A stretch of 64,000 bases of DNA, taken from Bacteroidales bacterium. Its GTDB lineage: Bacteria; Bacteroidota; Bacteroidia; Bacteroidales; WCHB1-69. The notes under the pieces were generated by a model. That model did no database searches and was not told the DNA's origin. It saw nothing but the letters and a program-made list of their open reading frames with translations. Each line of letters opens with the position of its first letter. Positions within the stretch are counted from its first letter, which is position 1. The position numbers and the translations under genes were made by a program. Location of the stretch: assembly GCA_017525245.1 (NCBI GenBank), contig JAFXTE010000011.1:62001-126000 (forward strand), written 5' to 3'. Below are positions 1 through 64,000 of the stretch, in pieces.

Positions 1-177
1 CAGAACGTCAAAGAGGTGTTCGCGGTGCAAAACACTGAAAAGGTGGCCTACACGCACGTGTTAGTCTGCGATGACGTGCTCACTACCGGCGCCACCATGG
101 AGGCCGCCATCCGGAAACTGCTGGAAATAGAAGGCGTCAGGGTCAGCGTCGCCACCCTCGCCGCCACCACACTATGA
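1..177 (+). CDS. ComF-family phosphoribosyltransferase, C-terminal part
   Basis: Only the last 58 codons are inside the window. They contain VLVCDDVLTTGATMEA, the PRPP-binding loop of type I phosphoribosyltransferases: two acidic residues followed by TTGAT. This motif near the C-terminus, with a hydrophobic strand after it (VSVATLAATT), is the layout of the ComF/GntX family, which is linked to DNA uptake or nucleobase salvage. The N-terminal zinc finger typical of ComF would lie outside the window, so the subfamily is inferred. The gene ends at a TGA and is followed by repeat-rich DNA rather than another close gene. Confidence 0.75.
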   Translation, partial: QNVKEVFAVQNTEKVAYTHVLVCDDVLTTGATMEAAIRKLLEIEGVRVSVATLAATTL

Positions 178-410
178 TTTGGGACTCTGGACTAAGGACT
201 TGAGACTTTGGAATAGTCGTTTATTCCCCCAGTCCTCAGTCCCCAGTCCCCGTCCTAAACCAATATCCTTCTAACCTCCTAACCATTTAACCTTCTAACC
301 ATTCAACCTCCAAACCATTCAACCTTCTAACCATTCAACCTTCTAACCAATAACCTTCAATAACCAATAACCTTCAATAACCAATAACCTATAACCCATA
401 ACCATTAAAA
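178..410. repeat. Field of degenerate 7-8 bp tandem repeats
   Basis: This gene-free stretch begins with GACTCTGGACTAAGGACTTG-like units. From about 260 it becomes a run of units related to CTAACCATT, CAACCTT and AATAACC. The units vary slightly but keep the AACC core. The run ends directly against the -7 box of the next gene. Its last 29 bases (384-412) recur exactly, inverted, upstream of hutI at 39968-39996. Confidence 0.85.
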
Positions 411-413
411 ATG

Positions 414-421
414 TATTTTTG
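414..421 (+). promoter_or_regulatory. Bacteroidota -7 box TATTTTTG, 4 bases before an ATG
   Basis: It matches the TAnnTTTG consensus of the Bacteroidota housekeeping sigma factor. The ATG at 426 begins only five bases after the final G, so transcription would start at or beside the start codon. An in-frame ATG at 411 lies before the box and is therefore unlikely to be used. Confidence 0.65.
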
Positions 422-425
422 CCGT

Positions 426-611
426 ATGAAAAAGAAACTGACATTTATCCTCATTATCTGCGCAATAGTGTGTATATCAACATCTTGCGCGAGAAAAATC
501 AATGGTGCCACGCCGCACCGCCGCGACCGCAATTGTGGATGCGAGAATATTTACTCTTCCAAACCGGAATGCGACTTGGCGATGTCTGACGATAAGACGA
601 TGAGGCGATGA
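426..611 (+). CDS. Small cysteine-rich lipoprotein
   Basis: The 61-residue protein opens with a lysine-rich n-region and a hydrophobic stretch ending in a lipobox-like ISTSC, so it should be lipidated at that cysteine. The short mature part has a further Cys-x-Cys pair (NCGCE) and many Arg residues. I do not recognise a family. The start at 426 is chosen over 411 because the promoter box covers the first codons of the longer version. The tail and the following intergenic bases are built of GATGA-like units that continue to the next start, so the 3' end may have been shaped by repeat growth. Function unknown. Confidence 0.6.
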   Translation: MKKKLTFILIICAIVCISTSCARKINGATPHRRDRNCGCENIYSSKPECDLAMSDDKTMRR

Positions 612-633
612 AAAACGATGAAATGATAAAACG

Positions 634-1407
634 ATGAAAAAGATTGTGTTATTGATGATTATGGCCTTGATTTTGGCCAGCTGTGCGGATCACAATGTCT
701 CAGTAAAAATTGAGGGTGACATACAAAATGGTGGTGACCAGATGATTCGGCTTGCGCTCATCACGGCGGAAGGTATGGATATGATTGATTCCGCGAATTT
801 GCGCAACGGACATTTTGAATTTAAGATTTCATCTGAAAATGAGCGTATTAAGGAACGTGAAAACGCTCCGATGATGTTCCAGCTGTTCCTTTCGGAGGAT
901 AACAGCCTGGCCACCATGGCAAAAAAGGGCGAGCGGCTAAAACTCACTGCCGATGCACACGATTTGACTCGCACTTACCAAATCACTGGTGGTGAAGAGG
1001 CTGTTCTCATGCATCAATTGGACAGTACGCTGACAGCATTTGTCATCCCATCAGAAAAACTTTATGAAACCTATCAGAAAAACAACGACAACGACTCAAT
1101 CCGTGCAGCTATTGAGGCACAATATGTCAAAATGTTACGCGAACACAAAAAGTTTCTGCAAGACTTCATCCAAAACCACCCGAACAATATGGCCTCCTAC
1201 ATCGCTTTCTTCCAAAGTTACAATCGGCGGAATTTCTTCGACATTTATCAGGATTTGGATATATTGAAGCAGATAAACAACAATCTTTCAAAGGTTTATC
1301 CCGAAAGCGAATATGTGAAAGCAATGAAAAATATGGCAGCGTTGGTAGAATCACGGATGGTCACCGAAGAAGAAGCTTTCCAAAAAACTGAAGATAATGA
1401 CCGTTAA
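634..1407 (+). CDS. DUF4369-type lipoprotein without a thioredoxin domain
   Basis: The 257-residue protein has a lipoprotein signal (hydrophobic core ending LASCADH, lipidated Cys). Residues about 23-110 have the DUF4369 pattern: VKIEGDI, then a region about metabolites or treatment of substrates, then MIDSANLRNGHFEFK. In Bacteroidota this domain normally precedes a TlpA/AhpC-like redoxin domain in proteins of 350-400 residues. Here the rest is a charged helical region and there is no CxxC. It may be a stand-alone periplasmic or outer-membrane partner, or a gene that lost its redoxin half. It lies 22 bases after the small lipoprotein and may be co-transcribed with it. Confidence 0.65.
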   Translation: MKKIVLLMIMALILASCADHNVSVKIEGDIQNGGDQMIRLALITAEGMDMIDSANLRNGHFEFKISSENERIKERENAPMMFQLFLSEDNSLATMAKKGERLKLTADAHDLTRTYQITGGEEAVLMHQLDSTLTAFVIPSEKLYETYQKNNDNDSIRAAIEAQYVKMLREHKKFLQDFIQNHPNNMASYIAFFQSYNRRNFFDIYQDLDILKQINNNLSKVYPESEYVKAMKNMAALVESRMVTEEEAFQKTEDNDR

Positions 1408-1463
1408 ACTTTTTACCCGAAACGGTGTTTAGTTGCTCCCTTTAATCATTAAAATTAGCAAAG

Positions 1464-1925
1464 ATGAAAAACACAAAGAAAATGATCGGATTGGCATTGC
1501 TTTGCATCAGCCTTTCCTTCGGTGCCTTTGCCCAGTCCGCCGACATGGACAAACTGTTCAGCAAATACGACAGCAAGCGCCATTTCGAGAAGTTCGAGTA
1601 CGGCGCACAGAAACCTGTATGGCTGAAACTCATCGCACACAACGCATCTTTCGTGAAAATCCTCTCCTGCGATGCCAAACCCAACACCCGCAAGTACAAG
1701 AAATTCAACCAAGACATCCGCAAGTCCATGGAAAACTTCAACATTGTCTTCGAACTCAACGAGTCAGACTATCTGCTGAAAGTTTGCGCCTCGGAAAAGG
1801 ACAGCAAAGGATGTTCCAACTTTGTGGTTGTCAGTCGTTTAGGTAATAAAGAGAGAGTGATTTGGCTCTATGGAAGAACCAATCTGAAGAAGTTTATCGA
1901 TTACGTTAGGGATGCATTGATGTAG
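1464..1925 (+). CDS. Small secreted protein of unknown function
   Basis: The 153-residue protein has a clear Sec signal peptide (MKNTKKMIGLALLCISLSFGAFAQ) with cleavage after the AQ. The mature part starts with DMDKLFSKYDSKRHFEKFEYG, which resembles the opening of DUF4252-type proteins, but the similarity is too weak to assign. Two cysteines occur in the middle (ILSCD, KVCASEKDSKGCSN). The last third has alternating hydrophobic residues that suggest beta structure. It is on the same strand as the DUF4369 lipoprotein, 56 bases downstream. Confidence 0.6.
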   Translation: MKNTKKMIGLALLCISLSFGAFAQSADMDKLFSKYDSKRHFEKFEYGAQKPVWLKLIAHNASFVKILSCDAKPNTRKYKKFNQDIRKSMENFNIVFELNESDYLLKVCASEKDSKGCSNFVVVSRLGNKERVIWLYGRTNLKKFIDYVRDALM

Positions 1926-1983
1926 AGAGTTTGTTTTTCGTAAAAGAATCACCATAAAATCCAAATGTTAAGTTCCACCTGCT

Positions 1984-2742
1984 TTACAATGAAAGCAATC
2001 CTTTAAACGATTTTTTGAAGGAACGCGAAAGTTCAAAAGTAGCATTGTCATCGATAAGTATTCGATTTTTCAGCACACCGGTAACTTTATCCATGTTGAC
2101 TACAACAGAACGGTTTATTTTCTGGAATTTATTTTTAGGGAATTTGGCGTGAAACATCTTTAAATTACTTCGAAAGTATTTTCTGAACCCATTGTCAAAA
2201 TACACGCATACTTGATTTCCTATTTTCTTGAAATACAATACATTGTCAAAAACAATGCGAATGGATTCCTCGTTTCGGGTTCCAATGATGAAAACGGATT
2301 TTGGAGTATGCTCTTCCTGGTTGTAGGCCATATTCGTCTCTTCCACGTGTTGTATCATCTGTTGATCCAATTTGTTGTATATGCCGTAAATGTTCAAAAT
2401 TTTCCCCATGATGCCGTTGAGTTCTCTTTCCGTATAAGGTGCATAAAACACCTCAAAAAATCCCATTTTAAGAAACTGTTTCACTTTTTTGGTATGAATC
2501 ATATCACACAAACCAACGATAAAGGGTGGTTTTCGTATGTCATTGAGTACTTCTGAAAACCCCATATCAAGGAAAAAAACCATAGGTGTGTGGTGGTTCA
2601 GGTAATCAATTGCTTCTGCTGCATGGCGGCACACAAAGGCAATATTTAAGGAATAATATTTTGATAACAAGCCTTTTAACAATTCTACTTTGGCTTCTTC
2701 TTCACTAAGAATTACTACTTCAAAATTTTTATTTGATACCAT
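1984..2742 (-). CDS. LytTR-family response regulator
   Basis: The 252-residue protein has a receiver-like N-terminal half and a LytTR DNA-binding C-terminal half. The receiver shows VVILSEEEA for the acidic pocket and VFFLDMG with the likely phosphorylated Asp near residue 59. The C-terminal part, from about residue 148, has LYFKKIGNQVCVYF and the INRSVVVNMDKV segment typical of LytTR proteins. The receiver is degenerate: the acidic pair after strand 1 is SEEE and the usual Lys is not obvious. There is no histidine kinase gene beside it, so it is an orphan regulator here. The DNA upstream, to 3027, is AT-rich and holds no convincing gene. Confidence 0.8.
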   Translation of the reverse strand: MVSNKNFEVVILSEEEAKVELLKGLLSKYYSLNIAFVCRHAAEAIDYLNHHTPMVFFLDMGFSEVLNDIRKPPFIVGLCDMIHTKKVKQFLKMGFFEVFYAPYTERELNGIMGKILNIYGIYNKLDQQMIQHVEETNMAYNQEEHTPKSVFIIGTRNEESIRIVFDNVLYFKKIGNQVCVYFDNGFRKYFRSNLKMFHAKFPKNKFQKINRSVVVNMDKVTGVLKNRILIDDNATFELSRSFKKSFKGLLSL

Positions 2743-3027
2743 AATGATTTAGTTATTATTGGTAAAAGTAAACATTTTTACTTTTGTTTTAAATAAAAAA
2801 AGGAAAAAGGTGGTCAATGGTTTTAATTGGCCATAAAAACAACATCATTAGTGATAAAAAGTGAACAGTTGTTGAGTTAAGTTGCGATTTGCATATTTTA
2901 ACGCGATTGTTGTTAATTTTTCTAAAAACAAACCAGTATCGTGTGAAAATATGCTTTTTATCAAGCCTTATACGAAACTTTAGCTTTTGATGTTGTGCTG
3001 ATATTGTTTGGAAAAATTGATACATGT

Positions 3028-4242
3028 TTATCCATAATCATGTCTTAGCTGTGTTTCGTCATGGAACAACATATCTCTAATAAAATTCAGTTGGTCAACA
3101 GAATACTGGCAACATGAGTGTGAGGGATTAATCCATGTGGGGCATTTCCCAGACATCCAAAGCTGAAGATTGTCGTATAGTGCTGTCTTCTCTTTTTCAG
3201 GATTTTGACGATGTTTTTGCCTCACATACTGTAAAAGCCGAAGTCCATCGGCTTTTTGATGGAAGGCTTTCACAAAATGCGGATAATCAGATACGTTATG
3301 GCGGATTTCTTGCCAAATATCGGGTTTATTGCAATCTTTCTGAAGGAATCGCAGGAAATCGTTTTCACCTACTGACAATCTGTTCTCATATAGTTCCTTC
3401 AAGTGTCTATACGTTTCCAGAATGGGGCTGAAAAAAGAGTGGTGGTAAATCGGATAGCTGTCCCAAGTCCCGTTGGCTCCAGCCAACATGGCAGGTCCCG
3501 TACCAAACGGAACACGGTCGGAATAGCGTCCGGCAGGATAGACACATTCTGTGTTAAAAAGTCCTAATCCGCCCATTTTGCAAAATTTCTGGACGAGATA
3601 GAAATCCTCGCCGCTTTGCAACGGGGTTATATTCCCTATTTTTTGGAGAGATTTCGCCCGCATGGCAATGGCGGATCCCAAAGCCGTAAACCCATAGGGG
3701 CTGTGAATCCGTAACAGGTTAACGGCATAATTTCTCATGTAAATCTCGTATCGAAGCATGGCCAGATCCCGAGTTTCATCCTCACCAGATAACAAATGGT
3801 AGTAGGGAACGGCCAACGCGTTCAAATCTGGTTCCCGTTCAAACCGTTCCGCCACAGATTGTAAATATTGCGGATTAATCAACGTATCCGCATCTAAACT
3901 AACCACAATGTCATTCGGGTTACAGTCCGACAAGATTTTGGTAAACAACACTTTTCGTGCAAAACCAACACCCGACTTTTTTCCTTTCCATCCTAAACCC
4001 GGTGATGCATAATCTAAAATGCAAAGCGAAAGGGATGTGTAGCTATGAAGAAAAGCCAGCAGTGTTCGGTTGTTTTCACAAACGGATTTTTTTTCGGGAA
4101 GAGACCAAAAAACATCAGGCTGATTCACACATACATACACCACAAATGGGTAGATGGTGTTTTGTAAAGAGAGTGCATTCAATGTGGCGGGCAGGTAATC
4201 CAGCTCGTCCATTGCAGGGATGGCGATGCGTAAAACAGGCAT
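3028..4242 (-). CDS. Family 2 glycosyltransferase
   Basis: The 404-residue protein opens with LRIAIPAMDELDYLPATLNAL, the first strand and helix of a GT-A fold. VVSLDADTLINP (DxD near residues 117-119) would bind the metal and nucleotide-sugar. A second acidic segment (QSGEDFYLVQKF) fits the GT2 catalytic region. No transmembrane segments are evident, so it should act at the cytoplasmic face. Its ATG directly follows the TAG of the inhibitor gene upstream, with no bases between, so the two are probably co-translated. Donor and acceptor sugars cannot be told from the sequence. Confidence 0.8.
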   Translation of the reverse strand: MPVLRIAIPAMDELDYLPATLNALSLQNTIYPFVVYVCVNQPDVFWSLPEKKSVCENNRTLLAFLHSYTSLSLCILDYASPGLGWKGKKSGVGFARKVLFTKILSDCNPNDIVVSLDADTLINPQYLQSVAERFEREPDLNALAVPYYHLLSGEDETRDLAMLRYEIYMRNYAVNLLRIHSPYGFTALGSAIAMRAKSLQKIGNITPLQSGEDFYLVQKFCKMGGLGLFNTECVYPAGRYSDRVPFGTGPAMLAGANGTWDSYPIYHHSFFSPILETYRHLKELYENRLSVGENDFLRFLQKDCNKPDIWQEIRHNVSDYPHFVKAFHQKADGLRLLQYVRQKHRQNPEKEKTALYDNLQLWMSGKCPTWINPSHSCCQYSVDQLNFIRDMLFHDETQLRHDYG

Positions 4243-4620
4243 CTACTTTACGGTAATCGTGACTTCACGCGTACGTATGGCTTGGTCTATTTTGTCGCGT
4301 GCATAAACGAAATGCAAGGTCTGGGTTCCTTTTTCAACGGCATCGAATTTCCAAAAACGGTGGCTGGATGCTCCTATCATCCCTTTCGGAGCGTTGCTCT
4401 CGTATCGGTTGCCGGAACTAATTACAATATTGACATCATTTTCATTCGCCCATTGCCACCAATATCCAGTAGAAGCATTGGTAATGAATTCTATCTCACA
4501 AGATTGTCCCTTTTTTAGCACAACCTCGTTGGTTTCCGTGTCTATGGCAACTAATTTTTGTTGCGCCTTACAACTTACAAGAAGGAGAACAATAACTCCC
4601 AAATAAACGGCTTTTCTCAT
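4243..4620 (-). CDS. Chagasin/I42-family peptidase inhibitor lipoprotein
   Basis: The 125-residue protein starts at MRKAVYLGV; an upstream alternative would overlap the promoter. It has a lipobox (LLLVSCK, Cys17). The mature part matches the chagasin (I42) fold: NASTGYWW near residues 48-55 corresponds to the NPTTGY loop that enters the active site of C1 cysteine peptidases. It is followed by a G-x-x-G...FW segment and a third loop in YARDKIDQ. Family members inhibit papain-like enzymes. In a bacterium a lipid-anchored copy may protect the cell against its own or foreign secreted cysteine peptidases. That role is inferred. Confidence 0.8.
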   Translation of the reverse strand: MRKAVYLGVIVLLLVSCKAQQKLVAIDTETNEVVLKKGQSCEIEFITNASTGYWWQWANENDVNIVISSGNRYESNAPKGMIGASSHRFWKFDAVEKGTQTLHFVYARDKIDQAIRTREVTITVK

Positions 4621-4640
4621 TGTTGTTTCAATTAAAGTGC

Positions 4641-4648
4641 AAAAATAA
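4641..4648 (-). promoter_or_regulatory. -7 box TATTTTTG for the inhibitor/glycosyltransferase pair
   Basis: It is a TAnnTTTG match on the minus strand, 20 bases before the inhibitor ATG at 4620. Confidence 0.6.
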
Positions 4649-4686
4649 GAAATTTCCACATAGATTATAAAACAATGAAAAGATTT

Positions 4687-4719
4687 AAAAAGCCCGAATC
4701 GTTTTGACTCGGGCTTTTT
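4687..4719 (-). terminator. Hairpin terminator downstream of tRNA-Lys
   Basis: AGCCCGA at 4691-4697 pairs with TCGGGCT at 4709-4715, extended by A/T pairs, with a small loop. A run of five T on either strand makes it usable in both directions. It sits just beyond the tRNA 3' end. Confidence 0.8.
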
Positions 4720-4721
4720 CG

Positions 4722-4794
4722 TGTTCCAGCTGGGGCTCGAACCCAGGACCCCATCCTTAAAAGGGATGTGCTCTACCTGCTGAGCTACTGAAAC
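4722..4794 (-). tRNA. tRNA-Lys (anticodon UUU)
   Basis: Read on the minus strand, the 73-base sequence folds as a tRNA. The acceptor stem is GTTTCAG with CTGGAAC (one T-G pair) plus discriminator A. The D arm contains AGCTCAGCAGGTAGAGC, the anticodon stem is CATCC/GGATG with loop CTTTTAA, and the T arm contains GGTTCGAGCC. The anticodon is TTT, for lysine. CCA is not encoded. Confidence 0.95.
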
Positions 4795-5099
4795 GCCTTT
4801 TTTTGAGGCTGCAAAAATACACTTTTTTTTATAACAAGAAAGCGTTTCTTCTGAAAAAAATTTTTTATTATAACATATTGATAATCATACATATAAAATA
4901 AAACTAAAAATTTATTTCGTTTTAGGTTGTTTTAACGGAAATAATGTATATTTGCAACATATCTTACTGATTATAAACATGTTAAAAAGAAAAATCACAA
5001 AAACAGAACAATAGTTCTTTCGGGTAGAAAAAAGAAGAAAAAATGTCATTTTGTGCATAAACCGTCATTGAAAAGAGAATTTTATCAAAATACAATAAG
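4795..5099. other. Gene-free region with two divergent promoters
   Basis: These 305 bases hold the tRNA promoter at the left and a TATATTTG box at 4947-4954 that points to the small gene at 5100. The 145-base leader after that box is A-rich. I see no convincing riboswitch fold or short reading frame in it. Confidence 0.5.
4812..4819 (-). promoter_or_regulatory. -7 box TATTTTTG for tRNA-Lys
   Basis: It is a TAnnTTTG match 17 bases before the mature 5' end of the tRNA. Confidence 0.65.
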
Positions 5100-5354
5100 A
5101 TGAAAAAATTGATACTTACACCCCAAAAAGACACCGTCACCCTCTGCCTGCCGCCAGAATGGGTTGGGAAACCAATCGTCTGCGTGTTGCGGCGACCGGA
5201 AGAAAAAAGCACTTATCCGACAGAGTCGGAGTTTGTTTCTGAAGTGCGTGAAGACCATATCGGCTATCAGGTCTCACGATTTAAACAAGTCAGAAGGCCG
5301 AGAAAGAAACGGTTAAGAAAGAAAACAAGAAACAACAAGAACAAGCTTCTTTGA
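5100..5354 (+). CDS. Small basic protein of unknown function
   Basis: The 84-residue protein begins KKLILTPQKDTVTLCLPPEW, a beta-strand-rich segment ending VGKPIVCVL. It then becomes a strongly basic tail rich in Arg and Lys (RRPRKKRLRKK). The N-terminal pattern recalls small antitoxin-like or AbrB-like proteins, but I cannot assign a family and see no toxin next to it. The TGA stop lies inside a hairpin shared with the convergent folE. Confidence 0.45.
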   Translation: MKKLILTPQKDTVTLCLPPEWVGKPIVCVLRRPEEKSTYPTESEFVSEVREDHIGYQVSRFKQVRRPRKKRLRKKTRNNKNKLL

Positions 5355-5371
5355 GCGAAAGAGGCTTGTTC
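5339..5371. terminator. Shared hairpin between convergent genes
   Basis: A 14-base arm at 5339-5352 pairs with 5358-5371 (one G-T pair) around a GAGCG loop. It contains the stop codon of the upstream gene and lies 10 bases beyond the folE stop. The T-rich stretch is better on the minus strand, so it may serve folE mainly. Confidence 0.6.
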
Positions 5372-5380
5372 TCGTTTGAA

Positions 5381-5974
5381 TCAATGCAGGTTGGCCCCAA
5401 TGAGGTGCATAAACTCCTGACGGGTGTTCTCGTTTTTAAGGAACGCACCTGTGAATTCCGATGTGGTGGTCACAGAATTCTGTTTCTGGATGCCGCGCAT
5501 CGACATACAAAGGTGCTGCGCCTCGATGACCACAGCCACACCGAGGGGATTCAGCACATCTTGCAGACAATCCTTGATTTGGGAGGTGAGACGCTCTTGC
5601 AATTGTAGTCGGCGAGCGTAGCATTCCACCACACGCGGGATCTTGCTCAACCCCACAATTGTGCCGTTCGGGATGTAACCGATGTGCGCCTTCCCGAAAA
5701 ACGGCAGCAGATGGTGCTCGCACAGCGAATAAATCTCGATGTCCTTCACCACCACAATCTGTTTGTAATCCTCGTGGAACAAGGCACTTTCGAGGATCGC
5801 TTTCGGATCCTGTCGGTAACCGTGCGTCAGAAAGTCCATAGCCTTAGCCACGCGCATCGGGGTTTTCAACAAACCCTCCCGTTCAGGGTTTTCCCCTAAA
5901 CCCTTCAATATCTCTTTGTAATGGAATGCTAAATTTTCTAAATTTTCTTCTGAAAAAGTCGGAACTTGACTCAT
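5381..5974 (-). CDS. folE: GTP cyclohydrolase I
   Basis: The 197-residue enzyme makes 7,8-dihydroneopterin triphosphate from GTP, the first step of folate or queuosine-type pterin synthesis. It carries the family signature [20 protein letters not shown] with zinc-binding Cys85 and catalytic His residues 87-88. It also has [11 protein letters not shown] and [13 protein letters not shown] with the second zinc Cys. Length and order match standalone bacterial FolE. The ATG at 5974 follows an AT-rich upstream sequence without an obvious -7 box. Confidence 0.96.
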
Positions 5975-6028
5975 ATTAATAATGTTAATTTATCCTAATT
6001 TCAACCTCTTATCCTCTCATTCACCTTC

Positions 6029-6667
6029 TCACCTCACCAAATAAGGATTCTCCTTCCGTTCCCGTCCCACCGTGGTGGGGTCGCCGTGACCGGAAAGTAT
6101 CGTCACTTCATCATCAAGAGTAAGGATTTTTTCACGAATGCTCTGTTGCAGCAAGGCTTCGTTTCCGGTGGGCAGGTCGCTGCGCCCGACACTCAACTCA
6201 AAAATCAGATCGCCAGTGATTATCAGCTTATTGTCCGTACTATACAGACAGATGCTCCCGTCACAGTGACCAGGAGTGTAAAACACTTTAAGATGCTGGT
6301 TTCCAAATGTCACCACATCACCTTCCTTCAAATAATGATCAGGTTCTGGCATGTTCTCCACCTCCAACCCGAAAGCGACGGCGTATGCGCGTGCTTTTTT
6401 GTAAATAGGCATCCCTGCCTCGTGCATCAGCACCTGCGGATGATATTCCGCCACACACCACGGATTTCCCGCAATATGGTCGATGTGCGGATGTGTGTTG
6501 ATGAGGTATTTGATTTTCAACTTTTTGGCGGCGACATATTCGCGAATCTGCTCGTCTTCATACATCTGGCAGTTGCCCGGATCCACAATCACAGCCTCGC
6601 CTGTTTCATCCGACAAAATATAGGTATTCACCATAATCGGATTGAAATGAAACGTCTTGATTTCCAT
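6029..6667 (-). CDS. MBL-fold hydrolase, glyoxalase II-like
   Basis: The 212-residue protein starts at MEIKTFHFNPIMVNTYIL; a longer reading frame would overlap the gene upstream. THPHIDH at residues 58-64 is the HxHxDH metal site. FYTPGHCDGS gives the next His, ITGDLIF the bridging Asp, and LSGHGDPT the last His. The size and the NTYIL start match the YcbL/glyoxalase-II-like group of hydroxyacyl-thioester hydrolases. The exact thioester is unknown. It lies 64 bases downstream of the MORN-repeat gene. Confidence 0.85.
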   Translation of the reverse strand: MEIKTFHFNPIMVNTYILSDETGEAVIVDPGNCQMYEDEQIREYVAAKKLKIKYLINTHPHIDHIAGNPWCVAEYHPQVLMHEAGMPIYKKARAYAVAFGLEVENMPEPDHYLKEGDVVTFGNQHLKVFYTPGHCDGSICLYSTDNKLIITGDLIFELSVGRSDLPTGNEALLQQSIREKILTLDDEVTILSGHGDPTTVGRERKENPYLVR

Positions 6668-6731
6668 ATTCACTATTTTTAACTTGGATTCCCTAACCAG
6701 CTCACGCAGGGATTTATGTTTTTTTAACAGG

Positions 6732-8048
6732 TTAAAAGGGAGTTTTCTTTGGGTCGGTGACATAGACTTCTTTCACTTTATGGCCGTTATTGAAAATGGC
6801 ACTGTAAGTCAGTTTTCCTTGCGGGTTCCAGCTTGACCATTTACCGTGGCGCAGCCGGTTTTTATAACAGCCTTGCGTGTGCTTCATGCCGTTGTCGTAA
6901 TATTCGGTGAACGCCCCTTCAGGCACGTCATGCACGAAATTCTGTTCCCGGATTTTTTTCTCATGCATATTGTAAAACACCCATTTTCCCTCCTTCAAGT
7001 CGTTGGAATACTTGCCTTTGGAGAGAATGTGGCCGTTCTGCGCATACTCGTTCCACACGCCGTTCTTCAAGTCGTTGGTGTATTTTCCCTGACGGTGCAT
7101 CTTGCCGGTTTCCTCCCAGAACATGGTGCAAAGTCCATTCAGTTTTCCGGTTTTATAGTTGTTTTCGTACTTTTTGAAGCCGTTTTCGAACCATCCTTCC
7201 CAGAAACCGTCCATCACGGCATCTTTAAAAGTGCCCTGATCTTTGATTTTCCCATTATGAAAATAGGCAATCCATTTGCCATTTTCTTTGTCATCTTTGA
7301 ACGCACCCTCGCGTTGAAGCTTGCCGTCCTCATACCAGGCTTTCCATAATCCTTCCCTTTTTCCATTGACGTAATTGCCTTTGCGCCAAATTTTTCCGTT
7401 TTCGTAGTAGTAAGTCCAAGTACCGTGTTGCAGCCCGTTCTCGAAATTGCCTTCACTGCCAAGCCGACCCTCGTCATCATAGAATTTCCATAAACCCTGC
7501 TGTAATCCGTGAACCAACTTGCCCTCCATGTCTTTCTTTCCCCCCCTGTTCCACCAACAGGCCTCGCCTTCTAACAACCCCATATCGTAGGTGCCTTCAA
7601 AATACTTCTCCCCGTTGTCAAAATACTCAATCACGTGTCCGTGAATACTGTCATCAATATAGATGGCTTTTTTATATAACTGACCATTAGGGTGATAAAA
7701 CGTCCACTCGCCATTACGCTGGCCTTCTTTGAATTGTCCTTCAGATTCCACTTTGCCCGACTGGAACCAGCTTTTGAACGGTCCGTTGTCAGCGTGGTAC
7801 TCCTGACCGAGTTTGCCGTCATCGTACCACACTCTCCACACGCCAATCTTGATGCCGCCACGATAATCCCCTTCCGTCCATTTCGAACCGTTATTGTGAT
7901 AATAGATCCAATGTCCCTCTTCAACGCCCTTTTTCTGCACCCCGATGGACATCAGTTTGCCGTTTTTCCAATAGGTTTTGGTCGTATCTTGCGCCGACAG
8001 ACCGACTGCCAGCCATACACACAACCATAACAAAAGTATCTTTTTCAT
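6732..8048 (-). CDS. Secreted MORN-repeat (YwqK-like) protein
   Basis: The 438-residue protein has a signal peptide (MKKILLLWLCVWLAVGLSAQ). The rest is a long array of MORN-variant repeats of 20-25 residues with the pattern G-x-W-x-x-Y-x-x-N-G-K-x-x-x-E-G-x-Y, for example GHWIYYHNNGSKWTEGDY and GTWTYYYENGKIWRKGNY. Such repeats form a beta-hairpin ladder. In Bacteroidota they occur in exported proteins often labelled as YwqK-family antitoxins, without proof of that role. The start at 8048 is chosen because an upstream TTG start would overlap the -7 box. Confidence 0.85.
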   Translation of the reverse strand: MKKILLLWLCVWLAVGLSAQDTTKTYWKNGKLMSIGVQKKGVEEGHWIYYHNNGSKWTEGDYRGGIKIGVWRVWYDDGKLGQEYHADNGPFKSWFQSGKVESEGQFKEGQRNGEWTFYHPNGQLYKKAIYIDDSIHGHVIEYFDNGEKYFEGTYDMGLLEGEACWWNRGGKKDMEGKLVHGLQQGLWKFYDDEGRLGSEGNFENGLQHGTWTYYYENGKIWRKGNYVNGKREGLWKAWYEDGKLQREGAFKDDKENGKWIAYFHNGKIKDQGTFKDAVMDGFWEGWFENGFKKYENNYKTGKLNGLCTMFWEETGKMHRQGKYTNDLKNGVWNEYAQNGHILSKGKYSNDLKEGKWVFYNMHEKKIREQNFVHDVPEGAFTEYYDNGMKHTQGCYKNRLRHGKWSSWNPQGKLTYSAIFNNGHKVKEVYVTDPKKTPF

Positions 8049-8066
8049 TCTTAAAATTTTAGGTGG

Positions 8067-8074
8067 CAAAAATA
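8067..8074 (-). promoter_or_regulatory. -7 box TATTTTTG for the MORN-repeat gene
   Basis: It is a TAnnTTTG match 18 bases before the ATG at 8048. Confidence 0.6.
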
Positions 8075-8120
8075 CAAAATCCTTAAATATGTCAATTTGG
8101 CGGGCAGGAAGCTTTCAAAT

Positions 8121-9524
8121 TCATCGCAGTTTCAGCAGCACCACGTTCTCGACGTGTTGCGTGTGCGGGAACATGTCCACAGGCTGTACTTTCTCCACGC
8201 GGTACTTCGGGTCAAGCAAGGTGAGGTCGCGGGCCTGCGTGGCGGGGTTGCAGCTCACATAGACGATGCGCGGCACCTCCAGCTTCAGCAGCTGCTCAAT
8301 GACGTTCGGGTGCATGCCGGCGCGCGGCGGGTCGGAGATTATGACGTCCGGCTTTCCGTGCTGCGCGATGAACTGGTCGGTGAAGATCTTTGCCATGTCG
8401 CCCACCACAAACTCCGTGTTCGTGATGTTGTTCTGCGCGGAGTTGATCTTCGCGTCTTCCACGGCAGTATCCACGTACTCGATACCGACCACCCGCTTGG
8501 CCTGGTGCGCTACGAAATTGGCGATGGTGCCCGTGCCAGTGAATAGGTCATAAACAACCTCATCTTTTTGTATATCAGCAAATTCGCGCACCACCTTATA
8601 AAGGTTATAGGCCTGCTCGCTGTTGGTCTGATAGAATGATTTCGGGCCGACCTTGAACTGCAGGTTCTCCATCTTTTCGGTGATGTAGTCCTGACCGGCA
8701 TAGAGGTGGAACGGCAGGTCGAAGATGGCATCGTTGAGCTTGGTGTTGATGACGAAGGTCAGCGAGGTGATTTCGGGGAAGCGCTCCATCAGGGCGGCCA
8801 ACATATCTTTCACCTCTTGGTTGTACTTCGTGACGATGAGCACCACCATCAGGTCGCCGGTGGAGGCGGTGCGGATGATGAGGTTGCGCAACAGCCCTTT
8901 CTGCTGGCGTGGGTCGTAGAAGTCGAGGTTGTGCTCGATGGCGTACTGCTTGCAGAAGAGCCGGATGTCGTTGCTCGGGGCCGCTTGCAGCCAGCAGTGC
9001 TTGATATCCAAGATCTTATCGAACATGCCGGGCACGTGGAAACCGAGACAGCGGTTTTCGAAGAACTCACCTTCTGCTTGCCGTTTCATATCGTCGTAGG
9101 TCAGCCACAGCATCGTGGAGAAGGTGTATTCCAGCTTGTTGCGGTAGTAGTAGATCTTCTCTGACCCGAGGATGGGCATCAGCGGCGGGAACTCGAACTT
9201 GCCGAGGTGCTTGAAGTTGTCCTCAACTTGTTTCTGCTTGAATTCTAACTGTTTCTCGTATGTCAGCATCTGCCATTTGCATCCGCCGCAGTGACCGAAG
9301 TGTCCGCACGGCGGCACCACCCGGTCGGGCGACGGCTGCTTGATGGCCAGCAGGTTGCACTCCGCGTAGCCGCGTTTGCGTTTATAGACTTCCACATCGA
9401 CGATGTCACCGGGCACCGCGTACGGCACGAAGACAGTGAGGCCATCGACCTTGCCGACGGCTTTTCCCTCCGCCCCTGCGGAGAGGATTTCCAGATTTTC
9501 TATGTTATATCGTTTGAAGCTCAT
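8121..9524 (-). CDS. rlmD: 23S rRNA (uracil-C5)-methyltransferase, RlmD/TrmA family
   Basis: The 467-residue enzyme has an N-terminal TRAM domain (to about residue 65), then a [4Fe-4S] cluster motif CGHFGHCGGCK (Cys73, 79, 82, with a later Cys). The C-terminal SAM-dependent methyltransferase domain has VYDLFTGTGTIANF, ISDPPRAGMHP and the catalytic loop IVYVSCNPATQARDL. This architecture is that of RlmD/RumA-like enzymes that methylate U1939 of 23S rRNA. Bacteroidota carry several paralogs, so target specificity (RlmD versus RlmCD) is inferred. Confidence 0.88.
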   Translation of the reverse strand: MSFKRYNIENLEILSAGAEGKAVGKVDGLTVFVPYAVPGDIVDVEVYKRKRGYAECNLLAIKQPSPDRVVPPCGHFGHCGGCKWQMLTYEKQLEFKQKQVEDNFKHLGKFEFPPLMPILGSEKIYYYRNKLEYTFSTMLWLTYDDMKRQAEGEFFENRCLGFHVPGMFDKILDIKHCWLQAAPSNDIRLFCKQYAIEHNLDFYDPRQQKGLLRNLIIRTASTGDLMVVLIVTKYNQEVKDMLAALMERFPEITSLTFVINTKLNDAIFDLPFHLYAGQDYITEKMENLQFKVGPKSFYQTNSEQAYNLYKVVREFADIQKDEVVYDLFTGTGTIANFVAHQAKRVVGIEYVDTAVEDAKINSAQNNITNTEFVVGDMAKIFTDQFIAQHGKPDVIISDPPRAGMHPNVIEQLLKLEVPRIVYVSCNPATQARDLTLLDPKYRVEKVQPVDMFPHTQHVENVVLLKLR

Positions 9525-9538
9525 AATCTTTCAATTTA

Positions 9539-9675
9539 GACGTAAGACGTGAGACTTAAGACTTTTTTTGGAGTCTTACGTTCTTTTTGCTAATAAGATA
9601 AGTTGTTCTCTTTTTTCATTCCATTACATACCGTCCATATTTTCTAACGTCTCAAGTCTTAAGTCTTAAGTCTTT
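9539..9675. repeat. GACTTAAGACTT-type degenerate repeats
   Basis: Two clusters (9539-9591 and 9644-9675) are built from units such as GACTTAAGACTT and AAGTCTTAAGTCTT. The right-hand cluster runs into the nadD reading frame and encodes its last seven codons (KDLRLKT). In the left cluster, CGTAAGAC and GTCTTACG could pair. Confidence 0.8.
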
Positions 9676-10245
9676 GAAAAGCCCTTCTTGATCGACATAC
9701 TGGAACACTTTTTCAGGCATCATGTAGCGTACGGACTTGCCGTTTTTGATGTTCTCGCGGATCATCGTGGAGGAGAGGGCCATCAAGGGCGCATTGACGA
9801 GGTGTACGTGCGGGTGCGTGCGGAAGTCGCCGCCGTTGTAGCCGGGACGCGGATAGACGTAGAGGTGGTAGTTCTCCAGAATGTACTCGTAGTTGAACCA
9901 TTTCGTGAAGGTCTGCAGGTTGTCTTCGCCCATGATGAGGCAGAACTCACGCTGCGGATACTGCTCGCGCAGCACTTGCAAGGTGTAGCTCGTGTAGGAG
10001 GGTTTCGGGAGCGAGAACTCGATGTCGCAGGCCCGGAAGCGCAAGTCGTCTCCGATGGCAAGGTTCACAAGGTGCAGACGTTGCCGGTCATCCAAAAGCG
10101 AGGCTTTCTTCTTCAGCGGATTCTGCGGTGATACCACAAACCAAAGTTCCTGTAAATCAGAATGTTCCAGTAGATATTCGGCAATAATCAAATGCCCGAC
10201 GTGAATCGGGTTGAACGAGCCGAAATAGAGTCCTGTTTTCTTCAT
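9652..10245 (-). CDS. nadD: Nicotinate-nucleotide adenylyltransferase
   Basis: The 197-residue enzyme couples ATP and nicotinate mononucleotide to deamido-NAD. KKTGLYFGSFNPIHVGHL at the start holds the GxFxPxHxGH nucleotidyltransferase motif (residues 8-17), and ALSSTMIREN near residue 170 is the ISSTxIR motif. The ATG at 10245 is selected because the longer frame would run through the promoter. The extreme C-terminus is encoded by intergenic-type repeat DNA, so this end is probably a recent extension. It is divergent from dnaG. Confidence 0.93.
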   Translation of the reverse strand: MKKTGLYFGSFNPIHVGHLIIAEYLLEHSDLQELWFVVSPQNPLKKKASLLDDRQRLHLVNLAIGDDLRFRACDIEFSLPKPSYTSYTLQVLREQYPQREFCLIMGEDNLQTFTKWFNYEYILENYHLYVYPRPGYNGGDFRTHPHVHLVNAPLMALSSTMIRENIKNGKSVRYMMPEKVFQYVDQEGLFKDLRLKT

Positions 10246-10265
10246 TGTTCTTTCAAAAAAGGGTG

Positions 10266-10273
10266 CAAAAATA
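10266..10273 (-). promoter_or_regulatory. -7 box TATTTTTG for nadD
   Basis: It is a TAnnTTTG match 20 bases before the nadD ATG. It sits back to back with the dnaG promoter, 30 bases away. Confidence 0.6.
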
Positions 10274-10303
10274 CAAATAAAATCCGCAAGTTTAAAAAAA
10301 ACG

Positions 10304-10311
10304 TATTTTTG
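10304..10311 (+). promoter_or_regulatory. -7 box TATTTTTG for dnaG, 5 bases before the ATG
   Basis: It is a TAnnTTTG match with only five bases (10312-10316) between its last G and the dnaG start. This predicts a leaderless or nearly leaderless dnaG transcript. Confidence 0.6.
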
Positions 10312-10316
10312 CCGCA

Positions 10317-12353
10317 ATGATCAAACAGAAATCCATAGACAGTGTGATGGCCGCCGTCCGTATTGAGGAGGTGGTTGGCGATTTTGTCTCTTTGCGCAAG
10401 CAGGGGCAGGATTTTGTGGGTATCTGTCCTTTTCATGACGACAAAAATCCTTCGTTGCACGTGAGCCCGCGCCTCGGCATCTACAAGTGCTTCGTGTGCG
10501 ATGCAGCGGGAAATCCCGTCAAATTCCTGATGGAGCATGAGAAGATGACCTATCCCGAAGCCATTGAATATTTGGCCAAAAAATACGGCATCCCTTTGGA
10601 GTATGAGCGTAACGAGAGCGACGAGGAACGGCAACAGCGTAGTTTGCGCGAAAGTCTGCTGATAGTCAATGAGTTCGCTCAAAAGTATTTTATGGAACAG
10701 CTGCGCAACACCGAGGAGGGCAAGCTCATGGGCATGGCCTACCTGAAGGAGCGCGGTTTCAAGGACGACACTATTGACAAGTTCGGGCTCGGTTACTGTC
10801 CCGACGGCTGGGACAATTTCACGAAAGCGGCATTGGAAAAAGGGTATAAAGAGGAATACCTGACAGAATTGGGCCTGACGGGCAAATCGCAGAGTGGAAA
10901 GCTGTATGACATTTACCGTGGGCGTGTGATTTTCCCCATCCACAACGATGCCGGCAAAGTCATCGGCTTCGGCGGTCGTATTTTGAAGAAAGACGGAAAA
11001 GACCCGCGAAAGTACGTCAACTCCCGCGAAAACACGATTTACCACAAGAGTGACACACTCTACGGCATCTATTTCGCCAAAAACGCCATCCACAAACAGC
11101 AAAATGTCTATTTGGTGGAAGGTTATACCGATGTGATCTCGATGCACGAGTCGGGGGTGGAGAACGTGGTGGCCTCTTCCGGCACTTCGCTCACGCAAGG
11201 CCAGATCCGCATGATCACCAAGCGCACCCAGAACATCACGGTGCTCTATGACGGGGACATGGCGGGCATCAAGGCCTCCATGCGAGGCATCGACATGCTG
11301 TTAGAGCAGGGACTCAAAATACGTGTTTGTCTGCTTCCCGATGGCGAAGACCCTGATTCTTTCGCCAAAAAGCATAGAGACAGCGAATTACAGGATTATC
11401 TTGCTTCCGAATCCAAAGATTTTCTGCTCTTCAAGGCGGACATTTTGTCGAAAGAGGCGGGCAACGACCCCATCAAACGCGCCTCCATGGTGAACGAGAT
11501 TCTGAAATCCATCAGCTGCGTGAAGGACAACATTGAGCGGGCGTTTTACGTGAAGGAGTGCGCGAAACTGTTCGATCTGTCTGAGAATGACCTCAACATG
11601 AATCTGCGCCGTTTTGTGTGGGAAAAAACGAAGGAGCAGAGCCGGATAGCACAACAGCAACAACAGCAGCAAGGGCAACCGATTCAGCAGCAAGGTTCAG
11701 TGATGCCTGCCACGACGGAACAGTTGCAAACACCCGACCTCGTCGAAACCAAAAAGCACCCTAATCTCTCACAACAGACAGATTTACTATATGAGGCGGA
11801 AAAAAATCTGATATTGTTGATGCTAAACTACGGAAATTATGTGATTTACGAAGCTGGACAAAGTGAAGAGGAGCAAACAAAGGAGCTGAGAGTTGATCAG
11901 TATGTCTGTGATGAAATGTTGAAAGAGGACATTCGTTTCCATTATCCTTTGTTAGAGAAAATCTTCAACCAATATGTGGATTGGGCATCATATATCGGCA
12001 ATCAGGATCAGATTATCCGCAATTTCACGTTGTCGGAAAACCCGCAAATCAGCGAGTTTGTGATTCGGAATATTCCAGTGGAACCAAGATTCAGCGAGCG
12101 ATGGAAAGAGAAGTACGATATTCACACGCACACAACGCGCAATAATCTTCGTGTATTGCAAAATCAAGTGCAGAATATTTTGCTCACTTTGAAACTAAGG
12201 GTTTTGGAAAAAGATGCTGCAATAATAAACAAGATTTTGGAAAACAAAGAGTTAGAAGAAGAAAACATGATTCTTGCTTTGGAACATTTGAAAAAAATCA
12301 ACCAACTGAAGAAAGTTATCTCTCAGCGTCTGAATCGGGTAGTGAGCAGGTAA
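10317..12353 (+). CDS. dnaG: DNA primase
   Basis: The 678-residue primase makes RNA primers for replication. The N-terminal CHC2 zinc ribbon has Cys37, His40, Cys58 and Cys61 (CPFH...CFVC). The central catalytic core has the TOPRIM motifs LVEGYTDVISMH near residue 265 and VLYDGDMAG near 312. After the core is a glutamine-rich linker (about residues 443-455) leading to a C-terminal helical domain that in other bacteria binds the DnaB helicase. It is divergent from nadD and not in the usual rpsU-dnaG-rpoD arrangement. Confidence 0.97.
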   Translation: MIKQKSIDSVMAAVRIEEVVGDFVSLRKQGQDFVGICPFHDDKNPSLHVSPRLGIYKCFVCDAAGNPVKFLMEHEKMTYPEAIEYLAKKYGIPLEYERNESDEERQQRSLRESLLIVNEFAQKYFMEQLRNTEEGKLMGMAYLKERGFKDDTIDKFGLGYCPDGWDNFTKAALEKGYKEEYLTELGLTGKSQSGKLYDIYRGRVIFPIHNDAGKVIGFGGRILKKDGKDPRKYVNSRENTIYHKSDTLYGIYFAKNAIHKQQNVYLVEGYTDVISMHESGVENVVASSGTSLTQGQIRMITKRTQNITVLYDGDMAGIKASMRGIDMLLEQGLKIRVCLLPDGEDPDSFAKKHRDSELQDYLASESKDFLLFKADILSKEAGNDPIKRASMVNEILKSISCVKDNIERAFYVKECAKLFDLSENDLNMNLRRFVWEKTKEQSRIAQQQQQQQGQPIQQQGSVMPATTEQLQTPDLVETKKHPNLSQQTDLLYEAEKNLILLMLNYGNYVIYEAGQSEEEQTKELRVDQYVCDEMLKEDIRFHYPLLEKIFNQYVDWASYIGNQDQIIRNFTLSENPQISEFVIRNIPVEPRFSERWKEKYDIHTHTTRNNLRVLQNQVQNILLTLKLRVLEKDAAIINKILENKELEEENMILALEHLKKINQLKKVISQRLNRVVSR

Positions 12354-12360
12354 GCCAGCA

Positions 12361-12391
12361 AAAAAAAACCGACTTGTCAAAAACAAGCCGG
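12361..12391 (-). terminator. Terminator of the reverse-rubrerythrin gene
   Basis: On the minus strand a nine-pair stem with one mismatch (arms 12383-12391 and 12369-12377) encloses a T-rich loop and is followed by eight T. It lies 25 bases beyond the stop of the gene at 12416. The stem has no T-run on the plus strand, so it does not obviously serve dnaG. Confidence 0.8.
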
Positions 12392-12415
12392 CAGTCAAAA
12401 AGAAGCTTAAAAAAA

Positions 12416-12967
12416 CTATTTCTTGAAATAACGGTTGAAAAGCCCCTCAAAACCCTGTCCGTGACGGGCTTCATCTTTGGCCATTTCATGAACTGTGTCG
12501 TGGATGGCGTCCCAGTTCATCTCCTTGGCGCGTTTGGCGATGCGCATCTTGTCCGCGCAAGCGCCGCTTTCGGCCATCATACGCTTCTCCAAATTGGTTT
12601 TGGTATCCCAGACCACTTCGCCCAACAACTCGGCGAATTTGGCGCAATGCTCGGCCTCCTCAAAGGCATAGCGTTTGAATGCCTCGGCCACTTCAGGATA
12701 ACCTTCGCGGTCGGCTTGGCGGCTCATGGCCAGATACATACCAACCTCCGTGGCTTCGCCCATGAAATGCGCATTCAAATCCTTGATCATCTCTTCGTCG
12801 CTGTCTTTGGCAACCCCAAGCACGTGCTCGGTGACAAATGACAAAGCACCATCCTCGACAAGCTCTTTGAACTTGGATGCCGGTTGCTTACATTGCGGAC
12901 ATCTTTCAGGGGGAGTATCTCCTTCGTGTACATAACCGCACACGGTACAAACGAATTTTTTCTTCAT
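12416..12967 (-). CDS. Reverse rubrerythrin (N-terminal rubredoxin domain)
   Basis: The 183-residue protein has a rubredoxin-like iron site first (Cys7, Cys10, Cys23, Cys26: CTVC and CPQC). A ferritin-like four-helix domain follows, with the di-iron ligand segments [33 protein letters not shown] and [13 protein letters not shown]. Domain order is the reverse of classical rubrerythrin. Such proteins act as cytoplasmic NADH-linked hydrogen peroxide reductases in anaerobes. It lies 105 bases from a classical rubrerythrin on the same strand, so both probably belong to the oxidative-stress response. Confidence 0.9.
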
Positions 12968-13041
12968 AATAATTGAATTGATTGTTGATGAAATATTGTT
13001 TTAATTATAATGTTTATGTTTAAGTCTAAGTAAAACAATTA

Positions 13042-13070
13042 GGTTCAAAGTTCAAGTTTCAAGTTTCAAA
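13042..13070. repeat. GTTCAAGTTTCAA-type repeat between rubrerythrin genes
   Basis: Four slightly different copies of a 7-9 base unit (TTCAAAG, TTCAAGT, TTCAAGT, TTCAAAG) lie end to end directly after the rubrerythrin stop. Confidence 0.7.
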
Positions 13071-13071
13071 G

Positions 13072-13611
13072 CTAGAAATTCTCGGCTTTGATTTGGAAAT
13101 AAGACTGCGGGTGATCACAGACCGGACATACATCAGGCGCTTTCTTACCTATTACGATATGACCGCAGTTGCTGCACTGCCAAATCATCTCTTGGTCGCG
13201 GGAGAACACTAAGCCGCCCTCAATATTGGCCAATAGCTTTCTGTAACGCTCCTCATGGTGTTTTTCAATCTCACCTACCATGGAGAAAAGTTCCGCGATA
13301 TGGTCAAAACCCTCTTCTTTGGCAGTTTTGGCGAATCCGGCGTACATGTCCGTCCATTCGTAGTTTTCGCCATCGGCAGCATCCTTCAGATTGGTGATGG
13401 TATCCGGCACAGCACCGTTGTGGAGCAACTTGAACCAGATTTTGGCATGTTCCTTTTCATTGGCTGCTGTTTCCTCGAAAATGGCAGCGATTTGGTTATA
13501 GCCATCCTTCTTGGCTTTAGAGGCGTAATAAGAATATTTATTCCGGGCTTGAGACTCTCCGGCAAATGCGGTCTGCAAGTTTTTTTCTGTTTGTGATCCT
13601 TTTAAATCCAT
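13072..13611 (-). CDS. rbr: Rubrerythrin
   Basis: The 179-residue protein has the classical order: a ferritin-like di-iron domain ([46 protein letters not shown]) followed by a C-terminal rubredoxin domain with Cys146, 149, 162 and 165 (CSNC, CPVC). It reduces hydrogen peroxide in the cytoplasm of anaerobes. It has its own promoter with an inverted repeat over the -7 box, and is followed by the reverse rubrerythrin. Confidence 0.95.
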
Positions 13612-13647
13612 TTCTTTGTTTTTTATTGATGATTGTTTTTATTTACA

Positions 13648-13667
13648 TTTTTGCAAGCGCAAAAATA
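13648..13667 (-). promoter_or_regulatory. Rubrerythrin promoter with inverted repeat
   Basis: The minus-strand -7 box TATTTTTG spans 13660-13667. It overlaps a perfect 7-base inverted repeat, TTTTTGC (13648-13654) and GCAAAAA (13659-13665), with a 4-base spacer. The position fits a repressor or peroxide-sensor site, which is inference. Confidence 0.45.
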
Positions 13668-13848
13668 GTCAAAAAAACAATATAAGGGGAAAACTATTCT
13701 TAAAAAATGTAAAAGATTGATATTCAATAGGCAAATATCAAATTTCGGGTATTTTAAGGGAAAATATATTTTTGATGTGATTTTTCGTTTTCAAATTAAT
13801 TCGTGATAAAACGGAAAATATGAAAATATATTACTGATTATCAGATAA

Positions 13849-15723
13849 TTATATTGAGTTTTTCAAGAAAATCATCAATGCGGTTATATCAGCAGGGCTT
13901 ACACCGCTCACACGTGAAGCCTGACCCAAATTTACCGGTTGGAGTTTCGTGAGTTTTTCCCTCGCCTCTTTTGACAATGAATTTATGTTAGCATAATCCA
14001 AATCGGACGGCAGCTTGATATTGTCCAAATTTGATAGATGATTTACCAATTCCTCTTCTTTCTGAATATAGCTGTTGTATTTGATAGAAGTCTCCGCGTT
14101 GGTTATTTCCTCTGAATTGGCAGCAATATCATGGAGGAATTGCGAAAAGTCCGAATCATAATCAATGATATCTTGAATGGAAATCTGCGGACGAAGCAAC
14201 ACACTTTCCAACTTCACATTCTGATTTAACGGACTGGTTCCTCTTTGTTCCAACAGTTCGTTTATCTTCTGATATTGGGTGGTATGTTGTTTCAAATACG
14301 CGACTATATGATTTTGGTTTTCATATTTATGGAGAAACTCCTCATAGCGGTCATCATCAATCAAACCCAATTTGCGTCCGGCAGGTGTTAACCTTGCATC
14401 AGCATTGTCCTGACGAAGCAGAATACGGTATTCCGCCCGGGAAGTGAACATCCTGTACGGATCCTGAACGCCTTTGTTTACCAAATCGTCAATCAGGACA
14501 CCGATATAAGCTTGTGACCGCGTAAGCACCAAAGGCTCGTCGTCCTTAATGGAAAGATGAGCGTTAATGCCGGCCATCAGACCTTGACATGCCGCCTCTT
14601 CATAACCTGTAGTGCCATTCACCTGTCCGGCCAAATAGAGATTCCGAACAATTTTCGATTCAAGGGTGTAATGCAATTGGGTGGGATCAAAATAGTCATA
14701 TTCGATGGCATAGCCGGGGCGGTAAATTTCCACATGTTCCAAACCAGGAATCAAATGGATTGCTTCCACTTGAATGTCTTCAGGCAGGGAAGAGGAAAAA
14801 CCGTTGAGGTAATATTCATTGGTATTCCTTCCTTCAGGTTCAAGGAACAGCTGGTGACGTGTACGATCTGCAAAACGGACAATCTTATCCTCAATGGAGG
14901 GGCAGTATCGGGGACCCACTCCTTGTATTCTACCTTGAAACATGGGAGACTTGTCAAACCCTTTACGCAACACGTCATGAACATTTTCATTCGTATAGGT
15001 AATCCAACAGCTCAGTTGGTTTCGCAGGATGGGAGTCTCAGTGAAAGAAAAGCGGCCAGGATTCTCCTCCCCTTTTTGCTCTTCCAATTTGGAGAAATCT
15101 ATCGTACGTCCATCTATTCGAACTGGGGTTCCTGTCTTGAGTTTGTTGGTTGTTATCCCACAATCTTTCAATTGGTCGGACAGCACGAAAGAGGCACTCT
15201 CCCCTATCCTACCGCCAGAAAAATTGACTTCTCCCACATGGATTTTACCATTGAGGAAAGTACCGTTAGTCAGGATGACTTTTTTGGCGTGGAAAAATTT
15301 TCCCAACTGAGTTTTCACTCCAAAAACGGAAGATCCGTCCATCAGCAGTTCAGTCGCAGTGTCTTGACGGAGATGGAGGTTTGGGGTATGCTCAAGTACA
15401 TATTTCCAATAGAGGGAGAAAGCGGTTTTGTCGCATTGTGCGCGAGGGCTCCACATGGCCGGTCCTTTGGAACGGTTCAGCATACGGTATTGGATCATGG
15501 TGTGGTCGGTGACTATTCCAGTCATTCCACCCAAGGCATCAATTTCCCGGACAATTTGTCCCTTCGCGATTCCGCCGATAGCAGGGTTACACGACATCTG
15601 AGCCACCAAGGCAAGGTTCATGGTAACCAATAGCACTTGATTCCCAAGACGGGCGGAAATCACCGCCGCCTCACATCCGGCATGACCCGCACCCACCACT
15701 ATAATATCGTATCGATTATCCAT
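13849..15723 (-). CDS. mnmG: tRNA uridine-34 5-carboxymethylaminomethyl synthesis enzyme
   Basis: The 624-residue flavoprotein works with MnmE to modify U34 of tRNAs, including those reading two-codon boxes such as the lysine tRNA in this window. It opens with DIIVVGAGHAGCEAAVISAR (FAD-binding GxGxxG, residues 11-16). It contains MSCNPAIGGIAKGQIVREIDAL, GTFLNGKIHVGE, and YEEAACQGLMAGINA. The C-terminal domain ends in the conserved helical region (VSPADITALMIFL). Length is typical of MnmG. Confidence 0.97.
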   Translation of the reverse strand: MDNRYDIIVVGAGHAGCEAAVISARLGNQVLLVTMNLALVAQMSCNPAIGGIAKGQIVREIDALGGMTGIVTDHTMIQYRMLNRSKGPAMWSPRAQCDKTAFSLYWKYVLEHTPNLHLRQDTATELLMDGSSVFGVKTQLGKFFHAKKVILTNGTFLNGKIHVGEVNFSGGRIGESASFVLSDQLKDCGITTNKLKTGTPVRIDGRTIDFSKLEEQKGEENPGRFSFTETPILRNQLSCWITYTNENVHDVLRKGFDKSPMFQGRIQGVGPRYCPSIEDKIVRFADRTRHQLFLEPEGRNTNEYYLNGFSSSLPEDIQVEAIHLIPGLEHVEIYRPGYAIEYDYFDPTQLHYTLESKIVRNLYLAGQVNGTTGYEEAACQGLMAGINAHLSIKDDEPLVLTRSQAYIGVLIDDLVNKGVQDPYRMFTSRAEYRILLRQDNADARLTPAGRKLGLIDDDRYEEFLHKYENQNHIVAYLKQHTTQYQKINELLEQRGTSPLNQNVKLESVLLRPQISIQDIIDYDSDFSQFLHDIAANSEEITNAETSIKYNSYIQKEEELVNHLSNLDNIKLPSDLDYANINSLSKEAREKLTKLQPVNLGQASRVSGVSPADITALMIFLKNSI

Positions 15724-15767
15724 CTTTTCACGTGAAAACTTTATAAAATCATTTGATTGTTAATATC

Positions 15768-16190
15768 TTATAATCCGATATCCTCTAACATGGCTAACGA
15801 TTCGTCTTCCTTTTGTCGCATCAATTTTGCCTCGCTTTCACTCTTGTCCTTATACCCACACAGATGCAATGTACCATGGACCACAACCCTTAACAACTCG
15901 TTTTCGAATGTCTTTCCAAACTTGGAAGCATTCTCCGCAACACGGTCTGAACTTATCAAAATGCTGCCCGATATAACATTGCCCACACACTCGTCAAATG
16001 TAATAATATCTGTATAAGTGTCGTGTTGAAGGAAAGCATTGTTCTGCTCAATCATGAAAGCATCGTCACAAAAAATATAGGTAATATTCCCTGTGGTTTT
16101 CCCTTCTTTATGAATAACCTGCTGAAGCCAAATCTTGTGTTTCAAGGAGGGCTTGAACGGTCCCGCACAATTATACTCGAAGCTAATCAT
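15768..16190 (-). CDS. ybeY: Endoribonuclease YbeY, with Asp in the third metal position
   Basis: The 140-residue protein is the zinc endoribonuclease YbeY, involved in 16S rRNA 3' maturation and ribosome quality control. The metal motif is HGTLHLCGYKD: His105 and His109 are present, but the third ligand, His in the usual HGxLHLxGYDH, is Asp115. The C-terminus has the expected M-R-x-K-E-D-E region. I recall the same GYKD in other Bacteroidota proteins, so it is probably a lineage variant, not a loss. It is 44 bases downstream-flanked by mnmG. Confidence 0.88.
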   Translation of the reverse strand: MISFEYNCAGPFKPSLKHKIWLQQVIHKEGKTTGNITYIFCDDAFMIEQNNAFLQHDTYTDIITFDECVGNVISGSILISSDRVAENASKFGKTFENELLRVVVHGTLHLCGYKDKSESEAKLMRQKEDESLAMLEDIGL

Positions 16191-16195
16191 AATAC

Positions 16196-17263
16196 TTAAC
16201 GGATTATTGTGAACACTTTTGAAGTTCTATTAGAATTTGAATAAACGGACAAAATGTAATTACCTACTTTCAAAAAAGAAATATCTATATCGAACAAATT
16301 CAGACATTCCTTCGATAATGCGACACCAGAATGGTCATACACGATATTCCCCTCCATATCTGCAATACTAATTGAAGAAACAATCGCATTTTCAGAAATA
16401 GCGACATGAATCGTGTTTTTAGCAGGATTAGGATAGAGAGAAATAATACAATCCGACAAAGTAAATTCATTAATTGCAGTGGAATCATTGATTACGGTAT
16501 CGGTATCAAATGTCCATTTCCAAAGGGAATCAAATACCACTGTTTTTGTGGCATATTTCGCGATTGAAGCTGTATTTTCGTCCAAAGCACCATTCCAAGT
16601 AATATCTCTTGGATTTCGTCCTGTAAGGATCGTATAAAAACAGCAGGCGGCAATGTATGAACCTAAATAAGAAGGATGGCTTTCATCAGATTGGTATAAC
16701 TCTAAATCAGGGTAATGATCCCTTATGTAATGCCATACAGTACCCACAGGCGATACAGATGCATGGTTGTCTTCCGCCATCATCATATAACGCAAATTCA
16801 AAAGGCTATCCATTCCCTGGTAGGTACATAAAGGCGGGTAATAAGGACAATTCTGCTGATCACCGTTCTTTCTGCCCCAAGTCATATAAAATACGATTTT
16901 CGCATCTGAATTGTAATCTCGTATCATTGAACATAACGATTCAGCATACGGATAACTTTCCTGCATAAATTGATCCTCCGGAAAAGATGGCAACTGACTT
17001 TGCTCCTGTAATACGACATAATCCCAACCACCTTGTTGAATATAAGAAGAAGATACCATGCAATGATGTTGAAAAGTACACCCACCAGGAGCGTTCATTT
17101 GGTAACTAAAATCCTCATCCGATGATGATATCATCATTGAAACGAGTTCTGGAAGATTATTGACGTATGTATAGCTATTTCCTAAAAATAAAACTTTGCT
17201 CGTCTGAGCAGAGGCGAATAGAATAACAATCAGAAGAAAAAAAAATGCAATCGGCTTTTTCAT
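16196..17263 (-). CDS. Secreted SGNH-type hydrolase with T9SS tail
   Basis: The 355-residue protein has a signal peptide ending at ASAQ. VLFLGNSYTYVNNLPEL places a candidate nucleophile Ser30 in SGNH block I, and YQSDESHPSYLGSY gives the block V Asp-x-x-His pair. The C-terminal 75 residues (ISLYPNPAKNTIHV ... GNYILSVYS ... KVFTIIR) form a type A T9SS sorting tail. It should be carried across the outer membrane and anchored or released. Substrate unknown; related proteins are ester hydrolases acting on acetylated glycans. Confidence 0.8.
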   Translation of the reverse strand: MKKPIAFFFLLIVILFASAQTSKVLFLGNSYTYVNNLPELVSMMISSSDEDFSYQMNAPGGCTFQHHCMVSSSYIQQGGWDYVVLQEQSQLPSFPEDQFMQESYPYAESLCSMIRDYNSDAKIVFYMTWGRKNGDQQNCPYYPPLCTYQGMDSLLNLRYMMMAEDNHASVSPVGTVWHYIRDHYPDLELYQSDESHPSYLGSYIAACCFYTILTGRNPRDITWNGALDENTASIAKYATKTVVFDSLWKWTFDTDTVINDSTAINEFTLSDCIISLYPNPAKNTIHVAISENAIVSSISIADMEGNIVYDHSGVALSKECLNLFDIDISFLKVGNYILSVYSNSNRTSKVFTIIR

Positions 17264-17266
17264 CCT

Positions 17267-17689
17267 CTACCTAAAAATACTCTGCCTTATCTCCTGACTC
17301 TGGAATGAACGCTGGACACAGATCTTGGTTTTCACGTGAAAAGTTGTGATAAGTGTATCAAAATCAGTAGAGAATGAAATCTCATTGGCCAATGACTGCA
17401 AAACAAATAACGCCGTGTTTTGATTGTCCGAATTTTCCGATAGCGATTTGAAATCACCAGAATGGAGAGTATAATTTATGGAAACTTCATTGCTTTCTAT
17501 TTGGAAATCCACATCGGCTTCAAAATTGGGAAATGAGGTCTCCAAATAATCATACACCATCTGGTTCGCCATGGAAAGCGTGCCAAAATCGTTTCCTAAA
17601 GCATAATCGTCACAAATATGCTCAAGAGTTTGCAGTGTCTTTTGGTAAAAACTGCCTTTGTTCAAATCGGAAAGCGTTATTTCTATCAT
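17267..17689 (-). CDS. Small protein of unknown function
   Basis: The 140-residue protein has no signal peptide or membrane segment. The N-terminal half is helical (ICDDYALGNDFGTLSMANQMVYDYLETSF). The middle has alternating hydrophobic strands (VDFQIESNEVSINYTL), and the end is basic. The FxxxxxxxxISINY-type pattern recalls small ATPase-like regulators, but no ATP-binding motifs are visible and I make no assignment. It lies 3 bases from the esterase gene and 11 from the DUF4175 gene, so it is within an operon. Confidence 0.55.
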   Translation of the reverse strand: MIEITLSDLNKGSFYQKTLQTLEHICDDYALGNDFGTLSMANQMVYDYLETSFPNFEADVDFQIESNEVSINYTLHSGDFKSLSENSDNQNTALFVLQSLANEISFSTDFDTLITTFHVKTKICVQRSFQSQEIRQSIFR

Positions 17690-17700
17690 AGTTCTTTATA

Positions 17701-20700
17701 TTATTCGATGTTATAAAAATAGTTGTTGGCCTTAGACTTATAATAATAATTCAAATTTGCAGGAACCGATCGCAGCATCTCATTCTGCTGACTTTGCTGT
17801 TTGTCAAAATGCCAATCTTTAGGAGGATTCACATTCGGAATCTGACGAGCTTCATTGGATTTACGTTCTTTGTCTTTTTCACGCTCCATATCAGCCCTCT
17901 CACTTTGCAAAAGCCGGGTTGTAATGTCCTTTTGGCGATTGATAGTCTGCTGGGTGATCTGACGGTTTACCAAATCTTTCTCCGTCTTCTGCATATCCTC
18001 TATTATTTTATCAAGAGACTTATCCCCTACCCCATTCAGCGACTTTTGCTCGTTTTGGTAATCCTGTAACATTTTCCTGATGGCTTCTTGCTGGGCGGCC
18101 ATCTTGGCAAACTGTTCACTCATATTCTGCTGCGGCATTCCTGTCTGCCCTTGCTTCGCCTGTTGCTCCATCGATTTCTTCATTGCTTCCATCTGACGAT
18201 TCAATTGCTGTTGCAATTCCCGTGCAGAGGCTTTCTTCGGCTTTCCCTTTCCACCCGGATTATTACACGATCCATTCCCCGATTTTTTACATTTCGACTG
18301 GCATTTCTGCTGCTGTTGCTGCATATCTTTCATCGACTCCATTAGCATCAAGGCAAGGTTGTTCATGGACGTCAGGCCAATTTGCTGGTTTTTGGATGCT
18401 GATGAAAACCTCCTGTTCTGCATATCAGTCTGCGAAGTCTCTATATTATTTTGTATCTTCGACAGCTCTTTTTGAATGAAAGGCTTCACCGCCGCCTGTC
18501 GCCGCGCCAATGCATTCAAAGAATCCTCAATATGAGCCATATTTTGCTTCACCTCAAACTGCTTTTTCATCACATCAGAGTAAGATGAAGATATTGAGGT
18601 CATTTTCTGCGTTTTTTTCAAAATATTCTCTTGATCAAACGATATTTTCACCAAATTATCCAATATCTGGCGAACAGTAGCAATGTCTTCAGCTATATTT
18701 TCCAATTCGCTTTCATTGAAATCTTGCTCCATCTGCTCGGCCATCTTATCTATGTCATCCGCCGCCTTTTTTTGGTTTTCAGCGGACTTAGAACGATTGT
18801 TCTTCTCCAGATTCTGTTGACCCTGCTGCATATTCTGCTCCGCATCTTTTTGGAGTTCCTGTGTATCCTTGAATTTTGTAGGATCCTCAAGCTCATTATT
18901 CAGCTTTTTCAGTTCCTCAATGTCTTTCTTAATGTCATTGTATTTTTCCTGCAATTCATGCTGCTTTTTGAGCAAATCCTCTTTTGAATTTTGCTTGTTC
19001 TCGGTTTTCTGTGCATTCTTCCTCATTTCTTCCGACAGATCACGCATATTCTTCACCGCCTCATTGAGCTTCTTCTCCACTTCAAGCTGCTTGTAAAGCT
19101 GTAGTTGCTGATCCAAAGATTCATTGATATCCTGAGTGGACATTTTCATCTTCTCCATCTGCTCCTGAATCTGATCCTTGTTCATATTCTGCATCATGGC
19201 TTCCAACTCTTTGATCATTTCTTTCATCTCGTCAGTGAGAATCTCATCCATGCGCTTCTGCAACTCTTGTTGTTTTCTGAAAATATCCTCATCAACATTT
19301 TTGTACTGATTCTCCACTTGTTGATGGTTTTCCTGCTTTTCTTTGAGTTCATTGATTTGATCTTGCAGTTTCTGATACTCTTTCATCAATTTTTCAAGAT
19401 TCTTCTTGTCCTGCCAGGAAAGTTCTTTCTGCTGCATCATCTTCTGCTGCATCTTTTCTATTTCCTTCGCCAAATCCTTAGACTCTTTCAACAAATCCGT
19501 GTATTCGGACTTCGTCTGTTCCTCGTCTTTTTGCAAATCTTCCTCAATTTCATCCATTGTGCGTACGCGATAAGACTGTACCGATGATTTTGTGGATTTT
19601 GCCCCGTTCACGCCATCATTGTCAAACACCTGAAAATAGTACTCCAATTGTTCTCCTGGATTCAATTGGAACATATTCTGATCAAAGTAGTAATAAAAAT
19701 CCTGAATGGTGACGTTATTTTGGATTTTAATAGGTACTACATTGTTTGACGATATGATTTTCCCATCCTTGTCCAACTTGTTGTAAACAAAATGCAGCTT
19801 TGAAAAACCATAGTCATCCTTGATGTTCCCTTTGAAATAAATCCGGTCATTATAAGTGGAATCTTGTTGCGATTGCACCACAATATCCGGATACATATCC
19901 TTTATGACATTCACCTCGTCCGAAAGTGTGTCTTTGCTCACGGCATATTTGTTCTTATTCACAATCGAATAGGTGAATGAGTTTCTCGCAGTGATGTCCA
20001 CAAGATAAGAATCTTTGTCCGATGATATCTCCTTCTCGCTTTCATCCACAATTAGAATGAGATTTTCGGAATTTCTCGTGATGAATTTCCATGTGATATG
20101 CGTGCCTTCAGGTACTGTCAAATTGCTCACATTTTCCAGCACTTCATCAGGTTTGTTAAGATATGAAGGGTAATGCAAGGAAATGTTGAATCCTAGCATA
20201 ACCGGTTTCGGCAAAACATTTAATTCATAAATTGAAGATTGAACCTCGTCTGTAACAATTTGAAAATCAGTATTTTCCTTTAAATTAGAGAAAGTATAGG
20301 AAAAAGTGGAGTTGCTGCTTTTCTCACATTTATAGTTTCTGTTTTTTATTTTCACATAAACTTCATCCGGAACCTCACTCCCTTCCACTTTCACATTGAC
20401 CGTAAAGTCCTCATATTGAAAGGCTTTTAGTGAATCATTGGTAATGATGAAAGCGTAAGGAGCAGGTTTTTCATAAACTTCAGTATAATGCACTATACGT
20501 TTGGTCGGTTCCGTGAATATTTCCTTCTTAATAGAAAACAGCAGCAGGAAAATGGCCACGGGAAGAATCGTCCACAGGGCAATGCGTTTGGTTTTCTGCA
20601 CAGGAATCGCTTGGACGAACGAATATGCTTTGAACGAATCTATCTTACTATCTATAGCAGCGGAAAGCAGATCGTAGCTCAGATAGTCACCGCGTTCCAT

Positions 20701-21057
20701 CTGCTTCTTTAATTCAAACACATTCAACAATTTGTCATCAATCTGATGGAAATGTTTACCAACTATTTTGGCTATTTCCTCGTTGGTGAGTTGTTTTCCA
20801 AGTCCGCCTATTTTCATCAACGGTATAATGATATACGCTATGGCAGTGACTATGGAAAGTGCTATAAATGAATAGAAAAGCACGGAACGCACAACCGTGT
20901 TCGAATATGAGAAATATTCAAATAAAGAAAAGGCAATGAAAGTAGCTAACAAGATTATAACAAAGAAAGCCAATCCTTTGCATAACTTGTTAAGGTAATA
21001 TTTCTTCAGAAACTGCCTTATCTTGTCATTCAATATCTGTATCCTTGATAAGCTCAT
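17701..21057 (-). CDS. DUF4175-type membrane protein with very long coiled coil
   Basis: The 1118-residue protein has three membrane segments in its first 180 residues (LAFFVIILLATFIAFSLF, FYSFIALSIVTAIAYIIIPL, TILPVAIFLLLFSI). An extracytoplasmic beta-rich region to about residue 500 follows. From there to the end comes a long coiled coil rich in Gln, Glu, Lys and Met (repeated KxxEELQKxxD and QQMEQ patterns) with a Cys-containing basic stretch (CQSKCKKSGNGSCNNPGGKGKPKK). This is the layout of the Bacteroidota DUF4175 family, whose function is unproven. The start overlaps the end of the LutB-like gene by 32 bases, so they are translationally coupled. Confidence 0.82.
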   Translation of the reverse strand: MSLSRIQILNDKIRQFLKKYYLNKLCKGLAFFVIILLATFIAFSLFEYFSYSNTVVRSVLFYSFIALSIVTAIAYIIIPLMKIGGLGKQLTNEEIAKIVGKHFHQIDDKLLNVFELKKQMERGDYLSYDLLSAAIDSKIDSFKAYSFVQAIPVQKTKRIALWTILPVAIFLLLFSIKKEIFTEPTKRIVHYTEVYEKPAPYAFIITNDSLKAFQYEDFTVNVKVEGSEVPDEVYVKIKNRNYKCEKSSNSTFSYTFSNLKENTDFQIVTDEVQSSIYELNVLPKPVMLGFNISLHYPSYLNKPDEVLENVSNLTVPEGTHITWKFITRNSENLILIVDESEKEISSDKDSYLVDITARNSFTYSIVNKNKYAVSKDTLSDEVNVIKDMYPDIVVQSQQDSTYNDRIYFKGNIKDDYGFSKLHFVYNKLDKDGKIISSNNVVPIKIQNNVTIQDFYYYFDQNMFQLNPGEQLEYYFQVFDNDGVNGAKSTKSSVQSYRVRTMDEIEEDLQKDEEQTKSEYTDLLKESKDLAKEIEKMQQKMMQQKELSWQDKKNLEKLMKEYQKLQDQINELKEKQENHQQVENQYKNVDEDIFRKQQELQKRMDEILTDEMKEMIKELEAMMQNMNKDQIQEQMEKMKMSTQDINESLDQQLQLYKQLEVEKKLNEAVKNMRDLSEEMRKNAQKTENKQNSKEDLLKKQHELQEKYNDIKKDIEELKKLNNELEDPTKFKDTQELQKDAEQNMQQGQQNLEKNNRSKSAENQKKAADDIDKMAEQMEQDFNESELENIAEDIATVRQILDNLVKISFDQENILKKTQKMTSISSSYSDVMKKQFEVKQNMAHIEDSLNALARRQAAVKPFIQKELSKIQNNIETSQTDMQNRRFSSASKNQQIGLTSMNNLALMLMESMKDMQQQQQKCQSKCKKSGNGSCNNPGGKGKPKKASARELQQQLNRQMEAMKKSMEQQAKQGQTGMPQQNMSEQFAKMAAQQEAIRKMLQDYQNEQKSLNGVGDKSLDKIIEDMQKTEKDLVNRQITQQTINRQKDITTRLLQSERADMEREKDKERKSNEARQIPNVNPPKDWHFDKQQSQQNEMLRSVPANLNYYYKSKANNYFYNIE

Positions 21058-22150
21058 TTGGGTTGTCTTCGTAAGGTTGTTTATAAGTCACATTAAAAAA
21101 ATCGCCATTTTGGCTTTGGAAATAGCGCCCGAGAAATTTGTTCTGGCCGAAAAAGCGTTTTACAAAGAAATACTTTAAAAAAGAATGGTTTGCCTTATTC
21201 AATTTGCTTCTTTTTGAAAACAACGCATAGAGCTGTTTGGAACGGGAAGGCTTAACCACGTTATTTGATGCCAGCATTTCAGAGAACATCAGTCTGATTA
21301 ACGGGATATTAACAGGACAAACAGCCTCGCAAGCCCCGCACAATGTCGTGTGAGAGAAAAGATGTTGCGACTGGTTGTATTTGTCTAAACAGTTCATCTT
21401 GATGAGTTGTATAGGAGAAATATTGTCGCACGCAGATGCCACTGGACAAACATCCAAACAGCGGCCGCATTCAATGCAATAGAGCGATTCTTTCAGTATT
21501 TCGGAAGACATAATATCCTCAATATCATTAAGATATAGGATAACTGTGATTTTCATTGCCTCCTGTGAAATCACCTGATCGGAAAGAAAGGATAGATGGG
21601 ATGGGAAAACGTACTGAAGTTGGTTTTGGATTATTTTCACATCTTCAGGCATCTTTTTCTCCTTTGACATGTATTTAAGTGCGATGAAGAAAGACAAATC
21701 CTGCTGATTGGCTATAATCTGGTCTATATTTACAATAACGACCATATTTTTAGCCTTATTAAAGCAATATTTTGATTTTCTATCCAAAAACACAATTGAA
21801 CCGCTATCACTTACGGCAAAATCAGCATTAACAACAAAAAGATCAATGTCATCGGAAGAATCTTCAGCCAACTCTACAGGGACAATTTCCGCAATAGACT
21901 GGAATTTGGAATCAAAAGGAATCTGGGTATCAAAAGTTAATCTTCTGGTGTTAAGATTCTTCACAAGGCCTGCAATAGTATCATACAGCGAATCTCTATC
22001 CTTCATCCACAGCACATCAATGCCCTTCTTCATCAAGGCAGACTCCAAATTCAGCAAATGCTTGTCCATATCGTCAAAATAATTGTGACGAATGGCGTAA
22101 GCTTTCTGCCGAATGCGCTCGTAATCCTGGTCTAAAAACGGAGATTTCAT
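21026..22150 (-). CDS. LutB-like LUD-domain iron-sulfur protein
   Basis: The 374-residue protein has an N-terminal LUD domain (residues about 30-200). It then has two iron-sulfur motifs: YCIECGRCLDVCP (Cys225, 228, 231, 235) and LCGACEAVCP (Cys271, 274, 278). This is the LutB/YkgF pattern of lactate-oxidising complexes, which normally include LutA and LutC. No LutA or LutC lies in the window. The ATG overlaps the rpiB stop (TAATG), and the 3' end overlaps the DUF4175 gene. The partner proteins and substrate are unknown. Confidence 0.8.
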   Translation of the reverse strand: MKSPFLDQDYERIRQKAYAIRHNYFDDMDKHLLNLESALMKKGIDVLWMKDRDSLYDTIAGLVKNLNTRRLTFDTQIPFDSKFQSIAEIVPVELAEDSSDDIDLFVVNADFAVSDSGSIVFLDRKSKYCFNKAKNMVVIVNIDQIIANQQDLSFFIALKYMSKEKKMPEDVKIIQNQLQYVFPSHLSFLSDQVISQEAMKITVILYLNDIEDIMSSEILKESLYCIECGRCLDVCPVASACDNISPIQLIKMNCLDKYNQSQHLFSHTTLCGACEAVCPVNIPLIRLMFSEMLASNNVVKPSRSKQLYALFSKRSKLNKANHSFLKYFFVKRFFGQNKFLGRYFQSQNGDFFNVTYKQPYEDNPNELIKDTDIE

Positions 22151-22578
22151 TATTGAAAGTTAATTTTATCTATTCTTCTTTGATGTCTTCCACCTTCAAA
22201 TTCCGCTTTGAAGAAGGCATTTATAGTATCCATGGCCAAATCACTGGATATGAAACGTGCCGGAAGTACCAAAATGTTGGCATTGTTATGCTGTTTGGCC
22301 AATGCGGCTATTTCAGGAGACCAGCACAGTGCAGCCCTGATTCCGGCATGTTTGTTCGCTGACATCGCCATTCCGTTTCCAGTTCCACAAATCAGAATCC
22401 CTACCCCATCGCTATCTTTCAACACACTTTCAGCAACCTGATGGGCGAAATCGGGGTAATCCACGCTCTCAGACGAAAACGTACCCTTATCCACAAATTC
22501 GAAAAATCCTTCGAAATGCTTCTTTACCAGCTCTTTCAATTCATAACCGGCATGATCTGATCCAATGTATATCTTCAT
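22150..22578 (-). CDS. rpiB: Ribose-5-phosphate isomerase B
   Basis: The 142-residue enzyme interconverts ribose-5-phosphate and ribulose-5-phosphate. IGSDHAGYELK at the start, GILICGTGNGMAMSANK (catalytic Cys in CGTGNG), and the NILVLPARF segment match RpiB/LacAB. It is the first gene of a run with overlapping downstream genes. rpe, the other isomerase step of the pathway, is at 33982 in a separate place. Confidence 0.95.
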   Translation of the reverse strand: MKIYIGSDHAGYELKELVKKHFEGFFEFVDKGTFSSESVDYPDFAHQVAESVLKDSDGVGILICGTGNGMAMSANKHAGIRAALCWSPEIAALAKQHNNANILVLPARFISSDLAMDTINAFFKAEFEGGRHQRRIDKINFQ

Positions 22579-22602
22579 TTTTCCATCTTATATAGTTGGC
22601 TG

Positions 22603-22610
22603 CAAAAATA
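22603..22610 (-). promoter_or_regulatory. -7 box TATTTTTG for rpiB
   Basis: It is a TAnnTTTG match 24 bases before the rpiB ATG and should drive rpiB, the LutB-like gene and the DUF4175 gene. Confidence 0.6.
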
Positions 22611-23145
22611 CAAAAAAGATGAATGTTTTCAAGACACACACCTTCCGATTTTTTCGCTTTTATGCTTTTTTAAAGAAAATAGATTTTTGTTTTCTATGAT
22701 TATTAGGGGTGTTGAAATGTGGATAATATTTTGAAGAAATATTTGGAAATTTCATTTATCAAAAGTAATCAACAATGAAATGTGAATAATGTTAATTGTA
22801 ATTATCAGATTATGAAATAGGAAATATGATTGACATAATCTTTTTTTTTTTTTTTCAGTGAATAAAATCATGGTTTTTGAAAAGGTGCAAAAGTTCAAAA
22901 TTTGAGTTCAAAACTTTCGTTAATGGTGGAATTTTATTTTATTCAATTTTTCTCCACAAAGTTTTGAAACCGTAACTTGCATTATTTGGATAAATATCCA
23001 TTTTATAAACATTTCGATGTTGGTAACGTTGTAATTTTCTCATACTCATTTTTTTGTTGATATGTTTGAAAAGTCCTTATTTTATTGGGATTTTTATGCA
23101 ATTGACTGCTTATAAATTTGTTGCGATGAATTGCGATGGATTGAT

Positions 23146-23192
23146 GATGAAAAGGAGATGAACATTCATCTTTTATTCATCTCCCTTTCATC
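23146..23192. terminator. 17-bp inverted repeat after metG
   Basis: GATGAAAAGGAGATGAA (23146-23162) pairs with 23176-23192, with one mismatch and a 13-base loop. It starts 24 bases beyond the metG stop. The T-rich tail is on the plus strand, so it is not a textbook metG terminator. The arm itself is built of GATGAA-like units. Confidence 0.45.
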
Positions 23193-23215
23193 TCTTTTTC
23201 ATTTTAGATTAACCG

Positions 23216-25264
23216 TCACTTCACGGTGCTACCCTCCTTCACCCGTTTTTGGGGCTGCATGATGGAAAGGGTGCCGTCGGCGTTTTCCGCCATCAGGACC
23301 ATGCCGTGAGAATCTACTCCTTTGATATTCTTTGGAGCGAGGTTTATAAGCATCAGAACTTGTTTTCCAATCAGATCTTCCGGTTGATAATATTCTGCAA
23401 TACCAGATATGATTTCGCGGGTATCCACACCGGTGTTAACCTTCAATTTCAGCAGTTTCTTGGTCTTGGCTACCTTTTCAGCTGCCAACACAGTCACCAC
23501 CCTGACATCCATTTTTTGGAAATCATCGAATGTGACATCTTCTTTGGCTGGGATGACATCGGCATTTTCAGCTTCATTGGCTTTTTTGGTGTCTTCCAGC
23601 TTTTTAACCTGCTTGGCGATGGTTTCATCTTCAATCTTTTCAAACAGATATTCCGCAGGATTGAGTTGGTCACCCGCTTTCAACAAATCGTGACGGCCGC
23701 CGTCTGACCAGTTTTTATTGTTCAAATTGAGCATTTTTTGCAACTTTTTCGCTGTGAAAGGCAGGAAAGGTTCGCAAAGAATGGACAAAGAAGCGCAGAT
23801 TTGAAGTGAAATATGCAGAATGGTTTTCACATATTCCGGATTCTCTTTCTGTTTCTTCCAAGGTTCGGTGTCGGTGAGGTATTTGTTACCGAGACGAGCG
23901 AGATTCATCAACTCCGCTTGCGCTTCACGGAACTTGTAATGTTTGATGCACTCCCCTATCCTATTCGGGAACTCAGCCATCTTTTCGATGATTTCCTTCT
24001 CATAGTCGCTCAGTTTACCGCATTCGGGAATGATACCACCATAATATTTGTGGGAAAGAACCACTGTTCTGTTCACGAAATTGCCAAAGATGGCGAGAAG
24101 CTCGTTATTGTTCTTTGCTTGGAAATCCGCCCAGGTGAAATCCGCATCCTTGGTTTCCGGTGCGATGGAGGTCAATGTATAACGCAGAACGTCTTGTTTT
24201 CCAGGAAAATCCTCAATATATTCGTGTGCCCAAACTGCCCAGTTGCGGGAAGTGGAAATTTTGTCGCCTTCGAGATTCAAAAACTCGTTGGCCGGAACAT
24301 TCGTGGGTACAATATAACCGCCATGAGCTTTCAACATGCACGGGAAGATGATGCAGTGGAAAACGATGTTGTCCTTGCCGATGAAATGCACCAGTTCGGA
24401 ACTATCGTCCTGCCACCAAGGTTTCCAGTCGGTATTATGTTCCTTTGCCCATTCTTTAGTTGCTGATATATAGCCAATTGGCGCATCAAACCAGACGTAA
24501 AGCACTTTACCTTCCGCTTCTTGCAACGGCACTTTCACGCCCCAGGAGAGGTCGCGGGTGACGGCGCGGGGTTGCAATCCCTGTTCAATCCACGATTTAC
24601 ATTGTCCATATACAGTCGGACGCCAGTCAGCCTTGTGTCCTTGCAGAATCCATTCTCTTAACCATCCATCGTACTCATTTAGAGGAAGATACCAGTGTTT
24701 AGTTTCTTTGAGAACCGGAGTGTTACCGCTGAGGGCTGATTTCGGGTTGATAAGTTCAGTGGCGTTGAGGGCTGAACCGCATGCTTCGCACTGGTCACCG
24801 TAGGCATGTTCGTTGTTGCAGTGCGGACAGGTGCCGGTGATGTAGCGGTCGGCAAGGAACTCATGCGCTTCCTCATCATAGTATTGTTGGGAGACTTTCT
24901 CTATCAGCTTACCATTGTCGTACAGATATTTGAAAAATTCCGCTGCTGTTTCATGATGCGTGGGATTTGATGTGCGCGAGTAGATGTCGAAAGAGATGCC
25001 GAGTTCCTCAAACGACTTCTTGATGATGTTATGGTAGCGGTCAACAATATCCTGCGGGGTCACCCCTTCTTTGCGCGCTTTGATGGTAATCGGAACGCCA
25101 TGCTCATCGGAGCCGCCGATGAAAAGCACCTCTTTGCCGTTGTTGCGAAGGTAGCGGACATAGATATCCGCTGGCACATACACGCCGGCAAGATGCCCTA
25201 TATGAACGGGACCGTTGGCGTATGGAAGAGCCGAAGTAACCGTGTAGCGTTTTATATCTTTCAT
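23216..25264 (-). CDS. metG: Methionyl-tRNA synthetase with C-terminal tRNA-binding domain
   Basis: The 682-residue class I synthetase charges tRNA-Met. [14 protein letters not shown] has the HIGH motif (residues 22-25). The zinc-knuckle region shows [19 protein letters not shown], and [13 protein letters not shown] carries the KMSKS-type loop as KISTS. The C-terminal 110 residues ([22 protein letters not shown] ... [12 protein letters not shown]) form a Trbp111-like tRNA-binding domain that also supports dimer formation. Length is typical of Bacteroidota MetG. Confidence 0.97.
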
Positions 25265-25322
25265 ATTATCAGTAATTTAGTTATTATTATAATCGTAATA
25301 AATATTTGTAAAAGCCAAACGG

Positions 25323-25330
25323 CAAATGTA
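25323..25330 (-). promoter_or_regulatory. -7 box TACATTTG for metG
   Basis: It is a TAnnTTTG match with a 58-base leader to the metG start. Confidence 0.45.
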
Positions 25331-25409
25331 CATAAATTACGAATACGTATATTCCTCTATTTTACTCTGTAGATATTTCAGGGAACAAAAGGGACGTTTC
25401 AGAAAGCGA

Positions 25410-25435
25410 TAGAGACGTTTCAGGAAACGTCTCTA
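25410..25435. repeat. TAGAGACG palindromic repeat, copy 1
   Basis: TAGAGACGTTTC and GAAACGTCTCTA flank a two-base centre. The ends match those of the palindrome at 30563-30592, while the middle differs. A partial GGGACGTTTCAG unit lies just upstream (25391-25402). Confidence 0.7.
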
Positions 25436-25499
25436 CTTATTTACATAAGTATGTTTATAACTTGTTTGAAATGACCAAAATATAAATGTTAATAAAAGC

Positions 25500-25507
25500 T
25501 AATTTTG
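25500..25507 (+). promoter_or_regulatory. -7 box TAATTTTG for the outer-membrane protein gene
   Basis: It is a TAnnTTTG match 26 bases before the ATG at 25534. Confidence 0.55.
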
Positions 25508-25533
25508 CAGTTTCAAACTTAAAATCAAGTATT

Positions 25534-26019
25534 ATGAAAAAGTTATTTGCAACATTAATGATTATGCTCGCATTTGTGAGCATCAGTTTGGCACAGCCTC
25601 GTGCAATTGGTGGCCGTATCGGTTACAATTTGGAATTTTCTTATCAACATTCTTTAGGTGAAAGAATGATGATGGATTTGACAGCTGGTGCCACGAATGT
25701 GTGGAACGGCTGGGCTTACGCTGATGTGAATGCCATGTTTGACTGGGTGTTCAATATCAGTGGTGGTTGGAACTGGTATGTGGGTCCTGGTGCCGGTATC
25801 GGTTTTGCTTTCGGTCATTGGTGGAAAGATTATGATTATATTCCTTTCCGTCTCAATGTTGGCGCGCAAATCGGTGTTGAATATCAATTCGGCATCCCGT
25901 TGAACCTCAGCGTGGACTGGCGGCCTATGGTGAATGTACTCGGTTTTGTCAGAGGTAATACATATCCGCTTTGGTACAGCTTCACTGGTGTTGCAGTGGG
26001 CGTGCGCTACAGATTCTAA
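25534..26019 (+). CDS. Small outer-membrane beta-barrel protein
   Basis: The 161-residue protein has a signal peptide (MKKLFATLMIMLAFVSISLAQ). The rest is made of amphipathic, aromatic- and glycine-rich strands (GGRIGYNLEFSYQHS, WNWYVGPGAGIGFAFGHWW, LNVGAQIGVEYQFG) and ends in a C-terminal aromatic residue (GVAVGVRYRF). This fits an 8-stranded outer-membrane barrel such as an OmpA- or OmpW-like protein without a further domain. Function is unknown. The start at 25534 follows the -7 box, and a terminator hairpin closes the unit. Confidence 0.82.
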   Translation: MKKLFATLMIMLAFVSISLAQPRAIGGRIGYNLEFSYQHSLGERMMMDLTAGATNVWNGWAYADVNAMFDWVFNISGGWNWYVGPGAGIGFAFGHWWKDYDYIPFRLNVGAQIGVEYQFGIPLNLSVDWRPMVNVLGFVRGNTYPLWYSFTGVAVGVRYRF

Positions 26020-26045
26020 AAATTTTTTACTTTTGCAGAATTAAC

Positions 26046-26077
26046 AAACGCCGGTTTTTATAATCGGCGTTTTGTTG
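26046..26077 (+). terminator. Terminator of the outer-membrane protein gene
   Basis: AAACGCCG (26046-26053) pairs with CGGCGTTT (26065-26072), followed by a T-rich stretch. Confidence 0.85.
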
Positions 26078-26081
26078 TATT

Positions 26082-26109
26082 GTGAATAGTGATCAGTGAA
26101 TAGTGATCA
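26082..26109 (+). repeat. Perfect 14-base tandem duplication upstream of uvrB
   Basis: GTGAATAGTGATCA occurs twice end to end, 29 bases before the uvrB ATG. No clear -7 box is present between it and the gene. Confidence 0.85.
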
Positions 26110-26137
26110 GATCCGATAACCGAAAATCGTAAACCGA

Positions 26138-28162
26138 ATGAACTTCAAACTCACATCTTCATACGAACCGTCCGGGGACCAGCCCGAAGCCATTAAAAAG
26201 TTAGTGGAAGGGTTGAACAATGGCGACAAGGCGCAGACATTGCTTGGCGTGACCGGCTCTGGTAAGACGTTCACCATCGCGAATGTGTTGAACCAGGTGA
26301 ACCGCCCGGCACTCGTGTTAAGCCACAACAAAACACTCGCTGCCCAGCTCTACAGTGAGTTCAAGCAGTTTTTCCCCGAAAACGCTGTAGAATACTATGT
26401 TTCCTATTACGATTACTATCAACCGGAAGCCTATATTCCGACCACCAATACTTATATTGAAAAGGATCTGTCCATCAATGACGAAATTGAAAAGTTGCGT
26501 TTGCACACTACGGCAGCGTTGATGTCGGGGCGGCGTGACGTGATTGTAGTGGCCTCAGTGTCTTGTATTTACGGTATCGGAAATCCGGAAGATTTTTCCA
26601 AGAACGTCATCCATCTGCATACGGGAATGAAAATAGATCGCAATTCGCTGTTGCTGAAGTTTGTAGCCAGTCTATATTCGCGCACCGAACTTGATTTGCA
26701 AGGCGGACAGTTCCGCGTGAAGGGCGACACAGTGGATATTTTCCCGCCCTACAACGAGCACGCTTTCCGTATCATTTTCTGGGATGATGAGATTGAGACT
26801 TTGGAAATTATAGAGGCGGCCACGGGTGGCGTCATTACCAAAGAGGAAAACATTGTGATTTATCCGGCGAGTTTGTTCGTTACCACGCAACAGACGATGA
26901 ACGAGGCCATCAATCAGATTGTGTTGGATTTGGGAGAACAGCGCGATTATCTGAAATCTATCGGCAAACATTTGGAAGCCAAACGGTTGGAAGACCGTGT
27001 GACGTATGATGTGGAGATGATGAAGGAGTTGGGCTACTGTTCCGGCATTGAGAACTACTCACGCTACTTCGACAAACGTGAGCCGGGAATGCGTCCGTTC
27101 TGCATCCTTGACTTTTTCCCCGAAGACTTTGTGTTAGTGATAGATGAGAGCCATGTCACGGTGCCGCAAATCGGGGCGATGTATGGTGGCGACCGTTCCC
27201 GCAAAATTAACTTGGTGGAGTATGGCTTCCGGTTACCTGCCGCCTTGGACAATCGTCCGCTGAAGTTCGATGAATTCGAGGCTTTGGTGGGGCAGACCAT
27301 CTACATGAGCGCGACACCGGCTGACTACGAACTTGAGCAGTCGGGTGGGGTAGTGGTAGAGCAGGTGGTGCGGCCCACGGGACTGTTGGATCCGCCGATA
27401 GAGGTGCGGCCTGCCACCAACCAGGTTGACGACTTGTTGAACGAGATTGAAGATACTGTCGATAAAGGCGAGCGCGTGTTGGTGACCACACTGACCAAGC
27501 GCATGGCTGAAGAGTTGAACACTTACCTTATAAACATCGGAATAAGAGCTTGTTACATTCACTCAGATGTAGAAACGCTTGACAGAGTGGAGATTTTGCA
27601 GAACTTGCGTGCCGGTGCCATTGACGTGCTGGTGGGTGTGAACCTGCTGCGTGAAGGTTTGGATTTGCCGGAAGTGTCGTTGGTGGCCATTATGGATGCT
27701 GATAAGGAAGGTTTTTTGCGCAACGTGCGTTCGCTCACGCAAACGGCCGGACGCGCCGCGCGCCACGTGAACGGGAGGGTGATTTTCTATGCTAACAAAA
27801 TCACCAAATCCATGCAGGCTACTATAGACGAGACCAATCGCCGTCGTTCCAAACAGATTGCTTACAACGAGTTACATCACATTGTGCCGAAAGGGGTGGT
27901 GAAGTCGGACGAGATGCTGCTTACGGGCATGTCAAGCGAGAACGGCAAGCAGAAAAAACAAGGGGTTCAGTATGTTCAGAAAGAAAAGAAAATGTCTGCC
28001 GTAGCGGAGGATTTGTCCATGTATAATATGGAACAGTTAGAGAAAAAGAAGAAGTTGTACCGTAAGGAGATGGAAAAGGCTGTGAAGGAACTGGATTTCG
28101 AGAAGGCTGCCGAGTACCGTGATGCCATTGTGGCCATTGAGAACAGGATTCGGGAGTACTGA
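26138..28162 (+). CDS. uvrB: Excinuclease ABC subunit B
   Basis: The 674-residue helicase-like subunit verifies DNA damage with UvrA and recruits UvrC. Walker A is GVTGSGKT (residues 37-44). The beta-hairpin that probes DNA is YYVSYYDYYQPEAYIP, motif II is VIDESHVT, and GRAARHVNG is motif VI. The C-terminal UVR helical hairpin ends the protein (YRKEMEKAVKELDFEKAAEYRD). Length is typical. The neighbouring outer-membrane protein gene is not functionally related. Confidence 0.97.
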   Translation: MNFKLTSSYEPSGDQPEAIKKLVEGLNNGDKAQTLLGVTGSGKTFTIANVLNQVNRPALVLSHNKTLAAQLYSEFKQFFPENAVEYYVSYYDYYQPEAYIPTTNTYIEKDLSINDEIEKLRLHTTAALMSGRRDVIVVASVSCIYGIGNPEDFSKNVIHLHTGMKIDRNSLLLKFVASLYSRTELDLQGGQFRVKGDTVDIFPPYNEHAFRIIFWDDEIETLEIIEAATGGVITKEENIVIYPASLFVTTQQTMNEAINQIVLDLGEQRDYLKSIGKHLEAKRLEDRVTYDVEMMKELGYCSGIENYSRYFDKREPGMRPFCILDFFPEDFVLVIDESHVTVPQIGAMYGGDRSRKINLVEYGFRLPAALDNRPLKFDEFEALVGQTIYMSATPADYELEQSGGVVVEQVVRPTGLLDPPIEVRPATNQVDDLLNEIEDTVDKGERVLVTTLTKRMAEELNTYLINIGIRACYIHSDVETLDRVEILQNLRAGAIDVLVGVNLLREGLDLPEVSLVAIMDADKEGFLRNVRSLTQTAGRAARHVNGRVIFYANKITKSMQATIDETNRRRSKQIAYNELHHIVPKGVVKSDEMLLTGMSSENGKQKKQGVQYVQKEKKMSAVAEDLSMYNMEQLEKKKKLYRKEMEKAVKELDFEKAAEYRDAIVAIENRIREY

Positions 28163-28178
28163 CTATGGCTATGACTAT

Positions 28179-28219
28179 AACTTAGACTTAAACTTAGACT
28201 TAAACTTAGACTTAAACTG
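28179..28219 (+). repeat. ACTTAGACTTAA tandem repeat
   Basis: Three copies of the 12-base unit CTTAGACTTAAA stand end to end after uvrB. They are followed to about 28290 by looser ACGT-rich variants (TTACGTTTCACGTGTTACG). Confidence 0.85.
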
Positions 28220-28332
28220 TTACTTATAATACTTATTATCACCACTAATCACCGAAGTCTTACGTTTCACGTGTTACGTCCCACGTCTCAAATCTCAAAA
28301 AAGTTAAAAAGTATTAATTCCCAAAAAAATAG

Positions 28333-28340
28333 TATATTTG
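28333..28340 (+). promoter_or_regulatory. -7 box TATATTTG for the acyltransferase/GT9 operon
   Basis: It is a TAnnTTTG match ten bases before the ATG at 28351, giving a very short leader. Confidence 0.6.
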
Positions 28341-28350
28341 CGGCCTGATT

Positions 28351-29496
28351 ATGGATAGAATGGATTTTGAAGATATAAGGCCTTATACGGACGCTGAATT
28401 TAAGGAGGCGTATTATCGGTTGATGGAGGATCCCCGATTTCAGGATGCTTTGCGTCTTTGTCTGCAAAATTACGGGGTAGAGGATTTCAGGAAGGATATG
28501 GAGCGATACCAGACTATTGAAGAGGTCCAGGTGGAGTTTGACAAGCGTTTTCTGGATGTGTTTCTTTCCCAATCCACGAAGGGTGTTTTTCTTTCGGGAA
28601 TAGAGAATTTAGAGGAGGAAAAAACATATATGTTTATCGGGAACCATCGTGACATCACGTTGGATCCTGCCTTGTTGCAGTACTATTTTTTCATTGAAAA
28701 GAAGAAAACTTCCCGCATCGCGATGGGTGATAACTTGTTCACTACCCCATTGTTGGGCGAAATTGCGAAGCTGAACAAAATGATTAAGGTGAAGCGGGGA
28801 GGAACTATGCGTGAGAAGTTGGTCAATTTCCAGAAGTTAGCTGCCTATATCCAGTATTCGCTTTTCGAAGACAAAGAGTCCGTGTGGATTGCCCAGCGCG
28901 ATGGCCGTACCAAAGACGGCAACGATTTCACCAAGCAAGGCTTGTTGAAGATGATCACCATGGGCAACGACAAGCATCTGTTGGAAACAATCCGCAAGAT
29001 GAATATCACCCCCTTGACGGTCTCCTACGAGTATGAGTCCTGCGACAAAATGAAAGCCCGCGAACTCGCTTTGAGCGAAAATGGTCCGTATGTGAAAGAG
29101 CCGGGTGAGGATTTTAACAGCATCAAACAGGGTATTTTCGGTCAGAAGGGTAGGGTAGCGCTCACCATTGGCCATCCGCTTGCCGATGAACTGGATCAGG
29201 TGCCGGAAAACCTTAACAACAATGACAAACTATATTTTATTTGTAAGCTGATAGACAAACAGATATATAAGAATTATGTGCTGTATCCCAACAACTACAT
29301 CGCGCATGATTTGATGCATCAGAATCAGGAATATGCCAACTATTACACTCCGGAAGAGAAATCGAAGTTTGAAGCCTATTTGCAAATGCAGTCCCAAACG
29401 AGTGATGTGCCGGAGGAAAAGATGCGCGCCAATCTCCTGAAAATATACGCCACCCCTGTGGACAATTATATGAAAGCAATTTCCGAAGAGAATTAA
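28351..29496 (+). CDS. PlsC-like acyltransferase
   Basis: The 381-residue protein has an LPLAT-type domain. FIGNHRDITLDPALL (near residues 95-109) is the block I histidine motif, with the Asp six positions after the His rather than the usual five. MIKVKRGG is the second substrate-binding block, and WIAQRDGRTKDGNDFTKQGLLKM the third, where family members have EG(T)RS. The domain follows a 90-residue N-terminal helical region. It should acylate glycerol-3-phosphate, a lysophospholipid or a lipid A precursor. The GT9 gene 16 bases downstream makes a cell-envelope lipid role likely. Confidence 0.75.
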   Translation: MDRMDFEDIRPYTDAEFKEAYYRLMEDPRFQDALRLCLQNYGVEDFRKDMERYQTIEEVQVEFDKRFLDVFLSQSTKGVFLSGIENLEEEKTYMFIGNHRDITLDPALLQYYFFIEKKKTSRIAMGDNLFTTPLLGEIAKLNKMIKVKRGGTMREKLVNFQKLAAYIQYSLFEDKESVWIAQRDGRTKDGNDFTKQGLLKMITMGNDKHLLETIRKMNITPLTVSYEYESCDKMKARELALSENGPYVKEPGEDFNSIKQGIFGQKGRVALTIGHPLADELDQVPENLNNNDKLYFICKLIDKQIYKNYVLYPNNYIAHDLMHQNQEYANYYTPEEKSKFEAYLQMQSQTSDVPEEKMRANLLKIYATPVDNYMKAISEEN

Positions 29497-29512
29497 TATT
29501 TTTTAACGCTAT

Positions 29513-30523
29513 ATGGATGAGATTCAACCCCCGTCGCAACCGAAAATTCTAATCATCAGACTAAGCTCCATCGGTGATATTGTGCTGACCACACCGGTAA
29601 TCAGAGCTGTAAACGAGCAACTGCCTGAGGCAGAGGTTCATTTCTTGGTCAGAAAAGATTTAGTTTCTGTGGTTGAGAACAATCCTCACATTCACAAGGT
29701 GCATATCTACGATCCTGAAAATGTGAGTCAAACCATTGATGAGTTGCGCCAAGAGCAATTCACCGTGGTCATTGATTTGCAGAAAACGTTACGTTCCCGC
29801 AAAGTGGTGCGTCATCTGAAAGTGCCTTCCTACACTTTCCTCAAGCATAATCTCTCGAAATGGATTTGCTACCGTCTCAAGATGAACGGTATGCCGGAAA
29901 CTCATATCGTAGAGCGCTATTTTGAAGCGGTCAAAGAGTTGAACGTCCACAACGATCACAAGGGGTTGGAGTTTTACATTCCTGAAAACCAAGGTTTTGA
30001 CGAAGACGATCTTCCGATGATGTTCGATGACGGTTTCGTGGCTATTGTGTTGGCAGCGCAGCACTTCACCAAGCGGATTCCGGTGAGCAAAGTGGTGGAG
30101 ATTGGCAGCATCCTGCACAAGCCTATTATGCTGTTAGGCGGCAAAGACGTGTTCGAAGAGGGTGAACAGGTGGTGGCTCAGCTTGGCGAACGCGCCACCA
30201 ACGGCTGCGGCAAATATACGCTTTACCAGTCGGCGGCCATCCTGCAACATGCTGACTGTGTGATTACTGGCGACACTGGTCTGATGCATATCGCCGCCGC
30301 ACTGCACAAGCCCACGGCAGCTATCTTCGGCTCCACCATTCCCGAATACGGATATTATCCCTATATGCCCGGCGAGCGCGAAAAGTTTCGTAATTTCGAG
30401 GTCTGTCCGCTCAACTGCCGCCCGTGCTCCAAATTCGGTAGCTCCAGCTGCCGGCGGAAGCATTTCAAGTGCATGAAGAACATTTCAGCCACGGAGGTGG
30501 CGGAGTGGGTAAACCGATTTTAG
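29513..30523 (+). CDS. Family 9 glycosyltransferase (heptosyltransferase-like)
   Basis: The 336-residue protein opens with ILIIRLSSIGDIVLTTPVIRAV, the GDxxxxTP motif of ADP-heptose:LPS heptosyltransferases. The C-terminal half has VITGDTGLMHIAAALHKPTAAIFGST, the GDTGxxH motif of the nucleotide-sugar site. A cluster of cysteines (CPLNCRPCSKFGSSSCRRKHFKCM) near the end is seen in many Bacteroidota members. It probably adds a heptose or similar sugar to the LPS core at the inner membrane. It is in one operon with the acyltransferase. Confidence 0.87.
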   Translation: MDEIQPPSQPKILIIRLSSIGDIVLTTPVIRAVNEQLPEAEVHFLVRKDLVSVVENNPHIHKVHIYDPENVSQTIDELRQEQFTVVIDLQKTLRSRKVVRHLKVPSYTFLKHNLSKWICYRLKMNGMPETHIVERYFEAVKELNVHNDHKGLEFYIPENQGFDEDDLPMMFDDGFVAIVLAAQHFTKRIPVSKVVEIGSILHKPIMLLGGKDVFEEGEQVVAQLGERATNGCGKYTLYQSAAILQHADCVITGDTGLMHIAAALHKPTAAIFGSTIPEYGYYPYMPGEREKFRNFEVCPLNCRPCSKFGSSSCRRKHFKCMKNISATEVAEWVNRF

Positions 30524-30562
30524 ACTTGAGACGTAAGACTTGTGACTTTGATATAAGGATTT

Positions 30563-30592
30563 TGTAGAGACGCAAAATTTTGCGTCTCTACA
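30563..30592. repeat. Perfect 30-base palindrome, TAGAGACG family copy 2
   Basis: The sequence reads the same on both strands, from TGTAGAGACGC through an AAAATTTT centre. The stop codon of trmO (TAG, minus strand, 30588-30590) lies inside it. It could also act as a bidirectional terminator between trmO and the GT9 gene. It shares its ends with 25410-25435. Confidence 0.85.
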
Positions 30593-31277
30593 TTTTTCTG
30601 ATAGACTGTACAATAGCCTTTCTTTCCATTACGGAAAACCTCACCTCATACCCGTCAAACGGAAAACCATAAACCCTTTCTTCGTCATTATGGTAGGCGG
30701 GGCGTGGATCCTGGGCCAGCACCTCCCGCAACTTCTCCAGCTTTTCGGGTTTTAGCCTTCTGGCAATAGCTTCGGGAATCTCCACTTCGAGTTGGTAGTC
30801 TTCGTGCTCTTGCGTGAACCCTTTGGTGGCTTCCGGGTGGCAGTCGGTGGTGAGAAGGTAAGGTTTGATGTCATAGATAGGGGTGCCGTCCATGAGGTCG
30901 GCGCCGCCTATGAGGAGGGTAGGATTTTTGGGGTTGAAATCGGCCTCGATGAGTTCCACGCAGGAGAGCCCGATAGGGTTGGGACGGAAAGGCGAGCGCG
31001 TGGCGAAAACGCCCATGCGACGGTTGCCGCCGAGCCGAGGAGGCCGCACCGTCGGTGACCAGCCCTCCTGTCGCACCTCCGAAAAGCCCCAAATCAACCA
31101 CAGATGGGAAAACTCCTCAATGCCGCGCAGTGCTTCCGCATTCCGGTACTCGGGCTCGAACACGATGCGCGCCCGCAACGACGGAACCAACCCGCTCTGT
31201 CTCGGAATCCCGAACTTCGTCGGGAACTCGCTGCGAATACGGGCTATGACCTTGGTTTCAATAATTTGGTTGTCCAC
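30588..31277 (-). CDS. trmO: tRNA (t6A37) methyltransferase TrmO
   Basis: The 229-residue protein is a TsaA/YaeB-family enzyme that methylates N6-threonylcarbamoyl-adenosine 37 of tRNAs. ARIRSEFPTKFGIPRQSG, EFSHLWLIWGF, and GVFATRSPFRPNPIGLSCV are the family blocks, with the SAM pocket at RSPFRPNPIG. The C-terminal domain (YEVRFSVMERK) closes the family fold. No ATG is in frame near the 5' end, so the start is a GTG at 31277. The stop codon is provided by the palindromic repeat, so the last residues may differ from relatives. Confidence 0.92.
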   Translation of the reverse strand: MDNQIIETKVIARIRSEFPTKFGIPRQSGLVPSLRARIVFEPEYRNAEALRGIEEFSHLWLIWGFSEVRQEGWSPTVRPPRLGGNRRMGVFATRSPFRPNPIGLSCVELIEADFNPKNPTLLIGGADLMDGTPIYDIKPYLLTTDCHPEATKGFTQEHEDYQLEVEIPEAIARRLKPEKLEKLREVLAQDPRPAYHNDEERVYGFPFDGYEVRFSVMERKAIVQSIRKM

Positions 31278-31312
31278 TATACGCTCTAAATCTGTTATGA
31301 TGAAGAAAAAGA

Positions 31313-31726
31313 CTATCGGATAAGTCTAGTACGCATGAACTCGTCAAGTGTGACGAGATTCAGTTGCGGAAAAGGGGTTGTACGTAATACTTCGAAATGG
31401 CTGTCCTCAGAAACCAAATAATCAGCACCTGCAGCAAAAGCACAATCCACAAACTTATTGTCATCGGGATCAGCTGTTATCAGTCCCATACGAAAATGTG
31501 GATCTACAAATAATGTATTCTTTTTATTCAAAATCAACAACACCACATTTTCTGCTACTGTTGGGGTTATTTGCTGCTCCATAACTTCCTGATATTCATC
31601 CAATATCTCGTTTGATACACAGAGTTGATAACGACCTGAGAGGAAAGCGTCCCATATCGGGCGATAAGGACTCTTTCGCGATATAATCTGCAACAGGCAA
31701 TTAGTATCTATCACTACTGGACGCAT
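31313..31726 (-). CDS. PIN-domain toxin
   Basis: The 137-residue protein is a PIN nuclease of the COG1569 type. VVIDTNCLL gives the first catalytic Asp (residue 6-7), SNEILDEYQEVM the Glu, and LITADPDDNKFVDCAFAAGADYLVSEDSHF the remaining Asp residues. It lies six bases after a small gene whose product is the probable antitoxin. Members cleave RNA, in some cases tRNA. The target is not known. Confidence 0.87.
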   Translation of the reverse strand: MRPVVIDTNCLLQIISRKSPYRPIWDAFLSGRYQLCVSNEILDEYQEVMEQQITPTVAENVVLLILNKKNTLFVDPHFRMGLITADPDDNKFVDCAFAAGADYLVSEDSHFEVLRTTPFPQLNLVTLDEFMRTRLIR

Positions 31727-31732
31727 TATCGG

Positions 31733-31954
31733 CTATTTCTTATAGGGTGTGCGGAAATGAGAACCTCGCAGTTCTTGAAGTCGCTTATCGTCAAACTGGC
31801 CACTCTCCCAAAGGGCATCCAACTCATCGTCCACCTGCTGGGCGTAAAATGCCGTCAACTGTTCGCGCAATCGTTCCAAACCTAAAGCCGTTTTTATATG
31901 AGACACAAGATTGAATACATGTACTTGTGCAGGACTAAATGTTATCGTCTCCAT
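31733..31954 (-). CDS. Antitoxin partner of the PIN toxin
   Basis: The 73-residue protein is acidic and helical, with LVSHIKTALGLERLREQL in the N-terminal half and a C-terminal part (DDELDALWESGQFDDKRLQELRGSHF) that typically blocks the toxin site. No clear DNA-binding motif is visible. It is the first gene of the pair and has its own -7 box at 31978-31985. Its role is inferred from size, position and partner. Confidence 0.78.
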   Translation of the reverse strand: METITFSPAQVHVFNLVSHIKTALGLERLREQLTAFYAQQVDDELDALWESGQFDDKRLQELRGSHFRTPYKK

Positions 31955-31977
31955 AATATTCTTACTTTTTACGACCG

Positions 31978-31985
31978 CAAAAATA
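31978..31985 (-). promoter_or_regulatory. -7 box TATTTTTG for the PIN toxin-antitoxin pair
   Basis: It is a TAnnTTTG match 23 bases before the antitoxin ATG. Confidence 0.6.
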
Positions 31986-32041
31986 CAACTTTTTCACTCT
32001 CCAAGCAAATGATTCTCATCTTAAAAAATTCTACATAGAAC

Positions 32042-32071
32042 AAAAGGCGCAACCCTATGGTCGCGCCTTTT
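32042..32071 (-). terminator. Bidirectional terminator after the FucP-type transporter
   Basis: AAAAGGCGC (32042-32050) pairs with GCGCCTTTT (32063-32071), so it has a T-run in either direction. It lies 24 bases beyond the transporter stop. Confidence 0.85.
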
Positions 32072-32095
32072 ATTTCTCTTGTTTCTTTCTCCACC

Positions 32096-33343
32096 TTATC
32101 TCTTCTCGATCTTATACCCCACTGTCGCGAAAAACAAAATGTACGCATAGCTGACGAACAGCAGCGCGTAGGCGGAGTGAGGGTTCACGGCATCGGCAAT
32201 TCGGCCGTAGATCAACGGCATTACGGCGCCGCCCACGATGGCCATCACCATCAGTGCGGAGGCGAACTCGGTGTGGTCGCCCAAATCATGGATAGCCAAC
32301 GGCCAGATGGCAGGCCACATGATGGCATGCGCGAAGCTCAGACAGATGATGGCAATGATGGAGACAATGCCCGTTGTACACAATGCCACGATAACCAACG
32401 CGACAGAAAGCAGCAGCTGGATAATCAAAGCTTGCCGTTGCGAAATTACCTTGGGGACAAACAGGATGCCGCAGATATAACCCACCAACAGGGCGATTAA
32501 AGCGTAAACCCCGAAATAATGGGAAACTGCGGTAGGAATGCCATAAAAGTCGCCGTAAGGAATCAGCGTGTCGATGGCGATGACTTCTGCACCCACATAG
32601 AAGAAGATGGCGAGAACGCCGAGCCACAAGTACGGGAAGCTGAAGATGCTGGCCTTCTTGCCGTCGATTTTCTTCTCCTCTTCCACAATTTCCGGCAGAT
32701 GAGCGGTTTTGATGAAGAGTACCAGTGCGATGAGCACAGCCGTCATGATGAGGTAGGGGATGATGACGCCGTTGGAGAGTTGTTGCAGCATAGCTTCTTT
32801 CTCCGGACCGGGAGCCATCTCCTTGATGCTTTCGAAAAGGTGCTCCTTGCCGCTGAACAGGGCGTTGTAAAGCACGAGAATGCCGATCATGCCGGCCACT
32901 TTGTTGCAGATGCCCATGATGCTCATGCGCCGCGCCGCCGACTCAATCGGGCCGATGACCGTGACGAAGGGGTTGCTGGCAGTTTGCAACAGCGAAAGTC
33001 CACTGCCCTGTAGGAAAAGTCCAAGTAGGAACATCGGATAGCTACGCATTTTCGCACCAGGGATGAACATCATGCAGCCAATGGCCATGACGACCAAACC
33101 TAATGCCATACCGTTGCTATAGCCCGTTTTCTTCAATACGAAAGAAGACGGAATCGACATCACAAAATAGGCGATGTAGAAAGCGAACGTCACCAAATAG
33201 CCTTGTACCTGCGTGGTTAACTCGCAAGAGGTGCGCATGTAAGGAATGAGGATGTTGTTCAGCCATGTCACGAAACCGAATACGAAGAACAGCGATCCGA
33301 TAACGAACATGCTATAGGCGGTACTTTTCTTCTTTTCTTCCAT
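32096..33343 (-). CDS. FucP/GluP-type MFS sugar transporter
   Basis: The 415-residue protein has about 12 hydrophobic segments. Family marks are the first helix MFVIGSLFFVFGFVTWLNNILIPYM and the loop GYSNGMALGLVVMAIGCMMFIPG, followed by LFLQGSGLSLLQTASNPFVTVIGP. This matches proton-coupled symporters for L-fucose, glucose or galactose in Bacteroidota. The start is 13 bases from the SHOCT-protein gene. rpe and a GH3 glycosidase lie on the same strand just upstream, so it may import the released sugar. The substrate is inferred. Confidence 0.85.
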   Translation of the reverse strand: MEEKKKSTAYSMFVIGSLFFVFGFVTWLNNILIPYMRTSCELTTQVQGYLVTFAFYIAYFVMSIPSSFVLKKTGYSNGMALGLVVMAIGCMMFIPGAKMRSYPMFLLGLFLQGSGLSLLQTASNPFVTVIGPIESAARRMSIMGICNKVAGMIGILVLYNALFSGKEHLFESIKEMAPGPEKEAMLQQLSNGVIIPYLIMTAVLIALVLFIKTAHLPEIVEEEKKIDGKKASIFSFPYLWLGVLAIFFYVGAEVIAIDTLIPYGDFYGIPTAVSHYFGVYALIALLVGYICGILFVPKVISQRQALIIQLLLSVALVIVALCTTGIVSIIAIICLSFAHAIMWPAIWPLAIHDLGDHTEFASALMVMAIVGGAVMPLIYGRIADAVNPHSAYALLFVSYAYILFFATVGYKIEKR

Positions 33344-33355
33344 AAATTTTCGGAT

Positions 33356-33979
33356 TTACTTGATTCTTTTCATCAATTCCGCCTTTTTGGCATCATACTC
33401 CTCTTGGGTGATGATCTGGAGATCCAATTTTTCCTTCCACTTCTTCAATTCTTGTATGGCGGCATCGGAGTCCATCTCTTCCAAATTGGCTTTCACGACT
33501 ACCTCTTTCGTTGCAATTGCTTCTTCAAAGTTGGTGCAGGCCAGACCGCCGCGGTTCAGCACGAGATAGATTTTGCAGCCAGAAGTCATTTTGTTGAAAC
33601 CATCTATCGGCACGCATTGGATTCTCTTAATGGTGGCCACACCGCCGGCACGGTTTTCGACACGTTCCGCACGCTCTTGACTTACAGCACGGTCAGAGGC
33701 TGTTGAGTTACTTTCATCTGCAACAAGGTTTAGCCAACTGCCGGTAACATCCATAAAATAGACATAATACTTGCCATTTGTCGGATAACCGTAAGTAATG
33801 GTGGAGCCAATCTTATACGTAACTCCGTCGGATGCTACATAAGCCGTGATGTCACCACCACCTTTTTTGCCGGTCAACTCTTTGGCCGACTTTTGTTCCA
33901 AAATATCTTGGTAGGTAACGGTTTGTGCATTAGAAACTAAACACAATCCTACAAAAAGAAGAATGAAAAGCTTTTTCAT
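33356..33979 (-). CDS. Secreted protein with SHOCT-like C-terminus
   Basis: The 207-residue protein has a signal peptide (MKKLFILLFVGLCLVSNAQ), a beta-rich middle (ITAYVASDGVTYKIGSTITYGYP, YVYFMDV), and a C-terminal LKKWKEKLDLQIITQEEYDAKKAELMKRI, which matches the SHOCT helical hairpin found at the end of many bacterial proteins. Its function is unknown; SHOCT is thought to mediate oligomer contacts. It lies two bases from the rpe stop and 12 from the transporter start, so the three genes may be one transcription unit. Confidence 0.7.
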   Translation of the reverse strand: MKKLFILLFVGLCLVSNAQTVTYQDILEQKSAKELTGKKGGGDITAYVASDGVTYKIGSTITYGYPTNGKYYVYFMDVTGSWLNLVADESNSTASDRAVSQERAERVENRAGGVATIKRIQCVPIDGFNKMTSGCKIYLVLNRGGLACTNFEEAIATKEVVVKANLEEMDSDAAIQELKKWKEKLDLQIITQEEYDAKKAELMKRIK

Positions 33980-33981
33980 TG

Positions 33982-34638
33982 TTATAAGTGTTTTAATTGA
34001 TGAATCATATTTTCGGGATTTTCTGCTTTGAAAACGGCATTTCCGGCCACTACCGCATCAGCACCGGCCTTGATGATGTCCGCAATATTGTCTGCGTTCA
34101 CGCCGCCATCCACTTCGATGAGTGCGTTGGACTTATTGCGCTTGATCATTGCGCGGAGCTCAGCGATGCGGTGCAGCGCACGGGTAATGAATTTTTGTCC
34201 GCCGAAGCCAGGATTTACTGACATAATCAGCACTAAATCAACGTCTTGAATTATGTCTTCCAGTCCAGCAACCGGCGTGTGAGGATTGAGTGCTACGCCC
34301 GCCAGCATGTCATGTTCTTTGATTTGGTATATTGTGCGGTGCAAATGTGTGCAGGCCTCCCAGTGGACGGTCAGCATATCGCAGCCTATCTCCTTGAAAG
34401 TGTGGATGTAGCGTTCAGGCTGCACAATCATCAGATGGGTATCCAACGGCTTTTCAGACAGCTTTCTAACCGCCTTGATGACAGGCATTCCGAAAGAGAT
34501 ATTAGGCACAAAGACACCGTCCATCACATCTAAGTGAACCCAATCCGCTTCCGAACGGTTCAACATCTCAATTTCTTCCCCCAAACGGTTGAAATCCGCT
34601 GATAGCAACGAAGGGGCGATAATCGGTTTCACACTCAT
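33982..34638 (-). CDS. rpe: Ribulose-phosphate 3-epimerase
   Basis: The 218-residue enzyme interconverts ribulose-5-phosphate and xylulose-5-phosphate. APSLLSADFNRLGEEI, WVHLDVMDGVFVPNIS, LDTHLMI, MSVNPGFGGQKFI and IEVDGGVNADNI are the metal and phosphate sites of the TIM barrel. The ATG at 34638 is used: the alternative TTG at 34647 falls within the -7 box. The first base of the ATG is only seven bases after the box. Confidence 0.96.
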   Translation of the reverse strand: MSVKPIIAPSLLSADFNRLGEEIEMLNRSEADWVHLDVMDGVFVPNISFGMPVIKAVRKLSEKPLDTHLMIVQPERYIHTFKEIGCDMLTVHWEACTHLHRTIYQIKEHDMLAGVALNPHTPVAGLEDIIQDVDLVLIMSVNPGFGGQKFITRALHRIAELRAMIKRNKSNALIEVDGGVNADNIADIIKAGADAVVAGNAVFKAENPENMIHQLKHL

Positions 34639-34644
34639 TTTCTG

Positions 34645-34652
34645 CAAATTTA
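34645..34652 (-). promoter_or_regulatory. -7 box TAAATTTG for rpe, 6 bases before the ATG
   Basis: It is a TAnnTTTG match on the minus strand with six bases (34644-34639) before the rpe ATG, which predicts a leaderless or nearly leaderless transcript. Confidence 0.6.
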
Positions 34653-34708
34653 AGGGCGCAAAAGTACTAAAAATTGGATTATCTCCGCAAACCTAATTTA
34701 TCCCCACT

Positions 34709-34736
34709 TTGAACCTTGAACCTTGAACTTTGAACC
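34709..34736. repeat. TTGAACC heptamer repeats
   Basis: Four copies of a 7-base unit (TTGAACC, TTGAACC, TTGAACT, TTGAACC) stand end to end and reach the final codons of the GH3 gene. Confidence 0.8.
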
Positions 34737-36865
34737 TAATATCTCACTTCTAACTTCTGATCCCCATAATGGAACACAAACGTTCCATGCTGCCATTCAA
34801 AGTGTTGATATTCATCCATATAGGTATGAAAATAATCTTCATCCAAATGAAAGATGACCGTACGGGTTTCTCCTTTCGGAATGAATACCCGTTGGAATCC
34901 GACCAGCGTTTTCACTGGACTGCGCTTGTCCCCGGTGTTGGTCAGGTAGAGTTGCGCCACCTCTTCGCCATCACAATTTCCACTGTTTTTGACGGCGCAG
35001 GAAAAAGTGAAATTTTGATCGTTGAATTGCCCGTTATCGTAGTCGAAAGTGGTGTAGCTCAAACCATAACCGAAAGGATAGAGAGGTTTTTCCGTCATGA
35101 AACGATAAGTGCGGTGTTCCATTTCGTAACTGTCAAATGGAGGTAGATAATTCTTTGTGCTGTAGAATGTTACAGGTAGTTTGCCGCTTGGGTTCACTTT
35201 GCCGAAGAGAATATCCGTCACCGCTGTTCCCGCTGCTTGACCGCCATACCAAGCTGCCAACACGGCATCGAGGTTTTCGTCTTCCCAATCTAACGCGACA
35301 GCACTGCCGGAGCAGAGAACAAACACTATAGGTTTACCCATCTTCTTGAGTTTCATCAACATACCTTCTTGAATGCGGGGGAGTTCAATGGAAGTCCGAT
35401 CGCCGCCATGGAAACCGTCCAACTCCACTTTCAACTCCTCTCCTTCAAGTTCAGGAGAAAGGCCGCCCACGAAAATCACCACGTCGCACTTGGAGATTTG
35501 CCAGTCAAAATCCCGAGGCAGCTGATATTTACCATCAACATGATGGCAGGCTGTGTCAAAGTAGAGTTCTGGGCGTTGGTTTTCGGGTAACGTGTTGACA
35601 TAGTTAACGATACCTTCATAGAGGGTTACAGCATGGCGCGGTGTGCCGTTGTAGTTGCCGCACAGCATCACGGAATCCGCCGCATTCGGTCCCACTACCG
35701 CAATTCTCTTGTATTTACTGGCGTCCAAAGGGAGAATGTTGTTTTTGTTTTGCAACAGCACGATGCTTTTTTGCGCCATTTCAAGGGCTTTTTTTTCAAA
35801 AGAAATCGTGTCGGGAATCTGTCGGAAAGGCTGTTCAGGGTCGAACATACCCAAAGAAAACCGTGCCTTAAGGATTTTTAACACATGTGCGTCAATAAGA
35901 TATGTTGGGAGTAATTTCTGTTCCACAGCTTCTTTCAGCGCATTGAGACCGCTGCCGCATTCTAGGTCGATGACGGAGCCGAATGCGGCGGCGGCGGCAT
36001 CAGCGGCGGTGGCGTGCGTTTCGTGCCGGGGAATCACTGTGTCACGTTCCCAACAGTCGTTCAATGCCCAACAGTCAGTGACGAAGAGATTGTCATAACC
36101 CCACTGGTTTTGTAGGATTTGGACCAGCAGATTGTCATTTGTGCAGCAAGGTTCTCCGTTCAGCCGATTGTAGCCGCACATCACCATACCTACATCCGTA
36201 TTTTGCACAATGTACTTAAACGCAGGTAGATAGGTTGTCCACAAGGCGCGTCCGCTGACGGTGGCATCGAACGAGTGGCGGTTGGCCTCGGGACCGCTGT
36301 GAACGGCGAAATGTTTGATGCAGGCGAGAGCCTTGTAGCGGCCATTAACTTGCTGTTGCAGCCCTTTCACACAGGCAGTGCCCATGCGGGTGGTGAGGTA
36401 AGGGTCTTCGCCGTAGGTTTCCATGCCGCGTCCCCAGCGCGGATCCCGGAAAATGTTGATGTTCGGTGTGAAAAAAGTAAGTCCGGTATAATCATCGTAT
36501 TGTCCGGCCTGTTGGGCACGGAAATACTTCATCCGGGCTTCGTCAGCCACCATGCCGAACATTTCCTGCACGGAGTTGTCGTCGAAGGTGGCGGCCAATG
36601 CTATGGGCATCGGATAAACCGTGGCATAGCCGTTGCGCGCCACACCATGCAACGCTTCGTTCCACCAGCTGTAGGCGGGAATGCCCAACCGCTCGATGGC
36701 CGGATTGTGATGCTCCATCATCCCCAATTTCTCTTCTAAAGTAAGCTGGTTCAAAAGCAGTTGCGCCCGTTCATCAATGGAAAGATTCGGGTTGCGGAAG
36801 TCCTGCTGTGCCATCGTACAATAGGAAAACACAATTCCTATGATGCTGACGATTATTTTTCTCAT
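34736..36865 (-). CDS. Family 3 glycoside hydrolase
   Basis: The 709-residue enzyme starts at MRKIIVSIIGIVFSYCTMAQ, a signal peptide, so it is probably periplasmic. The N-terminal (alpha/beta)8 domain has PNINIFRDPRWGRGMETYGEDP, KHFAVHSGPEANRHSFDA and FVTDCWALNDC, with the nucleophile Asp in the TDCW motif. The second domain has VVGPNAADSVMLCGNYNG, and a fibronectin type III-like domain closes the protein (RSPVKTLVGFQRVFIPKGETRTV). The pattern is closest to xylosidase/beta-glucosidase subgroups. The ATG is four bases after the stop of the beta-helix gene, so both are probably expressed together. Confidence 0.87.
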   Translation of the reverse strand: MRKIIVSIIGIVFSYCTMAQQDFRNPNLSIDERAQLLLNQLTLEEKLGMMEHHNPAIERLGIPAYSWWNEALHGVARNGYATVYPMPIALAATFDDNSVQEMFGMVADEARMKYFRAQQAGQYDDYTGLTFFTPNINIFRDPRWGRGMETYGEDPYLTTRMGTACVKGLQQQVNGRYKALACIKHFAVHSGPEANRHSFDATVSGRALWTTYLPAFKYIVQNTDVGMVMCGYNRLNGEPCCTNDNLLVQILQNQWGYDNLFVTDCWALNDCWERDTVIPRHETHATAADAAAAAFGSVIDLECGSGLNALKEAVEQKLLPTYLIDAHVLKILKARFSLGMFDPEQPFRQIPDTISFEKKALEMAQKSIVLLQNKNNILPLDASKYKRIAVVGPNAADSVMLCGNYNGTPRHAVTLYEGIVNYVNTLPENQRPELYFDTACHHVDGKYQLPRDFDWQISKCDVVIFVGGLSPELEGEELKVELDGFHGGDRTSIELPRIQEGMLMKLKKMGKPIVFVLCSGSAVALDWEDENLDAVLAAWYGGQAAGTAVTDILFGKVNPSGKLPVTFYSTKNYLPPFDSYEMEHRTYRFMTEKPLYPFGYGLSYTTFDYDNGQFNDQNFTFSCAVKNSGNCDGEEVAQLYLTNTGDKRSPVKTLVGFQRVFIPKGETRTVIFHLDEDYFHTYMDEYQHFEWQHGTFVFHYGDQKLEVRY

Positions 36866-36869
36866 AACA

Positions 36870-38609
36870 TTATCGAACAATCAATTTCCGAGTGATAAAC
36901 ATGTTATCTTTTTGTATATAAACAAGATACGTTCCCGATTTTAACCTTTTTGTGGCGATGCGGTTCGTTCCCGGTTGTATCTCCCCGCAAAGCACACATT
37001 GTCCAGATGTTGTGAAAATCTGCCATTGCGCCACTTCTTCCGTGGGATTGTCTAACGTGAAATATCCCTGCGTGACGGGATTTGGAGACAGGTTAATTTT
37101 AGTTAAAAAATTTTCCTTGACATCACCACCGATGATGATTTTTACCACATAATCCCGAGTGCTAAAATGAGGAGTAGAGGCTATGTATGTGACGGGTTGA
37201 TAAAAGTTTTGGCTTTCAGATTCGTCGGGGCTGACTGTAATGCCCCATGGTTTCGTGATCGTTGGTTTTAAATGGGCAAGATCAGGCATAGTGCATCCTA
37301 CATAGAAAAAGATGCTGTCCACTTCTGGCGAAAATTCACCATACATATCGGGATAATATTCCATAGATTCTGGATTGTTGTCCCGTAAAAAGTCAAAACT
37401 GAGAATCTCAGGCTCTATTACGTTGATTGGAAGATAGTTGACAAGTCCGTATGAAGGGTTGTCCGCCTGATGGAAGATAACCTCTTCTGCTGTCGCGTCG
37501 TTATCGCAACCCCAGTAGTTGCCGACCGCGTCCATATTGCTGTTGGCATTGTTGTACAGTTCGTAATCCACACCGCCGTTGCCGTTATTGTACAGCATGT
37601 TATAACCTGGATCCTCCGTCGTACCCATATCCAAATGATGGTAATAGATGGCGGTGACACCCCAAAGGTTACCGGTGATGAGGTTGCGGCGCAGCTTGGC
37701 GGCGCAGGTCGTGTCATAACCGTAAATACTGATTCCGCTGCCACCGTTATTCGGATTCACTTCCAAATTGTTGTCGATAAACTGATTATCGAAAATTTCA
37801 GCGGAGATGCGATAGCCGTTTTGCGTGTAGCCGTAACGGTTGTTTGTGATGATATTGTCTTTCAAAAGCACTTTTGTGACCGCCGGATTGTACATGTTCA
37901 TGATACCGATGCCGCCTGACATGGTGCTGGCCACACCTTCTATGCGGTTGCCGATGATGAAAATGGTGTCTGTTGTGCCTGGTCCGATATTGATTTGGGG
38001 ATTATTGGTATTAGTTAAAACATTGTTATAGAAAACATTATTCAAAATTCTCGGACACCCGTCAGCATTGACTGCCGATTGAATGGCGCAGGCTTCGTTG
38101 TCATGAAAATAGCTATCACGAATAATAGGATTGCAGTTCATGTAGCTGATGACGTGATTTGAGAAATGGTCAAATTCACAGGAATCGATCGTTATATCAC
38201 TGTTAATCAGCTTGATTCCTTGACAATGACGAAAATGGACTTTCGATAGGCTGTTCTGCAAGGCATCCTCAAAACGGAACTCAAAACAGTTATTTTGAGT
38301 TGAATCTCCCTGAAAGACAAGTGTTTGGTTTCTCGTTGCCGTTTGCAAAGTACCGCTGATGGTCAAGGTGACACCGTCGTTTACAAGGACAGACAACGCG
38401 AAGGATTCCAGCGTTAACGTGTCATTCGCAGATAAGGTTAAATTTTGTGAAATCGTATAGTGACCAGACGTGTTCGCTTGAACTGCAGAAGGTGCTGACA
38501 CGCACAGGGATTCAAGCGTATAAGACTGTCCGTTCCCAGGGGAAATCCATTGTGCAAAACCTTGATTAACAAGGAATAAAACAAGAATGGCGATTAATGT
38601 TTTTTTCAT
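36870..38609 (-). CDS. Secreted parallel beta-helix protein with T9SS tail
   Basis: The 579-residue protein has a signal peptide (MKKTLIAILVLFLVNQGFAQ). Its central part consists of right-handed beta-helix turns with Asn and small hydrophobics (INSDITIDSCEFDHFSNH, NNVFYNN, DNIITNNRYGY). The C-terminal 80 residues (INLSPNPVTQGYFTLDN ... LKSGTYLVYIQKDNMFITRKLIVR) form a T9SS type A tail. It resembles periplasmic copper-binding-like or carbohydrate-active beta-helix proteins, but no catalytic residues are evident. It is transcribed with the GH3 gene downstream. Confidence 0.82.
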   Translation of the reverse strand: MKKTLIAILVLFLVNQGFAQWISPGNGQSYTLESLCVSAPSAVQANTSGHYTISQNLTLSANDTLTLESFALSVLVNDGVTLTISGTLQTATRNQTLVFQGDSTQNNCFEFRFEDALQNSLSKVHFRHCQGIKLINSDITIDSCEFDHFSNHVISYMNCNPIIRDSYFHDNEACAIQSAVNADGCPRILNNVFYNNVLTNTNNPQINIGPGTTDTIFIIGNRIEGVASTMSGGIGIMNMYNPAVTKVLLKDNIITNNRYGYTQNGYRISAEIFDNQFIDNNLEVNPNNGGSGISIYGYDTTCAAKLRRNLITGNLWGVTAIYYHHLDMGTTEDPGYNMLYNNGNGGVDYELYNNANSNMDAVGNYWGCDNDATAEEVIFHQADNPSYGLVNYLPINVIEPEILSFDFLRDNNPESMEYYPDMYGEFSPEVDSIFFYVGCTMPDLAHLKPTITKPWGITVSPDESESQNFYQPVTYIASTPHFSTRDYVVKIIIGGDVKENFLTKINLSPNPVTQGYFTLDNPTEEVAQWQIFTTSGQCVLCGEIQPGTNRIATKRLKSGTYLVYIQKDNMFITRKLIVR

Positions 38610-38677
38610 AATTATCGGGAAAGCATTTTTTGTATTAAAAAGATTAAAAACAAATCTGTTGCTGTATAAGCTTGTTT

Positions 38678-39931
38678 TTACTTTCTCTTACCGTTCAGGA
38701 AAATCTGCTCCACCTTGTTCGAACCGAAGGCGTAGTTCATGTAATAGAGCGTGTCCATCGGTTTGGTGATGAAGAAGTTGGCGATTTTGCCTTTCGTAAT
38801 GGTGCCTAACTCGCGCCAGACGTCCATGGCGTAGGCCGTGTTGATGGTAGTGGCGTTGACCGTCTCCTCGGGCAGCATCTTGTACATCACGGAACCCATG
38901 GCGAAGACCAACTGCATGTTGCCGGACGGGCAAGAGCCGGGGTTGAAGTCGGAGGCCAAAGCAACCGGCAGACCGCCCTCGATCATCTTGCGGATGGGGG
39001 CGCATTGCATCCCGAGGAAGAACGCAGCGCCGGGCAGCACCGTGGGCATCGTCTCGCTCTTGTAGAGTGCCGCAATCTCCTCATCGCCCGTGTATTCCAA
39101 GTGGTCAACCGACAATGCATTGTATTTCACGCCGACTTGGATACCGCCGGAGCAGGCCATCTCGTTGGCGTGGATTTTTGGACGCAGACCGTACTTGATG
39201 CCCTGCATCAGGATGCGCTCGGTCTGCTCGGTGGTGAAGAAGCCCTTGTCGCAGAAGACGTCCACGAAGTCGGCGAGCTCCTCGGCGGCCACCATCGGAA
39301 TCATCTCGTTGATAATGAGATCCACGTAACCGTCGGGGTTGTCCTTGTAGAGCAGCGGTACCGCGTGCGCGCCGAGGAAGTTGGCCTTGATGGTGAGCGG
39401 GGAGTTCTCTTTCAGCTTGCGGATGACGCGCAGCATCTTGAGTTCATCCTCGGTGGTGAGGCCGTAGCCGCTCTTGATCTCGCACGCGCCCGTGCCGAAG
39501 GAGGCCATCTCCTCCAACCGTTGCCATGCCTGGTCGTAGAGTTCCTCTTCGGAAGTCTCGTGTAGCCGTTTCGCGGAGTTGAGGATGCCGCCGCCGCGTT
39601 TGAAAATCTCCTCGTAGCTCAAGCCCTTGATCTTGTCGATGTACTCGACCTCGCGGCTGCCCGCATAGACGATGTGCGTGTGGGAGTCGCAGAAGGAGGG
39701 GAACACGAACTTGCCCGTGGCGTCGATTTCCTCAATCGTCTCCTTGGTTTTCTTCAGGATGTCGGGATTGAAGTCCTCCATCTTTCCGAACTCCTTGATT
39801 TTATCGCCCTCGGTGAGGAGGTAGGCGTTGTCAATGACGGGGAGGTTCTGCATCTCCTTGCCGGCGCGGAACTTGATGGATTTGGGCTCCGCCTGCACTA
39901 ATTGCTTTATGTTTTTTACTAAGATTGCCAT
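38678..39931 (-). CDS. hutI: Imidazolonepropionase
   Basis: The 417-residue metal-dependent amidohydrolase opens the imidazolone ring in histidine breakdown. PSFCDSHTHIVYAGSREVEY holds the HxH metal pair. The GGGI segment, a later KIHANEMACSGGIQ, SVDHLEYTGDEE, and ALASDFNPGSCP give the further metal and substrate residues. The other hut genes (hutH, hutU) are not in the window. The -7 box at 39958-39965 is preceded by a repeat shared with the first promoter in this window. Confidence 0.94.
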   Translation of the reverse strand: MAILVKNIKQLVQAEPKSIKFRAGKEMQNLPVIDNAYLLTEGDKIKEFGKMEDFNPDILKKTKETIEEIDATGKFVFPSFCDSHTHIVYAGSREVEYIDKIKGLSYEEIFKRGGGILNSAKRLHETSEEELYDQAWQRLEEMASFGTGACEIKSGYGLTTEDELKMLRVIRKLKENSPLTIKANFLGAHAVPLLYKDNPDGYVDLIINEMIPMVAAEELADFVDVFCDKGFFTTEQTERILMQGIKYGLRPKIHANEMACSGGIQVGVKYNALSVDHLEYTGDEEIAALYKSETMPTVLPGAAFFLGMQCAPIRKMIEGGLPVALASDFNPGSCPSGNMQLVFAMGSVMYKMLPEETVNATTINTAYAMDVWRELGTITKGKIANFFITKPMDTLYYMNYAFGSNKVEQIFLNGKRK

Positions 39932-39957
39932 AGTTGGTAGGTTTTAATTTGATGCGG

Positions 39958-39965
39958 CAAAGATA
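39958..39965 (-). promoter_or_regulatory. -7 box TATCTTTG for hutI
   Basis: It is a TAnnTTTG match 26 bases before the hutI ATG. Two bases upstream of it starts the 29-base repeat that also precedes the box at 414-421. Confidence 0.6.
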
Positions 39966-39967
39966 CG

Positions 39968-40030
39968 ATTTTTAATGGTTATGGGTTATAGGTTATGGGT
40001 TATAGAAGCTGGGGTATGGTTTATTGTTTA
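39968..40030. repeat. GGTTATGGGTTATA repeat at the hutI promoter
   Basis: The minus-strand reading is ATAACC/CATAACC units. Bases 39968-39996 are the exact inverse of 384-412. The repeat covers where a -33 element would be. Confidence 0.85.
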
Positions 40031-40130
40031 TGGGCGATGGCAATAGAAAGGAGCGGGTGACAAGTGTAAATATGTCTTTAATTGTTGATTGTCAGTATAT
40101 TATGCATTTTTTTGATTTTCATGCAATAAC

Positions 40131-40160
40131 CTTATAACTAATAAGCCTATTAGTTATAAG
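40131..40160. repeat. 13-bp perfect inverted repeat before an ATPase remnant
   Basis: CTTATAACTAATA (40131-40143) pairs with TATTAGTTATAAG (40148-40160), separated by AGCC. A third partial copy (ATTATTAGTTT) follows. It lies just before the remnant of an ATPase gene, as expected for the operator of the lost 5' part. Confidence 0.75.
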
Positions 40161-40184
40161 ATTATTAGTTTAACAGTATGGAAA

Positions 40185-40538
40185 AATTGTTCGTACGTAC
40201 AGCAGCTATCTTGGTATGTATTCCAGAGAACCACACGAAAAGTGTCGGAAAACATACTTGCTGATGCACTCCAAGAGTTAGTGGATCAATGCAATGATGT
40301 TTTCGAAGCCAAAACCGATGAACTGACTGCCTATCAAATGAATTTCCTGCGGGCCGTGGCAGATGGAAATCACACTGGTTTGTCTTCTGCCAAAATCATA
40401 CAAGACTACCACTTAGGATCATCCGCTAACGTCAACATCATCAAGAAATCCCTATTGGACAAGGATCTCATCGTCATTGAAGACAAAAAGATATTTTTAT
40501 CGGATCCAATCATGGGTCTTTGGTTGCAACGGGAATAA
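40185..40538 (+). pseudogene. C-terminal remnant of an AAA-type ATPase gene
   Basis: The reading frame contains SYVQQLSWYVF, then RKVSENILADALQELVDQCN, and a winged-helix-like end (LRAVADGNHTGLSSAKIIQDYHLGSSANVNIIKKSLLDKDLIVIEDKKIFLSDPIMGLW). I recognise this as the end of a Bacteroidota family of about 370-380 residue ATP-binding proteins. The N-terminal two thirds, including the P-loop, is missing: the sequence before 40185 is AT-rich intergenic DNA. A GTG at 40242 could start a 98-residue peptide, but the homology extends upstream of it. The gene is a truncated remnant. Confidence 0.75.
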
Positions 40539-40569
40539 TTATCGAATAATTCACCCTATTCGCCGAGAA

Positions 40570-41049
40570 TCATTTCGCCGTTTCTATCGGTACAAAAAAC
40601 GCTGCCGGGTCTTTCTTCAAATCCTCCGGGGTCATACTCTTGCAGGCTACAATCTTTCCGTTCTTGATTTTCAGCACAGAAACCCCGTCGATGCCGAACG
40701 ACATGCGGTCGAGCTTGTTGGTGGGGTCACACAGCAGGTTCGGTACCTTTTCGCGGATGTCGGAGGGCAGCTTTTTCAGGGTGGCGGCAGAGACGAGCAT
40801 TGCTTGGTACTTTCCCGCTATCAGGTCCAAATGCGCACTCAGATAGTCAGTTGCCTGCTCGACACAGTTCCGGCAGCCTGTCGGCAGGATGAACAGGTAC
40901 TCCCCGTCGCGGATCTTGAAATCCGGGAACGTCTCGTGCATGTAGGCCTTGAAGAAACGGGTGTGCCGTTTCAGGTCATTTCCGTTTGGTTGCGCCGCGA
41001 GAATGCCTCCGAACAGCAGCAATGTCAGTATTATACAGGTCTTTTTCAT
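40570..41049 (-). CDS. Secreted protein with a CxxC motif, possible thioredoxin-like fold
   Basis: The 159-residue protein has a signal peptide (MKKTCIILTLLLFGGILAAQ). FILPTGCRNCVEQATDYLSAH is a strand, CxxC and helix, as in redoxins. The end has GIDGVSVLKIKNGKIVACKSM, which fits the strand pair of a thioredoxin fold, but the cis-Pro is not obvious. It may be a periplasmic or outer-membrane thiol protein of the redoxin/AhpC type. Its first 74 bases overlap the 3' end of the FISUMP gene in another frame; the signal peptide coded in that stretch supports this start. Confidence 0.6.
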   Translation of the reverse strand: MKKTCIILTLLLFGGILAAQPNGNDLKRHTRFFKAYMHETFPDFKIRDGEYLFILPTGCRNCVEQATDYLSAHLDLIAGKYQAMLVSAATLKKLPSDIREKVPNLLCDPTNKLDRMSFGIDGVSVLKIKNGKIVACKSMTPEDLKKDPAAFFVPIETAK

Positions 41050-42793
41050 TGTATCTCAATATCACAAAACAGGTTTTCTCTTCGTCGGACAGCCGCTTGT
41101 CGGCTAAGGCTATTCCTTTCGGCACCACCATGAGCTCATGCTTGCTCAAACAGTCGGGCATGTCCATCTCCGCAATCTGCCGGAAAGCGGAGTCCAGCAC
41201 CAGCAGCGACCAAGGTTTGTCGGAGACATTGTTGCGGGTGCCGTCTTTGTTCTCGTAAGGCATCGGTCTGGAAACGGTAATGTAGTACAGGTTCCGGTAA
41301 GAATCATAAACCACGCCAAGGTACGAGGTTTTGGCACTCTCCGTGCGGGCTAATTCCGTGTAATTGTACGTGTTGGCCGTGTCAAATTCTTCCTGGACAT
41401 GACGTTGGTGTTTACTGTGGATGTAGTGCTGCTCTTGTGTGCCGTCGCGGTGGATAACGTACAGCGAATCGATGAAGGAGTATATCGCCACCAAATCCGT
41501 GTCTTTGTTCATGGTGGAGGTGAAGTGGTAGTTGTAGCGTGTGTTGTCCTTACTGCGGTGGATGGCCGGATAAGTGCCTAAACCCCGAATCGGATTGAGC
41601 TGCCCGTCTTTATACGAAAAAACATGGAACATCGGACGTGAAAACATCCTGATTCGCGTGTCAAGCCGATAGTCGAAGATGTTTTTCAGAAATGTACTGC
41701 AATATAGTAAGCCCGAATCCGGAGTGATCGGCACGTAGTAGTGACAGCTGAAATTTGTGAAGACAACACTGTCCCCGTCCTCTGTCCATAGATTCATTTT
41801 GACCGTTCCTTTTACATCTGAATGATTGTCAATAAGATAGGTGAGAGAATCGAAGACACAGTTGTAAATCAGATGGTTTCGGTCGAGTGGAAAATAGTAG
41901 GTGAGGTAGCCGGGGGTCTGGAATGTGGAGAACGGTTTCAGCCCATTTATGCAGTAATTCAGAACAATCTGTTTCTCTTCCGTATGGAACCAGGTGTTCA
42001 CCTGCGTTTTTTCAGCAAAGGAGTAGAAAGAACGGGACATGACCGTTTTGTGTGGGATGGTGAACGTGTCCAACTGCGACACATCCCGCACGTTTTCTTT
42101 TTTCCGTTTCTTGACTTTAAGTTTCGGGGTGGTGATTTTCGCCCCGTCTTGCACACAGCGCACGCTGTAACCGTTATACACCTTCCCGAAACAGACGTAC
42201 GGGCAGGGATAGTTGAAGTTCTCCAAATATCGGCCCGTGGCGGTGCCGTCGCTTGAGGGCGTGGAACTCCACCAGAAGGACTCTTCGCCCACTTTCGAGT
42301 AGTTGCCGGAATAGCGATAACCACTGCGGGGCGGATGCACAAACCGTTTGATAACCCGCATATTCTTGGTTGAGAAGGGAATACGATATTGGTAGCCCTC
42401 CGCGACACAGCCCCGTGTCATCGCCGTCCATTCCGCGTCGTCTGGCAGGTGCCAACCGTCGGGACAGACCCCTTGCACACTCGCGGAGGTCATTCCCGTA
42501 TCGCGCACCGCTGCCGTCCAGGTGTAGAGTAGCCCGTACTTCCGCACGGAGTCCCTGCTGTTGACGTAGTCGAAATAGCAGGCAACGGTCGTGTCCTTGT
42601 CTGCCACTTCGCTTTGTACAATCGGGCTCCCGTCAGCGTAATGGGTTGACCGCAGGTTCTCCGCCATCCACCGCATCCCGTTGATTTTCAGCGTGCGGTA
42701 GCGGTTCCCGTCGCAGTCGCGCACGGTGACGCACGCGGGGAGCAGGAGCGCCAGTGCGCTGAATAGGGCGAAAAGTTTTGCGGTGGGGTTCAT
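40976..42793 (-). CDS. Lipoprotein with FISUMP and DUF4221-like domains
   Basis: The 605-residue protein has a signal with a lipobox-type Cys (LLLPACVTV). Residues about 25-215 form a FISUMP domain: DCDGNRYRTLKINGMRWMAENL, then GVCPDGWHLPDDAEW, then SFWWSSTPSSDGTATGRYL and YSVRCVQD. A charged linker (LKVKKRKKEN) leads to a 350-residue region rich in beta-strands that resembles DUF4221 (for example SVVFTNFSCHYYVPI, NLYYITVSRPM, CFVILRYN). I do not know other FISUMP-DUF4221 fusions, and that second assignment is uncertain. The last 24 codons overlap the next gene, so the C-terminus may be a recent extension. Confidence 0.65.
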   Translation of the reverse strand: MNPTAKLFALFSALALLLPACVTVRDCDGNRYRTLKINGMRWMAENLRSTHYADGSPIVQSEVADKDTTVACYFDYVNSRDSVRKYGLLYTWTAAVRDTGMTSASVQGVCPDGWHLPDDAEWTAMTRGCVAEGYQYRIPFSTKNMRVIKRFVHPPRSGYRYSGNYSKVGEESFWWSSTPSSDGTATGRYLENFNYPCPYVCFGKVYNGYSVRCVQDGAKITTPKLKVKKRKKENVRDVSQLDTFTIPHKTVMSRSFYSFAEKTQVNTWFHTEEKQIVLNYCINGLKPFSTFQTPGYLTYYFPLDRNHLIYNCVFDSLTYLIDNHSDVKGTVKMNLWTEDGDSVVFTNFSCHYYVPITPDSGLLYCSTFLKNIFDYRLDTRIRMFSRPMFHVFSYKDGQLNPIRGLGTYPAIHRSKDNTRYNYHFTSTMNKDTDLVAIYSFIDSLYVIHRDGTQEQHYIHSKHQRHVQEEFDTANTYNYTELARTESAKTSYLGVVYDSYRNLYYITVSRPMPYENKDGTRNNVSDKPWSLLVLDSAFRQIAEMDMPDCLSKHELMVVPKGIALADKRLSDEEKTCFVILRYNEKDLYNTDIAAVRRHSRGATKRK

Positions 42794-42847
42794 AATAGAT
42801 GATGTTTTTCGTTTGCAAACATTGTTATCTCCGCGTATTAGCTTTTT

Positions 42848-43698
42848 CTATACATCAATTAGATTCGGATCTGCCAAAAACTCATAGATGCCCATCAGTA
42901 CGATGCCGTTGTCGTCGCGACGCAGTTTCATACGCTCACCCACAATTACCATTTTTTTGAACGAGTCGCCAATCTGCTGTAGCGAGCGTTTCTCCTGTTG
43001 CATCTTCTCCTCATCGGGCAGTCTGTAAGCCGATTGCAGATAGTAGCGGCGCGAGCCGAGGTTGCAGACGAAGTCCACCTCCAAGGTCACTCGCTGCCAT
43101 TTGCCCTCCTCGGTTTTAACACGGATATTGACGTTACCCACATCCACGAGGAATCCACGATAACGCATCTCGTTGTAAATCACATTCTCCATCAGGTGGT
43201 TCTCCTCGGTTTGGCGGAATGAAAGAATGGCATTTCGCAATCCTAAATCCTTAAAATAGTATTTAGGCGTGGTGCCGATATATTTCCGGCCTTTGATGTC
43301 ATAACGGTCGGCCTTTTCAATCATATAGGCGTTTTCGAGATAACTGATATAGGTTTCGATAGTCTTGTCTGTAATATTGTTCAACTTTTTCACGCTTTTG
43401 AAGGTGTTGGCCAGGTTGGTGGGATTGACAGGACTGCCCACACTTGATGCCAATATGCGCACCAGTTCTTCGAATTCAGCCTTGTTTTCAATCTCGTACC
43501 GTTCGTAGATGTCACTCAGATAAACCGTGCGATAAAGATTTCTGAGATAGGCCGCCTTTTTGTCGTCGCCTTTGATGGAGAGAATTTTTGGTAACCCGCC
43601 GTATTTCCTACGCGACGCAGTCCGGTCACCATCTTGATTAGCCCATTGTCTTTTGAGTCAATGAGCCGCTGCATATATATTGGTCTTTTTATCTTCAT
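42848..43698 (-). pseudogene. ATPase (AAA_14/DUF4143) gene with large internal deletion
   Basis: The 5' part, from 43698, encodes KRPIYMQRLIDSKDNGLIKM and VTGLRRVG, the start of the family up to its P-loop. The sequence then jumps at about 43603-43608 to YGGLPKIL in another frame. It continues with SIKGDDKKAAYLRNLYRTVYLSDIYERYEIENK and the complete DUF4143 domain, ending ...FLADPNLIDV at 42848. In intact relatives these blocks are separated by roughly 160-170 residues with the Walker B region, so the deletion removed the ATPase core and changed frame. A start at 43462 could yield a 204-residue DUF4143 fragment. Confidence 0.88.
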
Positions 43699-43735
43699 TA
43701 CTTACAGTTGTTTATCTCCATTATATAGTATTTTC

Positions 43736-43773
43736 ATTCCGAATTTGTGGCAATATTTCCATTTTTTCGGAAT
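43736..43773. repeat. Spaced inverted repeat upstream of the deleted ATPase gene
   Basis: ATTCCGAA (43736-43743) and TTCGGAAT (43766-43773) are perfect complements separated by 22 bases. They are candidate operator half-sites for the ATPase gene at 43698. Confidence 0.55.
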
Positions 43774-43806
43774 GCAAAAGTACAAAATATTTTGAAGCTC
43801 CGCTTT

Positions 43807-44805
43807 TTACCGCATATTCTCCTCAATCCACTTCCCGATTTCCGATTCCGAGAGGCCGCCGCCCTCAAAGCGGTTGACCTCCACGCCGTCTTTCAGCAAA
43901 ACGACGGTCGGCACTACTTTCACGCCAAAGCGGTTTGCGGTCACGGGGGACTCGTCAATGTCGATTTTGAAGAAGGCAACCGTCTTGCGGTGCTGGCGAG
44001 CAAGGTTCTCCAAGCGTGGTTCCAGCAGCCGGCACGGACCGCACCATCTCGCCCCGAAATCCAACAGCACGTATCCCTTCTTCACCTTATTGTCGAAAAC
44101 CTCATCGGAGATCTTTTCCACATACTTTCCCTCTTTCTGGGTGAGCATCTCGTTGATTTTCAAGCTGTCGCATTCACGATAGACAAAGTTGCCCTCCTCG
44201 TCCTGAGTGATGACAATGGCCTTCTCCTCGTCGGGAAGGGCGAACAGCGCCATATCCACATCTCCGTAGCGCAAGTCCTGTAACTCCTTGGAGGTGCGCA
44301 TCCTTATCCCTTTCATCGTCAGCTCGGATTCCGATTTCACCACGAGCCCATATTGAAGGTCTGCGAAAACCCCATAATTGAAAGGTATCTTGAAAGAGGT
44401 GTCGATCCAAACGGTGCTTTTCCCTTGCATCATTTCCGTTTCAATCTCGTATTCCACCCGGAGACAGGAGTATCCATTGACGGGAACAAGGGTGTCCGAA
44501 AACAGCAGTGGCGTGTCGTCGGAGCTTTTTTCCATCGCCTTTCTGGTGACAATCGGAGTTCCCATCATGGATTGGATACTCACAAGCTCTTGTGAATCAT
44601 CCCTATAGATGATTTTTGATTTTATATCGGGCATGTCAGACACGACATTATCCCCTTTATAATATTCCACAAACTTCGATTCAGAGGCCATCCCTCCCGA
44701 CGTTTTTTGCACGTATGTCAGCCGGCCTTCGAACGACGGCTGAGCGAAGATGCTGCTGAAGGAGATGACGGTTAACAGGAGGAAGATAAGGGTGAGGTGT
44801 TTCAT
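43807..44805 (-). CDS. Secreted DUF4412-like/thioredoxin fusion protein
   Basis: The 332-residue protein starts at MKHLTLIFLLLTVISFSSIFAQ, a signal peptide. Residues about 22-200 look like a LolA/DUF4412-type barrel half (FEGRLTYVQKTSGG, STVWIDTSFKIPFNYGVF). The C-terminal 100 residues are a thioredoxin domain: KKGYVLLDFGARWCGPCRLLEPRL with WCGPC near residue 262, and VVPTVVLLKDG with the cis-Pro. It probably acts in the periplasm as a thiol oxidoreductase. The -7 box is at 44828-44835. It lies 36 bases downstream of a sigma-factor partner gene but seems to have its own promoter. Confidence 0.78.
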   Translation of the reverse strand: MKHLTLIFLLLTVISFSSIFAQPSFEGRLTYVQKTSGGMASESKFVEYYKGDNVVSDMPDIKSKIIYRDDSQELVSIQSMMGTPIVTRKAMEKSSDDTPLLFSDTLVPVNGYSCLRVEYEIETEMMQGKSTVWIDTSFKIPFNYGVFADLQYGLVVKSESELTMKGIRMRTSKELQDLRYGDVDMALFALPDEEKAIVITQDEEGNFVYRECDSLKINEMLTQKEGKYVEKISDEVFDNKVKKGYVLLDFGARWCGPCRLLEPRLENLARQHRKTVAFFKIDIDESPVTANRFGVKVVPTVVLLKDGVEVNRFEGGGLSESEIGKWIEENMR

Positions 44806-44827
44806 AAGACCTTTGGTTTTAGAGTGG

Positions 44828-44835
44828 CAAAGATA
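44828..44835 (-). promoter_or_regulatory. -7 box TATCTTTG for the thioredoxin fusion gene
   Basis: It is a TAnnTTTG match 22 bases before the ATG at 44805. Confidence 0.55.
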
Positions 44836-44841
44836 CACTTT

Positions 44842-45405
44842 TTATTCTTTCAGCAACTCGTCGATTTCCTCACCTAGGTCGTTGTATTGCTTCTTTGTCC
44901 GCTTGGCAAACCATGGTCCAGCAAGAGAAGCGGCAATACATCCGATAAGCGTAGAGGCAAAAAAATCGCGCTCATATAGGTAAAGGTAGATAAACATAAC
45001 CACCAGTAAAATCAAAGCTATAATTCGTATAATGATTTGCTTGCGCTTTGAGTAAGAGCTGCTTTTACGCATACTTTCCCGTAATGAGAGAAGCCCTTCG
45101 CGACTTTGGACATCGGCTTTTCGGAGACCGTTGGTTGAAATAAGGCTGTCCAACACAATCCAAGCCAGGAAGATGTCAACGGGGAGCAAAAGCCACCAAG
45201 GCCACTGGAGGATAAGGTTAGAAGCGGTTATCACAATCACCAGAAAAATAGCGGAAAACAAATTCTTCCGATAGAGTTGTTTACTGTATCGTTTCACCGC
45301 ACGCTGCCATACCTCCTTGTTGAAGATGCTGTGCTGCTCCACATTCTGCTGCAGGTCGTGCAGTTCCTGCTGCAGTTCGCTTTTGATGTCTTCGTACTGT
45401 TCCAT
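44842..45405 (-). CDS. Membrane partner of ECF sigma factor, copy B (putative anti-sigma)
   Basis: The 187-residue protein starts MEQYEDIKSELQQELHDLQQ, a cytoplasmic helical segment. It has two pairs of membrane segments (LFSAIFLVIVITASNLILQW, WWLLLPVDIFLAWIVLDSLI; IIIRIIALILLVVMFIYLYLY). A conserved middle part is GLRKADVQSREGLLSLR. It begins 14 bases after the ECF sigma gene. Position and topology suggest it holds the sigma factor at the membrane. No zinc-binding anti-sigma motif (HxxxCxxC) is present, so the mechanism is unknown. Its paralog is at 48913. Confidence 0.65.
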   Translation of the reverse strand: MEQYEDIKSELQQELHDLQQNVEQHSIFNKEVWQRAVKRYSKQLYRKNLFSAIFLVIVITASNLILQWPWWLLLPVDIFLAWIVLDSLISTNGLRKADVQSREGLLSLRESMRKSSSYSKRKQIIIRIIALILLVVMFIYLYLYERDFFASTLIGCIAASLAGPWFAKRTKKQYNDLGEEIDELLKE

Positions 45406-45419
45406 ATCTGTTTTGAGGT

Positions 45420-45914
45420 TTAGTCGGTGAATGATTTGAGTTTCTCGCGTATGCGCACCAAACGCACGCTGACGTTATCGACGGTGATGCCGAGGATGGC
45501 GGCGATCTCGTCGTAGGGCAGGTCTTCAAGCCAAAGCAGAATCAGTGCGCGGTCGAAAGGATGCAGTCGTGCGATGCGCTTGTGGAGGCGGCTGGCGGCG
45601 GGACAGGCCTCCTCGGCGGCGAAAAGGTCGATGTCCATTTCCAAGGGCATGCAGTCGGGCCGGCGGCGGTTGCGTTTGTCGAGGGTCACGCAAGTATTCA
45701 GCGCCACACGATAGACCCACGTTTTGGCCGAGCTGCGCCCTTCGAAGCCGTCGATGCCCTGCCAGAGGCGTATCAGCACCTCTTGAGCGAGGTCGTCCGC
45801 TTCTTGCCGGTCGTTGGCGAAGAGGTAGCACACCGAGTAGATGGTCTGCCGCTGCTCCTGCATTAACCGCTCGAAGTCGCGCTCTTTCTGTTCTTTGTCT
45901 TTTTTCTGCTTCAT
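45420..45914 (-). CDS. ECF sigma factor, copy B
   Basis: The 164-residue protein is a group 4 sigma-70 factor. Region 2 shows RQTIYSVCYLFANDRQEADDLAQEVLIRLW with the AKTWVYRVALNTC segment (-10 recognition). Region 4 shows LHPFDRALILLWLEDLPYDEIAAILGITVDNVSVRLVRIREKL, the helix-turn-helix for the -35. It differs from copy A (49506) by about five residues and at very few bases. It is followed by its membrane partner. Confidence 0.92.
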   Translation of the reverse strand: MKQKKDKEQKERDFERLMQEQRQTIYSVCYLFANDRQEADDLAQEVLIRLWQGIDGFEGRSSAKTWVYRVALNTCVTLDKRNRRRPDCMPLEMDIDLFAAEEACPAASRLHKRIARLHPFDRALILLWLEDLPYDEIAAILGITVDNVSVRLVRIREKLKSFTD

Positions 45915-46030
45915 CTTTCAGACATTGTTTTCCTTTTGACTACGAAGGTGGCGATACACCTCAAACTCAAAAAATGGCAATACCAAACTTCTGGGATTTC
46001 TCATTCAGGCTGGATTTATAAAGCCAAAGC

Positions 46031-48859
46031 CTATTGCTGCATCGTCGTCGGCTGCATATCGACACGAGTGTAGATTTCGGGGTGGAAGTACTTTTTCATG
46101 AATTCGACCATCTCTTTCTTGGTAACCGAATTGACGATGTTGTCGTATTCGGAAGGCGCGATAATCGGCTCATCTTGGATAACCTTGCCGCTGATATAGC
46201 CTAACCAGAAGCTGTTGGATTGGATGTTCTTGGCACGGGTGCTGGTCATCTGCTTCTTGATGAGGGCCATGGTCTTATTGTCCGGACCCTTGGCCTTGAA
46301 GTCGTTAAGAATCTTGAGGCTGGCAGTAGCCAATTTGTCGGTCTTCACCGGGTCGCAACCTAAGAGAATCATCAGGGTTATTTCAGGACGAGGCAGTTTG
46401 CCGGCGCTCATACTTACCGTCGGGGAATAGACATCGCCCATCTTTTCACGCACAATCTTGACGAACAGGATGTCTAATGCCTCACCGATCATATCGGTGA
46501 TGATGGCGTTGCGGTAGCTCCAGTCGATGGGGTTGGTGATGAACATGCCCATCCAGCCCTGTTCCTCGGTACCGGCATAAACGGTTTGCGTAGAGGCCTT
46601 GTCGGGACGCGGTTTCAGTACGTTGAGGTTGTAGTTCTCTTTCTTACCGGATTCGGTCTTCAGGGAACCGAGATAGAGTTCCACAAATTGTTTCATCTCC
46701 GTCTCATCGTAGTTGCCCACGAAAAAGAAGGTAAAGTCAGCGGGATTGGCGAAACGCTCCTTGTAGATCTGCACGGCGCGATCGAAGTCAGTCTGTTTCA
46801 GATATTCCTCATCGTAAGAGAAGAACTGTTTCATATAGGGGTCGTTATTGTTAGCGGCTTCAATCAACTGGCCCAAGAACTGGTACATCGGTTGTGCTTG
46901 GAGCATCTTGATGCCCTCGCGGCTCTCGTCCATCATCAATTCGAAAGCGTTGGTGTCGATGCGCGGATTGGAGAAGAAAGCGTTAAGATATTGGAAGAAG
47001 AGCTCCAGGTCTTTCGGGGAAGAAGAACCGTTGAAACCTTCTGACAACAGTTTGATTTCAGGATAAAGGCTTACGTTTTTGCCCTTCATCTTCTTCGACA
47101 GGGAGTTGTAATCCAGACCGGCTATACCGCCATGGTTGATAATGTCGCAAGCGAAATCAGCGGAAGCCAGATCTTTCACGGGATAGAGCGTTTTGCCGCC
47201 CTTGCTGATGGCGGTAAACAGAATCTCATCGTTCTTATAGTCGGTTTTCTTCAGATAGACAGTGATGCCGTTAGAGAGCGTCCATTTCTCGGCACCTACG
47301 GTCTCGATTGTCTCCACATTTGTGATTTTGCCGGGCTTCAGTGTCTCCTTTTCGAGGATTTCCTGATCCTTATAGGTATCCACATAAGGTTGTACATTAG
47401 TTAAAGACTTGTCTTTCAATATAGAAAGGATCTCGTCCTTGCCAGGAACGGTGACGCCTTCTTTGTCTGGGGCGGTGACAACGGCCACCATATTATCTTC
47501 CGTCACCCAATTCTTGGCCAATGCATTGATTTCCTCCAAGGTAATATCTCCCATCAGCTTCTTGGCGTAATTGTTCTCACGTTTTGCACCCGGGATGGGG
47601 TCTTGATGCAGGAAGTTGTTGACGTATTCGGAGGCGAAACTGGCAGATTCGGTCTTGTCAGCCTCCTTGGCCGCCTTGTCGTAGAGCTCCAGGAGTTCCT
47701 CTTTGGCACGATCGAGTTCGGTCTGCAGGAAACCGTATTTCAGCACGCGGTAGTCCTCTTGCAGGAGCGCGCGCAGCGCATCGGGAATGCGGTTTTCCTT
47801 AGCTATGGCTTCCAAAGCGTAAGCATCGGTGTTACCGTAAAAGTTGCCATATCCGCCGTTGGCACCCATGAACGGGCACTTCGGGTCCAGCGCCATTTCC
47901 GTAAAGCGGGTGTCCAACATGGTGTTATAGAGGTCGATGCAAAGTTGTTCACGGAAATCACCGATGGTCTTCATCGGAGTGTGTTCGTGCTTGCGGATGA
48001 CCATCACCATGTTGCCGGTGGCTTCCTTGTCAGTGCAGACGGCCACGAGCGGTTCCTTGTTGGGGGCGATTCCGTAGGTCTCTTTCTTGCGGGGGGGTTG
48101 TTTGGCGGGGATGTTGCCGAACATAGCTTTGATTTTGCCTTCCACTTCCGCCACGTTGATATCACCTACCACAATCACCGCCTGTAGGTCTGGACGATAC
48201 CAATCGTTGTAAAAGTCCTTGATGACTTGGTAGTCAAAGGTTTGCAGAATGTCAAGCTTACCGATGGGCATACGGTCGGCGTAGCGGGAACCTTGCATCA
48301 GGATCGGCCAATACTCCTTGCGCATACGGTCCACGGCACCGAGACCGAGGCGGTGTTCCTCGATAATGACACCGCGTTCCTCGTCAATCTCCTTGTTGTC
48401 GAAGAGCAGACCGGCAGCCCAGCCTCTCATGATTTTGAGGCCGAGGTCAATGTTGGAGGGATCGTCCGTCGGCATGGGGATCATATAGACCGTCTCGTCG
48501 AAGTAGGTATTGGCGTTGAGGTCGGCACCAAACACCACGCCCTTGCTGCGGAGCTGGTCAACCATAGTGTTGCCAGGGAAACCCTCGATGCCGTTGAAGG
48601 CCATGTGCTCGGTAAAGTGCGCCAAGCCCTGCTGGTTGTCGTTCTCCTGGTTGGAGCCGACATTCACCGCGAGACGGAACTCCACACGATTCTTCGGGTA
48701 GGTGTTCTTGCGGATATAATAGGTCAGACCGTTGTCCAATTTGCCGATGACCACGTTGGGGTCGGCCTTGATGGGATCGTTCAGGTTCAGGTCACTCTTC
48801 TGCGCGAAAACGGCCAACGCACAGATCATCGCCATCATAAACAAAAATACTTTCTTCAT
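46031..48859 (-). CDS. Secreted M16 peptidase, copy A
   Basis: The 942-residue zinc peptidase has a signal peptide (MKKVFLFMMAMICALAVFAQ). GLAHFTEHMAFNG holds the inverted zinc motif HxxEH (His81, Glu84, His85), and EERGVIIEEHRLG gives the third ligand. A second M16-type half follows from about residue 520 with the inactive copy (YNSLSKKMKGKNVSLYP). The double-domain size is that of PqqL/insulinase-like peptidases in the periplasm. A close paralog, about 80 percent identical by eye, is at 60742. It lies between two ECF sigma/partner pairs on the same strand. Confidence 0.92.
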   Translation of the reverse strand: MKKVFLFMMAMICALAVFAQKSDLNLNDPIKADPNVVIGKLDNGLTYYIRKNTYPKNRVEFRLAVNVGSNQENDNQQGLAHFTEHMAFNGIEGFPGNTMVDQLRSKGVVFGADLNANTYFDETVYMIPMPTDDPSNIDLGLKIMRGWAAGLLFDNKEIDEERGVIIEEHRLGLGAVDRMRKEYWPILMQGSRYADRMPIGKLDILQTFDYQVIKDFYNDWYRPDLQAVIVVGDINVAEVEGKIKAMFGNIPAKQPPRKKETYGIAPNKEPLVAVCTDKEATGNMVMVIRKHEHTPMKTIGDFREQLCIDLYNTMLDTRFTEMALDPKCPFMGANGGYGNFYGNTDAYALEAIAKENRIPDALRALLQEDYRVLKYGFLQTELDRAKEELLELYDKAAKEADKTESASFASEYVNNFLHQDPIPGAKRENNYAKKLMGDITLEEINALAKNWVTEDNMVAVVTAPDKEGVTVPGKDEILSILKDKSLTNVQPYVDTYKDQEILEKETLKPGKITNVETIETVGAEKWTLSNGITVYLKKTDYKNDEILFTAISKGGKTLYPVKDLASADFACDIINHGGIAGLDYNSLSKKMKGKNVSLYPEIKLLSEGFNGSSSPKDLELFFQYLNAFFSNPRIDTNAFELMMDESREGIKMLQAQPMYQFLGQLIEAANNNDPYMKQFFSYDEEYLKQTDFDRAVQIYKERFANPADFTFFFVGNYDETEMKQFVELYLGSLKTESGKKENYNLNVLKPRPDKASTQTVYAGTEEQGWMGMFITNPIDWSYRNAIITDMIGEALDILFVKIVREKMGDVYSPTVSMSAGKLPRPEITLMILLGCDPVKTDKLATASLKILNDFKAKGPDNKTMALIKKQMTSTRAKNIQSNSFWLGYISGKVIQDEPIIAPSEYDNIVNSVTKKEMVEFMKKYFHPEIYTRVDMQPTTMQQ

Positions 48860-48892
48860 AAACGTTTGTGTTAAAATAATTGCAACATTTCC

Positions 48893-48918
48893 TTAGACTT
48901 AAGACTTGGGACTTAAGA
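48893..48918. repeat. GACTTAAGACTT repeat before M16 copy A
   Basis: Three units (TTAGACTTAAG, ACTTGGG, ACTTAAG) fill most of the 53-base gap between the partner gene and M16 copy A. No -7 box is seen here, so the peptidase may be read from upstream. Confidence 0.65.
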
Positions 48919-49491
48919 GGGTTGGGATTCGTTCAGTAGCTCGTCGATTTCCTCGCTAAGCTCGTCGTAGCGTTTCGTCACCTCCCGGGTTCTTTTGCGA
49001 CCAAAGGAGCCATTAAAGAAGCTGCCCCAAATAATCATGGAGAAGAAGGCCATGCGATCGTAAAAAAAGAGGAAAACTTCAAGTACTAGAAACAAAATGA
49101 TACCGATTATTCGGATGAAGGTGCGTTTGCGTTTTGAGTAGGTGTTTAAACTATCCCGCAACGAGAGGAGACCTTCGCGGCTCTGCACGTCGGCCTTCCG
49201 GAGACCAATTATGGCGAAAAGGCTGTCAACCGCTATCCAAACAAAGTACAGGTCGCACAAGAGGATAAGCCACCAAGGCCACTTGATGAGAGTGAGAGCG
49301 ACGGTTAAGGCAATCGTGATGACTACTGTCGCTCCTGCGAGAAAAGCGTTTTGCCAGTAGAGTTCATTGCTGGACTGTTTCACCGTCTCCCGCCATGCGT
49401 CATTGTTGAAGCTGCTGTGTTGCTCCACATTCTGCTGCAGGTCTTGCAATTCCTGCTGCAGTTCGCTTTTGATGTCTTCGTACTGTTCCAT
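48913..49491 (-). CDS. Membrane partner of ECF sigma factor, copy A (putative anti-sigma)
   Basis: The 192-residue protein has the same start as copy B (MEQYEDIKSELQQEL, then QQNVEQHS) and the same middle motif RKADVQSREGLLSLR. The membrane segments (FLAGATVVITIALTVALTLI, WLILLCDLYFVWIAVDSLFA, IIGIILFLVLEVFLFFY) differ a lot from copy B. The C-terminal cytoplasmic part is EEIDELLNES versus EEIDELLKE. So the ends that probably contact the sigma factor are conserved while the membrane parts diverged. Role inferred from context. Confidence 0.65.
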   Translation of the reverse strand: MEQYEDIKSELQQELQDLQQNVEQHSSFNNDAWRETVKQSSNELYWQNAFLAGATVVITIALTVALTLIKWPWWLILLCDLYFVWIAVDSLFAIIGLRKADVQSREGLLSLRDSLNTYSKRKRTFIRIIGIILFLVLEVFLFFYDRMAFFSMIIWGSFFNGSFGRKRTREVTKRYDELSEEIDELLNESQPS

Positions 49492-49505
49492 ATCTGTTTT
49501 GAGGT

Positions 49506-50000
49506 TTAGTCGGTGAATGATTTGAGTTTCTCGCGTATGCGTACCAGCCGTACGCTGACATTATCAACCGAGATGCCGAGGATGGCGGCAATCTCGTCGT
49601 AGGGCAGGTCTTCGAGCCAAAGCAGAATCAGTGCGCGGTCGAAAGGATGCAGTCGTGCGATGCGCTTGTGGAGGCGGCTGGCGGCGGGACAGGCCTCCTC
49701 ATCAGCGAAAAGGTCGATGTCCATTTCCAAGGGCATGCAGTCGGGACGGCGGCGGTTGCGCTTGTCGAAGGTAACGCAGGTGTTCAGGGCCACGCGATAG
49801 ACCCACGTTTTGGCTGAGCTGCGCCCTTCGAAACTGTCGATGCCCTGCCAGAGGCGTATCAGCACCTCTTGGGCGAGGTCGTCCGCTTCCTGGCGGTCGT
49901 TAGCGAAGAGGTAGCACACAGAGTAGATGGTCTGCCGCTGCTCCTGCACTAACCGCTCGAAGTCGCGTTCTTTCTGTTCTTTGTCTTTTTTCTGCTTCAT
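49506..50000 (-). CDS. ECF sigma factor, copy A
   Basis: The 164-residue group 4 sigma-70 factor has the same region 2 and region 4 motifs as copy B. Visible differences are V/M at the VQEQ start, S/G in IDSFEG, F/L in VTFDK, D/A in FADEE, and S/T in GISVDN. It is the first gene of a run: sigma, partner, M16 peptidase, sigma, partner. The DNA before both sigma starts is nearly identical (CTTTCAGACATTG and TTTTGACTACGAAGG on the plus strand), so both probably share a promoter type. Confidence 0.92.
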   Translation of the reverse strand: MKQKKDKEQKERDFERLVQEQRQTIYSVCYLFANDRQEADDLAQEVLIRLWQGIDSFEGRSSAKTWVYRVALNTCVTFDKRNRRRPDCMPLEMDIDLFADEEACPAASRLHKRIARLHPFDRALILLWLEDLPYDEIAAILGISVDNVSVRLVRIREKLKSFTD

Positions 50001-50091
50001 CTTTCAGACATTGTTTTCCTTTTGACTACGAAGGGGGATGAAAAACTACACCTTAAACCTCAAATTTGTTATTATTTTGGGGAACGTATTA

Positions 50092-51450
50092 TCATTTCAA
50101 TCCTGTCAGGTTTATACGATAGGTCAGGTCGTCGTTGCTGTCGTGCTGGAAAAACATTAGCATATAGATAGGCAAATAGACTAATCGGGCTTTTGCATGA
50201 ACGTTATCCTGACAGAAGACAAACGCCTTCGGAATGGCATATTCGTCATTATCCATAATATTGCTCAGTGCGCGATGCCGTTCGAAATCCTTTCCCGATT
50301 TCACCTCAATGGGCAGTGCTTCACCCTGATGTTCTACCACAAAGTCGAGCTCTCCTTGCTTTTTGCTGTTAAAATAGAACAAGTCATGGTCGATAGCGAA
50401 ACCGTGGGCGTATAGTTCCTGGGCGACGAGGTTCTCGAAAGCTGCTCCATAGTTGACATTCATGTTGCTCAACAGACGGACTTGAATGTCACCTCCATAC
50501 ATGGCTGCCAATAGTCCCACGTCGTTGAGGAACAGCTTGAAGAGGTTGCGTTGCTTGTTCAGCAGCAAAGGCATCTGCGGCGCTTCCACATTATAAGCCG
50601 GAATGGCAACGCCCGCATCCTTCAGCCAAAGGAAACCGCTCTCATAGCGGGCAAAACGAGCTTTCTCTTTCAACTCCTTCAGGATGAAGCGTTTGTTCTT
50701 GGCGTTCAATTCCGAGGGAATCAGATTATAGATTTCTTCAATTTGAAGCTTACGCCCCTTGTCATACTTCGTGATGTCACGTTTGTAGGTCCGGATGATG
50801 TCGCGTTGCTCGTTGAGGACATTCCTTAAATTATTGGTGTCCAAATATTTTTGCACAGCAGCGGGCATTCCGCCAACAATCATATAGAGCGTGACCACTT
50901 CCAGCATTTTTTGATGGACAAACTCATCGACTGGGATAAGTCCGTCATAACAGTCTTTAAGATGACCGATTATTTCATCGCTGATTCCCAAGGCCTCGGT
51001 AAATTCCTCCAAATCAAGTGGATACATCTCCAATTCTCCCATATATCCCACTGGAACACTACGTAAGTCTTTGAGTTCAACCCCTAAAAGGGAACCGCTC
51101 ATGACATATTGGTAGCTTCCCTCTTCCACGAGAAACTTGATGGCTGTCACGATTTCATCGCATTCCTGAATCTCGTCAAAGAAAATAAGGGTTTTGCCAG
51201 GAACCAGTTTCCTGCGTGTGAAAGCCGAGATGCGCATCAGCAATTCCTTAGCACCCTGCGGACGACGGAACATCTCCACAGCATTAGGTTGCTCAATGAA
51301 ATTGATTTCAACCATGTGTTCAAATAGCTCTTTGCCGATTGTCCGAATGGCAAAGGTCTTACCAACCTGTCTTGCTCCAGTCACCAACAATGCGCGTTTG
51401 TCGTTGGAAAAAAAGTCTCTCAAGAAATGATATGCTTTTCTATTAATCAT
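50092..51450 (-). CDS. AAA_14/DUF4143 ATP-binding protein
   Basis: The 452-residue protein starts at MINRKAYHFLRDFF; an upstream frame would include the -7 box at 51472-51479. LLVTGARQVGKTFAI is the Walker A region, TLIFFDEIQECDEIV Walker B, and YVMSGSLLGVELK sensor 1. The DUF4143 domain follows (FEEFTEALGIS-like start, LVAQELYAHGF, ELDFVVEHQGEALPIEVKSGKDF with nuclease-like ELDFVV and EVKSG residues). Its role in Bacteroidota is unknown. A decayed relative with the same domain pair is at 42848. Confidence 0.88.
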   Translation of the reverse strand: MINRKAYHFLRDFFSNDKRALLVTGARQVGKTFAIRTIGKELFEHMVEINFIEQPNAVEMFRRPQGAKELLMRISAFTRRKLVPGKTLIFFDEIQECDEIVTAIKFLVEEGSYQYVMSGSLLGVELKDLRSVPVGYMGELEMYPLDLEEFTEALGISDEIIGHLKDCYDGLIPVDEFVHQKMLEVVTLYMIVGGMPAAVQKYLDTNNLRNVLNEQRDIIRTYKRDITKYDKGRKLQIEEIYNLIPSELNAKNKRFILKELKEKARFARYESGFLWLKDAGVAIPAYNVEAPQMPLLLNKQRNLFKLFLNDVGLLAAMYGGDIQVRLLSNMNVNYGAAFENLVAQELYAHGFAIDHDLFYFNSKKQGELDFVVEHQGEALPIEVKSGKDFERHRALSNIMDNDEYAIPKAFVFCQDNVHAKARLVYLPIYMLMFFQHDSNDDLTYRINLTGLK

Positions 51451-51471
51451 AACACTCAGTATTTCAGACTG

Positions 51472-51479
51472 CAAAGATA
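51472..51479 (-). promoter_or_regulatory. -7 box TATCTTTG for the ATPase gene
   Basis: It is a TAnnTTTG match 21 bases before the chosen ATG at 51450. This rules out the in-frame ATG at 51492 as start. Confidence 0.6.
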
Positions 51480-51518
51480 ATATTTTTTTCATTATCCAAA
51501 AAAAACACTATCTATTTT

Positions 51519-51565
51519 TGACACTTTTCCAAGGTTAAATGCTGTCATTTCTGACACTTTTCCAA
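51519..51565. repeat. 14-base direct repeat upstream of the ATPase gene
   Basis: TGACACTTTTCCAA occurs at 51519-51532 and 51552-51565. It lies upstream of the ATPase -7 box and is a candidate operator pair. Confidence 0.7.
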
Positions 51566-51599
51566 TATTTGCCCACATCGCCCTGGGCGGAGATTGAAA

Positions 51600-52481
51600 T
51601 TAATACCTCGGATGGAACAACGCGATGTTCGTCCGTAAGTAATCTTGGTCCAGATGCGTGTAAATTTCAGTGGTGGTGATGCTTTCATGGCCGAGCATTT
51701 CTTGCACGGCGCGGAGGTCGGCGCCGCCTTCGATGAGGTGCGTGGCGAAGGAGTGCCGGAACGTGTGCGGACTCACCGTCTTGTCGATGCCTGCCGCCGC
51801 TACCCACTTCTTCACGAGCATGAAGACCATCTCGCGGGTGAGGTGCGCCCCCCTGCGGTTCAGGAAGACATAATCTTCCTCGCCCTTCTTGATTTTCAGC
51901 AGTTTACGTTTACCTTCAACATATTGGTTCACAGCATTTATGGCCGTTTTTCCGATGGGAATCAGCCGTTCTTTGTTGCCCTTGCCAACTACCTTGATGA
52001 AACCGTCGTCGAAGAAGAGGTTGGAGAGACGCAAGGTCACTAACTCGCTGACACGCAGCCCACAACCGTACATCACCTCCACCATGGCGCGGTTGCGATG
52101 GCCTTCCGGCGTGCTCAAGTCTATCACGTCCATGATGCTCTGGATTTCCTCAACGGTCAGCACGTCAGGGAGATGCATTCCGATTTTGGGCGCGTCCAAC
52201 AGCTCCGTCGGGTCGTCCTCACGCACGTTGGCATAGATGAGGTAGCGGTAGAAAGCCCGCATTCCGGAGACAATCCGTGCCTGCGACCGTGCGTTGAAAT
52301 CCGATTCGTATAGGTGTTTCAGAAACTTCTGTAACTCCTCGAAAGTGGCGTCGGCTATTTTGTCCTCGCCCAGAAAGTCCGCCAACAGCTGCACATCGTG
52401 CAAATAGGCCTCCACGCTCTTGGGTGAGAGGCCTTTTTCATAGACTAAATATTGCCGGAAACGGGCGATTTGCGCGTTCAT
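51600..52481 (-). CDS. xerD: Tyrosine recombinase XerD-like
   Basis: The 293-residue recombinase has the core-binding N-terminal domain (FRQYLVYEKGLSPKSVEAYLHDVQ) and the catalytic domain. The catalytic residues are Arg in GCGLRVSELVTLRLSN, Lys in the beta-hairpin GKGNKERLIPI, HxxR in SPHTFRHSFATHLIEGG, and the Tyr in TTTEIYTHLD. Length and position fit XerD, which with XerC resolves chromosome dimers at dif. The ATG overlaps the cinA stop by four bases (ATGA). Confidence 0.88.
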   Translation of the reverse strand: MNAQIARFRQYLVYEKGLSPKSVEAYLHDVQLLADFLGEDKIADATFEELQKFLKHLYESDFNARSQARIVSGMRAFYRYLIYANVREDDPTELLDAPKIGMHLPDVLTVEEIQSIMDVIDLSTPEGHRNRAMVEVMYGCGLRVSELVTLRLSNLFFDDGFIKVVGKGNKERLIPIGKTAINAVNQYVEGKRKLLKIKKGEEDYVFLNRRGAHLTREMVFMLVKKWVAAAGIDKTVSPHTFRHSFATHLIEGGADLRAVQEMLGHESITTTEIYTHLDQDYLRTNIALFHPRY

Positions 52482-53731
52482 CGGCGGAGATCTTTCTCGA
52501 TTTCAATGCGCAGCATGTTGAGCGCGGCATGGGCAGCCCGCTCGATAATCTGCTTCCGACCAGTGTGCTTGCCGAAATGGAACTCTTTGGTCGTCAATCG
52601 GGTAGGAGTAGCCACGGCTATCCAGACGGTACCGACAGGCTTTTCGGCCGTGCCGCCGTCGGGACCCGCGATGCCGGAGGTGGCCACGGCGTAATCGACA
52701 TCCAAGAGGTCCATCACGTTGAGGGCCATGTCGCTGACGACCGGCTCGCTCACCGCACCGCGTTTCTTGAGGTTGTCCTCCCGAACGTTGAGGATGTCGC
52801 GCTTCACCTGATTGCTGTAGGAGACCACGCTCCCTTGGAAATATTCGGAACTGCCTGGCACAGAGGTAATCAGGTGCGCGATGAAGCCGCCGGTGCAGCT
52901 TTCGGCGGTGGCCACGCGACGACCGCTCCCGCGCAGAAGCTTGCCAATGACCGCCTCCATCGGGATGTCCTCATCGGCGAAGGCTAACGAGCCCACCTCG
53001 GCTTTGAGCTTCTCAAACTGCTGGTTCAGAGAAGTTTGCAGTTCTTCGTTGTTATCACCCGTGGCGGTCAATCGCAAACGGATGATGCCGGGTTTCGGCA
53101 GGTAGGCCAGTTTAAAGTTCTCCGGCAGCTGCGCCTCGAAGTCGGTGAGCTGGTCGGAGAGGTTGCTCTCGCTGATGCCCGTGCATTGCAGCACCTTGTA
53201 GAGCACCGCGTGCTCGTGGTGGAAAATCTCCTGCAATCTCGGCAGAACCTCTTCACAGATAAGCTTTTCCATCTCGAACGGCACGCCGGGAAGGGCGACG
53301 AGGATCTTGCCGTCCTGCTCTATCCAGAGTCCCGGGGCGGTACCCAAGGTGTTTTTCAGTACGGTGCAGCCCGAAGGCACGTCGGCCTGGTGGCTGTTGG
53401 TCTCCGTGAGTTCCATCCCGCGGGCGGCGAAAATCTCGCGCACCCATTCCAAGGTCGGCTCGTCCACCACCAGTTCGCGGTGGAAGTAGTCGCAGATGAC
53501 CTTTTTGGTGATGTCGTCGCGGGTGGGTCCGAGTCCGCCGGTGACAATCAGCAAATTCGTTTTGGCAAATCCATTTTCGATGGCACTGCGAATAGCATTC
53601 TCGTCGTCGCCGATGGTGACGCATTCTGTCATTTCGATGCCCGCCAGGGCCATTTGCTGCCCGATGAAGGCGGCGTTGGTGTTGATGACTTGTCCTAAGA
53701 GGAGTTCGTCTCCGATGTTGATGAGGATCAT
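52478..53731 (-). CDS. cinA: CinA-family nicotinamide-nucleotide amidase
   Basis: The 417-residue protein has an N-terminal MoCF-like domain (ILINIGDELLLGQVINTNAAFIGQ, VTGGLGPTRDD) and a C-terminal CinA amidase domain (VATAESCTGGFIAHLIT, SGIAGPDGGTAEKPVGTVWIA). It recycles nicotinamide mononucleotide and may hydrolyse ADP-ribose. The two-domain form is usual in Bacteroidota. It overlaps xerD by four bases. Its -7 box TATCTTTG is at 53761-53768. Confidence 0.93.
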   Translation of the reverse strand: MILINIGDELLLGQVINTNAAFIGQQMALAGIEMTECVTIGDDENAIRSAIENGFAKTNLLIVTGGLGPTRDDITKKVICDYFHRELVVDEPTLEWVREIFAARGMELTETNSHQADVPSGCTVLKNTLGTAPGLWIEQDGKILVALPGVPFEMEKLICEEVLPRLQEIFHHEHAVLYKVLQCTGISESNLSDQLTDFEAQLPENFKLAYLPKPGIIRLRLTATGDNNEELQTSLNQQFEKLKAEVGSLAFADEDIPMEAVIGKLLRGSGRRVATAESCTGGFIAHLITSVPGSSEYFQGSVVSYSNQVKRDILNVREDNLKKRGAVSEPVVSDMALNVMDLLDVDYAVATSGIAGPDGGTAEKPVGTVWIAVATPTRLTTKEFHFGKHTGRKQIIERAAHAALNMLRIEIEKDLRR

Positions 53732-54073
53732 TGGTTATTTTTTCTGATTATTATTTTCTGCAAAGATACAATTTTTTCAACTATGGGAAACTTCTCGCTC
53801 TCAATGTTTCTGCTCGGGGACGGGTTAGGGTAAACGGAAAAAGCACCCTAACAAACAAAATCTTCCAAAATTTCAGACGGTCAATCCGATGCATCGCTAA
53901 ATACTGTTTTGTGCATTTCTTGCACTTTGCCACTTTCTTTCCGGAAACAGCAACTTTTCAATCGAAAAATGTCACTTTTATCATTTTGATATTTAACGAG
54001 TTAAATATAATTGGCTCTTGATTTGTTTGCTTTAATTTTGTAAATTTGCAGGCAACAACTTAAAAATTTAGAG
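53732..54073. other. Gene-free region with a hairpin and two promoters
   Basis: The region holds the cinA promoter on the left and a TAAATTTG -7 box at 54041-54048 pointing right, to the nuclease remnant. GTTAGGGT (53824-53831) and ACCCTAAC (53845-53852) form a perfect 8-base hairpin with no T-run. I see no gene in between. Confidence 0.55.
53761..53768 (-). promoter_or_regulatory. -7 box TATCTTTG for the cinA-xerD operon
   Basis: It is a TAnnTTTG match 29 bases before the cinA ATG. Confidence 0.6.
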
Positions 54074-54166
54074 ATGAAAAAGAACGAGGCTGAACTTGTG
54101 AAAATTGAATCTATCGACACGCTTTATCAAGATGCCTGTCGGATAATCGAAAATGCTCAAAGTTGA
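54074..54166 (+). pseudogene. N-terminal stub of a DUF1016 (YhcG-like) nuclease gene
   Basis: The 30 codons read MKKNEAELVKIESIDTLYQD and on to RIIENAQS, then TGA. I recognise the first helices of the DUF1016 N-terminal domain found before PDDEXK nuclease domains (about 340 residues in full). The sequence breaks off at 54160-54166, where the T9SS tail end begins in the opposite orientation. The promoter and start of the nuclease gene have been kept but the rest is gone. Confidence 0.7.
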
Positions 54167-54240
54167 TTTTCACGAGGTAGGTGCCGGAGGGATAGGGCGA
54201 GAGGTTAAGGCAAAGGATAAGGCAACAATCTTTCAGATGG
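54161..54240 (-). pseudogene. T9SS tail fragment, copy 1
   Basis: On the minus strand this codes LNLSPYPSGTYLVKINFE, the end part of a T9SS type A sorting tail, without a signal peptide or cargo domain. It stops at the junction with the DUF1016 stub. Compare copies 2 and 3 at 55039 and 58191. Confidence 0.7.
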
Positions 54241-54287
54241 ACCTTGATATAAATTCGCAAAAAATGCGAACTTTTGAACAAAAATAT

Positions 54288-54295
54288 TATTTTTG
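54288..54295 (+). promoter_or_regulatory. -7 box TATTTTTG for the HigBA-like pair
   Basis: It is a TAnnTTTG match 21 bases before the HigB ATG at 54317. Confidence 0.55.
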
Positions 54296-54316
54296 CACCT
54301 TGAAAAAAATGATGTG

Positions 54317-54630
54317 ATGGAGATAACATTCGAACAAGACTACCTTCGGGAATTATACTATGACGGCGAAGCCAGTGACAAACAACACCGTTACCAACCG
54401 AACATCGTGAAAAATATGTGCGCGTGGTGAACATCTTAGACTCTGTTGACAAAGCTGTTGATCTTTATAGATATCGAGCCCTCCGCTATGAGAAATTGGC
54501 GGGCGACAAGGCAGGACTGGAATCTGTGCGAGTAAATGACCAGTACAGGGTTGAGTTTAAAACAACCGCAGCGGGAGGCATCACCATTTGCAACATTACT
54601 GAATTGTCGAAACATTACAAAAAGAAATAA
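54317..54630 (+). pseudogene. higB: HigB-like toxin gene with a frameshift
   Basis: From the ATG at 54317 the first frame reads MEITFEQDYLRELYYDGEAS, then DKQHRYQPNIVKN, and stops at 54430. In the +1-shifted frame the protein continues VRVVNILDSVDKAVDLYRYR and ends SVRVNDQYRVEFKTT...ITICNITELSKHYKKK at 54630. Joined, they make a typical HigB RNA-cleaving toxin of about 105 residues. One base is missing in the A-run at 54410-54414. This is either a real null mutation or an assembly error. Confidence 0.85.
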
Positions 54631-54636
54631 AGGAGG
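54631..54636 (+). promoter_or_regulatory. Strong ribosome binding site AGGAGG before higA
   Basis: This match to the anti-Shine-Dalgarno is rare in this window, where most starts have no such site. Confidence 0.7.
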
Positions 54637-54643
54637 AAACAAT

Positions 54644-54955
54644 ATGGGAAACTTAGGATATGGGGCTTATCCCACACACCCGGGCGAGGTGCTGAAAGAC
54701 GAGATTGAAGAACGCGGCATCAGCCAGCGTCAATTGGCGGAGAGCATGGGATTGACCTATTCAGTGGTCAACGAAATTCTGAACGCCCGTCGCCCACTGA
54801 CGGCTAAAACGGCACTTATGTTTGAGGCGGCACTTGACGTGCCCGCCGATTCATTGATGTATCTCCAAACAAAATACAACATGCAAACTGCCCGAAAAGA
54901 CTCTTCCTTAATGGATGTATTAAAGGGCATAAGAAAGGTGGCGGCTATGCTATAA
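54644..54955 (+). CDS. higA: HigA-like antitoxin
   Basis: The 103-residue protein starts YGAYPTHPGEVLKDEIEERG and has a helix-turn-helix (GISQRQLAESMGLTYSVVNEILNARRP) of the Xre type. The C-terminal part (SLMDVLKGIRKVAAML) probably blocks the toxin. It begins 13 bases after the damaged higB and would neutralise its product and repress the pair. AGGAGG at 54631-54636, seven bases before the ATG, is a strong Shine-Dalgarno sequence, unlike most genes here, and hints at transfer from another source. Confidence 0.88.
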   Translation: MGNLGYGAYPTHPGEVLKDEIEERGISQRQLAESMGLTYSVVNEILNARRPLTAKTALMFEAALDVPADSLMYLQTKYNMQTARKDSSLMDVLKGIRKVAAML

Positions 54956-55038
54956 AGCAAAATTGTCACCACATGGAAAGCAATTACGGTCCCGCTCTGT
55001 TTTTCAGGGCGAGATTGTTGTTGCCCAACTCCTAACTG

Positions 55039-55173
55039 CTAACTCCTAACTATCTTCCTCACCACGCTCACCCCTCGCTCGAAGTTGATCTTCACGAGGT
55101 ACGTGCCGGAGGGATAGGGCGAGAGGTCGATCACCGGTAGGGACGTGCCGGCGGGCGAATCTACACCTGCCCG
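55039..55173 (-). pseudogene. T9SS tail fragment, copy 2, in frame after a stop
   Basis: Directly after the TAG of the T9SS protein at 55174, the same frame continues for 44 codons to another stop, with PVIDLSPYPSGTYLVKINFE then RGVSVVRKIVRS. So a second tail end follows the first, separated by one amber codon. Bases 55034-55109 match 58186-58261 at 74 of 76 positions. Confidence 0.75.
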
Positions 55174-57195
55174 CTACCGTTTCACCACAAACTTTATCGC
55201 TGTGCTGCCAACAGAGGTGCTCACGTGCGCGACGTATAGCCCCGAGGGGAGGTCGCGGACGGAGATCTCGGTGCGGCAGGAGGTGGCGGGCTGCAGGAAG
55301 AGCAGCTGGCCGGACTCGTTGGTGACAGCCACCATGCCGACGGGCAGCCCTTCGGGACTCTCGATGACCACGCGGTCGGTGGCGGGGTTGGGGTAGAGCC
55401 GGATTTCCGACAGCCGCTCGTCATATTGCGGCACTGCCGTGGAATCCACTGGATACGGCTCCAAGATGGACGGGTCGTACTTGTACGCGAACACAGCATG
55501 GCTGTTACCATGTTCAGTGAAATTAAGGGTGAGGTCATGCCCGAAAGACAAATCTTGGGTGGCAATTCTATCACATAAAATACCACCATTGTTATTCACA
55601 ATAGTTTTTAATGGTCTTACACTCGGATCGGCCGCATGATATATTGTATCCGCAGAGATAAACTGTCCGTCGGTGTTGAAATAAGCAAGCATACAACCTT
55701 GGCTAAAATCATACGTAAACTGACCAATTAAATGGTTGTTGATGACAGCAGGCTTCGCCTGGGGGAAAGCCGACGTGTGTAAACCTGTCGGTTGTCCAAG
55801 CTTCATGAATGAACCATTCTCTTTGTCAAACTTAACATAAAAACCAGTATGGGCATTAGTGGGTATCTGAAGAGAATTATTTTCGTTATCGAAATAGAAT
55901 AAAGGGTGGTCTCCTCCAGCGTCATCAGCACGTCCCAACATATAAACACCTACGTTGTCAACAAAATTATCAGACCATTCTGGTGTGTGATAAAAATTTA
56001 TGTTGGGGTCATTCTTTACGTATGCCTGGTTTGCCCAAATAATGTTTCCATCTGAAGAATACTTTAGAATAAACGGCAGTTTTTTTGCCAAACTTTGATC
56101 TGCTATTTCTGCAAAATGTGTATTGTCCCAAAAAACCCGCATCGGATACTGATTGTTTTCATCCGCTAAGTGCATGTCCATGATAACCCCAGAAACATAT
56201 AAGTTGTCCTGTTCGTCTATGCTCATACCACACAAAAAAGGTCGATAATATGGAATCAATGAATCATATAGCATAAAAGGTGCAAGACCTTCTGTATGAT
56301 CGATCATCAACTTCATCCAAGCCAGTTCCCAGTTAGGTGTGAACTTACAAATCATCATATTGTTAATCATCTTGTCATCGGGGTAGCTCCCCGGTAAATA
56401 GATTTGATAAGTCTTTGCAGGATCGCCGTCAACGATAATGGTAAAGGGCAGGGTGTCAGAACCACCATAAAAGGTGCTCATTGCAATAAAGGTATTGCCG
56501 TGACTGTCAACACATACAGGATTTGCTCCAGTTATTCGTCTGCTAAGTGGCAAATTAAGCAAAAAGCCGCCTAAACGTTCACGAGCAATGGTATGTACAA
56601 AATGATTTTCCAGTTTGTTCCCATCCAAGTCAAAGGTTGCAAAATAGCTGTAGTTGCCAGATGTATAAGGTGGATGATCAGTTCCCGAAGGATAGGAGAG
56701 TATGCACTGTTGGTCTATCAAGGTGTCAACAAACCACAAATAGGTCATGTTGCTTAGATGAAGACTGTATTCTCCTGCTATCGTGATTTTGTTATTTTGC
56801 AAAAACATGTCGTAAGGGAACCCATCATCAGACAAACTTTTTATGCTTCTGTGCCAAAGTAGATTCCCGAGGGAGTCAAACTTCGCCAAAACATTTCCCG
56901 AATGATTGTTTGCCACAATCATCGCATTATCTGAAAAATGTGAGGTGCCATTTTGGGCATAAAGAGTCGCACTTCCGCCGAAACTACCAAAAACGTATAT
57001 GTTTCCGTTATCATCAAATGCAGTCCGCACAACACGATTCGTTTCGTGGCTGCCAAGTTCCTCGCCCCCTGTCCAATAGTTCGCCCACTTCCACTCGCCC
57101 TGGGCGGAGGCGGAGAGAGCGGCCAGGAGGATAAGGAAGATGGGAACCAGCCGTTTAATGGCGAGATTGCGCAAGGGTAAGAGGTTGGTTTTCAT
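55174..57195 (-). CDS. Large secreted protein with T9SS tail
   Basis: The 673-residue protein has a long signal peptide (hydrophobic LVPIFLILLAALSASAQ). The body has repeats of the form FDDNGNIYVFGSFGG, FDSLGNLLWHRSI, FDLDGNKLENHF and YSSDGNIIWANQ, as in SBBP or propeller-like proteins of cell-surface adhesins. The C-terminal tail (IRLYPNPATDRVVIESPEGL ... SGLYVAHVSTSVGSTAIKFVVKR) is a T9SS type A signal. Its function is unknown. It is immediately followed, in frame, by a second tail end (copy 2). Confidence 0.82.
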   Translation of the reverse strand: MKTNLLPLRNLAIKRLVPIFLILLAALSASAQGEWKWANYWTGGEELGSHETNRVVRTAFDDNGNIYVFGSFGGSATLYAQNGTSHFSDNAMIVANNHSGNVLAKFDSLGNLLWHRSIKSLSDDGFPYDMFLQNNKITIAGEYSLHLSNMTYLWFVDTLIDQQCILSYPSGTDHPPYTSGNYSYFATFDLDGNKLENHFVHTIARERLGGFLLNLPLSRRITGANPVCVDSHGNTFIAMSTFYGGSDTLPFTIIVDGDPAKTYQIYLPGSYPDDKMINNMMICKFTPNWELAWMKLMIDHTEGLAPFMLYDSLIPYYRPFLCGMSIDEQDNLYVSGVIMDMHLADENNQYPMRVFWDNTHFAEIADQSLAKKLPFILKYSSDGNIIWANQAYVKNDPNINFYHTPEWSDNFVDNVGVYMLGRADDAGGDHPLFYFDNENNSLQIPTNAHTGFYVKFDKENGSFMKLGQPTGLHTSAFPQAKPAVINNHLIGQFTYDFSQGCMLAYFNTDGQFISADTIYHAADPSVRPLKTIVNNNGGILCDRIATQDLSFGHDLTLNFTEHGNSHAVFAYKYDPSILEPYPVDSTAVPQYDERLSEIRLYPNPATDRVVIESPEGLPVGMVAVTNESGQLLFLQPATSCRTEISVRDLPSGLYVAHVSTSVGSTAIKFVVKR

Positions 57196-57339
57196 ATTGT
57201 TATAATTTTAATTGGTTTAACATTCAGATGATAATAATCCCTTATGTCCTTTTAGTCGCACAAAAGGACGATTTTGTTACATTGAATGTGAAATTTTTTT
57301 GCCATCCTCGTAATCGTTTGGCAATCATCGGTTTATTAT

Positions 57340-57618
57340 TCAATGCTTAATCGTAATAAGCGAGACATCCAAAGCGGCGGAAATCTTTGCCAATGTTGCC
57401 AGCGTGAAATTGTGTCCGCCTCCCACCCAGTGCGATACAGCGGCCTCGGATGTGCCCACCATCTTTGCAAACTCCTTTTGTGACAACCCGCGACTTTGCA
57501 GCAAATTGTCTATCCAGTCAGCGATTTCGTATGACCATTCCACCTGCAGCTTTAAGGCTTTGGGTGTTTCGTCAAGTGTCTGCTTGAAAAGCTGTTCTGT
57601 TTCTCTCGAATGTTTCAT
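57340..57618 (-). CDS. Xre-family antitoxin-like regulator
   Basis: The 92-residue protein has a helix-turn-helix (LSQKEFAKMVGTSEAAVSHWVGGGHNFTLATLAKISAALD) typical of Xre DNA-binding proteins. It overlaps the upstream 159-residue gene by four bases, so the two form a pair in which the presumed toxin is first and the regulator second, as in HigBA. It would repress the shared promoter. Confidence 0.8.
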   Translation of the reverse strand: MKHSRETEQLFKQTLDETPKALKLQVEWSYEIADWIDNLLQSRGLSQKEFAKMVGTSEAAVSHWVGGGHNFTLATLAKISAALDVSLITIKH

Positions 57619-58094
57619 ATATCAAATTCTTTGTCGTCTACACCAGAAAGGGATGCCTCCTCGATGGTGATCTCCCCTTTCGCCTCTGCTAACCTCAAGA
57701 GGTCATCTAATTTTTGTAGTTGAATCACATATCCGTTCAGTTCCGAATCCTCTTCATACGTTTTGGTGGTCTTAGGGCCGCCGTTTCCTACAATTAGCAC
57801 GCTGTCGGATAGACGCAGACAATACAGTCTTAACTTACTGCTCTGTATTGGTAGTGCCGCCACTCTGTCACGCATTTTCCCTTCAGGTCTGAAATACCTG
57901 TCAAGAAACCCCATAGCGTTCATCATGTGTTGCAAAGCGTTCAGGATTTTCTGCAAATCGGGCTGGAGAGTTGCATTCTCGTTGCCTTTAACGATGAATT
58001 TCTGGAATTCTGTGAAACTGTCGCCCTCAAAGCAGATGGTGAACAGCCCGGCCTTTTCTGTTTGTCTGACGGATTGGATAGTTGCTTTAGTCAT
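57615..58094 (-). CDS. Possible toxin of a HigBA-like pair
   Basis: The 159-residue protein has no signal peptide. The core KLRLYCLRLSDSVLIVGNGG followed by PKTTKTYEEDSELNGYVIQLQKLDDLL recalls proteins of RelE-like folds. It is longer than normal HigB toxins (about 90-110 residues) and I cannot see the usual catalytic residues with confidence. Its position before an Xre regulator with a four-base overlap is the main reason for the call. The -7 box TATATTTG is at 58121-58128. Confidence 0.5.
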   Translation of the reverse strand: MTKATIQSVRQTEKAGLFTICFEGDSFTEFQKFIVKGNENATLQPDLQKILNALQHMMNAMGFLDRYFRPEGKMRDRVAALPIQSSKLRLYCLRLSDSVLIVGNGGPKTTKTYEEDSELNGYVIQLQKLDDLLRLAEAKGEITIEEASLSGVDDKEFDI

Positions 58095-58120
58095 AATTGA
58101 TATGGTTTAGTTTCAGACGG

Positions 58121-58128
58121 CAAATATA
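58121..58128 (-). promoter_or_regulatory. -7 box TATATTTG for the second toxin-antitoxin-like pair
   Basis: It is a TAnnTTTG match 26 bases before the ATG at 58094. Confidence 0.55.
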
Positions 58129-58190
58129 CATTTTTTCTGAGGATATTATCTCGAAAGATAATTTTTCTTCAAAAGAAAGGATTCAAACTG

Positions 58191-58330
58191 CTAACTCCTC
58201 ACTATCTTCCTCACCACGCTCACCCCTCGCTCGAAGTTGATCTTCACGAGGTAGGTGCCGGCGGGGACGAAGGGCTTAGTGAACTCAGGATTGTGGCACA
58301 AGGCAAATCCCGCATTGGAATTATTAGCAC
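58191..58330 (-). pseudogene. T9SS tail fragment, copy 3
   Basis: The minus strand codes CHNPEFTKPFVPAGTYLVKI then NFERGVSVVRKIVRS and a TAG. The end is the same as copy 2, with two differences over 76 bases, but the sequence before it (ANNSNAGFAL) is unrelated. No cargo domain or signal peptide is present. Confidence 0.75.
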
Positions 58331-58388
58331 TACCAATAATAGAGACACTTTTATTAAAAAGCCGTAATCCCATGAAATGGAAAAAATG

Positions 58389-58396
58389 TATTTTTG
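58389..58396 (+). promoter_or_regulatory. -7 box TATTTTTG, 4 bases before an ATG
   Basis: It is a TAnnTTTG match with four bases (58397-58400) before the ATG at 58401, so the transcript may be leaderless. An in-frame ATG at 58377 lies before the box and is not likely used. Confidence 0.6.
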
Positions 58397-58400
58397 CGCT

Positions 58401-59171
58401 ATGAAGTTCCACAATCGAAATAGGGTGCTGCCATTAACATTGACCGTCGCGTTCTGCGCAATGCTTTTTGTTGTTTCCGCACAAAAACGGCAAACACCGC
58501 CCTCCGCTGTGCTCGTCCATAAGCAGTGTAACCGTTGTAATACATACGACACTCTTTGCCACTTTCGGTATGGAGACATTGTCTTGACGGAGGATTCCAT
58601 CACTTTCAACAGTATGAATTGTCTTTATGATTATGATGATAAGGATACAAAATACAGTTTCTTACATGATACTTATTTGATTTTTTCTTTTCCGAATGGA
58701 AAGAAATATACTATGGAGCTGTTTGATTATTTTTCCAGTTTTGTACCCCAATATGTGCCGATAATCTATAGACGCGACTGGGGCAATACATTGCCTATTC
58801 ATGCGAAGTTCGGGAATGATTGGAGCAAGTCGCTGAGGAAATTCGTCAAAAAATGGAATTCCTATAACAATCGTGAAGAAGTCGTACTGAATATTATCGA
58901 GTGCGGAACGAATTGTTCCCGCATGATCCAGGTCCAAGGGGAGGACACGATTTTTGTGGCGTCACACTACGATACTGATATTGATTTGCAGTTTGATCCT
59001 GATTTCGATTTCGTCGAAATCGTGGACGGTGATACGATCCTCGCCACGAGAGACTGGCCTCGACGACACAAAAAAGGCCCCGACGAATTTCTCCGAAGGG
59101 GTCTCTGTGGCAAAGTATCAACTTTCCCCGTTTTTATTCCCACTCGATCGTTGCGGGCGGTTTCGAGCTGA
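58401..59171 (+). CDS. Secreted protein of unknown function, 3' end antisense to guaA
   Basis: The 256-residue protein has a signal peptide ending near FVVSAQ. The mature part has cysteines in a [11 protein letters not shown] cluster near residue 45 and beta-rich segments ([21 protein letters not shown]). The last 35 residues, from [10 protein letters not shown] on, are coded by the guaA terminator and the end of guaA read in reverse, with a 38-base overlap. So the native end is probably before about 59065 and the present stop is reached by read-through. Function unknown. Confidence 0.55.
59070..59103 (-). terminator. guaA terminator
   Basis: On the minus strand a GACCCC...GGGGCC stem (59103-59098 with 59081-59076) with an inner AT-rich part is followed by six T. 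It lies 31 bases beyond the guaA stop. Confidence 0.8.
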
Positions 59172-60654
59172 TGTCATAGACCACGCGGTTGACACCGCGG
59201 ACTTTGTTGATGATGTCGTTGGAGACCTTGGCCAAAAACTCGTAGGGCAGGTGCGCCCAGTCGGCGGTCATGCCGTCAGTGGAGAGCACGGCACGCAGGG
59301 CCACGGCGTTCTCGTAGGTGCGCTCGTCACCCATCACGCCCACCGATTGAATCGGCAGCAGGATGGTGCCCGCCTGCCATACTTTGTCATATAAGTCGTT
59401 GTCCCACAATCCGTTGATGAAGATGGCATCGGCCTCTTGCAGGATCCGGACCTTCTCCGGGGTGATGTCGCCCAAGATGCGCACGCCCAAGCCGGGACCC
59501 GGGAACGGATGACGCTTGATGAGCCGCTCGGGAATGCCCAAGGCTGTGCCAATACGACGAACCTCATCCTTGAAGAGCAGCTTCAACGGCTCGATGATCT
59601 TCATGTTCATCTTCTCCGGCAGACCGCCCACGTTGTGGTGCGACTTGATGACCATGCCGGTGATGGAGAGTGATTCGATGCGGTCGGGATAGATGGTGCC
59701 CTGCGCCAACCACTTGATATTGTCCAACTTACGAGCCTCTTCCTCGAACACTTCGATGAAGCCGGCCCCGATGATCTTGCGCTTCTTCTCGGGATCGGTC
59801 ACGCCGCGAAGGGCGTCGTAGAAACGCTGGGAAGCGTTTACGCCTTTGATGTTGAGTCCCAAGGTTTTGTACTGCTCCAGCACGGAGGTGAACTCGTCTT
59901 TGCGCAACAAGCCGTTATCCACGAAGATGCAGTTGAGCTGCTTGCCGATGGCCTTGTTGAGCAATACGGCCGCCACGGTGGAATCGACACCGCCGGAAAG
60001 TCCGAGCACCACGTTGTCGTTGCCAATCTCGTTGCGGAGTTCGCGCACGGTGCTTTCGATGAACGATTCGGGGGTCCAGTCCTGCTTGCAGCCGCAAATG
60101 GTCTGCACAAAGTTGCGCAGGATGGTCGTGCCGTCGGTGGAGTGATAGACTTCAGGATGGAATTGCACCGCCCAAGTGGGTTCCTCCAGAATGTGGTAAG
60201 CCGCCACCTTCACCTCCTTGCTGCTGGCAATAATATGGTAGTTGTCAGGAAGTTGCAGGATAGTATCGCCGTGCGACATCCACACCTGGCTCTCTTGCGG
60301 AACGCCTTTCAGCAGCACATCGTCGGCCTCCACGAAGGCGAGGTGGGCGCGGCCGTATTCGCGGGTGGAGCTTGCCCCGACGACACCGCCGCCAACTTGC
60401 GCCAAGTACTGCGCACCGTAGCAGATGCCGAGCAGCGGATAGTGGCCTCTGATTTCCGACAAATCGGGTTTGAAGGCGTTGGCATCGTTCACCGAAAACG
60501 GGCTTCCGGAAAGGATAACCCCCTTGATGTCAGGGTCTCCAAACGGGAACTTGTTGTAAGGCAGGATTTCACAATAGGTGTTCAGCTCGCGGATGCGACG
60601 CGCGATGAGCTGCGTGTACTGGGAACCGAAGTCTAAAATAATGATTTTCTCCAT
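59134..60654 (-). CDS. guaA: GMP synthase (glutamine-hydrolysing)
   Basis: The 506-residue enzyme makes GMP from XMP. The class I glutaminase domain has LLGICYGAQ (nucleophile Cys78) and [10 protein letters not shown] (His and Glu). The ATP-pyrophosphatase domain has [13 protein letters not shown] near residue 220. The C-terminal dimerisation domain ends PPATIEWE, the usual C-terminus. The start at 60654 is chosen because a longer frame would cross the promoter. Its -7 box is at 60680-60687. Confidence 0.97.
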
Positions 60655-60679
60655 CGTTATATTTTCCAAAAATGAGGTG

Positions 60680-60687
60680 CAAAAATA
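60680..60687 (-). promoter_or_regulatory. -7 box TATTTTTG for guaA
   Basis: It is a TAnnTTTG match 25 bases before the guaA ATG. It abuts the T-run of the preceding terminator. Confidence 0.6.
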
Positions 60688-60688
60688 C

Positions 60689-60720
60689 AAAAAAAGGCGG
60701 TGCAATTTGTAAGCACCGCC
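60689..60720 (-). terminator. Terminator of M16 copy B, abutting the guaA promoter
   Basis: A perfect 8-base stem (60713-60720 with 60696-60703) is followed on the minus strand by seven T. It lies 22 bases beyond the M16 stop and one base from the guaA -7 box. Confidence 0.9.
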
Positions 60721-60741
60721 TAATTTTCTTAGAATTGACTA

Positions 60742-63576
60742 TTAATGTTGCATCGTGGTCGGATGCATGTCAGCGCGGGTGTAGATTTCGGGTTTGAAGT
60801 ATTTCTTCATGAACTCGACCATTTCTTTCTTAGTGACCGAATTGACAATATTATCGTATTCGGAAGGATTGACAATAGGATCGTCTTGGGTGACCTTTCC
60901 GCTGATGAAGCTGAGCCAGAAGCGGTTGGTTTGGATGTTCTTGGCGCGGGTGCTGAGCATCTGCTTCTTCACCAGTTCCATCGTTTTCTTATCCGGACCT
61001 TTGGCTTTGAAGTCGTTGAGAATCTTCAAGCTGGCATCGGCGAGCTTGTCGGTTTTCACAGGATCGCAACCCAGAAGAATCATCAAGGTCATCTCAGGGT
61101 GAGGGAGTTTGCTGGCGCCCATCTGCACCATCGGGGAATAGACATCGCCCATTTTTTCGCGCACGATGCGCACAAATTGGATGTCCAAAGCCTCACCGAT
61201 CATGTCGGCGATGATGGAGTTGCGGTAATTCCAGTCAATCGGGTTGGTGATATACATGCCCATCCAACCTTGTTCCTCAGTACCGGCATAAACGGTTTGC
61301 GTGGTGGCCTTGTCAGGACGCGGTTTCAAGACGCTGAGGTTGAATTTTTCTTTGTTTTTCGGATCGGTCTTCATTGAACCGAGATAGAGTTCCACGAATT
61401 CCTTCATTTCCTTTTCGTCGTAGTTGCCCACGAAGAAGAAGTTGAAATCGGCGGGATTGGAGAAACGCTCTTTGTAAATTTCAACGGCGCGATCGAAGTT
61501 CGCTTGGCTCAGATATTCGTCATCAAAGGAAAACATCTGTTTCATGTAAGGATCGTAGTTATAGGCTGCTTCCAGGAATTTGCCCAAATACTTGTACATC
61601 GGCTGTGCGGTGATCATCTTGAGCTGCTCTTTCGTTTCCTGCATCACCAATTCGAAAGCGTTCGGGTCGACACGCGGGTTGGTGAAGAAAGCATTGAGAT
61701 ACTGGAAGAAGAACTCCAAGTCCTTCGGAGAAGATGAGCCAGAGAAACCTTCGCTTAAGAGATTGATGTCTGGAGAAACACCCACGTTTTTACCTTTCAT
61801 CTTCTTCATCAAGGAATTGTAATCAATATTAGCGATACCGCCACGGTCGATGATTTCAGCGGCGAAATCGGCGGAAGCAAGATCCTTCACACCATAAAGT
61901 GATTTACCGCCCTTACTGCTGGCGCTGAACAGGATTTCATCGTTCTTATAGTCGGTTTTCTTCAGATAGACGGTGATACCATTGGAGAGTGTCCACTTTT
62001 CGGCACCCACAGCCTCGATTTTCTCCACAGAGGTGATTTTGCCGGGTTTCAGAGATCCCTTTTCCAAAATTTCCTGATCCTTGTAAGTGTCAACGTATGG
62101 TTTAACGTTTGCTAACGATTTGTCTTTCAGGATGGAAAGAATTTCATCCTTGGACGGAACTTTCACACCGTCTTTTTCGGGAGCGGTGACGATGGCCACC
62201 ATATTGTCTTCCGTGACCCAATCCTTGGCCAATGCGTTGACTTCAGCCAAAGTGATGCCTTCGATCAGCTTCTTGGCGTAGGTGTTCTCACGTTTTGCAC
62301 CCGGGATGGGGTCTTGACGCAGGAAGTTGTTGATGTATTGGCTGGCGAAACGGGCGGATTCAGTCTTATCGACCTCCTTGGCTGCCTTGTCATAATTCTC
62401 TAAAAGTTCCTCTTTGGCACGGTCAAGTTCGGTTTGCAGGAAACCATGTTTCAGCACGCGGTAGTCCTCTTGCAGGATCACACGCAATGCCTCAGGAATG
62501 CGGTTCTCCTTGGCCATGGCTTCCATGGCATACGCATCGGTATTTCCAATGAAATCGCCATAACCGCCACTAGCACCCAAGAACGGGCATTTCGGATCTT
62601 GCGTCATTTCTGAAAAACGGGCATCCAACATGGTGTTGTAGAGATCAATGCAAAGTTGCTGACGGAAATCACCGATCGTCTTCATCGGGGTGTGTTTGTG
62701 CTTGCGGATGAGCATCACTTGGCTACCCGTTGCTTCCTTATCGGTACAGACAGCCACGAGCGGCTCCTTATTGGCACCAATGCCGTAAATCTCTTTCTTG
62801 CGAGGGTTCTGCTTGGCGGGGATGTTGCCGAACATCGTCTTGATCTTGTCTTCCACAACTTTCACGTCAATGTCACCGACCACGATAACGGCCTGCAAAT
62901 CAGGACGGTACCAATCATGATAGAAATCCTTGATCACTTGGTAATCAAAAGTTTGCAGAATGTCAAGTTTACCGATGGGCATACGATCGGCATAACGGGA
63001 GTCCTTCATGAGGATAGGCCAGTACTCCTTGCGCATACGATCGTCGGCACCGAGACCGAGGCGGTATTCCTCGATGATGACACCGCGCTCTTCGTCAATC
63101 TCCTTGTTGTCATAAAGCAGACCGGCGGCCCAGCCACGGAGAATCTTAAGGCCGAGGTCGATGTTGTTAGGATCATCAAGCGGCATGGGGATCATATAGA
63201 CCGTCTCGTCAAAACTGGTGTAAGCGTTGAGGTCGGCGCCGAACACCACACCCTTGCTGCGCAGGTGGTCAACCACGCTGTTGCTCGGGAAACCTTCGAT
63301 ACCGTTGAAGGCCATGTGCTCGGTGAAGTGCGCCAAACCTTGTTGGTTGTCGTTCTCCTGGTTGGAGCCGGCGTTCACGGCGAGACGGAACTCCACACGG
63401 TCCTTCGGATAAGAGTTTTTACGAATGTAGTAGGTCAAGCCGTTGTCCAACTTGCCAATGGTCACATTAGGATCCGCTTTGATGGGATCGTTCAGATTCA
63501 GGTCGCCTTTCTGCTGCTGTGCGAAAACGGTCAACGCACACGCCAAGGCCATCAAAAACAAAAATACTTTTTTCAT
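60742..63576 (-). CDS. Secreted M16 peptidase, copy B
   Basis: The 944-residue zinc peptidase has a signal peptide (MKKVFLFLMALACALTVFAQ) and the zinc motif HFTEH (His83, Glu86, His87) with EERGVIIEEYRLG. The second M16 half is as in copy A (46031), with which it aligns over the whole length, differing by scattered substitutions and two extra residues near the N-terminus. Unlike copy A it is not flanked by ECF sigma genes. It has its own promoter (TATCTTTG at 63673-63680) and terminator. Probably periplasmic; substrates unknown. Confidence 0.92.
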   Translation of the reverse strand: MKKVFLFLMALACALTVFAQQQKGDLNLNDPIKADPNVTIGKLDNGLTYYIRKNSYPKDRVEFRLAVNAGSNQENDNQQGLAHFTEHMAFNGIEGFPSNSVVDHLRSKGVVFGADLNAYTSFDETVYMIPMPLDDPNNIDLGLKILRGWAAGLLYDNKEIDEERGVIIEEYRLGLGADDRMRKEYWPILMKDSRYADRMPIGKLDILQTFDYQVIKDFYHDWYRPDLQAVIVVGDIDVKVVEDKIKTMFGNIPAKQNPRKKEIYGIGANKEPLVAVCTDKEATGSQVMLIRKHKHTPMKTIGDFRQQLCIDLYNTMLDARFSEMTQDPKCPFLGASGGYGDFIGNTDAYAMEAMAKENRIPEALRVILQEDYRVLKHGFLQTELDRAKEELLENYDKAAKEVDKTESARFASQYINNFLRQDPIPGAKRENTYAKKLIEGITLAEVNALAKDWVTEDNMVAIVTAPEKDGVKVPSKDEILSILKDKSLANVKPYVDTYKDQEILEKGSLKPGKITSVEKIEAVGAEKWTLSNGITVYLKKTDYKNDEILFSASSKGGKSLYGVKDLASADFAAEIIDRGGIANIDYNSLMKKMKGKNVGVSPDINLLSEGFSGSSSPKDLEFFFQYLNAFFTNPRVDPNAFELVMQETKEQLKMITAQPMYKYLGKFLEAAYNYDPYMKQMFSFDDEYLSQANFDRAVEIYKERFSNPADFNFFFVGNYDEKEMKEFVELYLGSMKTDPKNKEKFNLSVLKPRPDKATTQTVYAGTEEQGWMGMYITNPIDWNYRNSIIADMIGEALDIQFVRIVREKMGDVYSPMVQMGASKLPHPEMTLMILLGCDPVKTDKLADASLKILNDFKAKGPDKKTMELVKKQMLSTRAKNIQTNRFWLSFISGKVTQDDPIVNPSEYDNIVNSVTKKEMVEFMKKYFKPEIYTRADMHPTTMQH

Positions 63577-63672
63577 AAATGTTTGTTTTATAAATAATTA
63601 TAGTTTATCCTTTGACGATTTTCTTTTTAGACGCAAAAATTGCAGAATAACTACAAAATTTTAAATCGGCGG

Positions 63673-63680
63673 CAAAGATA
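63673..63680 (-). promoter_or_regulatory. -7 box TATCTTTG for M16 copy B
   Basis: It is a TAnnTTTG match with a leader of about 96 bases to the M16 ATG. Confidence 0.5.
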
Positions 63681-63735
63681 CTATTTTTTAAGCAATAGCA
63701 ATATAGAGGTAATTTTCAAAAGTACAATAGTTTAA

Positions 63736-63771
63736 GTTGAAATCTGAAACTTGAAACCTGAAACCTGAAAC
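63736..63771. repeat. CTGAAAC octamer repeats before purE
   Basis: Units of 7-8 bases (TTGAAAT, CTGAAACT, TGAAACC, TGAAACC, TGAAAC) stand end to end, ending 21 bases before the purE -7 box. Confidence 0.75.
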
Positions 63772-63792
63772 AAAGGCATCGGGAATTTTTAT

Positions 63793-63800
63793 TACTTTTG
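63793..63800 (+). promoter_or_regulatory. -7 box TACTTTTG for purE
   Basis: It is a TAnnTTTG match 23 bases before the purE ATG. Confidence 0.55.
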
Positions 63801-63823
63801 CCACCGAATTTAAAACAAATAAC

Positions 63824-64000
63824 ATGCAACCATTAGTCAGTATCATCATGGGCAGCACCTCCGACCTTCCGGTGATGGAGGCCGCCTGCAAATTTTTTGA
63901 CAGTCAGGAAATTCCGTTTGAAATGTTGGCTTTGTCGGCGCACCGCACGCCCGATGAGGTGGCCGAATACGCCAAAAACGCCCATCAGCGTGGCATCAAG
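63824..64000 (+). CDS. purE: N5-carboxyaminoimidazole ribonucleotide mutase, N-terminal part
   Basis: The first 59 codons are in the window. VSIIMGSTSDLPVMEAACKF and LSAHRTPDEVAEYAKNA are the PurE signature with the MGSxSD substrate site and the catalytic His in SAHR. The enzyme acts in purine synthesis, which also fits guaA nearby on the opposite strand. The end of the gene is outside the window. Confidence 0.95.
   Translation, partial: MQPLVSIIMGSTSDLPVMEAACKFFDSQEIPFEMLALSAHRTPDEVAEYAKNAHQRGIK

Follow-up and report, generated by a model that had tools for sequence, protein, structure and literature searches.

Cargo-less sorting tails and probable module exchange in a genus-wide family of predicted T9SS proteins from Bacteroidales

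Introduction

A single locus of a Bacteroidales bacterium carries three near-identical 3' ends of T9SS genes, one of them in frame behind the amber stop of a complete T9SS gene, and the question is how such tails came to lie there without cargo. The stretch analyzed, here called the window, is 64,000 nucleotides long (G000:C97:62001-126000) and belongs to an assembly, G000, of 3.68 Mb in 111 contigs. The first-pass annotation read the copies as a sign that the 3' ends of T9SS genes are recombination targets through which unrelated cargo genes exchange tails, or as debris of such exchange. It is proposed here that the tails very probably represent the 3' ends of one genus-wide T9SS family, in which recombination at shared ends would reassort propeller bodies and C-terminal sorting domains (CTDs).

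Results and Discussion

All three tail copies lie on the minus strand and each was verified in the sequence (Table 1). Copies 2 and 3 are as alike as had been claimed (55034-55109 versus 58186-58261, 74 of 76 bases), and the repeat reaches 80 nt at 96% identity (55034-55113 versus 58186-58265); with an E value of 5e-32 in a search of its own genome, chance is excluded. Copy 1, reported at 54161-54240, is indeed a tail, but the match covers only 54157-54205 and breaks off after KINFE. The sequence before copy 3 had been called unrelated and turned out to be a scrap of family body: the 33 bp directly upstream (58264-58296) are 88% identical to the body of a paralogue on contig C20, 43 bp upstream are 84% identical to another family body (E 4e-7), and the frame of copy 3 reads FALCHNPEFTKPFV/PAGTYLVKINFE, its C20 counterpart being FALYHNPEFTQPFVP.

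Table 1. Features of the variable locus (window positions)
Feature	Position	Strand	Remark
Gene that we take to be cinA-like, left edge of variable locus	52478..53731	-	Same neighbour in G009, G013
5' remnant of DUF1016/YhcG-nuclease gene (MKKNEAEL...)	54074..54158	+	348 aa in G026 and G013
Copy 1, V-tail fragment without cargo that breaks off after KINFE	54157..54205	-	In G009 complete to stop
HigB-like/HigA-like toxin-antitoxin module, between copies 1 and 2	54418..54955	+	Profile matches
Copy 2, remnant of earlier V-type CTD	55039..55161	-	In frame behind window gene stop
S-type CTD, present tail of window T9SS gene	55174..55458	-	TIGR04183 37.9 bits, cut-off 23
Predicted T9SS gene, 673 aa	55174..57195	-	Signal peptide, beta-propeller-like body, S CTD
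5' shared stretch (signal peptide end and QGEWKWANYW), probable right-hand crossover region	57062..57117	-	46 bp at 93% with C20
HTH gene with a 159-aa gene, candidate PDC-M64 defence pair	57340..58094	-	PADLOC
Copy 3, V-tail end fused to short family body remnant	58191..58300	-	Deletion scar
Presumably guaA-like (GMP synthase) gene, right edge of variable locus	59134..60654	-	93.8% to G009 over 59068-61000

A fourth copy in the same genome (C20:8174-8247) lies inside an intact 700-aa T9SS gene and is its true 3' end. The body of this protein is paralogous to that of the window T9SS protein (37% amino acid identity, residues 2-607); by body, only these two proteins match in the genome, the other 14 matches being to the C-terminal part of other T9SS proteins. 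Tail exchange would have the 76-base element join many unrelated cargo genes; the genome search gave a single intact owner, a paralogue. For 49 of the 53 genome matches to the repeat the hit was weak (E 0.011 or more) and nearly all of these are confined to its first 18-22 bases, a dispersed simple repeat of the TAACTGCTAACTCC type; no intact unrelated cargo with the element was found in this genome or at the loci scanned among 40 genomes of the genus. For this element the copies are the 3' ends of one duplicated gene family, an outcome that the first-pass annotation had itself named as contrary to its reading. Rfam gave no match at window positions 50000-64000. The coding end of the tail (window 55020-55052) runs into a dispersed, partly tandem 14-base repeat, AGTTAGGAGTTAGC, and other family members terminate in other simple repeats (GATGAATG, AATGTAGAATGCAG and AATTAAG types), suggesting that the last codons and the stop derive from different intergenic repeats.

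The body is present in 29 of 60 genomes searched, nearly all from the same genus. An AlphaFold prediction (15 sequences, mean pLDDT 75) gives an all-beta body, then a low-confidence linker at 583-596 and a CTD that is poorly predicted. Its closest structural match is CylK, a beta-propeller-containing enzyme, with an E value of 1.5e-13 but a TM score of only 0.44 and an rmsd of 6.4, and SBBP beta-propeller repeats are detected in the body below the Pfam cut-off; together these make a beta-propeller fold probable, though unproven. At the C-terminus, TIGR04183 scores 37.9 bits for the window gene, 27.0 for the C20 gene and 36.8 for a V-tail gene of genome G026, all over the curated cut-off of 23, by which the family members are predicted T9SS type A sorting domain proteins; their C-termini read FVVKR, VVRKIVRS and similar. 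Tandem pairs or triples of family members occur at G026:C4, G026:C93, G004:C15, G004:C45, G004:C60 and G011:C40. In other genomes several members break off where a contig ends, which a repeat, or variation within the sampled population, would lead one to expect.

Copy 2 does stand in frame 3' of the TAG of the 673-aa T9SS protein, as had been stated. It is 96% identical to positions 175-297 of a V CTD of G026, and the V CTD is intact and used as their own CTD by near-orthologues of the window gene in G009, G026 and G013 (66-72% amino acid identity). The S CTD that now ends the window gene is 93-94% identical at the DNA level in G012, G019, G025 and G026:C4. Relative to G009, the window is 97.8% identical over 54155-55161, has no counterpart for 55162-55456 and is 80.7% identical over 55457-57301. 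The same order of S CTD, stop and V remnant is found in G012:C84 (97% DNA identity to the window gene) and after two other bodies, at G019:C58 and G012:C12. On these alignments copy 2 is a former tail, in front of which the window gene carries another CTD and a stop, and the suggestion that such copies might be debris of exchange holds for it: its V CTD survives intact in near-orthologues, and the gene before it is a mosaic. The first-pass annotation had also considered that readthrough of the stop could join the V remnant to the window protein and so swap or extend its sorting tail. The remnant is in frame at all four S-stop-V loci, as readthrough would require; however, a shared origin of the junction leads one to expect this without readthrough, the stop is TAG at two loci (G000 and G012:C12) and TGA at the other two (G012:C84 and G019:C58), the 44-codon remnant covers just the second half of a CTD, and 6 of its 44 residues differ between the window and G012. 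Amber suppression is not borne out by these differing stops, and readthrough of any kind is most improbable.

Among the 86 CTD genes of this genome with downstream sequence, only the window gene has a clear, co-directional old tail behind its stop; 13 of the 86 show some downstream match at E 0.05. Two candidates, C95:12302 and C36:1843, were rejected, as the part of the C52:37594 frame that they match is well past its CTD match; the remaining matches are short or run antisense, a convergent CTD pair on C96 being among the latter.

The window gene shares its parts with two different relatives. Compared with G012:C84 it is 93-100% identical at 55251-57050 and 82-83% at 55131-55250, and at most about half identical outside, left of 55070 and right of 57111. 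Compared with G009, identity is 92-98% on the left flank and 65-95% over the body, and on the right flank (57111-57290) it runs 80, 98 and 88% from one 60-base window to the next. These profiles place the probable crossovers within the V tail and close to the signal-peptide/QGEWKW stretch, where the similarity to G012 stops (57062-57117), and the signal peptide is of the locus type (G009-like) and unlike that of G012. On these profiles the window gene itself is a mosaic. A 76-bp signal-peptide stretch gives 46 matches in 23 of the 40 genus genomes. Family signal-peptide DNA also heads non-family proteins at L230:1829-2754 (G019:C39, 96%) and L118:1546-3885 (G019:C58, 86%), so that the 5' end may be common to other cargo too.

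The comparison was extended to 74 family ORFs, of which 9 without a stop and 5 without a recognizable boundary between body and CTD were dropped, leaving 60 from 24 genomes; one assembly per species was used, and all are probably MAGs. Across 1472 pairs, each with at least 600 aligned body bases, identity of body and of CTD correlate weakly (r 0.23). In 90 pairs the CTD DNA is at least 85% identical and the body below 70%, 12 of these being within one genome (for example, body 58.3% and CTD 99.3% in G004), and in 36 of the 69 pairs with bodies at least 72% identical the CTD falls below 65%; a body of 52% goes with a CTD of 98% in one case, and a body of 94.7% with a CTD of 41.3% in another. 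On a tree of the 48 rows with long bodies, the CTD type (8 types, set by our own sequence patterns, one label pooling four unlike tails) changes at least 21 times, the possible minimum being 7, and 22 times after 17 weak branches are collapsed. The 21 changes are fewer than in all 1000 label shuffles (mean 28.3, minimum 23), indicating that CTD type still tracks body descent. An M-type CTD was found in 2 of the 40 genus genomes only, with 5 matches.

Exchange at matching loci is seen most clearly where the C20 locus is aligned with G002:C7: the two are 98% identical as far as the signal peptide, drop to 50-60% across the body and return to 92-99% once the body/CTD boundary is passed. In the four between-genome pairs with at least 250 matched bases in both flanks the bodies are 52.2, 54.7, 54.8 and 84.9% identical, and pairs matched on one flank include swapped bodies as well as five in which the body is 97-100% identical. 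If the genomes are MAGs, chimeric assembly could account for some junctions, though the arrangements recur in separate assemblies. Neisseria pilE/pilS vary their surface by gene conversion, in which a variable centre is exchanged between constant ends, and the C20 and G002:C7 pair is like them in the one respect of constant ends around a variable centre at one locus. No silent donor set or single expression locus like those of pilE/pilS is demonstrated; the 27 tail-only copies described below carry no donor body, and partial body copies exist, several ending at contig ends.

A more ordinary account would be the decay of paralogues, in which a T9SS gene was duplicated and survives as truncated 3' ends, their DNA identity being due to strong CTD conservation without recombination. 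That every copy belongs to one family, that copy 3 retains a body scrap and that a signal peptide is fused straight to the tail in G019:C39 (L230) all agree with it. However, the median third-position identity jumps at the CTD boundary, from 37% in the body to 64% in the CTD (266 V-V pairs with bodies below 70%), so that protein constraint alone is insufficient for the likeness of V tails, and constraint cannot be the source of the reverse discordance, a body of 94.7% with a CTD of 41%; bodies are, moreover, replaced at loci with matching flanks. Decay is contradicted for the family as a whole, for which we regard it as quite unlikely, and it is sufficient for copy 3 and possible for copy 1. 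Module exchange among family genes is strongly supported by the discordance. The first-pass reading of tail exchange stands in that gene ends appear to act as crossover regions, with the body exchanged besides the tail, and falls as regards unrelated cargo for the 76-base element.

For CTDs other than that of the window, tail sharing by apparently unrelated cargo is supported. The genome contains 92 CTDs (4186 pairs), and 27 pairs have CTD DNA at least 78% identical over at least 150 bp; both bodies are available for 16 of these, 11 with related bodies, as decay would have it, and 5 without a body match at E 1e-3. Between C67:13858 and C73:19666, the last 80 codons are 82-89% identical in DNA and the sequence before them 35-42%. 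A second group of T9SS CTDs with DNA common to unrelated bodies is seen on G000 contigs C67, C69, C73, C95, C100, C14 and C110, and in several of its pairs the last ~26 codons are the most similar part.

We propose the following course of events. Family members share DNA at two ends, the signal-peptide/QGEWKW stretch and the CTD, and the limits of exchange coincide with the signal peptide and with the low-confidence linker (583-596) that follows the predicted propeller. Homologous recombination, presumably between paralogues and after DNA uptake from related species, would replace the DNA between or beyond these ends, resulting in a reassortment of propellers and sorting domains. An S-type CTD with its own stop would have replaced the upstream part of a V CTD, leaving copy 2 behind; the whole allele (body and S CTD) would then have entered the window locus through crossing over within the V tail and close to the signal peptide. 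Copy 1 would be a tail whose cargo is gone, and copy 3 a family gene cut by deletion to a body scrap and a tail. Descent, mosaic structure and the discordance of body and CTD are read from the aligned sequences; the enzymes, the direction of each event and surface-protein diversification as the function are what we infer from them, no recombination having been observed directly.

The flanks of the locus are shared with related genomes, the cinA-like region being 92.9% identical to G009 over 52345-53738 and 93.8% to G013. Positions 53738-54158 are 96% identical to G009, after which 371 bp of G009 are missing from the window; these take in the end of the copy 1 tail and the end of the DUF1016 gene, whose G026 copy has DUF1016_N and YhcG_C (Pfam) and is PDC-S02 in PADLOC. 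Between copies 1 and 2, the HigA-like match is above the cut-off (TIGR02607, 64 bits) and the HigB-like match below it (PF05015, E 3e-5). The HigB-like toxin lies in two overlapping ORFs of different frames, as if broken (window 54293-54630). The pair beside copy 3 matches PDC-M64C (E 1.6e-23) and PDC-M64B (E 2.2e-39), and in G008:C5 the same pair again adjoins an orphan tail. Copies 1 and 3 are, on this evidence, remnants adjoining a HigBA-like and a candidate defence module, respectively.

Such tails are widespread. The V CTD gives 66 matches in 19 of the 40 genus genomes, and the V-tail loci scanned are either ends of same-family genes or tail-only fragments, the frames examined in the latter spanning 21-117 codons. 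At 79 loci, 27 copies (in 13 genomes) consist of the tail only and 38 V CTDs are full or cut by a contig end, one of the 38 being counted twice (L170/L232 overlap). An S-type stop precedes four of the tail-only copies, copy 3 and L230 are deletion scars, and in the other 21 the 400 bp upstream contain no family DNA; for those 21, simple deletion is not demonstrated.

Two co-oriented V tails enclose a cassette at eight loci: a HigBA-like module (window 54157-55161, L113:3382-4600), a PIN_3 pair (L239:686-1636, L160:4388-5516, L164:4221-5375), a Zeta toxin (L133:5065-6496), AbiEi/AbiEii (L147:4279-6168) or an unnamed gene (L121:2062-3280). Module names beyond those searched in Pfam or PADLOC, like the amino-acid ends of the S-stop-V loci, were read by eye. 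At AbiEii and PIN, the tail begins within ~10 bases of the toxin gene stop. The association of V tails with toxin-antitoxin and defence modules is a lead. Integrons hold small toxin-antitoxin cassettes between repeated segments, and the V tail might likewise be a landing site for small accessory cassettes (toxin-antitoxin, defence), the cargo-less tails being the duplicated site. The eight loci fit this, as do L116 and L117, which are empty at the locus filled by cassettes in L113, L121 and the window. Unlike an integron, however, the system has no integrase over the curated cut-off (TIGR02249) in any of the 40 genus genomes, sub-cut-off tyrosine-recombinase matches occurring in 39 of 40 genus and 13 of 14 control genomes; a single tail copy, when folded as DNA, gave no significant hairpin (z -1.0, 31 of 200 shuffles folding equally well); and the 5' junctions of tail-only copies vary from position 61 to 232 of the 297-base CTD, which is unlike a fixed site. 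Integron-like site-specific recombination was rejected on the integrase and hairpin results, although the cassette-between-tails pattern still calls for an explanation, and we consider a landing site unlikely. A broader version, in which the propeller body is exchanged between constant DNA ends and the conserved 3' end doubles as an insertion point for toxin-antitoxin and defence cassettes, is doubtful though worth entertaining; if true, secretion tails would anchor both surface variation and defence islands in this Bacteroidales genus.

Recombination at shared family ends, the reading we prefer, has its closest precedents, as far as the excerpted accounts go, in the KLIKK proteases of Tannerella forsythia (PMC4404884) and the surface-protein rearrangements of Porphyromonas gingivalis (PMC5266723). 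The KLIKK proteases are different secreted proteins of one genome with a nearly identical T9SS CTD, as in the second CTD group here (not the V tail); in contrast to what that account describes, we see several CTD types reassorted with bodies across the genus, remnants of old tails, and bodies swapped where loci match, and the family C-termini lack KLIKK. In P. gingivalis, gingipains and other surface proteins undergo domain rearrangement and allelic exchange, with variants incongruent with strain phylogeny, and so resemble the present family in that T9SS proteins diversify through module recombination; the variable parts there are adhesin domains and alleles, whereas CTD replacement with the old tail behind a stop is absent from the excerpted description (PMC5266723). 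New here are the old tail kept behind a new stop, the bodies replaced between constant ends where loci match, and the cargo-less tails spread beside toxin-antitoxin modules; no description of this arrangement was found in the open-access papers searched, a scope outside which most subscription journals fall.

The case would document in sequence how sorting domains and bodies of T9SS proteins are replaced, the leftover being preserved along with both partners, suggesting that the DNA ends of secreted-protein genes can act as crossover regions. Crossovers at the ends would let a Bacteroidales lineage alter the exposed part of a surface protein with its export signal kept. With T9SS cargo, CTD phylogenies and calls of orthology need caution, as they can be misleading.

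A mobile vehicle for the tail was considered and rejected: an exact match to the tail core is absent from viral contigs, and one to a 128-base stretch from plasmids and phages. In a collection of 84,980 species the tail core has 27 matching stretches, all titled uncultured Bacteroidales or Bacteroidetes, and their sources include several from reindeer, goat abomasum and yak omasum.
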